From: a virus | Length of the DNA: 31,059 nucleotides | IMG/VR virus record: IMGVR_UViG_3300044678_000583 | Span: 1 to 31,059 of that record | Reading direction: 5' to 3' (one strand) | Shown: piece after piece, positions 1 through 31,059 of the stretch | Position numbering within the stretch: position 1 is the stretch's first letter | Layout of the letters: each line of letters begins with the position of its first letter | Translations under genes and position numbers: made by a program | Notes under the pieces: generated by a model | What the model saw: only the letters and a program-made list of their open reading frames with translations | Database searches by the model: none | Told to the model about the DNA's origin: nothing

Positions 1-127
1 TTTGCATGAAAACACTATGAAAAAATCAAAGACCCAGCGAAGTTACAACAGCGGCCTGAACTTTCAAAGGTAAATCTGTCTCTTTGTGGAGAAAATTTAA
101 TACATGACCTTTGAAGTCACCAAACGC
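1..127. repeat. Left copy of exact 127-bp terminal direct repeat
   Basis: Bases 1-127 are identical to 30933-31059. The length 127 equals a common assembler k-mer size, so this is most likely the overlap left when a circular (or circularly permuted) genome is written as a linear contig, not a biological terminal repeat. It contains the 3' end of the tail-tube-like gene. Removing one copy gives a 30,932-bp circle. Confidence 0.95.
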
Positions 128-538
128 TTGTCCGAAGTTGGTTTCACTCTGCTGCAACTGAACGCCATAGTCAGCACCCAGCAGCCAGTAGTCGCCACTT
201 GCATCAAGGGCAATAGCCAGCATACGGTTTTGAGCCAGCAATTTAATTTCGTTGCGCTGTGCGGTGGTAACTTTGTGCAGACGTGCAACAAGGTCAGCTT
301 CGTAGAATACAGTTCCGTTTTCGGTTGAAGGAATGGTTCTCCAAGTCATCGAACCAGTTTCCTTTTCCAGCTCATATTTGAAGTAGCTTTTGCCACCACT
401 CAAAGTGTGGGCAGAAACTTCGCCTGATGATTTGGTGAGAGTAGATTTAGCATCGAATTCAACGAGCCAAATATTTTTGATGCCGGCCGCAGCCGTTTTA
501 CAGTCAAGGGTAAAACCCGAAGTTAATTGACATGCCAT
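26..538 (-). CDS. Virion structural protein, probable tail tube (170 aa)
   Basis: A 170-residue protein directly downstream of the major capsid gene. The N-terminal pattern (MACQLTSGFTLDCK, then G-G/A-I-K around residue 20) resembles a family of structural proteins I know from Bacteroidota phages and prophages, where it sits beside capsid genes and is often taken as the tail tube subunit. No enzymatic motif is visible and the sequence reads as beta-rich. The leader is A-rich without a Shine-Dalgarno sequence. The gene is bracketed by two hairpin terminators (559-585 upstream, 30905-30930 downstream), as expected for a protein needed at its own high dose. Tail tube is inference from position and size; a minor head protein is the alternative. 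Confidence 0.6.
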   Translation of the reverse strand: MACQLTSGFTLDCKTAAAGIKNIWLVEFDAKSTLTKSSGEVSAHTLSGGKSYFKYELEKETGSMTWRTIPSTENGTVFYEADLVARLHKVTTAQRNEIKLLAQNRMLAIALDASGDYWLLGADYGVQLQQSETNFGQAFGDFKGHVLNFLHKETDLPLKVQAAVVTSLGL

Positions 539-554
539 ATTATTTTTTTTAAAT

Positions 555-587
555 TAAAGGGGGGTAGGGTTTTTCCCCACCCCCCGG
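555..587 (-). terminator. Hairpin terminator after the major capsid gene
   Basis: On the minus strand GGGGGGTGGGG, loop AAAAA, CCCTACCCCCC forms an 11-bp stem (plus positions 559-569 and 575-585) followed by TTTAATTT. One position is a G-U pair in minus-strand RNA but an A-C mismatch in plus-strand RNA, so the structure favours leftward transcripts. It lies between the capsid gene and the tail-tube-like gene and probably caps capsid mRNA or attenuates read-through. Confidence 0.75.
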
Positions 588-615
588 GTTAAACTTTCTC
601 TAACTTATTGATATA

Positions 616-1563
616 TTAGAGTTTAAAAAACACAATTTGGTCGCAGTACGCCAGTTGCGTTCCCATCTTGAAGGTTGTGTGAAATTGAACTCTCCGCTCA
701 AATGGATTGAAAATGAACTCATAAGATTCTTCCTCATTCATCATGTCAACACCCAAGAAGAAGTTAGACCACAGACCAGCAACGATTTTGTTTGTGCCGT
801 TCATTCCGTGCAGACCGTAAATCTTGATGCCAGTGATAGGGTCAACGATTTCCATCTCTGCGATTTCGTTTGCAGGGTAGTGGAATAAGTTGGCAGTTAC
901 CAGCCACTGTCTGTACAGGCGGAAGGTGTCAGTACCCATAGCAATCATCAGGTCAGGTTTTCCAAGCAGTTCAGCAGGGATAACGCTGTAAATAGTAGTG
1001 ATGATGTCATCTATGTTAGAAGCAGTGATAGAAGAATAAGCACCACCTACGTTACCGCGAATAGGGTCACCTGCACCACCGAAACCGAGGTCGTCAAGGA
1101 TAGTCAAGAAACCATCCCAGTAACCGTTGTTTCCAACGCCACCTGTGGTATCACCCTGCCAAATAGCAGTTTCGATAGCTTCGGCAATTTTGGCAGCTTT
1201 TTCAGCTCCGATTTGCTCGGTGAATACACCCATGTCGATAGCTTCACCAGCGGCAAGAGCTTTCTGTGTGTATTTTGTTTCGAGGTCTTTGGGGCAAAGA
1301 GTCTCTTGAACTTTTACTTTTCCAACGGTCAGGGTGCGCTTTGACAGAGTAGTGTTGCCACTTGACTGATAAGAGCAGCTGTCAGATTGGAAGTAAACGT
1401 CTGAATACAGCAGGGGCAGTATTTCAGCGGATTTGATACCGGGAAGAACCTGTCCAGCACCCTGCAACAGACGTGCAGTTTTAGCGGTGAACATAGCTTT
1501 GGTCAGAAGCTGTAAACTTTCTTCTTTGGTGTAATTGGTTAGACCTGTTACGTCAAATGCCAT
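616..1563 (-). CDS. Major capsid protein, HK97-like fold (315 aa)
   Basis: A 315-residue protein in the canonical place after a maturation protease gene and a scaffold-like gene. Length and layout fit an HK97-fold capsid: N-terminal arm, a central region with many Gly/Asp turns (residues about 135-175), a long helix around residues 180-200 with the IDDIITTIYSVIP pattern, and a beta-rich C-terminus with FERRVQFHTTFKMGTQ. Similar proteins are common in Bacteroidota phages. No separate delta domain is obvious, in line with the separate scaffold gene. The start ATG follows an A/T-rich leader. It begins 12 bases after the scaffold gene and is followed by a strong hairpin. Confidence 0.85.
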   Translation of the reverse strand: MAFDVTGLTNYTKEESLQLLTKAMFTAKTARLLQGAGQVLPGIKSAEILPLLYSDVYFQSDSCSYQSSGNTTLSKRTLTVGKVKVQETLCPKDLETKYTQKALAAGEAIDMGVFTEQIGAEKAAKIAEAIETAIWQGDTTGGVGNNGYWDGFLTILDDLGFGGAGDPIRGNVGGAYSSITASNIDDIITTIYSVIPAELLGKPDLMIAMGTDTFRLYRQWLVTANLFHYPANEIAEMEIVDPITGIKIYGLHGMNGTNKIVAGLWSNFFLGVDMMNEEESYEFIFNPFERRVQFHTTFKMGTQLAYCDQIVFFKL

Positions 1564-1575
1564 GATTTTATTTTA

Positions 1576-2145
1576 TTATTTGATTGATTTAATTGCGGAA
1601 ACAAAGCCAAAGAAATTTTCCTCTTTTTCTGCTTTAACTGTACCGATTGGCTTTTTGGTCGGTTCAGGGGTTTTGGCTGCAAACTTTTCAAACACGCTGA
1701 AAGTTTCTTCAACTTTGCCAAGGATGTTTACAAGTGCAGTTTCAAGGGTAGCGATTTTCGCTGCCAGTTCTTCGTTAGCGGCTCTCAAAGCATCGAACTG
1801 CTCAACGGATGCAAACTGATTTTCAACCTCAACTTCAACTTCCTCAACGGCAGTTTCTTCTTTGGTTTCAATCATTTCAACCACACCATCTTTGGTAGTT
1901 ACCAAAAGACCAGTGGTAGTTTCATGCACTCCATCGGGAGCAGGAACAATACCCTCTTCGCCTTTAACATTCAGGAGCATTCCGGCTGCAAGTTCCTCGC
2001 CTTCGAAAACCACGATAGTGCCATCAACCAAAGTCAACTCACCAAACGCAGCAGGCACAGGTTCTTCGCTGAAACGCTGCTTTACCTCTGCCATGAATGC
2101 GGCAAGAGATAACTTCATTTCGGCTAATTCTGATTTAAATTCCAT
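1576..2145 (-). CDS. Capsid scaffold-like protein (189 aa)
   Basis: An acidic, low-complexity protein of 189 residues between the protease and capsid genes, the position of phage scaffolds. Residues about 90-112 are a run rich in Glu and Val; residues about 115-150 form a heptad-like coiled coil (FDALRAANEELAAKIATLE); the C-terminus is short and Lys-rich. That build (acidic body, coiled coil, basic C-terminal tip that contacts capsid) is typical of scaffolding proteins, though sequence conservation in such proteins is weak and the call is from context. A CTACCTTTTAA motif lies 5 bases before the ATG. Confidence 0.65.
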   Translation of the reverse strand: MEFKSELAEMKLSLAAFMAEVKQRFSEEPVPAAFGELTLVDGTIVVFEGEELAAGMLLNVKGEEGIVPAPDGVHETTTGLLVTTKDGVVEMIETKEETAVEEVEVEVENQFASVEQFDALRAANEELAAKIATLETALVNILGKVEETFSVFEKFAAKTPEPTKKPIGTVKAEKEENFFGFVSAIKSIK

Positions 2146-2150
2146 ATATC

Positions 2151-2161
2151 TTAAAAGGTAG
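2151..2161 (-). promoter_or_regulatory. CTAC(C)TTTTAA start-proximal motif before scaffold gene
   Basis: On the minus strand CTACCTTTTAA is followed by GATAT and the ATG at 2145. It is a variant with one extra C of the motif found before several other start codons in this genome. Confidence 0.45.
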
Positions 2162-2173
2162 TTATGTTTTTAC

Positions 2174-3181
2174 CTATGCAAAATTTTTCAGCATGGCGGT
2201 GATTTCACGCATCATTTCAAGCACTTCATCCTGTTCTTCCATATCAAAAAGCCCCTCAACTGAAAAACCTTTCCATTCGCCATCCTTGACTTTTGCCCAT
2301 ATTTCTTCGTTGTCTATTAAATAGGTCAGGAACCACGAGCCATCCTTTGCATCTTCATACCCGGTAGGTGGCATCACACCACGTTTGCGGTCAATGAAGT
2401 AACTCTCAATCATGTGGACACCCTCTTTCACGGGGTTGGCATGGTCGGTATTGACTGCTTTATAGGCATCATTGCGGACAAATTTCTTTGCTATCTTCCA
2501 AATGGTGTCGGCATCGAATGTCACATAGTATTCACCACGTATATCATCGTAGCGGTAAATGGGTAAATCGGCCAACATTGCCGGGCCGGTTACAATCCGC
2601 TTTTCTTCGGACTGAACCGAGTATGCCTGTCTCATGTCTATCTGTTGCAATTTGCGACTTGCCCATTCGATACCCTCATCACCACCCCAAGCCAACCACA
2701 TCAGGCGGCCACATCCGTCACCTAATTCCTTGTCGCTGTTCTGTCTGTGCCTTTCAAACCCTGCCATTCGTGCAATTGTGTCACGGGTGATGGCTTCACC
2801 ATTAGCTAACTGATTAGCCCTGATTTTACCCACCGCTGTTCCGCAGTCACCCCATCCGTTTTCTTCGGCCCAACGCAAAGCAACCTTTGCATTTTCTTTG
2901 GCCGCTTCGGGGTAGTCATCATAGCTTTCAAATTTCTGTCTGCTTTCCCATTTGCTGTAACACACGGCAGCGGCTTGGTCTTGCTCCATGCCTTCGCCAA
3001 TCATTACCGGGATGCAACGGCTGATAAATTCATCTTCTGTTTCGTTTGCTGTCGGATCAACAAATTGGTCTTTGAACAGCATGAAGTCTTTTTGTATGGC
3101 TGGGCGGTCAACGAGAGAAACAAACTCAACCCCTGTTTCATCGTCATCATTGACCACAATTTTGTACACTGGTAATTCCAT
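2174..3181 (-). CDS. Capsid maturation serine protease, XkdF-like, with inserted domains
   Basis: The first 25 residues (MELPVYKIVVNDDDETGVEFVSLVDRPAI pattern) and the C-terminal half match the XkdF-type phage serine protease family. The C-terminal half has PIYRYDDIRGEYYVTFDADTIWKIAKKF, then His in NTDH (about residue 247) and Ser in GFSVEG (about 307), which I take as the catalytic His and Ser. Between these halves lie two insertions: residues about 47-80 (EDEFISRCIPVM to AAVCYSKWE), a small domain seen in other phage capsid proteases, and residues about 90-185 with two WxWGGDE-like patterns. I chose ATG 3181 because the CTACTTTTAAA motif sits 3 bases before it; a start at 3208, overlapping the tape-measure gene, would add 9 residues. 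Confidence 0.8.
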   Translation of the reverse strand: MELPVYKIVVNDDDETGVEFVSLVDRPAIQKDFMLFKDQFVDPTANETEDEFISRCIPVMIGEGMEQDQAAAVCYSKWESRQKFESYDDYPEAAKENAKVALRWAEENGWGDCGTAVGKIRANQLANGEAITRDTIARMAGFERHRQNSDKELGDGCGRLMWLAWGGDEGIEWASRKLQQIDMRQAYSVQSEEKRIVTGPAMLADLPIYRYDDIRGEYYVTFDADTIWKIAKKFVRNDAYKAVNTDHANPVKEGVHMIESYFIDRKRGVMPPTGYEDAKDGSWFLTYLIDNEEIWAKVKDGEWKGFSVEGLFDMEEQDEVLEMMREITAMLKNFA

Positions 3182-3184
3182 ATC

Positions 3185-3195
3185 TTTAAAAGTAG
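3185..3195 (-). promoter_or_regulatory. CTACTTTTAAA start-proximal motif before protease gene
   Basis: Minus strand CTACTTTTAAA, then GAT, then ATG at 3181. It occupies the space between the tape-measure stop (3198) and the protease start, and supports the shorter protease start. Confidence 0.5.
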
Positions 3196-3197
3196 GT

Positions 3198-5099
3198 TTA
3201 AACGACACTTGTATTTCTTAACCTGCGGACTCTTGTCTGCGTTTTGGTAATGTCACCCTCCAACACGTACACCCTGCCCATGCCACCAAACTGACCTTCT
3301 TCGGGTAGCGCACCGCCTGTGAGTGGAACGGCTGCTCCCGGACTTTGTGCGGGTGTACCAGTTGCACCGCCACCACCTACACTTTTCCCTTCAAATTGTG
3401 TTTGCTCAATTTTACGCACACGAGCGATACCTGATGCGATTGCAACAGCAGCGGCAATGGCTGCTCTTATTGGTGCATCAGGTGTTTTGATTGCCATTTG
3501 TGAAGCATAAGCAGATTGTGCAGCACCAATGGTTTCAACAATAGCTTGTGCAATAGATGCTTGTTTATTTATTTCAAATGCCTTCCTTTGTTGTTCTTCC
3601 GACTTTCCTGCAAAGGCATCAGCAAGTTGTCCAATTACTGCAAATCCGTTGGCTGCAATTTGCATCCTTTGTTCCGCAGCATTCTTTTGGTCTTCAATTT
3701 CTTTTAAGCGTATCTCTTCTTTTTTCTTTGCTGCTTCCTCTTCAATTTTTATTTCCTCTTCGACTTTCTTTTTATAATCTTCAATATCTTGGAATGCACG
3801 TTCAATCCGTACTTCACGAGCATTTCTTTCAAAAGTTGCTTTTCTTTCTTCGCTTTCTTTTGTGCTTTTTTCAGCAAGTTTAAAACTCTCGGATAAAATA
3901 GAATTTCTTAATTTAAGTTGTGCTTTTAGTTTTTCTGCTTTTGTTGGCTCTTGTGCTTGATTTAGTTCTTTCTGCGCTTTTGTTTGTTTTTCAAGAGTTG
4001 ATCTTACTTCCTCGGCAGTTGCGAGAGATTGGCTATCAAGAACAAGTTGTTTATTCCTTTCGTTATTATAAACTTTTGTGGCATCATTAACATCTTTTTG
4101 TGCATCTTTTAGATTTGAAAAACCACGTTTTGCCAATTCTTGTGCGCCATTATTTATGCCTGTCAATGCACCAACAGCCCCAGCGTAAAACTTATCCCAT
4201 GAAGAAGTTTGCTCATCAAGGTCACCCGTTTGTAATTCCAATAAACGTTTGGTTTTTTCCTGCAAGATTTGGGATGCCGCTTCTGTCCTTGCACGTTGGG
4301 CAATCAACAATATCTGTTTTTGTGTGCGGATGTTCAACTGCTCCAATGAATTTGCGTTGGCAATATTCACATCATCGGTTGCAATACCTGCTTCTTTCAG
4401 TTTGTCAAGCGCACCTTTTCTTTCTGTTTCACTCTTTTTGGTGTCCTGTACAATTTTATTGTAATACTGCAAATCAGCCGCCTGTTGCCTTGTCAATCCC
4501 TCGGCAACTTTCATGGCAGCATTCATCTTGTCCATTTCGGATTTGGCAAATCCAAGCGAAACGGCAATCTCATCCCAGTATGCGGCAACGGTTGCAAGTC
4601 CTGTCAAAAGCAATCCAAGCCCGGTAGCCATGAAAACTTTTGATGCGGTGGTCATTTCTTTGAATGCCTCTAATGCATCTTGACCAAGGGTTATGAATTG
4701 TTTTTTTGCCGCATCCAAACCTTCCAATCCCTCTGCGAATGCCATTGCACCCTGCACTTTTAAAAGGGCTTTTTGCACATCTTCGCTTTCAGCACCAAAC
4801 AAAGCCATCGCACCCTGCGCAGCTTGGAAGCCATTTGCAACCCCTTTGGCTATGGTGTTAATTCGATTAAACTTGTCGGGATGCAATGCCTGAATTTTCT
4901 CATTCAGGTCATCCATTTGGTCTTTCAGTTCAGCTACACGCTGCGCTGCCTTTGTCGCTTCTGGTGAAAACTCCCCAAATTTCTGCGACATCGCTGCCGC
5001 TTCTTGGGTTGCTTCCCTGATTTGTGCTTTCAGCGACTTAACGCTATCCGTGCCTTTGGTTTTGGCTTCTAAATTTATTGCTACTGTTGTTGTTGCCAT
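3198..5099 (-). CDS. Tail tape-measure protein (633 aa)
   Basis: A 633-residue, helix-rich protein. The N-terminus reads as coiled coil with Gln/Ala/Lys periodicity (SLKAQIREATQEAAAM and onward). A hydrophobic segment lies at residues about 150-170 (MATGLGLLLTGLATVAAYW), and a long charged coiled coil at about 370-480 (repeated KKVEEEIKIEEEAAKKKEE-like runs). The C-terminal part has an Ala-rich hydrophobic stretch and a Gly-rich linker near 580. This is the usual build of siphovirus tape measures, whose length sets tail length; 633 residues would suggest a tail of roughly 90-100 nm. Oddly it lies downstream of the tail-tip genes rather than before them. Confidence 0.8.
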   Translation of the reverse strand: MATTTVAINLEAKTKGTDSVKSLKAQIREATQEAAAMSQKFGEFSPEATKAAQRVAELKDQMDDLNEKIQALHPDKFNRINTIAKGVANGFQAAQGAMALFGAESEDVQKALLKVQGAMAFAEGLEGLDAAKKQFITLGQDALEAFKEMTTASKVFMATGLGLLLTGLATVAAYWDEIAVSLGFAKSEMDKMNAAMKVAEGLTRQQAADLQYYNKIVQDTKKSETERKGALDKLKEAGIATDDVNIANANSLEQLNIRTQKQILLIAQRARTEAASQILQEKTKRLLELQTGDLDEQTSSWDKFYAGAVGALTGINNGAQELAKRGFSNLKDAQKDVNDATKVYNNERNKQLVLDSQSLATAEEVRSTLEKQTKAQKELNQAQEPTKAEKLKAQLKLRNSILSESFKLAEKSTKESEERKATFERNAREVRIERAFQDIEDYKKKVEEEIKIEEEAAKKKEEIRLKEIEDQKNAAEQRMQIAANGFAVIGQLADAFAGKSEEQQRKAFEINKQASIAQAIVETIGAAQSAYASQMAIKTPDAPIRAAIAAAVAIASGIARVRKIEQTQFEGKSVGGGGATGTPAQSPGAAVPLTGGALPEEGQFGGMGRVYVLEGDITKTQTRVRRLRNTSVV

Positions 5100-5100
5100 T

Positions 5101-7887
5101 TTATTTGTTTGTTAATGCGTACCATTCTGTTCCATCACATACTAAACAAGCTGTTCCGTATTGATTATTTATTGTATAATTTGCTACCCCGTCAATCAAC
5201 TGGTCTGCGTATGCGTCAATGGTGAGTGTTCCCTGCGCACCTTTTTTTACAATCCAATATAATTTGTTGGATGCGGTTGATGCGTCAGGTAATGTCAATG
5301 TGTGGTTGCCTGTTCCAAGCGAAATAATTATATCGTCATGTAAGTCAATATTATAATTGTTAGGTGGGAAAGCAAAACGATTTGTGCCGAAATTATTTGC
5401 TGTCATCAACTGCCCTTGCAGCCATACTTCGTCACTACCTACGCTTTGCACACCTTCACCAATTACGATGCTTCTTTCACTATCGGGAAGGAAGGTAGTG
5501 CCACTTGTGGCAAAGGCAGCATTTGCCCTGCCGTAGTTTGTCACCGCATCGCCCGATACAATCGCATCGCCCACCGCATTGAAATCACCAAGCGAAAACC
5601 CTTTGTTTTGGATTACCTTACCGGGAAGGTTGCCGCCACCAATCGGGTCTTTTTCGGTTTCCTGTGTGTCACCGCCACCACCACTTGACTGCGTACCGCC
5701 ACCGCCTACGCTTCCGGTTGTTGCTGTGAATGTAGGCCCTGTTTTCAGAAACAAAAACTCACAGATATTTACCGATGGGTTAATAGGGTCATAGTCCTCA
5801 ATTTTGTTTAACCGGAAGTAATTGCCATCAAAGAAATACAGGTCACGGAATGACAGCTTTTCCATATCAGCCGGGGTAAGGTAGAAACTGCCCTTTACAA
5901 TCTTGCTGTCCTTGTCTGTGATTTCATTGATGTACTTCCGCCAATATGCATTGTAAAGGTTGTTATTGGTTACGGGTGTACCCGACTGCAAACCGATATA
6001 TCTGGGCAGTCCGAAATTGATGTCGGTTGTGGAAGCCAACGGATCATCCAAGTGGCCCATGTATGGGTATTTGGTTTTTGTGGTGAACGGTGGAACGATT
6101 AAAGATGTACGACTGCCTTCATACGCATAGTATGTTCCACATGTTTTTACCTTGTATTGCAATATGCGAAGGTTTCCTGACTTCGTGCTTTCCGATGGTG
6201 TTTGAATTTCAGGCAGATATTTGTCAAGTTCGTTTTCAGGTTTTACAATCAGGGTCGGGACAAAGCCAACTTCGATTTTCTTTTCATCCTTTACAAAATC
6301 ATTTTCAACAACTATCTGTCTGTCACCATAAATCCTTGCATAATCCTCTTTGTAATTCTTATTGCCGTCATCGTCACCCTCTTTGTAGGTAAATAAATAT
6401 TTACCCGCTTCGAGTTCACCCATGGGAGTGATTTCAAGTGGCTGTGATAAATCCCGTTTTTCTGTCCAATCCCTAACCGTATTGAGCAGAAATTCCTCAC
6501 GGGGTAAAACCACAAGTGTCTTGTCAATTTCGGTAGCTTCAACATATAAATTAAACATCGTGAAAAGCCACTTCATAAATTCACGCTGCTTGGTTTCTGT
6601 GCCTGTAAAAAAGCCCGTGAAATCCATCGTGTCACCAATCCCATAAACACCATCCACAAGCACATTAAAAAACTTGCTGTTTGCTAATTGAACATAGGGG
6701 TCGGAACCTGAAACCGATGTATTTGTTGTTGTGTCCGTTTCAATTATTTCTATCAGGCGGACTTCCACAACATCGTTAACATTCAGCTTGATATTTGAAA
6801 AGTAAAGGGTAGAGTCAATTATTACTTTTGTTCCTGCCCCGTTTATTGTATAATTTCTTGTGTAGGCAGATTTTATTCTTTTTCCATTTACATACAAACC
6901 CCATCCAAATTCATACGTAATATAAGTAGATGGGTCGTAAGGGTATTCCGCATTGCAATAAAAAGCAAAGTCATAACGCTGACCTGAATAGGCATTTGTG
7001 AACTTGCTTGTTCCTGTGTTGTACTGGTTTGATGGGTCGCTTATTTCAGTTGGAAAAGTAATTGTCGTGGTATTGTAAGGAAAATTGATTGTTTGCCCCG
7101 ATGATGACTTTGCTTCAAACTGCCTGTTCTGCACCTGCGTTTCCGATAGGAATGGCATCCGTGAAGGACATGGAACCACCAATCTTTTGAACTGCGCTGT
7201 GTTAAAAAAAGAACCACTGCTGTATGTGTACCCTGCTCCGCTGAATATTTTATCTACTACCGTTTTGGCATAGATATAGGGTGTCATAGCATTCAGGTCT
7301 AATTTGCTATAATCGGCATACGTACCGGGGTCAACCCATCCGTAAACATAACCCTCGCCAATAGGTGCGCCACCACTGAAATTCACATACCCACTGCTGT
7401 TTTTAATTATGGAAGTATCCCAGCTATTAAAAATATTTGTAGTATTGAAAACGTGATTAAACTCCGTAAAGTCCAAATCCTCTAATTTGGCATCGGAAAT
7501 CTTTGCAAACAGGTCAGCCAATTCCCCGTGCATGGAACACTCGTACTCGATTTGATTCAGGTCGTTAACCTTAATCGACAACAAACGGATAAAACCTTCT
7601 ATTTGCGTTACTTCATCCACCGTCAGCAGCGCATCGGCTTTCAGGTTTGGGTTGAAATCAGGGCTGAAATTTGTGGATGTGGTGTTGCGGATGGAAAGGT
7701 TTAAATCAAACAAGTGGGTGAATAGCTTGTTGTTGGTCTTTGTACCCGGCAAGGTGAATGTCTTTGTCCAATCCGATGACCTGCTTTCGGGTTCACGGAT
7801 GTCGGCAATGGATTTGTTTATCTGTATTCCAAAATCGGTGGGCAGGTCAACGCTATACCCACCGCATACAAGTCTTACGTTGTTCAT
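5101..7887 (-). CDS. Large tail-tip/baseplate hub-like protein (928 aa)
   Basis: The second-largest structural protein type of the window, 928 residues. The N-terminus (LVCGGYSVDLPTDFGIQINKS then REPESRSSDWTKTFTLPGTKTNN) matches a tail protein family common in Bacteroidota siphoviruses. The middle is beta-rich and aromatic. Residues about 725-760 are a Gly/Thr/Ser linker with GGGG runs. The last 160 residues form a separate beta-rich module (pattern GTGNHTLTLPDASTASNK, ending in GTEWYALTNK) like those at the tips of phage fibres, and could contact the host surface. It overlaps the preceding gene by 4 bases (ATGA). The hub role is inferred from size and order. Confidence 0.65.
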   Translation of the reverse strand: MNNVRLVCGGYSVDLPTDFGIQINKSIADIREPESRSSDWTKTFTLPGTKTNNKLFTHLFDLNLSIRNTTSTNFSPDFNPNLKADALLTVDEVTQIEGFIRLLSIKVNDLNQIEYECSMHGELADLFAKISDAKLEDLDFTEFNHVFNTTNIFNSWDTSIIKNSSGYVNFSGGAPIGEGYVYGWVDPGTYADYSKLDLNAMTPYIYAKTVVDKIFSGAGYTYSSGSFFNTAQFKRLVVPCPSRMPFLSETQVQNRQFEAKSSSGQTINFPYNTTTITFPTEISDPSNQYNTGTSKFTNAYSGQRYDFAFYCNAEYPYDPSTYITYEFGWGLYVNGKRIKSAYTRNYTINGAGTKVIIDSTLYFSNIKLNVNDVVEVRLIEIIETDTTTNTSVSGSDPYVQLANSKFFNVLVDGVYGIGDTMDFTGFFTGTETKQREFMKWLFTMFNLYVEATEIDKTLVVLPREEFLLNTVRDWTEKRDLSQPLEITPMGELEAGKYLFTYKEGDDDGNKNYKEDYARIYGDRQIVVENDFVKDEKKIEVGFVPTLIVKPENELDKYLPEIQTPSESTKSGNLRILQYKVKTCGTYYAYEGSRTSLIVPPFTTKTKYPYMGHLDDPLASTTDINFGLPRYIGLQSGTPVTNNNLYNAYWRKYINEITDKDSKIVKGSFYLTPADMEKLSFRDLYFFDGNYFRLNKIEDYDPINPSVNICEFLFLKTGPTFTATTGSVGGGGTQSSGGGGDTQETEKDPIGGGNLPGKVIQNKGFSLGDFNAVGDAIVSGDAVTNYGRANAAFATSGTTFLPDSERSIVIGEGVQSVGSDEVWLQGQLMTANNFGTNRFAFPPNNYNIDLHDDIIISLGTGNHTLTLPDASTASNKLYWIVKKGAQGTLTIDAYADQLIDGVANYTINNQYGTACLVCDGTEWYALTNK

Positions 7888-9074
7888 GCGTTTTGTAACC
7901 TTTCAGGTTCGGTATATTCAACTGTGATTTGCAGGTTGTTCGGGCCGTCAATGTAGTCCATTACCTCGTAGCTTGTGTCGGTTATGTTGACCGGAATGTT
8001 GCCGAGAAAAACCACCGGGGATGCAATCAAATCTTGCAGCCACTCAAATTCTGTTTCGGTCAGCCAGTTGGTGTTCAATACCACCTGCTTTGTTTTTTCG
8101 GTTGCATAGGAAGTCATCCCGTGCTTACTGGTGTCGTACACATATTGAACTCCGCTGATGCCGTAATTGTTCCGCTTAAATTGTTTGCGAGTCACGTTGT
8201 ATTTATCCCGTGACATCATGCTGCACCGCACACTTTCAAAGCCACCCAAGGGGTTCAAAAAGTACAAATATTGCGGTGAATATTTGCTGCATTCCTCGAC
8301 CACATCAAACCGATACGCTTCCGTTCCGGGGGCAAGTGATCCGTTTACCACTTGCACCGTGTAGTAACTTGTATTGGCAGGAACAACACTCCCAGACGTT
8401 CCGCTGATTAAGGAACCCTGTGCGATAAGGTTCAGGTTGTTAGGCCCGGCAGCCACACGGAGTAAATATTCGGACTTGTCGGTGGTGGTGTCGAATGTGT
8501 TATTTATTACCGATGTAGTTGTACCCCCTGCACTATTGTAGGCAATCACTCGCAAATCACAGGCATTGTCACCTCGCAAAAAGTAAAGGTAGTCATTTTG
8601 CCCTATTGTAACCCTGCGACTACGGACACGAGTCAGGAATTTACTGCTACCGCCCACAAAGTCAATTTCATAATCAGTCACCTGCTCACTTCCGTACAAA
8701 TAATAAAGCCCATTCCAGCAATATTTACCCGTGTCGGATGTCAGGTTTAGGTATTCAGTGCCGCCATATTCCTCGCCAAATTCAACTGAATAAGCAATAT
8801 AAGAATTGGCACATTTTGCAGGAGCTGCCAAAGATTGGGTGAAGTCATACGTCACATAATTTTGCAGGATTCGTGACAAATCAAACACACCATAGTTGGT
8901 AGTGCCGTAGAAAATAGGTGCTTTCAGTTTGGCAATGATAGTGCCGGCTGCGTTTTTTACGACAGCCACAAACTTGAAGTTGCTTTGAGTGTAGTTATTT
9001 GAGGACACAACATAAGCAACGGGTGAATATACCGGGCTTATGTCGTTCGGTTCGGTTTCGATTGTAATTGCCAT
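7884..9074 (-). CDS. Tail protein, possible distal-tail component (396 aa)
   Basis: A 396-residue beta-rich protein with many Tyr, Asn and Thr, no signal peptide and no catalytic motif. Conserved-looking stretches are the N-terminal IETEPNDISPVYSPVAYVVSSNN and, near the end, LNTNWLTETEFEWLQDLIASP then a strand-rich tail. Proteins with this start and end are found next to the large hub-like tail protein in Bacteroidota phages; here the two overlap by 4 bases, so translation is probably coupled. Distal-tail function is inference. A near-palindromic CTACTTTTTTA motif sits 5 bases before the ATG. Confidence 0.55.
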   Translation of the reverse strand: MAITIETEPNDISPVYSPVAYVVSSNNYTQSNFKFVAVVKNAAGTIIAKLKAPIFYGTTNYGVFDLSRILQNYVTYDFTQSLAAPAKCANSYIAYSVEFGEEYGGTEYLNLTSDTGKYCWNGLYYLYGSEQVTDYEIDFVGGSSKFLTRVRSRRVTIGQNDYLYFLRGDNACDLRVIAYNSAGGTTTSVINNTFDTTTDKSEYLLRVAAGPNNLNLIAQGSLISGTSGSVVPANTSYYTVQVVNGSLAPGTEAYRFDVVEECSKYSPQYLYFLNPLGGFESVRCSMMSRDKYNVTRKQFKRNNYGISGVQYVYDTSKHGMTSYATEKTKQVVLNTNWLTETEFEWLQDLIASPVVFLGNIPVNITDTSYEVMDYIDGPNNLQITVEYTEPERLQNA

Positions 9075-9079
9075 CTACC

Positions 9080-9090
9080 TAAAAAAGTAG
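9080..9090 (-). promoter_or_regulatory. CTACTTTTTTA motif with flanking inverted repeat
   Basis: Minus strand ACCTA, CTTTTT, TAGGT, AG, then ATG at 9074. The flanks make the motif an inverted repeat, shared almost exactly with the site at 30877-30887. Confidence 0.5.
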
Positions 9091-9102
9091 GTTTGTGCCT
9101 AC

Positions 9103-9705
9103 CTATGTAGTGAGAACCTCACTGGTAACGTATGCGGTTATGGGTTTACCCAAGGCATCTCCCAAGTGCTGTGCGATTGCATCGATATTGGCAGGGGTCA
9201 GTACATCGCCTATAAAATTACCGCCTTTGTAACCAAACCTCTTTATCGTTCCTTTGCTGTGTATTTTTTTGGCAATCGCAATCGCCATAGATTTACGGGC
9301 TTCCAAAACTGACTGACCGCTTTCCTGTTTTGATTTGCGAACGGGAATACCTTTTGCAGTTATCCATTCCTCAATAGATTGCCACAGGAATTTACCGCCA
9401 TTGTTTCCTTGCCTTGTTCTGCCCCTGCCTTGGTCTGCCCATAGGTAGTAACTTGCCATTTCGATTGGTACGGTCACTCCGTTTGCAGTTTCTTGAAAAT
9501 CTAAAACCTTTGTTTCACCAATTAAATTACCTGTGGCTTTCAGTTTCTTTTGCCGCATGTCATCTTTTAACGCATCAACTAAACGCTGAGCCACTCCAAT
9601 AACAAGATCAGCAAGTAATGAATTAGGCATGGGGCTGTCAGGTATGCCAAACTTATCCAGCAACCCTTTGTTGATTGCATCCAGTTGCGCTTTGGTAATG
9701 TTCAC
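9103..9705 (-). CDS. Tail/neck protein of unknown role (200 aa)
   Basis: A 200-residue protein between the frameshifted chaperone genes and the first tail-tip gene. It starts with GTG (NITKAQLDAINKGLL). The centre contains SYYLWADQGRGRTRQGNNGGKFLWQSIEEWI, a pattern I associate with small head-tail joining or tail-completion proteins of the HK97 gp10 type, but the match is weak. The C-terminus has a Gly/Lys-rich turn (TIKRFGYKGGNFIGDVL). A CTACTTTTATA motif lies 3 bases before the GTG and a terminator plus a tRNA-like element lie just upstream, so it probably has its own mRNA start. Confidence 0.45.
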   Translation of the reverse strand: MNITKAQLDAINKGLLDKFGIPDSPMPNSLLADLVIGVAQRLVDALKDDMRQKKLKATGNLIGETKVLDFQETANGVTVPIEMASYYLWADQGRGRTRQGNNGGKFLWQSIEEWITAKGIPVRKSKQESGQSVLEARKSMAIAIAKKIHSKGTIKRFGYKGGNFIGDVLTPANIDAIAQHLGDALGKPITAYVTSEVLTT

Positions 9706-9708
9706 ACT

Positions 9709-9719
9709 TATAAAAGTAG
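9709..9719 (-). promoter_or_regulatory. CTACTTTTATA start-proximal motif
   Basis: Exact consensus CTACTTTTATA on the minus strand, then AGT and the GTG start at 9705. It follows a hairpin terminator at once, which suits a site that restarts transcription. Confidence 0.5.
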
Positions 9720-9742
9720 AAACCCCGACACAATGGCCGGGG
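9713..9742 (-). terminator. Hairpin terminator after the tRNA-like element
   Basis: Minus strand CCCCG (plus 9738-9742), a 10-base loop, CGGGG (plus 9723-9727), then TTTCTACTTTT. It closes the transcript carrying the tail chaperone genes and the tRNA-like element. The T tract is interrupted, so termination may be partial. Confidence 0.6.
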
Positions 9743-9744
9743 CT

Positions 9745-9830
9745 TCATCCGTATGGGATTTGCACCCATGTCCTCACAAAGTGAGATGCTACTCAAAGGC
9801 AGTATTCATTCCTGCTTACACCAACGGTAT
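9745..9830 (-). ncRNA. Class-II tRNA-like element (degenerate; candidate anticodon UGA)
   Basis: An 86-base stretch in the only sizeable gap of the tail module. Minus strand, in order: a weak acceptor (ATACCGT against ACGGAT, with a bulged A); TG; D arm GTGT/ATAC with a 12-base loop containing GG and the A-box-like TGGTGTAAGCAGG; a short anticodon stem TGC/GCA with loop TTTGAGT (U33 present, anticodon TGA, serine); a long variable arm CTCAC-TTT-GTGAG; and a good T arm ATGGG-TGCAAAT-CCCAT. No CCA is encoded. The T arm and variable arm are convincing; the acceptor and anticodon stems are poor, so it may be a decayed tRNA, a tRNA mimic or chance. Confidence 0.35.
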
Positions 9831-9837
9831 TTCAAAC

Positions 9838-10637
9838 TTACAACATTTCCTGCATCAATGCAATCTTGTAAACGGTGCTATCTTTGGCAGACTTTGCCGA
9901 CTGCGCTGCCGTGTTTAATCGTTCTGTCCTTGCCCTGTCTTTTTCTGTTTGGAAACTGACTGCGTTTAAGAACTCAACAAGCGGCATGTTCAAAAAGAAA
10001 TCCCACTTTGTCCTGTCACCACCTGCGATGTTGTCCACCATTTTCAGCCAACTGATGGCTGGTCGGTCTTTTCGTCTGCTATCTTCTTCAACTTCTCCAC
10101 TTCCTGCTCTAAAAATACTTGGGTAGCTTCGAGTAATTCCGGTAAGCATAGAGAAAAAAAAAGCGTGTAGGCGTAGGCAAATGAAATCGGCATCCGTTCC
10201 CTGAACTGCGCTGCAATCTTTTCAAAGTCATCTGTCTTGACTTCCTTGCGCTTTGGTGGGAATATCCGATAAGGCACACACAATGCCGCCATAATCATGT
10301 GCAAGTTCTGCACCCACTTGTCCTTTTCAGCAAACAAGTCCTGCACCATGATAAATTGGTGCGCTTGTAAGTTGTGCTGATTGGCTGCGAATTTGTAAAG
10401 GGTGTTGCCGATACGGAAGCTACCCACGTTTTTTGCGGTGGGTAATTCTGCCATAAATGCAAGTTTCGATAGTGCAGCCGTGATGTCCACAATCCGCATC
10501 TCCTCGATTGTGTCCAGTTTTTTATTAGATAAAATGGACAATGTTTTGATTTGATTGTCAAAACTCGGCTCGGTCAATAGCTGCAATTCTTGAAACTGTG
10601 CTATGCTTATTTGATTCCAATTCTTTGGTAATTTCAT
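9838..10637 (-). CDS. Tail assembly chaperone, frameshifted long form (G-T type)
   Basis: A second reading frame, -1 relative to the upstream chaperone gene, is open across its end and continues to 9838. Its unique part (ISWLKMVDNIAGGDRTKWDF, then NAVSFQTEKDRARTE) has the W..v.n.aGGD..k signature of the T domain of phage tail chaperones. A likely slip site is GAA AAG (plus 10068-10073): Lys tRNA on AAG can re-pair with AAA. A shift there would give a product of about 266 residues. An alternative site, TTT TTA, lies 40-50 bases upstream. By analogy with lambda G/GT both forms would chaperone the tape measure. The site is inference; separate translation of the second frame is possible. Confidence 0.6.
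10044..10637 (-). CDS. Tail assembly chaperone, short form (G type, 197 aa)
   Basis: A 197-residue helical protein (LPKNWNQISIAQFQELQLL at the start; PYRIFPPKRKEVKTDDFEKIAAQF in the second half) of a type found just before tail genes in Bacteroidota phages. The last residues (EVEKLKKIADEKTDQ) are a charged helix containing the presumed slip codons. Most ribosomes would end at 10044 to give this form. The ATG overlaps the stop of the preceding small gene (ATATGA), and a GGAGG sequence lies 7 bases before the ATG, unusual for this genome but also encoded by the upstream gene. Confidence 0.65.
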   Translation of the reverse strand: MKLPKNWNQISIAQFQELQLLTEPSFDNQIKTLSILSNKKLDTIEEMRIVDITAALSKLAFMAELPTAKNVGSFRIGNTLYKFAANQHNLQAHQFIMVQDLFAEKDKWVQNLHMIMAALCVPYRIFPPKRKEVKTDDFEKIAAQFRERMPISFAYAYTLFFSLCLPELLEATQVFLEQEVEKLKKIADEKTDQPSVG

Positions 10638-10864
10638 ATGTTACCTCCGTATGTTTTGTTCCAAATATGTTCAAATGCTTCATTACCACGCAAGTCATTT
10701 TTCCCTTCAAGGTTATCAAGCAAAATTTCAAGTATTGATAATGCTGTTTCTTCGTGTTGCTCCTTTTCCATTTCTTTGGCTTGTTGGAATTCTTCTGCCG
10801 TAATATAGCCCTTTGGTCTGCACCTATCTTCCAACCATTCAACTGCTGTCTGTTTGTTTTCCAT
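10634..10864 (-). CDS. Small KQTAVEWL-family protein, copy 1 (76 aa)
   Basis: A 76-residue charged helical protein of unknown function. It begins MENKQTAVEWL and has the pattern F-Q-Q-A-K-E-M-E-K-E-Q at residues about 26-36, shared with two other small proteins of this genome (13228-13419 and 22870-23094). I chose ATG 10864 because a TATATTTG promoter box ends four bases before it; the upstream TTG that would add five residues lies inside that box. Placed between the large terminase and the tail chaperone genes, with the chaperone start overlapping its stop, it looks like a separately promoted gene inserted in the late block. Confidence 0.7.
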   Translation of the reverse strand: MENKQTAVEWLEDRCRPKGYITAEEFQQAKEMEKEQHEETALSILEILLDNLEGKNDLRGNEAFEHIWNKTYGGNI

Positions 10865-10868
10865 ACTA

Positions 10869-10876
10869 CAAATATA
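10869..10876 (-). promoter_or_regulatory. Bacteroidota -7 box (TATATTTG) before small KQTAVEWL gene
   Basis: Minus strand TATATTTG, then TAGT and ATG at 10864. The 4-base spacing matches the early promoters on the plus strand, so a nearly leaderless mRNA is expected. Upstream TTG triplets exist but at a short 16-base spacing, so the -33 element is weak. Confidence 0.6.
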
Positions 10877-10881
10877 CAAAA

Positions 10882-12069
10882 TTAAACAATAACAAACACA
10901 CCTTTTTTATTCTTTTGGCTGCAATACCGGGCAAGTGCCAACGCACAAACTGCGTCATCGTGCAACCCTGATGGTGCAGAATACCGCAATCCCGTTGCCG
11001 TGTGTTCAAATTCAAAGTTACGCATTTCATCTGCGATTATGCCTTCGGGGAATTTAATCAGTCCAGCGTGAACGTCTGCGGTCAACTGCTCCATCATTTG
11101 CTGTTTGCTTACCGATGTGAACTTCACCCCAACGGAACGTGGACAATGCCGTTGTATCTTCTCAACAATCGGGTCACCCACTCCCGTGCTATCGATTGCC
11201 GCAGGGGTATTGCCTACTACCCTGATGATGTGCTGTTCTGTCTGCGCCCAGTCCTTTTGAAAGCGGTCAAAATAGCAGACACGATATTCGGCATCCAAAC
11301 CAATTATGACCGTGTAGTCCGAATACTTTGCAAGGTCAATGCCGTACCACTCAACAGGTGCGGTGGAAATCGGTGCAATACACTGCGAAATGTAGCTCAA
11401 TCCAAATGGGTTGCTACCATCCTCGGTAGGTTCGGCCAAATACAGCTCCGAAAATATGTGCTGCGGCAAATCCCTTTTCGCCTGTTCTACTTCCTCTAAT
11501 TTCAGCACCCCAGCATTCACGGCATCGTATGCGGTTATCTTAAAAAAGGCGTAGTTCGGTTCGCCCATCCTTGCTCGTTCACTTAATTTGTAACCCCAAT
11601 TCTTTTTGCCTTTCACGTTACCGATTAGCTTTGCCTTGCCTTCGGTTTTGGTCAGGGTAGAACGCAGGGCATACCACGCATCTTCTCTCGCCCGTGTGAA
11701 CTCATCAAATACCGCAGCATAAACATCGTCACCATAAAGGTTGTCGGGTTTGTCAGCGGACTTAAATTCAATTATCCCCCCGGTTGGAAGGGTCAAACGC
11801 AACTTGCTTTCATTGACCTTAAAAAAGTCACGCACGGTCACTTGGTTACGCATCCTCCTGAATGCGATTTCCGCTTGTTGGTAAACGGGTGCAACCCACC
11901 AAACAGACTGATTTTCTTTTAGCTTCAACGCCTGTTCAAACAGCCAAATGATGTGACTTGCTGTCTTGCCTACTTTCGTGGCAGCAGCGGTCACGGTGTA
12001 TCTGTCTGGGCTGTCAAGTATTGCCCGTTGGTAGTCCGTTACGAATGGCCGTGTGTAGCTAATGTGCAT
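10882..12069 (-). CDS. terL: Terminase large subunit (395 aa)
   Basis: The packaging motor ATPase and nuclease that cuts DNA concatemers and drives DNA into proheads through the portal. Visible motifs: Walker A ATKVGKT at residues 30-36; Walker B VYAAVFDEF at 116-124 with catalytic Glu 123; a coupling-like motif KLIGNVKG at 147-154; then an RNase H-like nuclease with acidic residues in GIDLAKYSDY (Asp 245), AIDSTGVGD (Asp 293) and GLHDDAV (Asp 371/372). At 395 residues it is compact but complete. Its start overlaps the GT4 glycosyltransferase gene by 31 bases. The portal, its partner, lies far away downstream of the head genes. Confidence 0.93.
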   Translation of the reverse strand: MHISYTRPFVTDYQRAILDSPDRYTVTAAATKVGKTASHIIWLFEQALKLKENQSVWWVAPVYQQAEIAFRRMRNQVTVRDFFKVNESKLRLTLPTGGIIEFKSADKPDNLYGDDVYAAVFDEFTRAREDAWYALRSTLTKTEGKAKLIGNVKGKKNWGYKLSERARMGEPNYAFFKITAYDAVNAGVLKLEEVEQAKRDLPQHIFSELYLAEPTEDGSNPFGLSYISQCIAPISTAPVEWYGIDLAKYSDYTVIIGLDAEYRVCYFDRFQKDWAQTEQHIIRVVGNTPAAIDSTGVGDPIVEKIQRHCPRSVGVKFTSVSKQQMMEQLTADVHAGLIKFPEGIIADEMRNFEFEHTATGLRYSAPSGLHDDAVCALALARYCSQKNKKGVFVIV

Positions 12070-13097
12070 TTATAAAAATCCAATCTGTCTTTGTTTATGG
12101 CTTCAAGATTGTGGTGTTGATTGCAGTAAACCTGATTGGCAACCCCCCTGATTTTGTTTGCTTCGGGTTGGCTTTCCATTGCCTGTTTCATGGCTTTATA
12201 CCACTCATCTGGTGTGTTCAAACAGAACTTAACCCCGGCATTGTTCAGGTGTTGCAGGTATGGCTCAACTCCCGATGCAATCACGGGCAACCCATAGGCA
12301 GCCGCTTCAATTATTTTTAGTTCGGATTTGCAGCTGTTCCACTCGTTCTGTTCCAATGGGGCTAACGCACAATCAAACAAGCGGTAGAAATTGCCGTACT
12401 CGTTTGGCTGCTGTGCATGGCTGACCAATACCTGGGGCCGAAGCACCGGGTTGTTGCCGTTGAACTTGTAAAGGATGCTGTCCCAAATGTAGTTATTAGC
12501 CATCCAGCCGCACAAAACAAAGCGGACATTGTCATGCTCGTTGCAGATGCGTTCGATTGCTTCCGATAGTATCATGATGTCATTGCTGTGAGTAAGTCCA
12601 CCCACCCAGCCAAAGGTGAAGTATTCCCGTTCCTGTGGTGTTGAAAGCCACTGATCATCTGTCAGGTCAAGTGCATTCGGCAGCACCTGCACATTGCAGT
12701 TGTACTTCGCTATCTTTTGGGCCAAATAATCTGTGGTCGTGGTCACACCATCTGCATAACGAATGCCGTCAATAATTTGCTGTTTCAGCTTATGCTCTCG
12801 GAAATACTTGTAAGTCGGGTGGTGTTTTGGCAGTACCCAATAGTCGTCAATGTCCACGATGTATTTGATATTGTTCTTTGCAAGGTAGTGGAGTATCTCG
12901 TAGTGGTTGTCACCCAGCCACCTGTTGAAGATGACAAGGTCGTAGTTAGATAAATGCGGTATTCCATTGCGTTCAAAGTTTTGGCTTATGCTGACGGTGA
13001 TGTCATCAGGGTAATCAATCTGCAATCGTTTCAGGGGTGTGTACAGGCGGTGGTATTCAACTCCACCCATGCCTTCCCATAGGGCTAATACTTTCAT
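12039..13097 (-). CDS. Glycosyltransferase, GT4-like (352 aa)
   Basis: A GT-B fold glycosyltransferase candidate. The N-terminal domain has a Rossmann-like start (MKVLALWEGMGGVEYHRL) and VVNRW-type strands. The C-terminal domain starts near residue 163 (FTFGWVGGLTHSNDI) and contains the nucleotide-sugar site CKSELKIIEAAAYGLPVIAS at about residues 268-287, typical of GT4 enzymes. Donor and acceptor cannot be read from sequence. It lies between the presumed small terminase region and terL, in the same strand as another glycosyltransferase and a methyltransferase, so a glycan on the virion or a host surface glycan is the likely target. Phage genomic DNA is a third option. Confidence 0.8.
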   Translation of the reverse strand: MKVLALWEGMGGVEYHRLYTPLKRLQIDYPDDITVSISQNFERNGIPHLSNYDLVIFNRWLGDNHYEILHYLAKNNIKYIVDIDDYWVLPKHHPTYKYFREHKLKQQIIDGIRYADGVTTTTDYLAQKIAKYNCNVQVLPNALDLTDDQWLSTPQEREYFTFGWVGGLTHSNDIMILSEAIERICNEHDNVRFVLCGWMANNYIWDSILYKFNGNNPVLRPQVLVSHAQQPNEYGNFYRLFDCALAPLEQNEWNSCKSELKIIEAAAYGLPVIASGVEPYLQHLNNAGVKFCLNTPDEWYKAMKQAMESQPEANKIRGVANQVYCNQHHNLEAINKDRLDFYKCTLATHGHS

Positions 13098-13231
13098 TTC
13101 ATCATCTCCTTTATTTCTGCAAATAGCCGCCTGATTTCGGGTGACTTGATTTTAAGACAGGCAACCTGTAATTTTATTGTGCGCCTTTCTTTCGTGCGTT
13201 TCAGCCGTCTGCGCTGGGTAGTGTATTTCAT
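13094..13231 (-). CDS. Short basic protein (45 aa)
   Basis: A 45-codon gene easily missed by length cut-offs. Its ATG overlaps the preceding stop (ATGA at 13228-13231) and its stop overlaps the glycosyltransferase ATG (ATGA at 13094-13097), so it is locked in a chain of coupled genes. It is very basic in the first half (TTQRRRLKRTKERRTIK) with one Cys and an amphipathic C-terminal helix. It could bind nucleic acid; no family recognised. Confidence 0.65.
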   Translation of the reverse strand: MKYTTQRRRLKRTKERRTIKLQVACLKIKSPEIRRLFAEIKEMMK

Positions 13232-13419
13232 TCGTATGTTTCGGTAAAATATTCGTATGCGTTCAGGTCATCGTCAATCATGGTGGCATTTACTGCATCC
13301 ATAATCTGTTGTCGTTCCATTTCTTTCGCCTTGTTTATTATTGCAGTTGCCTGTTCAATAGATAGAGTATCTTTCAGGTTTTCAAGCAACCATTCAATTG
13401 CTGTCTGTTTATTGCCCAT
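13228..13419 (-). CDS. Small KQTAIEWL-family protein, copy 2 (63 aa)
   Basis: A 63-residue helical acidic protein starting MGNKQTAIEWL and carrying INKAKEMERQQ at residues about 28-38, the two signatures of the small family that also occurs at 10634-10864 and 22870-23094. The C-terminus is acidic and differs from the other copies. The ATG overlaps the end of the presumed small terminase gene by 11 bases. Function unknown; conserved ends with variable tails suggest a shared binding partner. Confidence 0.7.
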   Translation of the reverse strand: MGNKQTAIEWLLENLKDTLSIEQATAIINKAKEMERQQIMDAVNATMIDDDLNAYEYFTETYE

Positions 13420-13771
13420 CTAAATTAAGTGTTATTTTGATTTCGCCTGTGACCGTTTGATTTACGTCTGCCGTTTCTTTCGGTTTGCCGTACACCCTGC
13501 TCAACAAAGTTTCAATGGAATACAAGCTGCCCTTTTCAAGTGACTTCCGCATGGCATTGGCAATGGTCTTTTCCAGTACCGTTGCCTTCGGGTTCTGCCA
13601 CACTTCTTTCAGCTCATCCAAGTCCATTGACAACATGGCTTGTATCGTGTCGTTTATTTCGGCAAGTTTGTAGCCCTGCTCTTTCAAAAGGGTGACATAC
13701 TTTTTTGGTCTGCCGTTGGGGTTGGCAACCTCGCCTTTTTTGAATGGTGTTAAATTTTGTTCGTTTGCCAT
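13409..13771 (-). CDS. Putative terminase small subunit (120 aa)
   Basis: A 120-residue protein starting NLTPFKKGEVANPNGRPKK, a signature of DUF5681-like and small-terminase-like proteins in phages, followed by a helical segment (LKEQGYKLAEINDTIQAMLSMDLDELKEVW) and a C-terminal region (TIANAMRKSLEKGSLYSIETLLSRVYGKP) that is frequent in terminase small subunits. Small terminases recognise packaging sites on DNA. The gene lies before terL in transcription order, separated by three genes. The call rests on sequence pattern and position together. Confidence 0.6.
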   Translation of the reverse strand: MANEQNLTPFKKGEVANPNGRPKKYVTLLKEQGYKLAEINDTIQAMLSMDLDELKEVWQNPKATVLEKTIANAMRKSLEKGSLYSIETLLSRVYGKPKETADVNQTVTGEIKITLNLDGQ

Positions 13772-13789
13772 ATCTTCACTATTTGTTCA

Positions 13790-14209
13790 CTATTTTCCAC
13801 AAGTTGGACACATTTCTTTTTCTTCGGGTTCTTCTTTTATTTCGGGTAGGTCAATGCCCCATGTGATTAACTCCTCTGCATCCCATTCGTTTGCCAATTC
13901 ATCCCAGTTCCACTCCCCGAAAGATACGTTGTCCTTTATCAAAAATTCATCACGCTGTTTAGCTGTCCACTCATCGGCCAATATGATGGGAACCTCTGCC
14001 GCCCCGATGTCGCAAAGTGCCTTATATCTCATGTTACCGCCCAAAATTGTGTAACCCCCAAAGTCGGAAGTGACGCAAACCAATGGACGGGCAGTCAGCA
14101 TTTCAGGAAATTCAATAAGCGACCGCTTCAATTTAGCGAATTTATCCGCATTGATTGTCCGAGGGTTATTTGCGTTTGGATGAATTTCGCTTAACCTTAC
14201 CCACTGCAT
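13790..14209 (-). CDS. ParB/Srx-fold protein with C-terminal CxxC (139 aa)
   Basis: A ParB N-terminal-domain protein: WVRLSEIHPNANNPRTINADKFAKLKRSL, then the core GGYTILGGNMRYKALCDIG with G-G-N-M-R in place of the G-x-R-R of chromosomal ParB. ParB-family domains can bind or hydrolyse CTP; in phages such domains are often fused to DNA methyltransferases. Here the methyltransferase half is absent. The C-terminus is acidic and ends in MCPTCGK, half of a zinc-ribbon-like site. It overlaps the SAM methyltransferase gene by 44 bases. Partner and target are unknown; a partition role is unlikely in a phage without other plasmid genes. Confidence 0.7.
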   Translation of the reverse strand: MQWVRLSEIHPNANNPRTINADKFAKLKRSLIEFPEMLTARPLVCVTSDFGGYTILGGNMRYKALCDIGAAEVPIILADEWTAKQRDEFLIKDNVSFGEWNWDELANEWDAEELITWGIDLPEIKEEPEEKEMCPTCGK

Positions 14210-14762
14210 TTTTTTTGATTATTACTTCGATTGAAAATTCCCCGTTGCTATGTTCTTCGGGTTTGTCCTTGTTTGTTGCCGTGTCGATTATCTCAATATC
14301 CCAATACTCCTGAATGCCTGTTGCAAGTAGTATGCCTTCAACTGAAAAAGTATGTGGTGGCTCACATGAGTATGGCAAGTAGAAATATCGGTGATCTAAA
14401 TTCCATCGGCTTGGTAGTGTCTTTTTGCGTTCATACAAATCACGATGCGGAATGCTCATAATAATATGACCACCGGGTTTGCAAATGCGATACCAGTTTT
14501 GAATTGCCGTGATTGGGTCATCCAAGTGTTCCAATACGTGGGAAGCATAGACATAGTCAAATGTGTTGTCTGCGTATATCTCCATCGTGGTGGCATCGCA
14601 GTCATCTTTGTCATGGTGAATGCAATCGGTTAAACTGATGGTGTCCACTCCATCGTAGGTGTCAATCCTACCGCACCCGATGTCAATGCCTTGTCCTTTG
14701 ATGTAGGTGTCATAAAACCCGGATGCGAGTCTGCGTTGGTGTGCCTTTGCTGTTTCAGCCAT
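14166..14762 (-). CDS. SAM-dependent methyltransferase, class I (198 aa)
   Basis: A small Rossmann-fold methyltransferase. Motif I GIDIGCGRIDTYDGVD at residues 25-40 binds SAM; an acidic strand end lies near 55 (DDCDATTMEIYADNTFDYVYASHVLEHLDD), where HVLEHLDD is the classic motif of the Methyltransf_11 type; and ICKPGGHIIMSIPHRD follows at about residue 90. No DNA-methylase catalytic motif ([DN]PPY) is visible, so a small-molecule, sugar or protein substrate is likelier than DNA. It overlaps the GT9-like gene by 8 bases, so sugar O-methylation together with that enzyme is a reasonable hypothesis. Confidence 0.8.
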   Translation of the reverse strand: MAETAKAHQRRLASGFYDTYIKGQGIDIGCGRIDTYDGVDTISLTDCIHHDKDDCDATTMEIYADNTFDYVYASHVLEHLDDPITAIQNWYRICKPGGHIIMSIPHRDLYERKKTLPSRWNLDHRYFYLPYSCEPPHTFSVEGILLATGIQEYWDIEIIDTATNKDKPEEHSNGEFSIEVIIKKNAVGKVKRNSSKRK

Positions 14763-15510
14763 ATTTCTGTTTTATTATTTGTGTCAGGTTCATAATTGTC
14801 CATGCACCAAACCCATTGTCACCAGTCGGGATAACGTTGTGGGCAGTCGGGCAGATTTCAACAACACGGGGATGTTTCATTACCTCGGCTATTGCGTAGG
14901 CCATTGACTGGTTTCCGACAAATAACTCACAGCCCTTGATTATGCCGCACAGCTCGGCAAAGTCATTGACTTGGATGTGTTCAATGTCGGGCAGTTTGGC
15001 AGAAATTACCCGGTATTCATCAGGCAATCCCACGAATGAAATTCTATCCTGATACCTGCGAAGAATGGAATAATCAAAAGTCGGGTTATGGTAACGGGCT
15101 GTTCGGTTCAAAATAATTTGATGGTTATCTATCGGATCAATATTAAATGCAATCGGCTCGGCAAGGTTGCAGGTAAGTTCAGGATAGATATGAAAATACC
15201 ACTGGCTGATGTGGCCCGTGTAATTGTGGAACTTCCTAAATAGGTTGAAATTGTAATCGGTTTTGAAGGCTTCATCCGTGATTGTGCATTTGCCTATAAA
15301 GTCGGTAGACATCAAAAGCGGCATGAGCATTTGCGCCATCTTTAAATTCATCTGCACCTTGCCCATCGGGTGATTGAAATTGTATTGTGCAGGTACATCC
15401 ACCTGTAAATATAAGTGAACCTTGCTATCGTGCAACCGGGATGCTGCTCTCATTGCTGGGAGTGCATATATCAAATCCCCTGCGTTGCCGCCATGAATAA
15501 TGCTAACCAT
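14755..15510 (-). CDS. GT9-like glycosyltransferase (251 aa)
   Basis: Resembles ADP-heptose:LPS heptosyltransferases of family GT9. The N-terminus has the G-N-A-G-D-L-I-Y-A-L-P-A loop (residues about 8-19) and the C-terminal domain has FAELCGIIKGCELFVGNQSMAYAIAEVM, the donor-site signature in which D-S/Q-x-x-x-H is replaced by NQSMAYA. At 251 residues it is shorter than bacterial GT9 enzymes (about 320-350), so part of the N-terminal domain may be trimmed. It begins the glycan cassette with the methyltransferase and GT4 enzymes. Confidence 0.65.
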   Translation of the reverse strand: MVSIIHGGNAGDLIYALPAMRAASRLHDSKVHLYLQVDVPAQYNFNHPMGKVQMNLKMAQMLMPLLMSTDFIGKCTITDEAFKTDYNFNLFRKFHNYTGHISQWYFHIYPELTCNLAEPIAFNIDPIDNHQIILNRTARYHNPTFDYSILRRYQDRISFVGLPDEYRVISAKLPDIEHIQVNDFAELCGIIKGCELFVGNQSMAYAIAEVMKHPRVVEICPTAHNVIPTGDNGFGAWTIMNLTQIIKQKYG

Positions 15511-15709
15511 TGAGTGCTTCCCTATATAGTTTTTTTAGTGCATCGAACATACAACTGCGACAAGCTGGGAATGGTTGGCCGTACAACTGCCTGTGTACCT
15601 CGTTTAATTTGGCATAGTATCCAGCTTCAAGGGCATATGTTCCGGTCTTGTTAATCCGGTCAATGTGCGACTTCAAGTCAAGGCAAAGACTGCGTTGTTC
15701 AGGTGTCAT
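15503..15709 (-). CDS. Small protein with C-terminal CxxC (68 aa)
   Basis: A 68-residue helical protein starting MTPEQRSLCLDL and ending with PACRSCMFDALKKLYREAL, a possible half zinc site. I chose ATG 15709 because it overlaps the stop of the preceding 28-codon gene (ATGA); the longer frame starting with TTG would overlap that gene fully. It overlaps the GT9-like gene by 8 bases. The CRSC helix pattern recurs in small Bacteroidota phage proteins of unknown function. Confidence 0.6.
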   Translation of the reverse strand: MTPEQRSLCLDLKSHIDRINKTGTYALEAGYYAKLNEVHRQLYGQPFPACRSCMFDALKKLYREALNG

Positions 15710-15792
15710 ATACGAGTCATTATAAAGTAACAAACACAGGGCAAAACAACCCCCATAGCGATGCCAGTCAATGTGATTTCAATAAGTGTCAT
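15706..15792 (-). CDS. Short membrane peptide (28 aa)
   Basis: A 28-codon gene linked on both sides by ATGA overlaps: its ATG with the stop of the 84-residue membrane protein (15789-15792) and its stop with the next ATG (15706-15709). It is almost entirely one hydrophobic helix (TGIAMGVVLPCVCYFIM) with a short polar start and an Arg near the end. Likely a single-pass inner membrane peptide; role unknown. Confidence 0.55.
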   Translation of the reverse strand: MTLIEITLTGIAMGVVLPCVCYFIMTRI

Positions 15793-16043
15793 AAATATCG
15801 GTCAATTAAGGCCCCAAATATAGCGCATAATGCACCATAAATAACTCCGTATAATCCAAATTGAACGGTAAACCATACCAGCCCTGTCCACCACGATAGG
15901 CAGAACCCGCACTCAAAAGGTTTGATTGTCTTTCGGTAACGGCTGTCCAGCGCATAGACAAATGAAATCATCGGGGGAAAGAAGTACCGGGAAAGCAGCA
16001 CACACAATGCGGCCACTCCCAAAATGTCAGTCATCGTATTCAT
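15789..16043 (-). CDS. Small membrane protein with ECGFCLSWW motif (84 aa)
   Basis: An 84-residue inner membrane protein with hydrophobic segments at residues about 6-30 and 50-80 joined by a basic loop (SRYRKTIK). The motif PFECGFCLSWWTG at about 42-54 resembles the C-x-x-C-x-S/G-x-W-x-G motif of small membrane proteins found in Bacteroidota phages and DUF1360-like proteins. The first ATG overlaps the preceding gene by 17 bases; a second ATG at 16034 is equally possible. It could alter the host envelope early in late expression; function unknown. Confidence 0.6.
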   Translation of the reverse strand: MNTMTDILGVAALCVLLSRYFFPPMISFVYALDSRYRKTIKPFECGFCLSWWTGLVWFTVQFGLYGVIYGALCAIFGALIDRYL

Positions 16044-16623
16044 TATATTTTTCTTTGATTTGTGTTTTGATTGCGTTGATTATTTGGCTGATCTCCCGGT
16101 AGTTGATTTTGGTTTCCCGGGCCATCAATGCCATGCTTTGTTTGTCCTCCCACAACTGCCACAACTTTACCACATACCACTCACTCCGGTTAAAGTGGTT
16201 TGCCACCTCTTTGAAGTTAACGGATTGCACCGCTTCTTGTTTTTTACGCAGGTGGGTTTCATCATAGTCCTCGGATTCCTCATCGTATTCATCCGGTAGC
16301 GGATCCATTGAACGGATAAAATCCCGGTAGAACTTTGTGTATCTGTTTCCGTTTACCGCATTGCACCCCACCCGGACAAGATAATAAACCAGTCCATTAC
16401 TTTGATGTAGTTGTATCAGGCGGTCAGCATCCATTTCACAGCAGATAAGTAGAAGGTGTTGTTGTAGGTCGGCAGCAACGTGAGACCCTATTTTGTTACA
16501 GAAGTCAGGAAGCCATTTGGAATTGGCAAGTTCAATCAGTATCTCGGTGCGCTTGTTCAAGTTTAAGTGCGTGAACTTTTTTGAGCCAATCTTTGAATGA
16601 CTTGTTATCCCCATACCGGGCAT
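16027..16623 (-). CDS. Sigma-like DNA-binding protein, candidate late regulator (198 aa)
   Basis: The first 100 residues are helical (ILIELANSKWLPDFCNKIGSHVAADLQQHLLL) and resemble the N-terminal region of sigma-like proteins from Bacteroidota phages. A Glu/Asp-rich linker (PDEYDEESEDYDE) lies at about 112-126. The C-terminus (VANHFNRSEWYVVKLWQLW then TKINYREISQIINAIKTQIKE) reads as two helix-turn-helix-like units, as in sigma region 4. It is second in the late block, so it may direct RNA polymerase to late genes. The start is uncertain: ATG 16623 and 16614 lie inside the HNH gene, and a TTG at 16560 would give 177 residues. Confidence 0.5.
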   Translation of the reverse strand: MPGMGITSHSKIGSKKFTHLNLNKRTEILIELANSKWLPDFCNKIGSHVAADLQQHLLLICCEMDADRLIQLHQSNGLVYYLVRVGCNAVNGNRYTKFYRDFIRSMDPLPDEYDEESEDYDETHLRKKQEAVQSVNFKEVANHFNRSEWYVVKLWQLWEDKQSMALMARETKINYREISQIINAIKTQIKEKYNEYDD

Positions 16624-16801
16624 GGTCTTTTCTACATAACGCCATCAGGTTTTCAATCACGTCAGCGTGTTTGCTTCCACCCATACCTCGGGCTTCGATG
16701 TGGTGAATGTCCACAGCTTGTGCGCCACATACCTCACAAGGGATGAAATCGGTCTTGTCATAGCCGAAATGATCAAGATATACCTTCGTATGCTTCTTCA
16801 C
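16532..16801 (-). CDS. HNH endonuclease (89 aa)
   Basis: A compact HNH nuclease. A zinc-binding pair CEVC lies at residues 22-25, the HNH core DIHHIEARGMGG at 32-43, and the final segment NLMALCRKDHARYG supplies the Asn, second Cys and last His. Small HNH proteins often sit near terminases and are needed for DNA cutting at packaging in HK97-like phages; here it opens the late block about 4.7 kb before terL in transcription order. The start is GTG. Four bases before it ends AAACTTTG, close to the host -7 box but without a -33 TTG. Confidence 0.85.
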   Translation of the reverse strand: MKKHTKVYLDHFGYDKTDFIPCEVCGAQAVDIHHIEARGMGGSKHADVIENLMALCRKDHARYGDNKSFKDWLKKVHALKLEQAHRDTD

Positions 16802-16840
16802 GCCACAAAGTTTATTCGTAAATAGTCGATATTTTTATAT

Positions 16841-16849
16841 TGTGGATAA
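16841..16849 (-). promoter_or_regulatory. Perfect DnaA box (TTATCCACA on the minus strand)
   Basis: Plus-strand TGTGGATAA is the exact complement of the 9-bp DnaA box consensus. It is the only perfect copy I found. The phage encodes its own DnaA domain IV protein (19618-20073), which could bind here in competition with host DnaA. Confidence 0.6.
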
Positions 16850-16878
16850 CTTTGATAAAAATAATTATACAAAAACTA

Positions 16879-16908
16879 TTGCAAGTATAGTTTTCTATAT
16901 TACATTTG
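16879..16908 (+). promoter_or_regulatory. Early promoter, TTG-N19-TACATTTG
   Basis: A full Bacteroidota-type promoter: TTG at 16879-16881, 19-base spacer, TACATTTG at 16901-16908. The ATG of the first rightward gene follows after only CAGC, so the mRNA should start at or next to the ATG. Confidence 0.8.
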
Positions 16909-16912
16909 CAGC

Positions 16913-17131
16913 ATGGAAAACACAAAAACACCTTTTGAAATGGGCTGGATAGCCAGTCAGCAGTTTAATTACTACGAAACCGAAGGCGAAAATCCTTTTG
17001 AACTGAACTCCGATGACTTCAAAGAATGGGAAAAGGGATGGTCGTGGTACATAACCCAAACAATCGAATGGGAACGTGATGAACAAAGCGACATTGATTA
17101 TCACGAAAATCAACAATATTGTAACGAATAA
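16913..17131 (+). CDS. First early gene, small acidic protein (72 aa)
   Basis: A 72-residue acidic, aromatic-rich protein (MGWIASQQFNYYETEGENPF; FKEWEKGWSWYITQTIEWERDEQ). No family recognised. It is the first product of the rightward block, behind the best-formed promoter of the window, so it is made earliest. Small acidic first-early proteins of phages often bind host enzymes or mimic DNA; that is only a guess from charge and place. Confidence 0.75.
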   Translation: MENTKTPFEMGWIASQQFNYYETEGENPFELNSDDFKEWEKGWSWYITQTIEWERDEQSDIDYHENQQYCNE

Positions 17132-17132
17132 T

Positions 17133-17163
17133 TTGGAAATCTAAAATCTTTGTTTTATAATTG
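17133..17163 (+). promoter_or_regulatory. Promoter for the leader RNA, TTG-N20-TATAATTG
   Basis: TTG at 17133-17135, 20-base spacer, TATAATTG at 17156-17163 (one mismatch to TAnnTTTG). It starts right after the stop of the first early gene. Expected RNA start is about 17168-17170. Confidence 0.6.
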
Positions 17164-17167
17164 CATA

Positions 17168-17299
17168 TCGGAATAACAGGACTGACTCCCCTGCCGAGAA
17201 ACGGAACAAATGACAACGAAAATAATTAACACCCACGCAAGTAAAGAGACGGCATTGTTCCAGCCGGAGTCAACTCTTGAAAGTGTGGGTGTTTTTTTT
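17168..17299 (+). ncRNA. Structured leader RNA / small RNA with terminal terminator
   Basis: About 130 bases between a promoter and the next ATG. Two nested 7-bp stems can form: TGACTCC (17183-17189) with GGAGTCA (17266-17272), and GGAACAA (17203-17209) with TTGTTCC (17255-17261). AACACCCAC (17228-17236), inside their loop, pairs with GTGGGTGTT (17285-17293), which runs straight into a T tract. Forming all stems needs a pseudoknot; otherwise they compete. The T tract ends one base before the ATG at 17300. This is the layout of a transcription attenuator or riboswitch, or of a small RNA with its own terminator. No known class recognised. Confidence 0.6.
17285..17299 (+). terminator. Terminator distal arm and T tract before ATG 17300
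   Basis: GTGGGTGTT, the 3' arm of a 9-bp stem whose 5' arm is at 17228-17236, followed by an unbroken run of T to 17299. Between the arms a smaller hairpin (CGGC with GCCG) can fold. It would end transcripts just before the following gene unless an alternative fold wins. Confidence 0.6.
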
Positions 17300-17509
17300 A
17301 TGAACATTTACAAACCAACACCACTACCAGTCGCATATTGTGACGAGCAAATCGCAGAACTTGAACTGCGCAAAGAGTATGAAAATTACAGGCGAGAAAA
17401 CAAGATGCTTACGTTATTACAATGTGAGTACCTTTGGATGAAACTTGACCTGCAAATAATCTATTATCAGCAATGCAAAAAATTAACCCTTAAACAAATA
17501 TCAAAATGA
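17300..17509 (+). CDS. Small protein behind the structured leader (69 aa)
   Basis: A 69-residue protein (MNIYKPTPLPVAYCDEQIAELELRKEYENYRRENK) with a charged central helix and an aromatic C-terminal part. I chose ATG 17300 because the same frame upstream, back to 17210, is occupied by the leader RNA and its T tract. No family recognised. Its stop overlaps the next ATG (ATGA). Expression probably depends on read-through of the terminator. Confidence 0.65.
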   Translation: MNIYKPTPLPVAYCDEQIAELELRKEYENYRRENKMLTLLQCEYLWMKLDLQIIYYQQCKKLTLKQISK

Positions 17510-17715
17510 ACAAAACAATTTTATTTCACGATGCGGATTTCTCAAATCAAATCAGCACATGGTCAGGATCACAAGGTCTTACAATTATGATTGAAAATCC
17601 AAGTAGTCACGAACAGCTTTCCATTACATTAGATGCGGAAACAGCACAAGGTTTTATTGATGAAATGCAAGATTGGTTAAATACATATACACAAAATGAG
17701 CAACGGCTGGATTAA
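17506..17715 (+). CDS. Hypothetical acidic protein (69 aa)
   Basis: A 69-residue acidic protein with a beta-rich first half (ILFHDADFSNQISTWSG; LTIMIENPSSHEQLSITLD) and a C-terminal helix (AQGFIDEMQDWLNTYTQ). No family recognised. It overlaps the preceding gene by 4 bases and the following initiator gene by 20 bases, so it belongs to the replication transcript. Confidence 0.65.
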   Translation: MNKTILFHDADFSNQISTWSGSQGLTIMIENPSSHEQLSITLDAETAQGFIDEMQDWLNTYTQNEQRLD

Positions 17716-18358
17716 GATACACAGGTGCATGATGGATAACCCATTGTACCATTCGGAACCTTTTAACAGAACTCATGCATGGATTGACCTGTTATTGTTA
17801 GCCAATAGCAATGATAACTTTTTTTACAAGCGTGGCATCCGTGTCAATATTCAGCGTGGACAAATCGGCCACGATGCTGATACTTTGGCAAAAAGATGGA
17901 AGTGGTCAAGAGGTAAGGTGGAAAGATACTTGACTATGCTTGAAAGTGATGGCATGATAGTAAGGCAAAAAAGCAACGTAACTACCTTAATATCAATATG
18001 TAAGTACGATGATTATCAGGCAAACGATAAAGCAAATAGTAAGGCAAATGATAAAGCAAACGGACACCAAACAGTAAAGCAAACGGACACTAACAAGAAT
18101 GTTAAGAATGATAAGAATGAAAAGAATGTAGAGAATATAATACCTACGCTTGAAGAATTTTGCGAATACGGTATGAAAGGACTGAAACCCGGTTATCGTT
18201 ACCCTATTGAAGCCAAATACAATCAATGGGTGGAAGCTGGGTGGGTTGATGGTCACGGCAAAAAGATTAAGAACTGGAAAACCAAACTTGCAAACACCAT
18301 CCCATTTTTAAAACCTATGGAAGTTGAACAGGCGAAGGCCATAAAATATTTAGAATGA
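17696..18358 (+). CDS. Replication initiator / DnaD-like protein (220 aa)
   Basis: The N-terminal 100 residues match the phage replisome-organiser winged-helix domain: WIKIHRCMMDNPLY, AWIDLLLLANSND, RGQIGHDADTLAKRWKWSRGKVERYLTMLESDGMIVRQ, then ISICKYDDYQ. Residues about 108-150 are a low-complexity linker of Asn, Lys, Asp and Ala whose DNA consists of two tandem-repeat arrays. The C-terminal part (PTLEEFCEYG, YNQWVEAGW, KIKNWKTKLANTIPFL) resembles the helicase-loading part of DnaD/O proteins. It directly precedes and overlaps the helicase gene, so it likely binds the origin and loads that helicase, as lambda O and P do together. Confidence 0.75.
   Translation: MSNGWIKIHRCMMDNPLYHSEPFNRTHAWIDLLLLANSNDNFFYKRGIRVNIQRGQIGHDADTLAKRWKWSRGKVERYLTMLESDGMIVRQKSNVTTLISICKYDDYQANDKANSKANDKANGHQTVKQTDTNKNVKNDKNEKNVENIIPTLEEFCEYGMKGLKPGYRYPIEAKYNQWVEAGWVDGHGKKIKNWKTKLANTIPFLKPMEVEQAKAIKYLE
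18019..18093 (+). repeat. Tandem iteron-like repeats, 12-bp type, inside initiator gene
   Basis: Five units in a row: GGCAAACGATAA, AGCAAATAGTAA and GGCAAATGATAA (12 bp each), then a 23-bp and a 16-bp unit both starting AGCAAACGGACAC. Core [AG]GCAAA[CT]. They encode the variable linker of the initiator. In lambda, origin iterons lie inside the initiator gene O; this has the same layout. Confidence 0.6.
18095..18139 (+). repeat. Five 9-bp AT-rich direct repeats inside initiator gene
   Basis: AAGAATGTT, AAGAATGAT, AAGAATGAA, AAGAATGTA and GAGAATATA follow one another without gaps, right after the 12-bp array. A/T-rich short repeats beside iterons fit an unwinding region; they may also be just a Lys/Asn-rich linker. 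Confidence 0.6.
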
Positions 18359-19590
18359 TAGAGCAACAAATACTCGGAACGTGGTTGCAAGGTAAGCAGC
18401 TTGACCTGACCGCAACGGTACGCAGCGAATGGTTCACCGTACCAAAATACCGCACCCTATGTTTGACCATTCAGGCAATGTACCTGAACAACGAGCATAT
18501 TGACAACGTGGCGGTGGTAATGAAGCACCGTGACATGGCAATGGACATCGCAGGGTTAAATAATTACTACACAGGTGAAAGCATTACTCGGTTGGTTTCA
18601 ATGTTGCATCAGGAATACATCCGCAAAATACTGACTATTGACTTGACAAAAATTGTCAATGACCTGACAAACGGAAGTGAAATAATGCAGTCCATGTCGG
18701 AAGTTCAAAAAACTATTGATGAAATACAACTGACCGAAAGCGGACAAGCTATTGACTTGATTACTCTACTCGGTGACCGCTTCGACAACTTGGAAAAGCG
18801 AAGCAAGTCCGAAATCAAAACCATTGGATTGCCCACCGGGTTTACAAAATTGGATAAATATATTGGCGGTTTTGTTCCCGGCGAAAATGTGGTGGTGGCA
18901 GGTCGGCCCGGAATGGGTAAGACAGCATTCGCAGTCAGCATCGGAATTGCTCATGCAAAGCTTGGTGGCAGGGTTATAATGTTCAGCATGGAGATGAGCA
19001 AAGAACAACTCGCAGACCGCATACTTTCATCCCTTGGTCGGGTGGATAACCTGAAAGTGCGTAACGCTGATGTCAATGAATTTGAATTGGAAAACATTGC
19101 ACGTGAATTACTGCTCATTGATTACAAATTTCAAATCGAAGACAGCACAATGCTCGACATAGCTCAAATCAAAACCCGAATTAAGACCATGAAAGTAAAG
19201 CCCACGCTGGTAATCATTGACTACATGCAGTTGGTTAAAAGCACAGGGGGTAAAAATCGGGAGCAAGAAATAGCCAACATCAGTAGGCAATGCAAACTGA
19301 TTGCGAAAGAATGCGGATGTACCGTGATGCCATTGTCACAATTGAACAGGGGAACAGAGGAAGGAAACAGCCGACCAAAATTGGCAAACCTTCGTGAGTC
19401 TGGGGCGATAGAACAGGATGCGGACACCGTGTTATTCCCATACCGCCCTGATTATTATGAAGCACAGAAGAATGGCGGCAATCCACCTGAACTTGAAGAT
19501 GCTGAACTCATTATCAGCAAGTGCAGAAACGGGATGACAGGAACGCTACAATGTAATTTTATGGGTAAAACCGTTGAATACATTTTTTAA
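18355..19590 (+). CDS. dnaB: Replicative DNA helicase, DnaB type (411 aa)
   Basis: The hexameric helicase that unwinds the replication fork. The N-terminal domain is short (residues 1-130, MIEQQILGTWLQ to TIDEIQLTESG). The RecA-like domain shows GLPTGFTKLDKYIGGFVPGE, Walker A GRPGMGKT at 183-190, MFSMEMSKEQLADR at 209-222, Walker B LVIIDYMQLV at 285-294 and LSQLNRGTE at 327-335, then LRESGAIEQDAD with the expected Arg and Glu. All key residues are present. It is shorter than bacterial DnaB (about 450-470) through its reduced N-terminus. Its ATG overlaps the initiator stop (ATGA). Confidence 0.93.
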   Translation: MIEQQILGTWLQGKQLDLTATVRSEWFTVPKYRTLCLTIQAMYLNNEHIDNVAVVMKHRDMAMDIAGLNNYYTGESITRLVSMLHQEYIRKILTIDLTKIVNDLTNGSEIMQSMSEVQKTIDEIQLTESGQAIDLITLLGDRFDNLEKRSKSEIKTIGLPTGFTKLDKYIGGFVPGENVVVAGRPGMGKTAFAVSIGIAHAKLGGRVIMFSMEMSKEQLADRILSSLGRVDNLKVRNADVNEFELENIARELLLIDYKFQIEDSTMLDIAQIKTRIKTMKVKPTLVIIDYMQLVKSTGGKNREQEIANISRQCKLIAKECGCTVMPLSQLNRGTEEGNSRPKLANLRESGAIEQDADTVLFPYRPDYYEAQKNGGNPPELEDAELIISKCRNGMTGTLQCNFMGKTVEYIF

Positions 19591-19605
19591 TTAAATATAA
19601 ATAAC

Positions 19606-19613
19606 TATATTTG
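19606..19613 (+). promoter_or_regulatory. -7 box TATATTTG before the DnaA-like gene
   Basis: TATATTTG, then CACC and ATG at 19618. The block ACTATATTTGCACCATG is identical to that before the SSB-like gene. No TTG lies at the usual -33 spacing (TTT instead), so this promoter is probably weaker. Confidence 0.65.
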
Positions 19614-19617
19614 CACC

Positions 19618-20073
19618 ATGAGAATAAAAATCAAAGCACCACAGCGCAACAGCAGGACAACATTTCGTCAAAGCGAAATCGACAGACTCAAAGAAATCAT
19701 CTACCATCAGGGCATACGCATCAATGAACTTGAAAGAATGCTCAAAATAGAAAACATAGACAAGGATGAGCAGGTAATCAAAGCCGCACACCTTGCTATC
19801 CGTTCAGTATTCAGCGAATATCGGCCCGAATGGGTGGTAATCAGCACGCGTAAACGCGATGTGGTAGAACTTCGCCAGATGTTTCAATGGCTGTGCCGCA
19901 ATAAAACCTCTCTTTCGTTGCAAAAAATCGGGCAAATATGCGGTGGCCGTGACCATAGCACCGTGATAAATAGCTGCCGGGTTGTGGACAACCTGATGAG
20001 TTACGACAAACGCTATGCACGAAACCTTGAAAGCGTTAAAAATAAGTTCGAAGAATTTGCAGAACAGATATGA
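19618..20073 (+). CDS. Stand-alone DnaA domain IV (DNA-binding) protein (151 aa)
   Basis: Residues about 52-145 match DnaA domain IV: VISTRKRDVVELRQMFQWLC (basic loop and helix) then LQKIGQICGGRDHSTVINSC, where GGRDHSTV at 109-116 is the DnaA-box recognition signature. There is no AAA+ ATPase domain; the N-terminal 50 residues are basic and then coiled-coil-like. It should bind DnaA boxes without being able to assemble an ATP-driven filament, so it could load or block initiation at the box at 16841 or displace host DnaA. It has its own promoter and overlaps the next gene by 4 bases. Confidence 0.85.
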   Translation: MRIKIKAPQRNSRTTFRQSEIDRLKEIIYHQGIRINELERMLKIENIDKDEQVIKAAHLAIRSVFSEYRPEWVVISTRKRDVVELRQMFQWLCRNKTSLSLQKIGQICGGRDHSTVINSCRVVDNLMSYDKRYARNLESVKNKFEEFAEQI

Positions 20074-20810
20074 ATGTAATAAATTTCAGCGGTGGCAGAA
20101 CTTCTGCATACATGACAAAACGATTGATTGATGAAGGATTGCAAGATTACATCGTCACGTTTCAAAATACAGGAAAAGAAATGCCGCAGACACTTGAATT
20201 CATAAATGAATGTGATGTACGCTGGGGGTTAAATTTGGTATGGCTTGAATATCGCAAACCTGCAACATTTGTGGTTGTGGATTATGCAACTGCATCTCGC
20301 AATGGACAGCCATTCCAAGAACTTTTAGAACAAAGGCCAAGTGGCATTCCAAATATGCAGTTTAGGTTTTGCACAACTGAACTAAAAATAAACACACTCA
20401 AACGCTATCTGCAAAGTATTGGCATAACTGATTACACATCATTTAACGGCATTCGATACGATGAGCCACGCAGATGGTCAAAGGTTCAAGATGATGTTGA
20501 ATTGCCGTTGGTTAAATGGAAAACTACAAAGCAGGATGTTTTAGATTGGTGGAAAAAACAAGATTTTGATTTGCAAGTCAATGAGCCATACGGGAATTGT
20601 GATTGCTGCTTCCTAAAAGGAAAAGGAAAACTTGCAATTATAGCCAAAGAAAAACCTGAATTATTTGATTGGTGGATTGGCAATGAAATGCAAAGCGGAC
20701 ACCAATGGAAAAAAGAAATTAGCTATGAAGCATTGCGGTCACGTTCTCAAAATCAAATCGGCCTTTGGGATGGTGACAAAAGTTTTGAATGTTTTTGCAA
20801 CATTGATTGA
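20070..20810 (+). CDS. PAPS-reductase-like PP-loop protein (246 aa)
   Basis: An N-type ATP pyrophosphatase fold of the phosphoadenosine phosphosulfate reductase family: PP-loop FSGGRTSAYM at residues 6-15, FQNTGKEMPQTLEF at 31-44, RFCTTELKINTLKRYL at 99-114 and a Cys cluster NCDCCFLKGKGKL at 176-188, with two more Cys in the last six residues (CFCN). The Cys set could hold an iron-sulfur cluster. Such proteins are frequent in phages and are related to DndC, the phosphorothioation enzyme, and to sulfate reduction enzymes; the true reaction in phages is unknown. Either nucleotide or DNA chemistry, or a counter-defence role, would fit its place among replication genes. Confidence 0.8.
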   Translation: MNVINFSGGRTSAYMTKRLIDEGLQDYIVTFQNTGKEMPQTLEFINECDVRWGLNLVWLEYRKPATFVVVDYATASRNGQPFQELLEQRPSGIPNMQFRFCTTELKINTLKRYLQSIGITDYTSFNGIRYDEPRRWSKVQDDVELPLVKWKTTKQDVLDWWKKQDFDLQVNEPYGNCDCCFLKGKGKLAIIAKEKPELFDWWIGNEMQSGHQWKKEISYEALRSRSQNQIGLWDGDKSFECFCNID

Positions 20811-20836
20811 AATTAAAGTTTAATTTACTATATTTG
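20807..20836 (+). promoter_or_regulatory. Promoter TTG-N19-TATATTTG before SSB-like gene
   Basis: TTG at 20807-20809, 19-base spacer, TATATTTG at 20829-20836, then CACC and ATG 20841. Complete match to the Bacteroidota promoter. Confidence 0.85.
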
Positions 20837-20840
20837 CACC

Positions 20841-21113
20841 ATGTTAATACTCGATATATGTTTAAGTGACCTGCCCAGTGAGGCAATCACCACCGCCAAG
20901 AACGGTAAGAAGTACATTAAGCTCGTATGTGCTGAAAGAAAGACCGAAGGAAAGTTCGGAGAAACCCATTACATTGCCCTGTCGCAAACCAAAGAAGAAC
21001 GGGAAGCGAAGAAGCCCACAACCTATGTGGGGGGTGCTAAAAATGTAAGTTACAAAAATGTAACACCCGAACCGAAAGTAAGTTCAACTGATGATTCAGG
21101 ATTACCTTTTTAG
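20841..21113 (+). CDS. Putative single-stranded-DNA-binding protein (90 aa)
   Basis: A 90-residue protein with a beta-rich, basic body (CLSDLPSEAITTAKNGKKYIKLVCAERK) and the C-terminal acidic tip DDSGLPF, which mimics the DDDIPF tip that bacterial SSB uses to recruit partners. It is shorter than host SSB (about 110-180 residues) and its OB fold is not certain from sequence, but the tip, the length and its place beside the helicase and annealing protein agree. It has the strongest promoter copy in the block, as expected for a protein needed in large amounts. Confidence 0.65.
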   Translation: MLILDICLSDLPSEAITTAKNGKKYIKLVCAERKTEGKFGETHYIALSQTKEEREAKKPTTYVGGAKNVSYKNVTPEPKVSSTDDSGLPF

Positions 21114-21114
21114 T

Positions 21115-21363
21115 ATGAAAGACCAAATCATTAAAACCTGTGATGACATTCGCAATCTGTTGGTTGAAAAGAATGCCAAGTATGGAAACTCCGCACTGGA
21201 ACCAGTGCGGGTTTTCAGCAAGGCATCAACAACCGAACAATTGCTTGTCCGCATTGATGACAAATTGAGCAGGATTAAAACAACAGGGATGGAAGCACCT
21301 GATGAAGACACGCTGAATGATCTTATCGGCTACCTAATTTTACTCAAAATCGCAACGAAATGA
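21115..21363 (+). CDS. DUF1599-like nucleotide-modification-associated protein (82 aa)
   Basis: An 82-residue protein with the pattern IRNLLVEKNAKYGNSALEPVRVF, then LLVRIDDKLSRI and LNDLIGYLILLKIA. This K-N-x-x-Y-G-N-S and D-L-I-G-Y-L signature belongs to the DUF1599 family, described as associated with nucleotide modification and distantly like MazG-type nucleotide hydrolases. I chose ATG 21115, just after the SSB-like stop, over an upstream ATG (21091) inside that gene. It may clean or remodel the nucleotide pool; a link with the PP-loop protein is possible. Confidence 0.7.
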   Translation: MKDQIIKTCDDIRNLLVEKNAKYGNSALEPVRVFSKASTTEQLLVRIDDKLSRIKTTGMEAPDEDTLNDLIGYLILLKIATK

Positions 21364-21572
21364 CATACGAAGAAAAGCGCAAACACTTTATTGCAAACGC
21401 CCGTAAAGGCATGAAGATGCAGGTTGTTGATGCCTGTAAAGGTGTGGCAAGTTATGCCACCGTGATAAAGGCCCTAAACAGCAGTAGCAAGTACAAAAGC
21501 AAAAAGGAACAGGTTGTTATTGACACGGCCTTCCAACTTTTACGCAATGAGCACGGAAACGAAGGGATATAA
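21360..21572 (+). CDS. Small basic helix-turn-helix-like protein (70 aa)
   Basis: A 70-residue basic protein. The centre (VVDACKGVASYATVIKALNSSSKYKSKKEQVVIDTAFQLLR) has the spacing of a helix-turn-helix followed by a basic stretch, as in small DNA-binding regulators. No specific family recognised. The ATG overlaps the preceding stop (ATGA), and its 3' end overlaps the next gene by 26 bases. Confidence 0.6.
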   Translation: MTYEEKRKHFIANARKGMKMQVVDACKGVASYATVIKALNSSSKYKSKKEQVVIDTAFQLLRNEHGNEGI

Positions 21573-21729
21573 AACCATTGTTTATTGGAAAGACCAGATG
21601 ATGTCATTTGAACCTGTGCCCGATGATGAAGTGGAAAAGACACTGAAAAAATATCGGAAGAAAGGATTTAACGCTGAACCGATTTCGGATGACCTGATAA
21701 AAAAAATTGCAGAAAGTTTGAAAATATAA
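21547..21729 (+). CDS. Hypothetical protein (60 aa)
   Basis: A 60-residue charged protein (MSTETKGYKTIVYWKDQMMSF, then DDEVEKTLKKYRKKGFNAEPISDDLIKKI), with a beta start and two helices. I chose ATG 21547 over an upstream codon that would extend the overlap with the previous gene. No family recognised. The next gene has its own promoter within the last codons of this one. Confidence 0.6.
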   Translation: MSTETKGYKTIVYWKDQMMSFEPVPDDEVEKTLKKYRKKGFNAEPISDDLIKKIAESLKI

Positions 21730-21747
21730 AAACTTATACTATATTTG
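21718..21747 (+). promoter_or_regulatory. Promoter TTG-N19-TATATTTG
   Basis: TTG at 21718-21720, 19-base spacer, TATATTTG at 21740-21747, then CATC and ATG 21752. Same layout as the promoter at 20807. Confidence 0.85.
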
Positions 21748-21751
21748 CATC

Positions 21752-21976
21752 ATGGAAACACAAATAAAAGTCACACACACCGGCAGCTATTCTGCCAAGT
21801 TCGAACACGATGATGTTATTTACAACATTGACTGGGAAGATGACAGCAACACCATTTATTTCATTCAGGAATTTGCACCCGGTCAAGATGGCCGCAAATG
21901 CGTCAGCATTCCTGCTGAAATTCTGCCAACCTTAATCAGGATTTTCGGCACAATCCACACGGACAATTTAAAATAA
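21752..21976 (+). CDS. Hypothetical acidic protein (74 aa)
   Basis: A 74-residue acidic protein, mostly beta strands (QIKVTHTGSYSAKFEHDDVIYNIDWEDDSNTIYFIQEF) with one C-terminal helix. No family recognised. It is the first gene of a transcript that probably carries the annealing protein and the genes after it. Confidence 0.7.
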   Translation: METQIKVTHTGSYSAKFEHDDVIYNIDWEDDSNTIYFIQEFAPGQDGRKCVSIPAEILPTLIRIFGTIHTDNLK

Positions 21977-22016
21977 CAAGGCAAAATCAAGACAAACACT
22001 TTAATATTCCAAGGAC

Positions 22017-22478
22017 ATGAATGAAATTTTAACCGCACCAATTCAGCCAAACGAAATCGAATGGCGGGTGCAATCAGTAACCAGCACAGGCAAAATGATT
22101 GTCGTGCCTTACATTAACAATCGCTGTGTAATGCAACGCTTTGACGCTGCCTTCGGGCCGACAAATTGGACTTCCGAGTTCAGGGAGATAGGCAATGGCT
22201 TTATTTGCCGCCTTACTGTGAACGTAGATGGTCAATTTGTCTACCGGGAAGATGGTGCATCCAAGACAAACATCGAACCTGAAAAGGGTGGAATATCGGA
22301 TGCAATGAAAAGGGCTGCGGTGCAGTTCGGTTTGGGCAGATGCCTGTATGATTACCCTAAGGTATTCATTGAGTGCAACGAAAAGTATATCCCTGACTGG
22401 GCGCAGGACAAACTGACCAAGCTGGTGGAGTGGGTTAATCTCGGTAACTTCAAAGAGGTAATAATATTGAAGCCATGA
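22017..22478 (+). CDS. Single-strand annealing protein, Rad52/22 type (153 aa)
   Basis: Matches the Rad52/Rad22-like family of phage recombinases, which anneal complementary single strands during recombination-dependent replication and repair. Visible signatures are VVPYINNRCVMQRFDAAFGPTNW (residues about 29-51) and KGGISDAMKRAAVQFGLGRCLYDYP (about 90-115), the latter holding the conserved A-x-K-R-A-A-x-x-x-G-x-G-R-x-L-Y core. It acts with SSB, in line with the SSB-like gene upstream. A stop-start overlap (ATGA) joins it to the next gene. Confidence 0.85.
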   Translation: MNEILTAPIQPNEIEWRVQSVTSTGKMIVVPYINNRCVMQRFDAAFGPTNWTSEFREIGNGFICRLTVNVDGQFVYREDGASKTNIEPEKGGISDAMKRAAVQFGLGRCLYDYPKVFIECNEKYIPDWAQDKLTKLVEWVNLGNFKEVIILKP

Positions 22479-22873
22479 CAGATGTAGTTAAATTGATGTT
22501 TGATGTTGAGGAAGGCAACGCATCCGCTTTGGATGCGTTCTGCCACCTCACCCGGTTGGAAAAGCAAATCAAAGCCGCCAAAGAGCAGATACAATCCCAA
22601 GCCATAAACGAAGCACAGATGTATGGCAAGACATTTCAGCACATGGGTTTTGAAATCCAGTGCCGTTCCGGTGCTGGGCGGTGGAAATTTGACCACCTTG
22701 ACGAATGGGTTGTGGTAAAAAACCAACTTGCAGCAGTTGAAGATATGGCAAAGTGGGCATACAAGTCGGAAGAAAAAGGGGTGTTGCCCATAACCGATGG
22801 GGGTGATATTATTAACGCTGCTGTGTATGTGGCAGGAAGTGAAACCATTGCATTGAAGGAGGTTGACAAATGA
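22475..22873 (+). CDS. Hypothetical helical protein next to annealing protein (132 aa)
   Basis: A 132-residue protein with a helical first half (HLTRLEKQIKAAKEQIQSQAINEAQMYGKTF) and a second half with FEIQCRSGAGRWKFDHLDEW. The layout, a coiled coil then a compact domain with R-x-x-W-x-F, is like proteins found beside annealing proteins in Bacteroidota phages; a Gp157-like role is possible but not shown. It overlaps its neighbours by 4 bases on both sides. Confidence 0.6.
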   Translation: MTDVVKLMFDVEEGNASALDAFCHLTRLEKQIKAAKEQIQSQAINEAQMYGKTFQHMGFEIQCRSGAGRWKFDHLDEWVVVKNQLAAVEDMAKWAYKSEEKGVLPITDGGDIINAAVYVAGSETIALKEVDK

Positions 22874-23094
22874 AACAGACAGCAGTAGAGTGGTTATTTG
22901 ACCAATTACCTGACCATTTGCGATTAAGTAGAGATGGGTTTGAAACGCTACAACAAGCCAAAGAAATGGAGAAGCAGCAGAAATTAAAACATCAATTATT
23001 TATAGGCAAGGTGTTTGATATAATTGGCTTTGAAAAAACAATTGAATTGTTGAAAGAATGTAACACCATAATAGGAGGTTATGATGCTGAATAA
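22870..23094 (+). CDS. Small KQTAVEWL-family protein, copy 3 (74 aa)
   Basis: The third member of the family: KQTAVEWLFDQL at the N-terminus and LQQAKEMEKQQK at residues about 33-44, then a different, hydrophobic-helical C-terminus (IGKVFDIIGFEKTIELLKECN). It is the only copy in the rightward early block; the other two are in the late block. An AAGGAGG sequence lies about 8 bases before the ATG, although it is also coding in the preceding gene. Function unknown. Confidence 0.7.
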   Translation: MKQTAVEWLFDQLPDHLRLSRDGFETLQQAKEMEKQQKLKHQLFIGKVFDIIGFEKTIELLKECNTIIGGYDAE

Positions 23095-23266
23095 ACGTGA
23101 AACCCCGAAGTCAATAGAACAATGGCTGCCACCATGCGAGGATGAAATCATTGAAGCACAGCCATACAACTATGCTGATATGCCTGATGACATTCCAAGC
23201 GTGGATGACTGGTTCAAAATAAGGGTATGGCAGGATGAATTGAACGGGGTTGCCTTAACCGGATAA
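23084..23266 (+). CDS. Hypothetical acidic protein (60 aa)
   Basis: A 60-residue acidic protein (KRETPKSIEQWLPPCEDEIIEAQPYN, then DDIPSVDDWFKIRVWQDEL) with no family recognised. Two ATG codons lie side by side (23081, 23084); GGAGG ends 5 bases before the second, a better distance, so I chose it. It is the last gene before the 190-base gap. Confidence 0.6.
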   Translation: MLNKRETPKSIEQWLPPCEDEIIEAQPYNYADMPDDIPSVDDWFKIRVWQDELNGVALTG

Positions 23267-23350
23267 TCACATCAAAATGTGGATTACGCATAAAAAACAA
23301 CCTTCTATTATTGGAGTAATGTTAAAACCACAGTATAATGTGATTGCACT
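23267..23350 (+). other. Short gap without a clear gene
   Basis: A/T-rich spacer after the preceding stop. It holds a weak inverted repeat AATCACAT (just upstream) and ATGTGATT (about 23338-23345), and TATAATG near 23335, but no complete TTG-N19-TAnnTTTG promoter. The short ORF and hairpin at 23351-23440 follow. Confidence 0.4.
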
Positions 23351-23440
23351 ATGTTAGCACTCGGATTAGTTTTGTATATTGCCCCTGCCTTGTTAGCATT
23401 CATCGACTTTTTGGTGGATGTTAGCAATCGCAGGGGCTAA
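23351..23440 (+). CDS. Possible 29-residue hydrophobic peptide
   Basis: ATG to TAA, 29 codons. The peptide begins MLALGLVLYIAPALLAFIDF and ends with a polar DVSNRRG, so it would be a single-pass membrane peptide with a basic C-terminus. Its DNA almost fully coincides with the long hairpin at 23381-23437, so either the ORF or the RNA fold may be the true feature, or both. Confidence 0.4.
   Translation: MLALGLVLYIAPALLAFIDFLVDVSNRRG
23381..23437 (+). ncRNA. Long RNA hairpin, 8 + 15 bp, strand-specific
   Basis: GCCCCTGC (23381-23388) pairs with GCAGGGGC (23430-23437); a small bulge follows; then 23390-23404 pairs over all 15 positions with 23413-23427, leaving the 8-base loop GACTTTTT. Several pairs are G-U in plus-strand RNA and would be A-C mismatches in the other strand, so the fold is specific for rightward RNA. 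No T tract follows, so it is not a simple terminator. The stem could be an RNase III site, an mRNA stabiliser or a small RNA. Confidence 0.6.
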
Positions 23441-23451
23441 CTACTTTTATA
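23441..23451 (+). promoter_or_regulatory. CTACTTTTATA motif before phosphoesterase gene
   Basis: Exact consensus, then GATAG and ATG 23457. It is the only copy on the plus strand, and follows the short ORF stop directly. Confidence 0.5.
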
Positions 23452-23456
23452 GATAG

Positions 23457-24464
23457 ATGACTAAAATTGAAATCGTCAAGAGCATAATGCATCAGCACAT
23501 GCTCGATGGGCAGCTGATGCTCCCAAAACAAACACTCGCCAAACTGATTTACGAACAAAACCCCGGTGTCTGGCCGAACGTGGATGCGGTACGAAAGCAA
23601 ATAAGAGCAGCCACAGGTTCAATGGGTAGTAATTCATACGCAAAAAAACACAGCGAAAATATGCCCGGTAAATCTACCATCGAAGAAGGCCTGAAAAAGT
23701 TTGGTCTTTACACAAAGCTGCCAGTCCGAAAGGATGTGGTGCTGCCATCAGGTAAATACTTGGTAATGTCCGACATTCACTTTCCCGAACATGACCCACT
23801 TGCAATTCAGGCATCACTTGAATACGGTAAAGAAAAAGGCATCACAGGCATTGTGCTGAACGGTGACATCATTGATATGTACATGGTAAGCAGGTTTTTA
23901 CAGGAAACCAAACGACCAAGCATTCGTGAGGAATTGATAATGACACGCAGTTTCTTCCAGTTGCTGCGTGAGGAATTTCCAACCCTGCCCATTTGGTACA
24001 AGTTCGGCAATCACGAAGAACGGATGCGCCATTATTTGCTATCAAATGCCCGTGCCATTGAAGATTTGGATGGCATCACGCTTGAAGAACAACTGCACCT
24101 GAAAAAGTACGATATCAAAGTGGTGTTTCGGGAAAGAATAAAAGCCGGTAAACTTGACATCCTGCACGGACACGAATTTCAAAAGTCAATTATGGCCCCG
24201 GTTAACCCGGCAAGGGGTGCGTTCATGAGGGCAAAATCTTCGCTGCTTATCGGCCACCACCACCAGACATCAAGCCACCACGAAAACAACCTGAAAGGCG
24301 ATGAGATTGTTTGCTTCTCCACTGGGTGTCATTGCACACTTACACCCGAATACAACCCCTACGGCTACATCAAACAAAATCACGGGGGTGCAATCGTGAC
24401 CGTGTTACCTAACCGAAACTTCCACGTAGAAAACTACCGCATAATTGAAGGGAGGGTTTACTAA
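23457..24464 (+). CDS. Calcineurin-like metallophosphoesterase (335 aa)
   Basis: The C-terminal two thirds carry the full two-metal phosphoesterase motif set: SDIHFPEHD (105-113), NGDIID (135-140), FGNHEER (183-189), LHGHEF (236-241) and GHHHQT (266-271). The N-terminal 90 residues are a helical, basic region (KSIMHQHML, QTLAKLIYEQNPGVW, AVRKQIRAATG) like a small winged or DNA-binding module. This fits a phage nuclease or phosphatase acting on DNA, for example of the SbcD/Mre11 kind, but the substrate cannot be read. It is set apart from the other early genes by the hairpin region and a CTACTTTTATA motif. Confidence 0.8.
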   Translation: MTKIEIVKSIMHQHMLDGQLMLPKQTLAKLIYEQNPGVWPNVDAVRKQIRAATGSMGSNSYAKKHSENMPGKSTIEEGLKKFGLYTKLPVRKDVVLPSGKYLVMSDIHFPEHDPLAIQASLEYGKEKGITGIVLNGDIIDMYMVSRFLQETKRPSIREELIMTRSFFQLLREEFPTLPIWYKFGNHEERMRHYLLSNARAIEDLDGITLEEQLHLKKYDIKVVFRERIKAGKLDILHGHEFQKSIMAPVNPARGAFMRAKSSLLIGHHHQTSSHHENNLKGDEIVCFSTGCHCTLTPEYNPYGYIKQNHGGAIVTVLPNRNFHVENYRIIEGRVY

Positions 24465-24727
24465 TGTTTCACACGCCTATTTGCCTTGAAGTAATCGCAG
24501 GGGATGAAATGGAAGATGCCCTTTATGAAATGGGTATTGCACCTTCCGAAGTTGATTTGTACCAAGAGCCTACATTCCCTGTCTGTTTGTACAAAATTGA
24601 TTGCATGATGCCCGACAATCGCAGCACACCAAAAAAGCCGCTGACTATTATCGTGTGCGGTGAGTTGACTTACATTGTCAAGTTTTCAATAGAGCATTTG
24701 ATTAACTTGGTGGATGTCCACCGATAG
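24464..24727 (+). CDS. Hypothetical protein, last early gene (87 aa)
   Basis: An 87-residue acidic protein (ICLEVIAGDEMEDALYEMGIAPSEVDLY, then TIIVCGELTYIVKFSIEHLINLV) with a mixed alpha-beta pattern. Its ATG shares a base with the phosphoesterase stop (TAATG). No family recognised. It ends the rightward block just before the convergent hairpins. Confidence 0.65.
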   Translation: MFHTPICLEVIAGDEMEDALYEMGIAPSEVDLYQEPTFPVCLYKIDCMMPDNRSTPKKPLTIIVCGELTYIVKFSIEHLINLVDVHR

Positions 24728-24739
24728 TTTTTACGCAAA

Positions 24740-24776
24740 GCATTGAGTGATTTTGCTCAATGCAATGAGCAATTTT
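24740..24776. terminator. Convergent terminator with two alternative hairpins
   Basis: Between two converging gene ends. Hairpin 1: GCATTGAG (24740-24747) with CTCAATGC (24756-24763), better placed for leftward RNA (a TTT follows). Hairpin 2: TTGCTCA (24753-24759) with TGAGCAA (24766-24772), followed by TTTT, suited to rightward RNA. They share bases and cannot form together. Confidence 0.6.
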
Positions 24777-24788
24777 CGCAAATTTTGC

Positions 24789-25418
24789 TTATCCGAATGT
24801 GCAAAATAGGGTGAAATCTATGGTCTGCCCTTGATTAAATCTCTTGACAATTTCGAACCAGTGCTTATCAGGTACAACCTGACACCCTGCTGACCACTTA
24901 TTTACCCAGTCACCAAGCCCGGCACGGTGGAAGTTGACGCCAAACAACCCGAACTGCGTCACTTTTTGGTCAAGTTGCCTGTCTTTGTTGCCATCCCGGT
25001 AAATAGTAATGGGTAAAATCTGCTGAAAATATGGCGCACCAAGCCACAAATTAGACCATTTTGCACCCGTTACAAACTTATGAGAGCCGACAACCTGCTG
25101 TTCAGTGGCTACTGCCGTGCCATTTATACCACCAACGGTGAGAGGATTGTAGACATAGAAGTCACCTGCTGTGGTGGAAGCAGGACAAACATACACGATT
25201 TGACCGTATTTGTAGACCACACAGAAGTCATCAAACTTATTTGTCAGCTTGTCATCGGTGCGAAGCCATACAATGCCGTGATATTGGGGTAGCCATTTGC
25301 GTTTTTTTAACTGCTCGGCTATGTAGTTGGCGAGTGCTTCGGTAGTTTTCGGGCCGATAACCCCATCCGCTTTCAGGTTTGCCCCGTTTTGGTTCAGTAG
25401 TTCTTGCAGTGCTTTCAT
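24789..25418 (-). CDS. Endolysin candidate: peptidoglycan-binding plus LD-transpeptidase-like domain
   Basis: I chose ATG 25418, which overlaps the preceding stop (ATGA), giving 209 residues. Residues 1-40 (ALQELLNQNGANLKADGVIGPKTTEALANYI) are a peptidoglycan-binding domain of PG_binding_1 type. The rest ends with GLFGVNFHRAGLGDWVNKWSAGCQVVPD, where His 164 and the S-A-G-C at 176-179 resemble the His and [ST]-x-G-C site of YkuD-type L,D-transpeptidases. There is no muramidase or amidase motif. It lies in the lysis cassette after spanin- and holin-like genes, so a cell-wall-cutting role is likely; whether it hydrolyses or exchanges crosslinks is unknown. Confidence 0.7.
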   Translation of the reverse strand: MKALQELLNQNGANLKADGVIGPKTTEALANYIAEQLKKRKWLPQYHGIVWLRTDDKLTNKFDDFCVVYKYGQIVYVCPASTTAGDFYVYNPLTVGGINGTAVATEQQVVGSHKFVTGAKWSNLWLGAPYFQQILPITIYRDGNKDRQLDQKVTQFGLFGVNFHRAGLGDWVNKWSAGCQVVPDKHWFEIVKRFNQGQTIDFTLFCTFG

Positions 25419-25921
25419 TTGGCTATGAATAATAATGATGATAAGATTGCGATATTTCGCCACGCATTTCGTTTCCTACGCAGTTTTGTATTGTCAACGA
25501 TACATTGTACCAACTGCTCACTTTGAGTGGCTTTAATGGCTTCTAAATGCGTTATCGCACTATCCTGTAATTTTATGACTTCCTCTTGGCTGTAAATTAC
25601 CACGCTGTCATCACTGATAATCTCCCAGCATAGGCGGTTTTCGTCAATCAGTGCGGCAAGTTTTACCGTGTCCTGTTGAAGCTCGGTAATAGTCAGCGTA
25701 TCGTGGACATATTTTGTCCTAATTTCACGTATGCGTTTAACCTTTTCAGGGCGGTTGATCAGCAGCACAGCATATTCGTTTTTGATGCTGTCAATTTCGG
25801 CTTTCAGTGAGTCGATTACTCCTGTGTCTGCCTGTGGTTTTTCTTGTGTCGGGCAATGCCCAAAGACAAGCACAATGCCAAGTACACCACAAAGCACAAA
25901 AAGCCAATCACTTCGTTTCAT
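25415..25921 (-). CDS. Spanin-like protein (Rz type, 168 aa)
   Basis: An N-terminal transmembrane helix (WLFVLCGVLGIVLVFGHC, residues about 6-23) is followed by a charged coiled coil to about residue 140 (VIDSLKAEIDSIKNEYAVLL, QEEVIKLQDSAITHLEAIKATQ) and a short hydrophobic end. This is the build of an inner membrane spanin that joins inner and outer membranes in the last step of lysis of Gram-negative hosts. VFGHC is close to, but not a proper, lipobox. ATG 25921 is preferred over a TTG 9 bases earlier. It overlaps the endolysin start and the holin-like end. Confidence 0.55.
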   Translation of the reverse strand: MKRSDWLFVLCGVLGIVLVFGHCPTQEKPQADTGVIDSLKAEIDSIKNEYAVLLINRPEKVKRIREIRTKYVHDTLTITELQQDTVKLAALIDENRLCWEIISDDSVVIYSQEEVIKLQDSAITHLEAIKATQSEQLVQCIVDNTKLRRKRNAWRNIAILSSLLFIAK

Positions 25922-26186
25922 CCTCCGCAAAGAAATTGGTCACGAACTTTCCGACCGCACCGCACACACCTGAAATCAGCATCAACTTGGGATGGTCAAG
26001 GTTAAGCCCGGCAACGAACAAAGATGCAGCGGCAATGCTGTCACCTAAAACCCTGAAACGCTTTGGGGTGGGTTTAAAATATCCTTTTAATTTCATCTTC
26101 CTTGTCCCCTGTATGGTTTTGCTGACTTGTGTTTGTTGGCCGACTTCGTGTGTCTGCCCAGTTTCCGTTTTGATTTCGGTTGCCAT
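25908..26186 (-). CDS. Holin-like small membrane protein (92 aa)
   Basis: The core MKLKGYFKPTPKRFRVLGDSIAAASLFVAGL (from residue 31) followed by a second hydrophobic segment (LMLISGVCGAVGKFVTNFF) makes a two-helix membrane protein with a basic entry loop, a common phage holin layout, and the FKPTPK...GD pattern is known from Bacteroidota phages. The first 30 residues are polar and Thr/Gln-rich, so Met 31 is an alternative start; ATG 26186 has a good A-rich leader. It precedes the spanin-like gene. Holin is inferred from topology and context. Confidence 0.55.
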   Translation of the reverse strand: MATEIKTETGQTHEVGQQTQVSKTIQGTRKMKLKGYFKPTPKRFRVLGDSIAAASLFVAGLNLDHPKLMLISGVCGAVGKFVTNFFAEDETK

Positions 26187-26195
26187 TTTATGATT

Positions 26196-26357
26196 TCACT
26201 TTTTTTCGCCATGTTTGAAAAACTTATAAATGCCTATGCAGGATAAAACAAGGGCAGCGGTGAAGGACAGGAATTGAATTATCGGCAGCAACTTTGCAGC
26301 AGCCCCGGCTAACCATAACAGCCAACTACCTACGATAGTTTCAGTTTCGTGTTTCAT
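26196..26357 (-). CDS. Short membrane protein, second holin candidate (53 aa)
   Basis: A 53-codon gene whose ATG overlaps the preceding stop (ATGA at 26354-26357). It has a Trp-rich amphipathic start (IVGSWLLWLAGAAAKLLP), a hydrophobic helix (IIQFLSFTAALVLSCIGIY) and a basic end (KFFKHGEKK). Small one- or two-helix proteins with a basic C-terminus beside a lysin are typical holins or antiholins. It ends 9 bases before the next gene. Confidence 0.6.
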   Translation of the reverse strand: MKHETETIVGSWLLWLAGAAAKLLPIIQFLSFTAALVLSCIGIYKFFKHGEKK

Positions 26358-26608
26358 CCGGGGAATGGCGGTGCAGGTTTAGGAATGTATGGAATAAGTG
26401 GCAAGTCAACAACCCACATAAAATTAGGGTTCACACACTGACTGATTTCCTCAACGGAAATCACCCACCTATCGTCATTGTCCTGAATAGGGTTAAAATA
26501 GCTGTCATCCATGTACCATTGGCCGATGAGTAAATCTTTGTCAGTTTCAGTCAATAAGCCAACATATTGGCTGTAATTTTCGGGTGCTATTTCTGATAGT
26601 TTATACAT
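26354..26608 (-). CDS. Small protein next to the lectin-like tail protein (84 aa)
   Basis: An 84-residue acidic protein, rich in aromatic residues, ending in a Pro-rich tail (PLIPYIPKPAPPFPG). A pattern such as LLIGQWYMDDSYFNPIQDND, then WVISVEEI, recurs in small proteins encoded after tail-fibre genes of Bacteroidota phages; a fibre chaperone or a part of the fibre tip is possible but unproven. It overlaps the preceding gene by 8 bases. Confidence 0.6.
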   Translation of the reverse strand: MYKLSEIAPENYSQYVGLLTETDKDLLIGQWYMDDSYFNPIQDNDDRWVISVEEISQCVNPNFMWVVDLPLIPYIPKPAPPFPG

Positions 26609-27428
26609 TGCGTGAAAGGGTTGTTTGGTATGCTTGAACTGCGGTATAAAAGTTAGCGGCTTCGGTGTCGGTTAGGCCGTCACCGATGGAAGCAAATGCG
26701 CATTGTTTGGATGAAAATTCAACAGCTGAATTTTGATATTTATTTGAACCTAAAAATAACGATGTATTTTGCAAAACACCACTATAAACAGTTGTCAATG
26801 TACTTCCAACCTGAACACCATCCATGTACATTTTTGCTGAATTAGATGCAGTTCTTGTACCTGTCATCAACCCCAATGTATCATTGTTTGAACTTCCTAT
26901 GTAATAATTTGGATAGTAACCTGAAACAAAACCTTTTTGAGAACTACCAGCATAATATAATGATATACTTATTTGGGGATTGCCTGTTGACCCTGTTGAG
27001 CTTCCTATTTCTACTGCATTCAAAAGATTTGTGTTTGTTCTTGAATAATAACTTACAGAATAATTATTGTTTATTAAATTTGCAAGAGGGTTCAAATTAG
27101 TGTTTGAATAAGCATTAGTTCCATTTGGCAAAGCACCATTTGAACTATGTGTCCACCCACCAAAAAACACCAATCTAAACGCAGCATCAAGGTCACGGGG
27201 GTCTTTCAAATTCCATTTGTGGCTCGATGCCGTTCCTCCACAAAAAGGATAGATGGCTTTCATCTTTGTCCAAATACCATAACCTTTCAAGTCGGTTACC
27301 AAATTATTGATAGCTAATTTTTGTGTTTCATTAGTTATTTCAGCAGCATTGACAAAAGCCAAAGCATCGGCATCCGATGGCGTATATGGCCCACCTGCTA
27401 CAAATGAGCGAACACCAATCCTTATCAT
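26601..27428 (-). CDS. Lectin-like tail protein, candidate receptor-binding protein (275 aa)
   Basis: Residues about 20-100 (PSDADALAFVNAAEITNETQKLAINNLV, then GIWTKMKAIYPFCGGTASSHKWNLKDP) are a module I know from distal tail proteins of Bacteroidota phages. The remainder (residues about 110-265) is rich in Ser, Asn, Thr, Gly and Tyr with the alternating strand pattern of a concanavalin/LamG-like fold, including YMDGVQVGS and LFLGSNKY. Such folds bind sugars. The DNA between about 26700 and 27150 is clearly richer in A/T than its neighbours, as often seen for exchanged host-range modules. It overlaps both neighbouring genes slightly. Confidence 0.6.
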   Translation of the reverse strand: MIRIGVRSFVAGGPYTPSDADALAFVNAAEITNETQKLAINNLVTDLKGYGIWTKMKAIYPFCGGTASSHKWNLKDPRDLDAAFRLVFFGGWTHSSNGALPNGTNAYSNTNLNPLANLINNNYSVSYYSRTNTNLLNAVEIGSSTGSTGNPQISISLYYAGSSQKGFVSGYYPNYYIGSSNNDTLGLMTGTRTASNSAKMYMDGVQVGSTLTTVYSGVLQNTSLFLGSNKYQNSAVEFSSKQCAFASIGDGLTDTEAANFYTAVQAYQTTLSRNV

Positions 27429-27694
27429 ACGTTATACGCTACGATGCTTCCGCTTGTCAGTGTAATGCTGCTGAACCAATCACCTTCGGGCAAGGAAATA
27501 AACGTGCCTTGTTTCAGGGTAACGCCTGTCAGTCCAAGGGTTGTCATTACACTTGCCGCATTTTTGTCAAGGGCAGCGGAAACAACCGCATCTGCGTTTA
27601 CTACAAAACCCTGCCAACGGCCGGTGTTTGCGCCTGTTCCTGAAAGGACTTTGCAGCCAGTGAAGCCGCTCATAAATTCTGTTGCTGTACTCAT
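27425..27694 (-). CDS. Small structural protein (89 aa)
   Basis: An 89-residue beta-rich protein (GFTGCKVLSGTGANTGRWQGFVVNADAVVS, then TLKQGTFISLPEGDWFSSITLTSGSIVAY) with no catalytic residues. The type is common in Bacteroidota phage structural regions; it may be a decoration or fibre-base protein. ATGA overlaps on both sides tie it to the tail completion gene and the lectin-like gene. Confidence 0.55.
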   Translation of the reverse strand: MSTATEFMSGFTGCKVLSGTGANTGRWQGFVVNADAVVSAALDKNAASVMTTLGLTGVTLKQGTFISLPEGDWFSSITLTSGSIVAYNV

Positions 27695-28155
27695 TGTATT
27701 GTTGGGAATGTTAAATTGTTATTGGGTGTGTCGCAGTAATCACGTAGGTTTGGGCAATGGTATTCGATAACGGCTGCAACTCCGCTAACGATGTCCGTTT
27801 GTGCGTCATAAAAAGGGGTAATGCTGTCATTAATCACCCATGTTCCTGCTATGTTGTTTCGGTAAACGTAACGCAGCATGGAGTAAATGTCCAACATAAC
27901 CGTGTGCATATCTGAAATCCTCTCCACCGCATCGGTGAAATCCTCACGATGCCTGTCAGCAATGGCAACCGCAAAGCGGTAAATCACTTTGTCAACGGTC
28001 ACCTGTGAACCATCAGGAAAAATCCGCATCAACGGATAAAGCTGCTCACCGCTTGTATTGATGTTTGGCTCAATATTTACGATGGTTGCCTTTATCTGCT
28101 TGTGATTGTTCCCGGCAGTTTCGAGTGCTTCCAGTAGTTGGTTGATTGTTACCAT
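27691..28155 (-). CDS. Tail completion / terminator-like protein (154 aa)
   Basis: A 154-residue alpha-beta protein (TINQLLEALETAGNNHKQIKATI, PDGSQVTVDKVIYRFAVAIADRHREDF). Small proteins of this size after head-tail adaptors commonly close the tail tube at the neck, and strand-helix-strand patterns of this kind are seen in them. The call depends on gene order (portal, adaptor, this gene). The leader contains a shortened form of the repeated motif, CTACTTAA, next to the ATG. Confidence 0.5.
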   Translation of the reverse strand: MVTINQLLEALETAGNNHKQIKATIVNIEPNINTSGEQLYPLMRIFPDGSQVTVDKVIYRFAVAIADRHREDFTDAVERISDMHTVMLDIYSMLRYVYRNNIAGTWVINDSITPFYDAQTDIVSGVAAVIEYHCPNLRDYCDTPNNNLTFPTIQ

Positions 28156-28200
28156 TTAAGTAGATTTTCAGTTTGTTTTCGTTTTTCGTTCTTACTTTGT

Positions 28201-28752
28201 TCATGAAAAGAAACCACGTAAAAATTTATAGTCATCATCTTCGCCCAAGTAAAACCCACCAAATAAATATTGGTTTTGTGGGTTGATCACATCCAAGCCA
28301 CTCGCAGGGTTTTGGTATTCGGGGAATAATGTATCGTTTTCGGCAAGGTACAAACGCAATCTTTCAGCGTAGTATTCCGCCTTGTTTTGGTAACGCTGCT
28401 CAATCATGCGAAGCTGGTCAACATCCACCGCATTTGCATTTTCTGCGCCACGACTTGCCGCTGACTTATTCATCATTTTGTAGGTCAATGGCAGCATTGA
28501 GTCCAAAATAACGTAGTGATACAGACAAGGTGCAACGTATTTATTGACCAATGTCAGGTAGTTACCACCAAGCCCAGCACCATTGATGTCATCACAAATC
28601 TTGTCGTATAGGGTGCTTCCCAAAATATCACGGATATATACATCCTGTGCTGTGCGCATGGCAGTTTGAAGCAACTTGCTATCAACGTTTTCGTCAATAG
28701 GGGTGTTCTTTTTGACATCCTGCTCACTTACGAAATATGCGAAATTAGCCAT
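28201..28752 (-). CDS. Head-tail adaptor-like protein (183 aa)
   Basis: A 183-residue helical protein directly after and overlapping the portal gene by 8 bases. Patterns YFVSEQDVKKNTPIDENVDSKLLQTAM, then QDVYIRDILGSTLYDKICDDI and YHYVILDSMLPLTYKMMNKS, resemble the DUF6712-like adaptor proteins of Bacteroidota phages, which cap the portal ring. The last 30 residues are aromatic and acidic. The 45-base gap to the next gene holds no further ORF. Confidence 0.6.
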   Translation of the reverse strand: MANFAYFVSEQDVKKNTPIDENVDSKLLQTAMRTAQDVYIRDILGSTLYDKICDDINGAGLGGNYLTLVNKYVAPCLYHYVILDSMLPLTYKMMNKSAASRGAENANAVDVDQLRMIEQRYQNKAEYYAERLRLYLAENDTLFPEYQNPASGLDVINPQNQYLFGGFYLGEDDDYKFLRGFFS

Positions 28753-30496
28753 TTGATTTTCTCCTTACTATTCTTTGTTTCCATTCGTGTCTGCAATGCG
28801 GAATATGCAAAGGTGGGTCAGTGTTTGGCACGGTGTACCAACCGCCCCTGCGAAGCCATACGCTATAACCTAAAATTGCAGACATTTGGTCGATTTCATC
28901 ACGGGTGTATAGCTTTTCCATTTTAAGCATTTGCACACAAAATTCACGGCTTTCACCACCAGGTTGCAACGGCAGTGCATCGGGGTCTAAATCGTATTTG
29001 TATCGCAGTTCCAACTTTGGCAGTTCGGTATCGGCAATCTCACCACGGCCAATGTCGGTAATTTTGATTGCATTATTTGTCCAGTTTATCTTACCGCTGT
29101 CCTGCAAAGTTTTCAAAATCTTGATGACTTCCTCCTCGCCTATTTTTGTAGCGGTGGATATGTCTTTCAGCGTGGCTTTTTCATCGGAATTAACCACAGC
29201 CAACACACGCTTTTCTTTGGTGGTAAGTTCAAAGGTGAGTTTCACTTCCTCAAATTCGGACTCGTCAGCCCCAAATTTGGCAAAAACTGACAAGTCATTA
29301 TCCGACCATTTGTGAAATTCGCAGGTGTGACCGTCAAACTTCTGCGCCTGAATGGTTGTGTTTTGCAGTCCGAGTGCTGCACGTGCTTCCTCACGGCTTA
29401 CAATGCCAAATTGATACAATGCAACGTAATCAACACCGAGAAAGTCGCTGTCTTTGGTATCTAATTCGATACCGGGGTAAACGTATTCAAGGGTATTTTC
29501 AAGGCAAGTGTCAAGTTTTACTTGTCGCTTGTTTACGTATGACTTGTGGAATAACTCATACGCCTCAATCATTTCATTGCGCTGACCAAGTGCGCCTTCG
29601 GTTGCATAGCCCAGCAGAATTTTCGGGAAGTTGTGGCCGATAAAGATTTCATCCTGCACCGTTTCATTCAGTTGCAAGAACTGTTTGTCCATGTCGGAAG
29701 GTTGCAGGTGTGCAATCTCTGCCGACTTTTCGTTCATCTCATTGAACTGAATAAGCACACCGCCTGCATTGTCCGTGCCTGTGGTTTTCTGCTTAAACTT
29801 CCTTTCAAAGTTGTAGGCAATCTCCTCTGTCGGTTGACCTTTGAACAACTGCACCAGTGTTCCGTTGGCAAACCCGTTGCGGATGTTGTTATTGTGGAAG
29901 TTGGCTATCTCAACATCGATTTCAATATACTGCAAACAATGCTGATAGGGGGGCAACGGATAAACACCCAAGGCAGGTGCGTATTCACGGAAGTAGAATA
30001 ATTGTACCTCCATCGGCTGCGCCTTGTTTGGATTGAAAGGCGCATAGTGCTTCATGTCCTCATGCTTCGCCTTTTTCCAATCCTCTGCATACATGTAAAT
30101 TTCGTGATCAAGTGTACGCACATTGCTGAAATCAACGTGGTAAAGTGCAGAAATTTGCCCCACTTTGTTGTAGTGTACCTCGTAAGCAAACCCGTTGAAC
30201 AATTCATAATCCAGAGCCAGTTTATTTTTGAACTCCTGAATACCCTCATAAGGGTTAACGTAATCAATTACCTTAACTGCGCTGGGGTTGCCATCCACCA
30301 AGGTTTCTTCACCTGCAACGAAACGGGCTTTCTGCCTTACAATAGCCCCGTGTTTTGGGCTGCGGTTGTAAAATTCAAGTAACGTATCGGGAAAATCGTT
30401 CTTTTCCCCATAGGTAACGATGCCTTTATTCTTGTTTTCCTTGAATTTAGGCAACTTTGACTCCGTGAAATTTATGCGTAATAGGTCAAAACTCAT
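28745..30496 (-). CDS. Portal protein with C-terminal wHTH and Cys/His extension (583 aa)
   Basis: The DNA-entry vertex protein that works with the terminase. Residues 1-410 read as a portal: KNDFPDTLLEFYNRSPKHGAIVRQKARFVAG near the start, LALDYELFNGFAYEVHYN, then the long-helix region with GTDNAGGVLIQFNE and HNFPKILLGYATEGALGQRNEMIEAYELFHKSYV. Residues about 424-485 add a winged-helix-like module (TTKEKRVLAVVNSDEKATLKDISTATKIGEEEVIKILKTL). The last 90 residues hold a separate domain with ESREFC, VWLRRGGWY and HIPHCRHEW, known to me from the C-termini of other phage head proteins. The extension is unusual for a portal and could contact DNA or minor head proteins. Confidence 0.8.
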   Translation of the reverse strand: MSFDLLRINFTESKLPKFKENKNKGIVTYGEKNDFPDTLLEFYNRSPKHGAIVRQKARFVAGEETLVDGNPSAVKVIDYVNPYEGIQEFKNKLALDYELFNGFAYEVHYNKVGQISALYHVDFSNVRTLDHEIYMYAEDWKKAKHEDMKHYAPFNPNKAQPMEVQLFYFREYAPALGVYPLPPYQHCLQYIEIDVEIANFHNNNIRNGFANGTLVQLFKGQPTEEIAYNFERKFKQKTTGTDNAGGVLIQFNEMNEKSAEIAHLQPSDMDKQFLQLNETVQDEIFIGHNFPKILLGYATEGALGQRNEMIEAYELFHKSYVNKRQVKLDTCLENTLEYVYPGIELDTKDSDFLGVDYVALYQFGIVSREEARAALGLQNTTIQAQKFDGHTCEFHKWSDNDLSVFAKFGADESEFEEVKLTFELTTKEKRVLAVVNSDEKATLKDISTATKIGEEEVIKILKTLQDSGKINWTNNAIKITDIGRGEIADTELPKLELRYKYDLDPDALPLQPGGESREFCVQMLKMEKLYTRDEIDQMSAILGYSVWLRRGGWYTVPNTDPPLHIPHCRHEWKQRIVRRKSNG

Positions 30497-30870
30497 CCGA
30501 TGTGGTGTTGTTTAATAGTGGTGTTTACTTCGTGGTCGTTAAATGCGGTATGTGATGCGGTAACGTAGGCCAATCCCCGGTCAACTTCCTGTGATGCAAG
30601 TAATGGATTGGTATTCGTGGGGGAAGTTTGTGCGTACAATGCCCAGTAATGTGTACCAACGGCCAATGTTTTTGCTGCACTGCTGCCCTCTACAAATGAA
30701 AATAGCTGGTATCTGTTGGGTGCTGTGCTGGTATCGGTAACGATGAATGCCTTTTGTTCCTGCGACATTTCGGACTCAAACACCAACAGATAATACACGG
30801 GAGAAACAGTCACTTTTTCTCTACCTGTGATTATCAATTCGGGTGTTCCTGCTTTGGTTATGTACAGCAT
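30493..30870 (-). CDS. Small structural protein before the portal (125 aa)
   Basis: A 125-residue beta-rich protein (MLYITKAGTPELIITGREKVTVSPVYYLLVFES, then FIVTDTSTAPNRYQLFSF) with no motif of an enzyme. Its stop overlaps the portal ATG (ATGA), so it is probably a structural or assembly protein made in step with the portal. It starts a new transcript after a strong terminator, and a near-palindromic CTACTTATATA motif lies 6 bases before its ATG. Confidence 0.6.
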   Translation of the reverse strand: MLYITKAGTPELIITGREKVTVSPVYYLLVFESEMSQEQKAFIVTDTSTAPNRYQLFSFVEGSSAAKTLAVGTHYWALYAQTSPTNTNPLLASQEVDRGLAYVTASHTAFNDHEVNTTIKQHHIG

Positions 30871-30876
30871 CCTACC

Positions 30877-30887
30877 TATATAAGTAG
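30877..30887 (-). promoter_or_regulatory. CTACTTATATA motif with flanking inverted repeat
   Basis: Minus strand ACCTA, CTTATA, TAGGT, AGG, then ATG at 30870. Same inverted-repeat frame as at 9080-9090, and placed just after a terminator. Confidence 0.5.
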
Positions 30888-30904
30888 GTCGGTTTCATGT
30901 TAAA

Positions 30905-30930
30905 CAAAAAAGGCCGGGAAAACCCGACCT
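30905..30930 (-). terminator. Strong intrinsic terminator after the tail-tube-like gene
   Basis: Minus strand GGTCGGG, TTTT, CCCGGCC, then TTTTTTGTTT: a 7-bp stem with one G-U pair and a full U tract. On the circle it lies about 30 bases after the tail-tube-like stop and ends that transcript. Confidence 0.9.
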
Positions 30931-30932
30931 CA

Positions 30933-31059
30933 TTTGCATGAAAACACTATGAAAAAATCAAAGACCCAGCGAAGTTACAACAGCGGCCTGAACTTTCAAA
31001 GGTAAATCTGTCTCTTTGTGGAGAAAATTTAATACATGACCTTTGAAGTCACCAAACGC
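30933..31059. repeat. Right copy of exact 127-bp terminal direct repeat
   Basis: Exact duplicate of bases 1-127. From 30958 onward it re-reads the last codons of the minus-strand tail-tube-like gene, so that fragment is not a second gene or a pseudogene. Gene order must be read across this junction: the late block continues from base 1 into 30932 and downward. Confidence 0.95.

Follow-up and report, generated by a model that had tools for sequence, protein, structure and literature searches.

Compact pseudoknots such as the preQ1 and SAM-II riboswitches are able to control a start codon or a terminator. The glutamine riboswitch and the Downstream-peptide RNAs are leaders of phages and bacteria that contain a loop-E-type motif, the latter together with a small downstream open reading frame (ORF). 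To our knowledge, translation in Bacteroidota, which operates without a Shine-Dalgarno sequence, and its coupling to transcription have been little studied, and almost nothing is known of early-gene control in Bacteroidota phages. We also know of no conserved pseudoknot in the pyrBI leader of E. coli. In that leader, according to the account of Roland et al. (1988) given in PMC4824070, an ORF crosses an intrinsic terminator, and a ribosome close behind the polymerase blocks closure of the hairpin; pause sites set the coupling (PMC4824070). A terminator inside a coding sequence is also found in BrfA, where it gives rise to a non-stop mRNA and rescue is carried out by the truncated protein itself (PMC6881298).

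Here we analyzed a window of 31,059 nucleotides, positions 1 to 31,059 of the IMG/VR virus record IMGVR_UViG_3300044678_000583, which contains a structured leader RNA of ~132 nt at 17167–17299 (plus strand, as are all elements of the RNA described below). Its 5′ end was placed by promoter spacing and its 3′ end by a T tract, and 56 distinct homologues were found. As in pyrBI, the leader ORF passes through a predicted intrinsic terminator; as sequence features, the terminator between promoter and operon (helix P3 plus a T-rich tail) is present in all 56 homologues, and an ORF extends across it in 56 of 56. Here, however, a new RNA fold would carry the attenuator logic. The terminator lies within a conserved double pseudoknot, which extends over the region of the start codon as well, and, unlike for pyrBI, neither a pause nor a nucleotide signal was detected in the leader RNA. 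An amino-acid attenuator of the trp/his type was rejected, since the leader peptide is not conserved and no covarying alternative stem was found. BrfA and ArfA share with this locus the terminator inside a coding sequence, but here the RNA fold is conserved and the peptide is not; a non-stop gene of their type was rejected because the peptide preceding the terminator differs completely between lineages. Compared with the preQ1 and SAM-II riboswitches, the leader RNA is larger, contains two long-range pseudoknots, has the start codon within the fold, and gives no Rfam match. From the glutamine riboswitch and the Downstream-peptide RNAs it differs in helix order, and it matches neither family in Rfam.

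Searches of the window and of ten loci with divergent homologues against Rfam 15 yielded no match at the gathering score, in line with an earlier note, made from the DNA sequence of the window, that had recognized no known RNA class. The best sub-threshold match was TEG147, with 25 bits against a cut-off of 56.1. No description of the RNA was found in the open-access literature, a narrower basis than all published papers would give. The RNA appears to be previously undescribed and matches no Rfam family.

Relatives, promoter, and operon

Relatives were first gathered via the DnaB-like helicase encoded downstream (18355–19590), which retrieved 63 viral loci; the leader RNA was detected by BLAST in ~46 of them. 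The set was enlarged by DNA patterns and by a covariance model of the nested helices only (R1), and finally comprised 57 representative loci, which carry 56 distinct RNAs. These homologues are kin, so that a count of 56 of 56 does not represent 56 independent events. Every true member resides on an IMG/VR contig, that is, in an uncultured phage, and a pattern search of 84,980 bacterial and archaeal genomes revealed no member of the family. Seven pattern matches in bacterial genomes were ascribed to chance: they came from unrelated taxa, bore no likeness to the RNA, and a covariance search of those loci recovered none of the seven. Weak covariance-model matches in L202, L238, L158, and L184 (20–23 bits) were likewise judged to be chance, and inspection of L202 and L238 revealed none of the helices of the RNA.

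In the annotated phage collection, the locus had no DNA match, and the helicase and the terminase gave matches below 60% identity only. A 928-aa structural protein, probably of the tail (5101–7887, minus strand), had no match in 50,697 phage records. The annotated phages thus include no close cultured relative of this lineage. The RNA family appears to be spread over a large group of uncultured phages, whose hosts are probably Bacteroidota, as judged from the type of promoter.

This promoter (17132–17163) consists of TTTG at 17132–17135, a spacer of 20 nucleotides, and TATAATTG at 17156–17163, and is of the Bacteroidota type, for which the primary-sigma consensus is TTTG-N19/20-TAnnTTTG (PMC6847099 and PMC7366714). 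The relatives have the motif TTTG-N19/20-TAnn(A/T)T(T/C)G, which is matched by 46 of 48 distinct upstream sequences, including one with TTG-N22; the remaining two contain the −7 box only. The downstream box ends ~5 nt before the CGG of helix P1 (9 nt in L089 and L130), and with this spacing the RNA would begin at P1. A promoter of the form TTG-N20-box, as claimed before for the window, is therefore present, and its distance to P1 is nearly fixed across the relatives. L055 contains an extra gene (798–1547, ParB-like by eye) directly upstream of the promoter, and L037, L040, and L053 have additional DNA inserted after the upstream ORF and ahead of the RNA; promoter and RNA are intact in these loci.

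The RNA always heads the early replication operon. It is followed by a small variable gene, a DnaD-like helicase loader, and then a DnaB-like or primase-helicase-like helicase. The small gene (17300–17509, plus strand, ~70 aa) belongs to no known family, with no match in Pfam or PHROGs; it is swapped for variants in the relatives and absent in L264. Even where relatives have exchanged replication genes, the RNA keeps its place at the operon head. Compared with the window, the replication helicase is replaced within 0.5–3 kb after the RNA in L161, L181, L154, L264, and L267 (DnaB-like, primase-helicase-like, or loader-type ATPase), the loader-type ATPase occupying the helicase position in L264.

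Fold of the leader RNA

Comparison of the homologues indicates that the leader is a double-pseudoknotted RNA of ~132 nt, in which six helices coexist and which contains a loop-E-like internal loop. P1 (17168–17197) is a two-part hairpin formed by TCGG 17168–17171 with CCGA 17194–17197 and by CAGG 17177–17180 with CCTG 17190–17193; its internal loop is AATAA and its apical loop spans 17181–17189. The pair 17179–17191 changes from G-C to C-G on both sides in 12 of the 56 homologues, and the other P1 pairs are almost invariant. Within the P1 loop lies the 5′ arm of PK-A (17183–17189), which pairs with 17266–17272. Four of the seven PK-A pairs show two-sided changes, each pair is standard in 41 of 41 sequences of a fixed-offset alignment, and two pairs reached E = 0.017 under the tree null. 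P2 connects 17203–17209 with 17255–17261 in the loop of P5. Its arms are swapped jointly by lineage (GGAAC/GTTCC, CCAAG/CTTGG, CAGAG/CTCTG, GGAAG/CTTCC), and two pairs gave E < 0.02 under the same null. As isolated duplexes, PK-A and P2 have computed energies of −9.9 and −7.3 kcal/mol, respectively.

The terminator stem P3 (17228–17238 with 17283–17293; 11 bp) encloses P4 and P5. Seven of its 11 pairs changed on both sides, with 100% standard pairing in 56 sequences. Between P3 and P4, AAGTA at 17239–17243 faces GAAA at 17279–17282; of the 41 distinct structural sequences, 39 have AAGTA or GAGTA and 39 have GAAA. This internal loop resembles the loop-E (bulged-G) motif and may be assigned to it. 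P4 (17244–17248 with 17274–17278) shows two-sided changes in all five pairs, and P5 (17251–17265; GGC 17251–17253 with GCC 17263–17265), whose loop holds the 3′ arm of P2, in one pair (C-G to U-A or A-U); both helices are 100% standard.

The folding energy of the RNA differs only mildly from that of shuffled sequences (z = −2.1; 4 of 200 shuffles are equally stable). Since thermodynamics by itself gives weak support, the verdict on the fold rests on the relatives. In a model-based alignment of the 56 distinct homologues, whose covariance model did not include PK-A, 99.0% of 1890 base-pair cells were standard, compared to 33–47% when the partners were slid by 1–3 columns, and none of 500 shuffles attained any observed pairing measure. 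For the 41 distinct structural sequences and 39 pairs, 1538 of 1599 cells were Watson-Crick and 49 were G-U, and two-sided changes occurred in 24 of the 39 pairs. Swapping arms between lineages abolished pairing in P2, PK-A, P4, and P3 (0 of 2000 permutations each). The MAFFT alignment had misplaced P2 and some P4 gaps; P2 was therefore placed relative to the 3′ strand of P5 and the AUG, and verified by arm swapping. Eight pairs, two each in PK-A, P2, P3, and P4, reached E < 0.05 in a simplified R-scape-type test, which is not R-scape itself and takes its tree from the same columns; outside the proposed helices, this tree-based test gave no significant covarying pair. The strands are asymmetric, with 49 G-U cells against 6 A-C cells. 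G-U pairs thus occur on the plus strand and hardly on the minus strand, which argues that the plus-strand RNA is the functional molecule.

These results bear on several claims of the earlier note. Its three stems, corresponding to PK-A, P2, and the 17228–17236/17285–17293 portion of P3, are exact and 100% complementary, but they gave an incomplete picture: P3 extends to 11 bp, and P1, P4, and P5 had been missed. Covariation among related phages, which it had proposed as a check, was indeed detected in the eight pairs named above. The note had left the choice between a pseudoknot and a switch. Covariation favors the pseudoknot, whereas the competing folds are unsupported, as the stems covary at once and coexist. 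The competing-fold model was rejected on the grounds that the pairs passing the tree test all belong to a single compatible fold; with all supported pairs in one such fold, there is no comparative sign of fold switching.

The 3′ arm of P3 and the T tract (17283–17299) form a predicted intrinsic terminator, in which the P3-P4-P5 stem precedes a T-rich tail. Across the 56 homologues, the P3-P4-P5 module has a minimum free energy (MFE) of −24.8 to −33.2 kcal/mol and is followed by 6–9 T per 10 bases; in some lineages, the T tract is broken (TTTTGTATTT, TTTTACTTTT). The site escaped a simple terminator scan, as that scan permits loops of at most 8 nt. From stem and tail we infer that the outer helix P3, together with the T-rich tract, doubles as an intrinsic terminator.

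Start codon and reading frame

In 56 of 56 homologues, an ATG is located right after the 5′ arm of P2 and before the arm of P3, where the RNA is least conserved. The ATG of the window, at 17210, opens a leader ORF of 99 aa (17210–17509, plus strand), which crosses the terminator and joins the next gene in frame. The frame of this ATG is free of stops across the whole RNA in 56 of 56 homologues, whereas the other two frames are open in 9 and 0 of 56, respectively, and it continues into the next gene in 52 of 56. In L264, L305, L311, and L043, and also in L267, the leader ORF stops soon after the next start and overlaps the start of the next gene. L043 (1496–1635) has T9 in place of T8, which shifts the leader ORF out of the frame of the next gene; this may not be a sequencing error, as three loci share that core.

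The linker, the P5 loop, and the P4/P5 junction vary in length by lineage, and frameshifting indels are compensated. The leader peptides are entirely different between lineages (MTTKIINTHASK..., MTKHNQKDLTQVKGG..., MKKELYQTPYTSTMRL...), and the GAAAGTGTGGG motif is translated as ESVG in most homologues and as RKVWG in L181, that is, in two frames. Thus, given that the encoded peptides are unrelated, the frame is kept and not the peptide. We consider it probable that the first gene of the replication operon begins 90 nt upstream of its obvious ATG. According to computed folding of the nascent RNA up to ~17254, the surroundings of the AUG are ~0.9 unpaired.

A T tract directly before ATG 17300 had been reported previously, and T8 at 17292–17299 is indeed followed by this ATG. 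A terminator one base before an ORF is therefore nominally right, but the conserved start codon is the one at 17210, inside the RNA. With a start codon and an open frame within it, the leader is overlapped by coding sequence and is not a 5′ untranslated region ahead of an ORF. The proposal of a phage riboregulator at the entry to the replication genes agrees with the structured leader, the integrated terminator, and the position at the operon head; it had overlooked the internal start codon with its frame and the loop-E-like motif.

Proposed mechanism and rival explanations

We give an even chance to the reading that the RNA is a cis-acting leader of the early replication operon, which would couple start-codon masking to termination such that prompt ribosome loading leads to readthrough. 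The helices, the promoter motif, the start codon, the open frame, and the operon position are directly supported; the co-transcriptional order, the ribosome as effector, and termination are what we infer from them. Transcription would begin at P1. While the polymerase is between ~17215 and ~17254, AUG 17210 and the A-rich stretch that follows would be single-stranded, and a ribosome could load. The next 45 nt would deliver all 3′ arms, namely those of P2, PK-A, P4, and P3 with the U tract. If no ribosome arrived in time, pairing of the P5 loop with the P2 arm that immediately precedes the AUG would be joined by PK-A, which would lock P1 onto the P4/P5 stack, and by P3, which would close over the U tract; this one fold would thereby hide the start codon and end transcription. 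A ribosome translating through P3-P5 would instead hold the terminator open, allowing the polymerase to continue, and would reach the next gene via the in-frame fusion or the overlapping reading frames.

This mechanism is supported by the single double-pseudoknot fold with its covariation, the near-fixed promoter, and the stable stem with T-rich tail in all lineages. It is further supported by the ATG in 56 of 56 homologues, the frame kept via compensated indels, the AUG that is predicted to be unpaired until 17254, and the retention of the RNA as genes change. With the E. coli tR2 terminator, placement in the first 100 bp of a coding region gave efficient termination, because the first ribosome seldom catches up in time (PMC4824070). 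Since such early-coding terminators are usually not suppressed (PMC4824070), a pause or a slow polymerase would be needed here.

The conserved loops (AAYAA and AAGTA/GAAA) suggest that the fold does not serve as a barrier alone but may have a binding partner; as conserved unpaired motifs, they qualify the RNA as a candidate aptamer only. The RNA could accordingly be a sensor, acting as a riboswitch aptamer or as an operator bound by a protein of the phage or its host; binding would stabilize the pseudoknots, mask the AUG, and complete the terminator, for example when a replication protein or a nucleotide feeds back on the operon. The compact knotted fold, the position in the early replication operon, and the conservation of unpaired AAYAA, AAGTA, and GAAA while structural columns diverge by up to 45% would all suit such a sensor. 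We nevertheless regard it as rather unlikely: there is no candidate ligand, the exchange of downstream protein families while the RNA stays speaks against an autoregulator encoded there, and a ligand alone leaves the kept-open frame unexplained. The frame is equally unexplained, together with the ATG in 56 of 56, if the promoter and terminator serve to produce a stable, non-coding RNA of ~132 nt that acts elsewhere in trans, with readthrough feeding the operon at a low level. The RNA does have its own promoter, a compact fold, and a terminator, and it is retained while downstream genes are exchanged. Its constant position at the operon head would, however, have no explanation, and apart from the variable AUG linker it has no long unpaired segment; we consider a trans-acting small RNA improbable.

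Two further readings take the reading frame or the genomic position as their starting point. Transcripts that end at the T tract would contain an AUG but no stop codon and might trap ribosomes for rescue, so that the operon senses rescue capacity. A terminator within a stop-less ORF in all homologues is what such a device requires, and BrfA offers a precedent with an internal terminator (PMC6881298). BrfA and ArfA act via the truncated protein, though, and the truncated peptide is not conserved here; we consider a non-stop device very improbable. Hardly any credence is given to the view that the element acts as DNA, as an origin or a single-strand initiation site: it does lie at the head of the replication genes, but the G-U pairs are one-stranded (49 versus 6), a promoter sits at a near-fixed distance, and the reading frame is conserved.

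Returning to the cis-acting leader, we tentatively propose, with somewhat less than even confidence, that it represents a new class of RNA regulator. One double pseudoknot would hold the start codon, the first 30 codons, and the terminator; one folding event would stop both the start of translation and transcription; selection would act on the frame and not on the peptide; and the RNA might also be a riboswitch for an infection signal or for nucleotide supply. With start codon, coding stretch, and terminator in one knot, the RNA would offer a clean test of ribosome loading versus folding versus polymerase. The analysis also corrects the gene annotation, in that the start of the first replication-operon gene is probably moved upstream, and the structure of an RNA family absent from Rfam is now well supported in phages with Bacteroidota-type promoters.

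Further observations concern the DNA downstream of the RNA. Right after the DnaB-like helicase, the window encodes a protein with the DnaA domain IV helix-turn-helix only (19618–20073, plus strand; Pfam Bac_DnaA_C, 61 bits), possibly a phage origin-binding protein; several relatives also carry a protein like it. The early operon further includes a PAPS-reductase-like protein (20070–20810, plus strand; 26.8 bits, above the cut-off). At 24729–24782, just past an ORF ending at 24727 and beside an endolysin-like gene on the minus strand, a 22-nt imperfect tandem repeat is present in 2.5 copies.

Follow-up and report, generated by a model that had tools for sequence, protein, structure and literature searches.

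Intrinsic (rho-independent) terminators are located between phage operons, and phages such as T7 and lambda contain intercistronic RNase III processing hairpins, which are long, nearly perfect intergenic duplexes. Phages and bacteria also have small single-span membrane proteins, with fewer than 50 aa, one hydrophobic span, a charged tail and a conserved neighbourhood. The hairpin described here lies at the same gene-block boundary position as intrinsic terminators, and GC-rich hairpins with T6-T7 occupy the same interval in sister phages, but it has no immediate U tract, its stem of 25 pairs is longer than the usual one of about 7-9, and it is situated inside a conserved coding frame. Its length is suitable for RNase III; unlike the T7 and lambda hairpins it overlaps coding sequence, and it is a candidate processing site. 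The miniprotein encoded by the same bases resembles the small membrane proteins in all the respects listed above, but had no match in Pfam or PHROGs, nor by tblastn against public phage genomes. Operon-end hairpins are known, and so are small membrane proteins of phages. What is new is a miniprotein family outside the libraries searched that has a long U-less hairpin within its codons in one clade and ordinary terminator-like hairpins in sister clades. A narrow search of titles and abstracts, covering RNase III sites of phages as well as small holins, returned nothing directly comparable.

The window, which is the whole stretch analysed (positions 1-31,059, one strand, of virus record IMGVR_UViG_3300044678_000583), belongs to an uncultivated tailed phage. 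The terminase, portal, head maturation protease and tape measure genes are all on the minus strand, and the plus strand encodes DnaD-like and DnaB-like replication proteins and an Erf/Rad52-type annealing protein. A very strong structure on both strands, containing a GCACTGGAACCAGTGC palindrome, was observed at 21150-21260, inside the ORF region 21091-21363 near the replication genes. The locus under study is near the end of the rightward block. On its left is a gene of 61 codons (23081..23266, plus strand), and on its right, as the next gene after the peptide and hairpin, a metallophosphoesterase gene of 335 aa (23457..24464, plus strand). The gap between these genes measures 190 bases, as the original prediction stated. 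An 84-nt segment (23267..23350, plus strand) separates the 61-codon gene from the peptide in the subgroup of the window. This segment is missing from most relatives, and in most relatives the stop codon of the 61-codon gene directly abuts the peptide ATG (TAG-ATG).

The predicted ORF of 29 codons is present on the plus strand at 23351..23440, with its ATG at 23351 and its TAA at 23438-23440. It encodes the 29-aa peptide MLALGLVLYIAPALLAFIDFLVDVSNRRG, for which frame conservation, synonymous excess and hydropathy indicate a miniprotein with a single predicted membrane span. The peptide consists of a hydrophobic span plus a small charged tail. A 19-aa segment has a Kyte-Doolittle mean of 2.34 in the window, and a 19-residue hydrophobic stretch was found in all members examined (mean 2.16-2.44 across seven members, by hydropathy only). 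In relatives the length of the miniprotein ranges from 25 to 33 aa. Scans of IMG/VR with DNA and protein recovered 37 related contigs with the element, every one of which retains both the ORF and the hairpin; the absence from close relatives named beforehand as evidence against the element was not seen. The C-terminal consensus of the 37 contigs reads LYIAP(A/V)(L/V)LA(F/L)ID(F/L)LV(D/Y)VSNRR(G/R), and the N-terminal starts vary among relatives (MLALGL, MVFGL, MTLGL). Twenty-two further, more distant contigs were found through a scan with a 288-aa metallophosphoesterase and degenerate DNA patterns for the peptide. They encode divergent peptide homologues immediately upstream of the metallophosphoesterase gene, for example MKDIGIMLYILPILLAFVDFITHKE and ...LYLLPCLLALIDFLTHFSNRG at the same place. 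Chance pattern matches (L076, L077, L166, L167, L176 and L180) were excluded from all claims, and L166 was also left out of the count of synonymous changes.

About 49 of 85 changes in a 14-codon core were synonymous against 24% expected, an approximate count on a minimum spanning tree in which branches were not modelled. In lineages without a hairpin over the ORF, 23.5 of 43 changes were synonymous by the same approximate procedure. The fact that the synonymous excess persists in these lineages indicates that the frame is under protein-level selection even without an overlapping hairpin. Judged by this comparison, the ORF is a genuine gene: its reading frame and amino acid sequence are conserved, and synonymous changes are in excess. 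The comparison also indicates that the peptide predates the hairpin or is more widely distributed, since the 22 distant contigs encode homologues and the synonymous excess is retained where no hairpin overlaps.

A metallophosphoesterase gene directly follows the peptide in every relative in which the peptide was seen. In two contigs the 335-aa enzyme is replaced by the different 288-aa metallophosphoesterase behind the same element (L008:1196-2062 and L069:1716-2582). The exact exchange of phosphoesterase types behind the peptide-hairpin-box segment suggests recombination at a conserved joint. Homologues of the 288-aa enzyme with 52-64% identity (L090-L157) showed no upstream peptide by eye among the matches listed. 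A DNA-level search of public phages gave no related sequence, and a scan of genome contigs with the phosphoesterase as query found nothing.

The RNA hairpin itself occupies 23381..23437 on the plus strand and ends at the stop codon of the ORF, with 23381-23406 paired to 23411-23437 around a loop at 23407-23410. The original prediction of a hairpin was right, but its 8 + 15 pairs and 8-base loop were not; the stem comprises 8 + 17 pairs, 25 in all, and the loop 4 nt. Folded in a 151-nt context it reached -47.5 kcal/mol (z -4.64), and none of 200 shuffles folded as well. It ranks among the top two or three RNA structures on the plus strand of the window. The strand specificity claimed for it was reproduced (-37.9 kcal/mol for the ORF RNA versus -23.8 for the opposite strand), and the per-pair table contains several G-U pairs among the 25, also as predicted. 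Synonymous recoding is the proper control here because the same bases encode the peptide. Only 2 of 2000 random synonymous recodings of the whole ORF folded as well, as did 16 of 2000 permutations of the ORF's own synonymous codons, and 0 of 1000 synonymous recodings of the 22 stem-holding codons reached the native energy. The hairpin is not a by-product of encoding the peptide.

With a GC-rich foot of 8 bp (GCCCCTGC/GCAGGGGC), the hairpin has the GC-rich stem-loop of an intrinsic terminator. The stem ends in GGGGC-TAACTACTTTTATAG, and there is no T tract immediately after it, as noted originally. The sequence that follows is UAACUACUUUUAUAG, with no U tract directly 3' of the stem, and a terminator scan of the window omits the hairpin. 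Since an immediate U tract is absent, the hairpin falls outside the definition of an intrinsic terminator. An RNase III-type duplex has about 20 or more near-perfect pairs, and the 25 pairs here are interrupted by one small internal loop. The hairpin region gave no match above the gathering score in Rfam 15.

Eleven distinct versions of the 89-nt segment were present among relatives, and each forms a long hairpin of -29.5 to -39.0 kcal/mol. When each allele was compared with its own synonymous recodings, 0 of 1000 folded as well for ten alleles and 8 of 1000 for one. Paired cells amounted to 94.5%, compared with 32-53% in slid controls. At column pair 30/45 both partners have changed, C-G having become G-C (codons TTC/GTG replaced by TTG/GTC), and three pair types, U-G, C-G and U-A, were seen at pair 33/42 (codons ATC/TTG, ATT/TTG and ATT/TTA). 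In a second, diverged class of alleles, with GTGGTTCTTGC in the 5' arm, the long hairpin is re-paired in a partly shifted register. The observed covariation score was reached by 5 of 500 column shuffles, although this covariation rests on few independent events because the alleles are related. The numbers of doubly changed pairs and of extra pair types were unexceptional against column shuffles (178/500 and 161/500). The comparison of related phages proposed with the original prediction thus came out on both sides, the synonymous excess supporting the peptide and the compensatory change the stem, and both of the constraints predicted for the same bases are retained in relatives. By this comparison, the last 20 codons in this phage group are additionally selected for a long RNA hairpin.

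The two arms are not equally variable. Diversity is 0.026 in the 3' arm versus 0.085 in the 5' arm, and third-position diversity is 0.151 at the beginning of the peptide but drops to 0.043 towards its end, with 0.154 and 0.221 in the neighbouring genes. The lower diversity of the 3' arm is a hint that this arm is additionally constrained at the DNA or protein level, and the asymmetry leaves room for a further element in this arm.

Between the upstream gene and the phosphoesterase there is usually a terminator-like or a long hairpin, whose placement relative to the peptide varies. In one set of sister phages (L078-L082, L089 and L112), a short hairpin GGGGATGATTTCATCCCC with a T7 tail spans the peptide stop codon. 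The version in L081 and L082 is GGGGGTGATTTCACCCCC, a compensated paired change relative to GGGGATGATTTCATCCCC. In another set (L083-L087), GCCTATCCCAACCGGGGTAGGC or a close variant followed by T6 is located before the peptide, and none overlaps the peptide end. L088 had no clear U-tailed hairpin at either position. Repeated ACCCTATCGGGT inverted-repeat motifs, possibly operators, were also seen upstream of the peptide start in L083-L087.

A start-proximal box, CTACTTTTATAGATAG (23441..23456, plus strand), abuts the phosphoesterase ATG and is a candidate late promoter box. The motif CTACTTTTATA-N5 abuts the starts of five genes, namely the phosphoesterase and four leftward structural genes (pattern matches at 9704-9719, 9075-9090, 3180-3195 and 30872-30887, minus strand), and the CTACTTTTATA box had 6 pattern matches in the window against 0.16 expected. 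It recurs in nine related genomes, is weaker in G010 and is missing in G011 and G012. At the 3180 box, the start of the protease gene is suggested to be the ATG there, not the GTG at 3208. A hairpin is located just upstream of three of the five boxes, and at the 9719 and 30887 sites it is terminator-like; no strong hairpin was found before the other two. At the 9719 site the upstream hairpin differs in sequence between relatives, yet a hairpin persists. Just upstream of that box, at 9720-9795 (minus strand), a tRNA T-arm-like GGACATGGGTGCAAATCCCATACGGA is followed by the terminator-like hairpin; ARAGORN called no tRNA in this region.

Early rightward genes carry TATATTTGCACC-ATG in place of the CTACTTTTATA box. 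The motif TACTATATTTGCACC directly precedes the ATG of early rightward genes in four pattern matches (19603-19620, 20826-20843, 21737-21754 and 16898-16915, plus strand) against 0.02 expected. The Bacteroidetes -7 element is TANNTTTG (PMC6847099). The TATATTTGCACC-ATG arrangement fits this element and so suggests a host among the Bacteroidota, although a search for a host record found none. The late CTACTTTTATA box may resemble a variant of the same element.

The comparison among relatives demonstrates that the frame has a coding function, that the stem is under selection and how the hairpin is placed with respect to the terminator-like hairpins of sister phages. We somewhat favour a dual-coded locus, in which the last codons of a phage-specific single-span membrane miniprotein gene form a transcript-boundary hairpin. 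The miniprotein gene lies near the end of the rightward early block, directly before the metallophosphoesterase, and the hairpin would be the boundary element that separates the early block from the start box of the phosphoesterase itself. There it may define, protect or process the 3' end of the mRNA from upstream, with RNase III as one possible agent of processing, and the phosphoesterase would be expressed separately from its own late-type start with the CTACTTTTATA box as promoter. The boundary reading is based on the U-tailed terminator-like hairpins of sister phages in the same interval. The hairpin probably marks where one gene block ends, immediately ahead of the start signal of the next gene. 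Among the functions guessed at originally, an RNase III-type or 3'-boundary hairpin is plausible; a small RNA, translational control and a holin or toxin lack positive support. Ribosomes translating the peptide might melt the hairpin and in this way gate or couple phosphoesterase translation. The start of the phosphoesterase is just 16 nt past the peptide stop and has no Shine-Dalgarno match upstream; the TAG-ATG abutment of upstream gene and peptide in most relatives would also suit such coupling. However, the stem does not include the start region, for which folding predicts unchanged accessibility (unpaired 0.65 with and 0.64 without the hairpin), which leaves the gating model unsupported and weakens the idea of a translationally controlled peptide. 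The same gene order is kept in lineages without an overlapping hairpin and the phosphoesterase box is common to unlinked genes having no such peptide, and we consider this explanation unlikely.

It is also conceivable, but rather unlikely, that the 3' arm and spacer act mainly as a promoter or operator for the phosphoesterase, with the RNA hairpin secondary. The 3' arm and spacer vary least and the CTACTTTTATA box recurs before four structural genes, but by eye the five boxes share no common upstream promoter element at a fixed spacing, and the 5' arm pairing and the C-G to G-C double change would be left unexplained. We think it distinctly doubtful that the U-less hairpin is a separate kind of operon-end signal, with translation of the miniprotein deciding hairpin formation and hence whether upstream transcripts end or read through into the phosphoesterase. 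A holin- or toxin-like membrane-active peptide would accord with the hydrophobic span and small charged tail and with an endolysin-like gene nearby (24789-25463, minus strand). That gene, however, is on the opposite strand, the peptide follows rightward replication and recombination genes, and 28 aa is very small for a holin; with a single predicted span and no Pfam or PHROGs family, the proposal went unsupported and is quite improbable. Least credible, and very improbable, is a discrete small RNA. The structure is stable and strand-specific and RNase III processing could release such an RNA, but it has no Rfam match and is embedded in a conserved coding frame, and neither a start signal nor a terminator tail of its own was found.

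Should the early motif be the Bacteroidetes -7 element, transcription would begin at the start codon or right beside it, giving leaderless transcripts. The dual-coded locus is a clear instance of two codes on the same bases in tailed phages, one of them a conserved miniprotein gene absent from the libraries searched. Its natural alleles, with a long overlapping hairpin, a short U-tailed overlapping hairpin or no overlap, allow the constraint on the protein to be told apart from that on the RNA. The locus also suggests a way in which these phages may separate gene blocks, by a hairpin followed by a start-abutting box.
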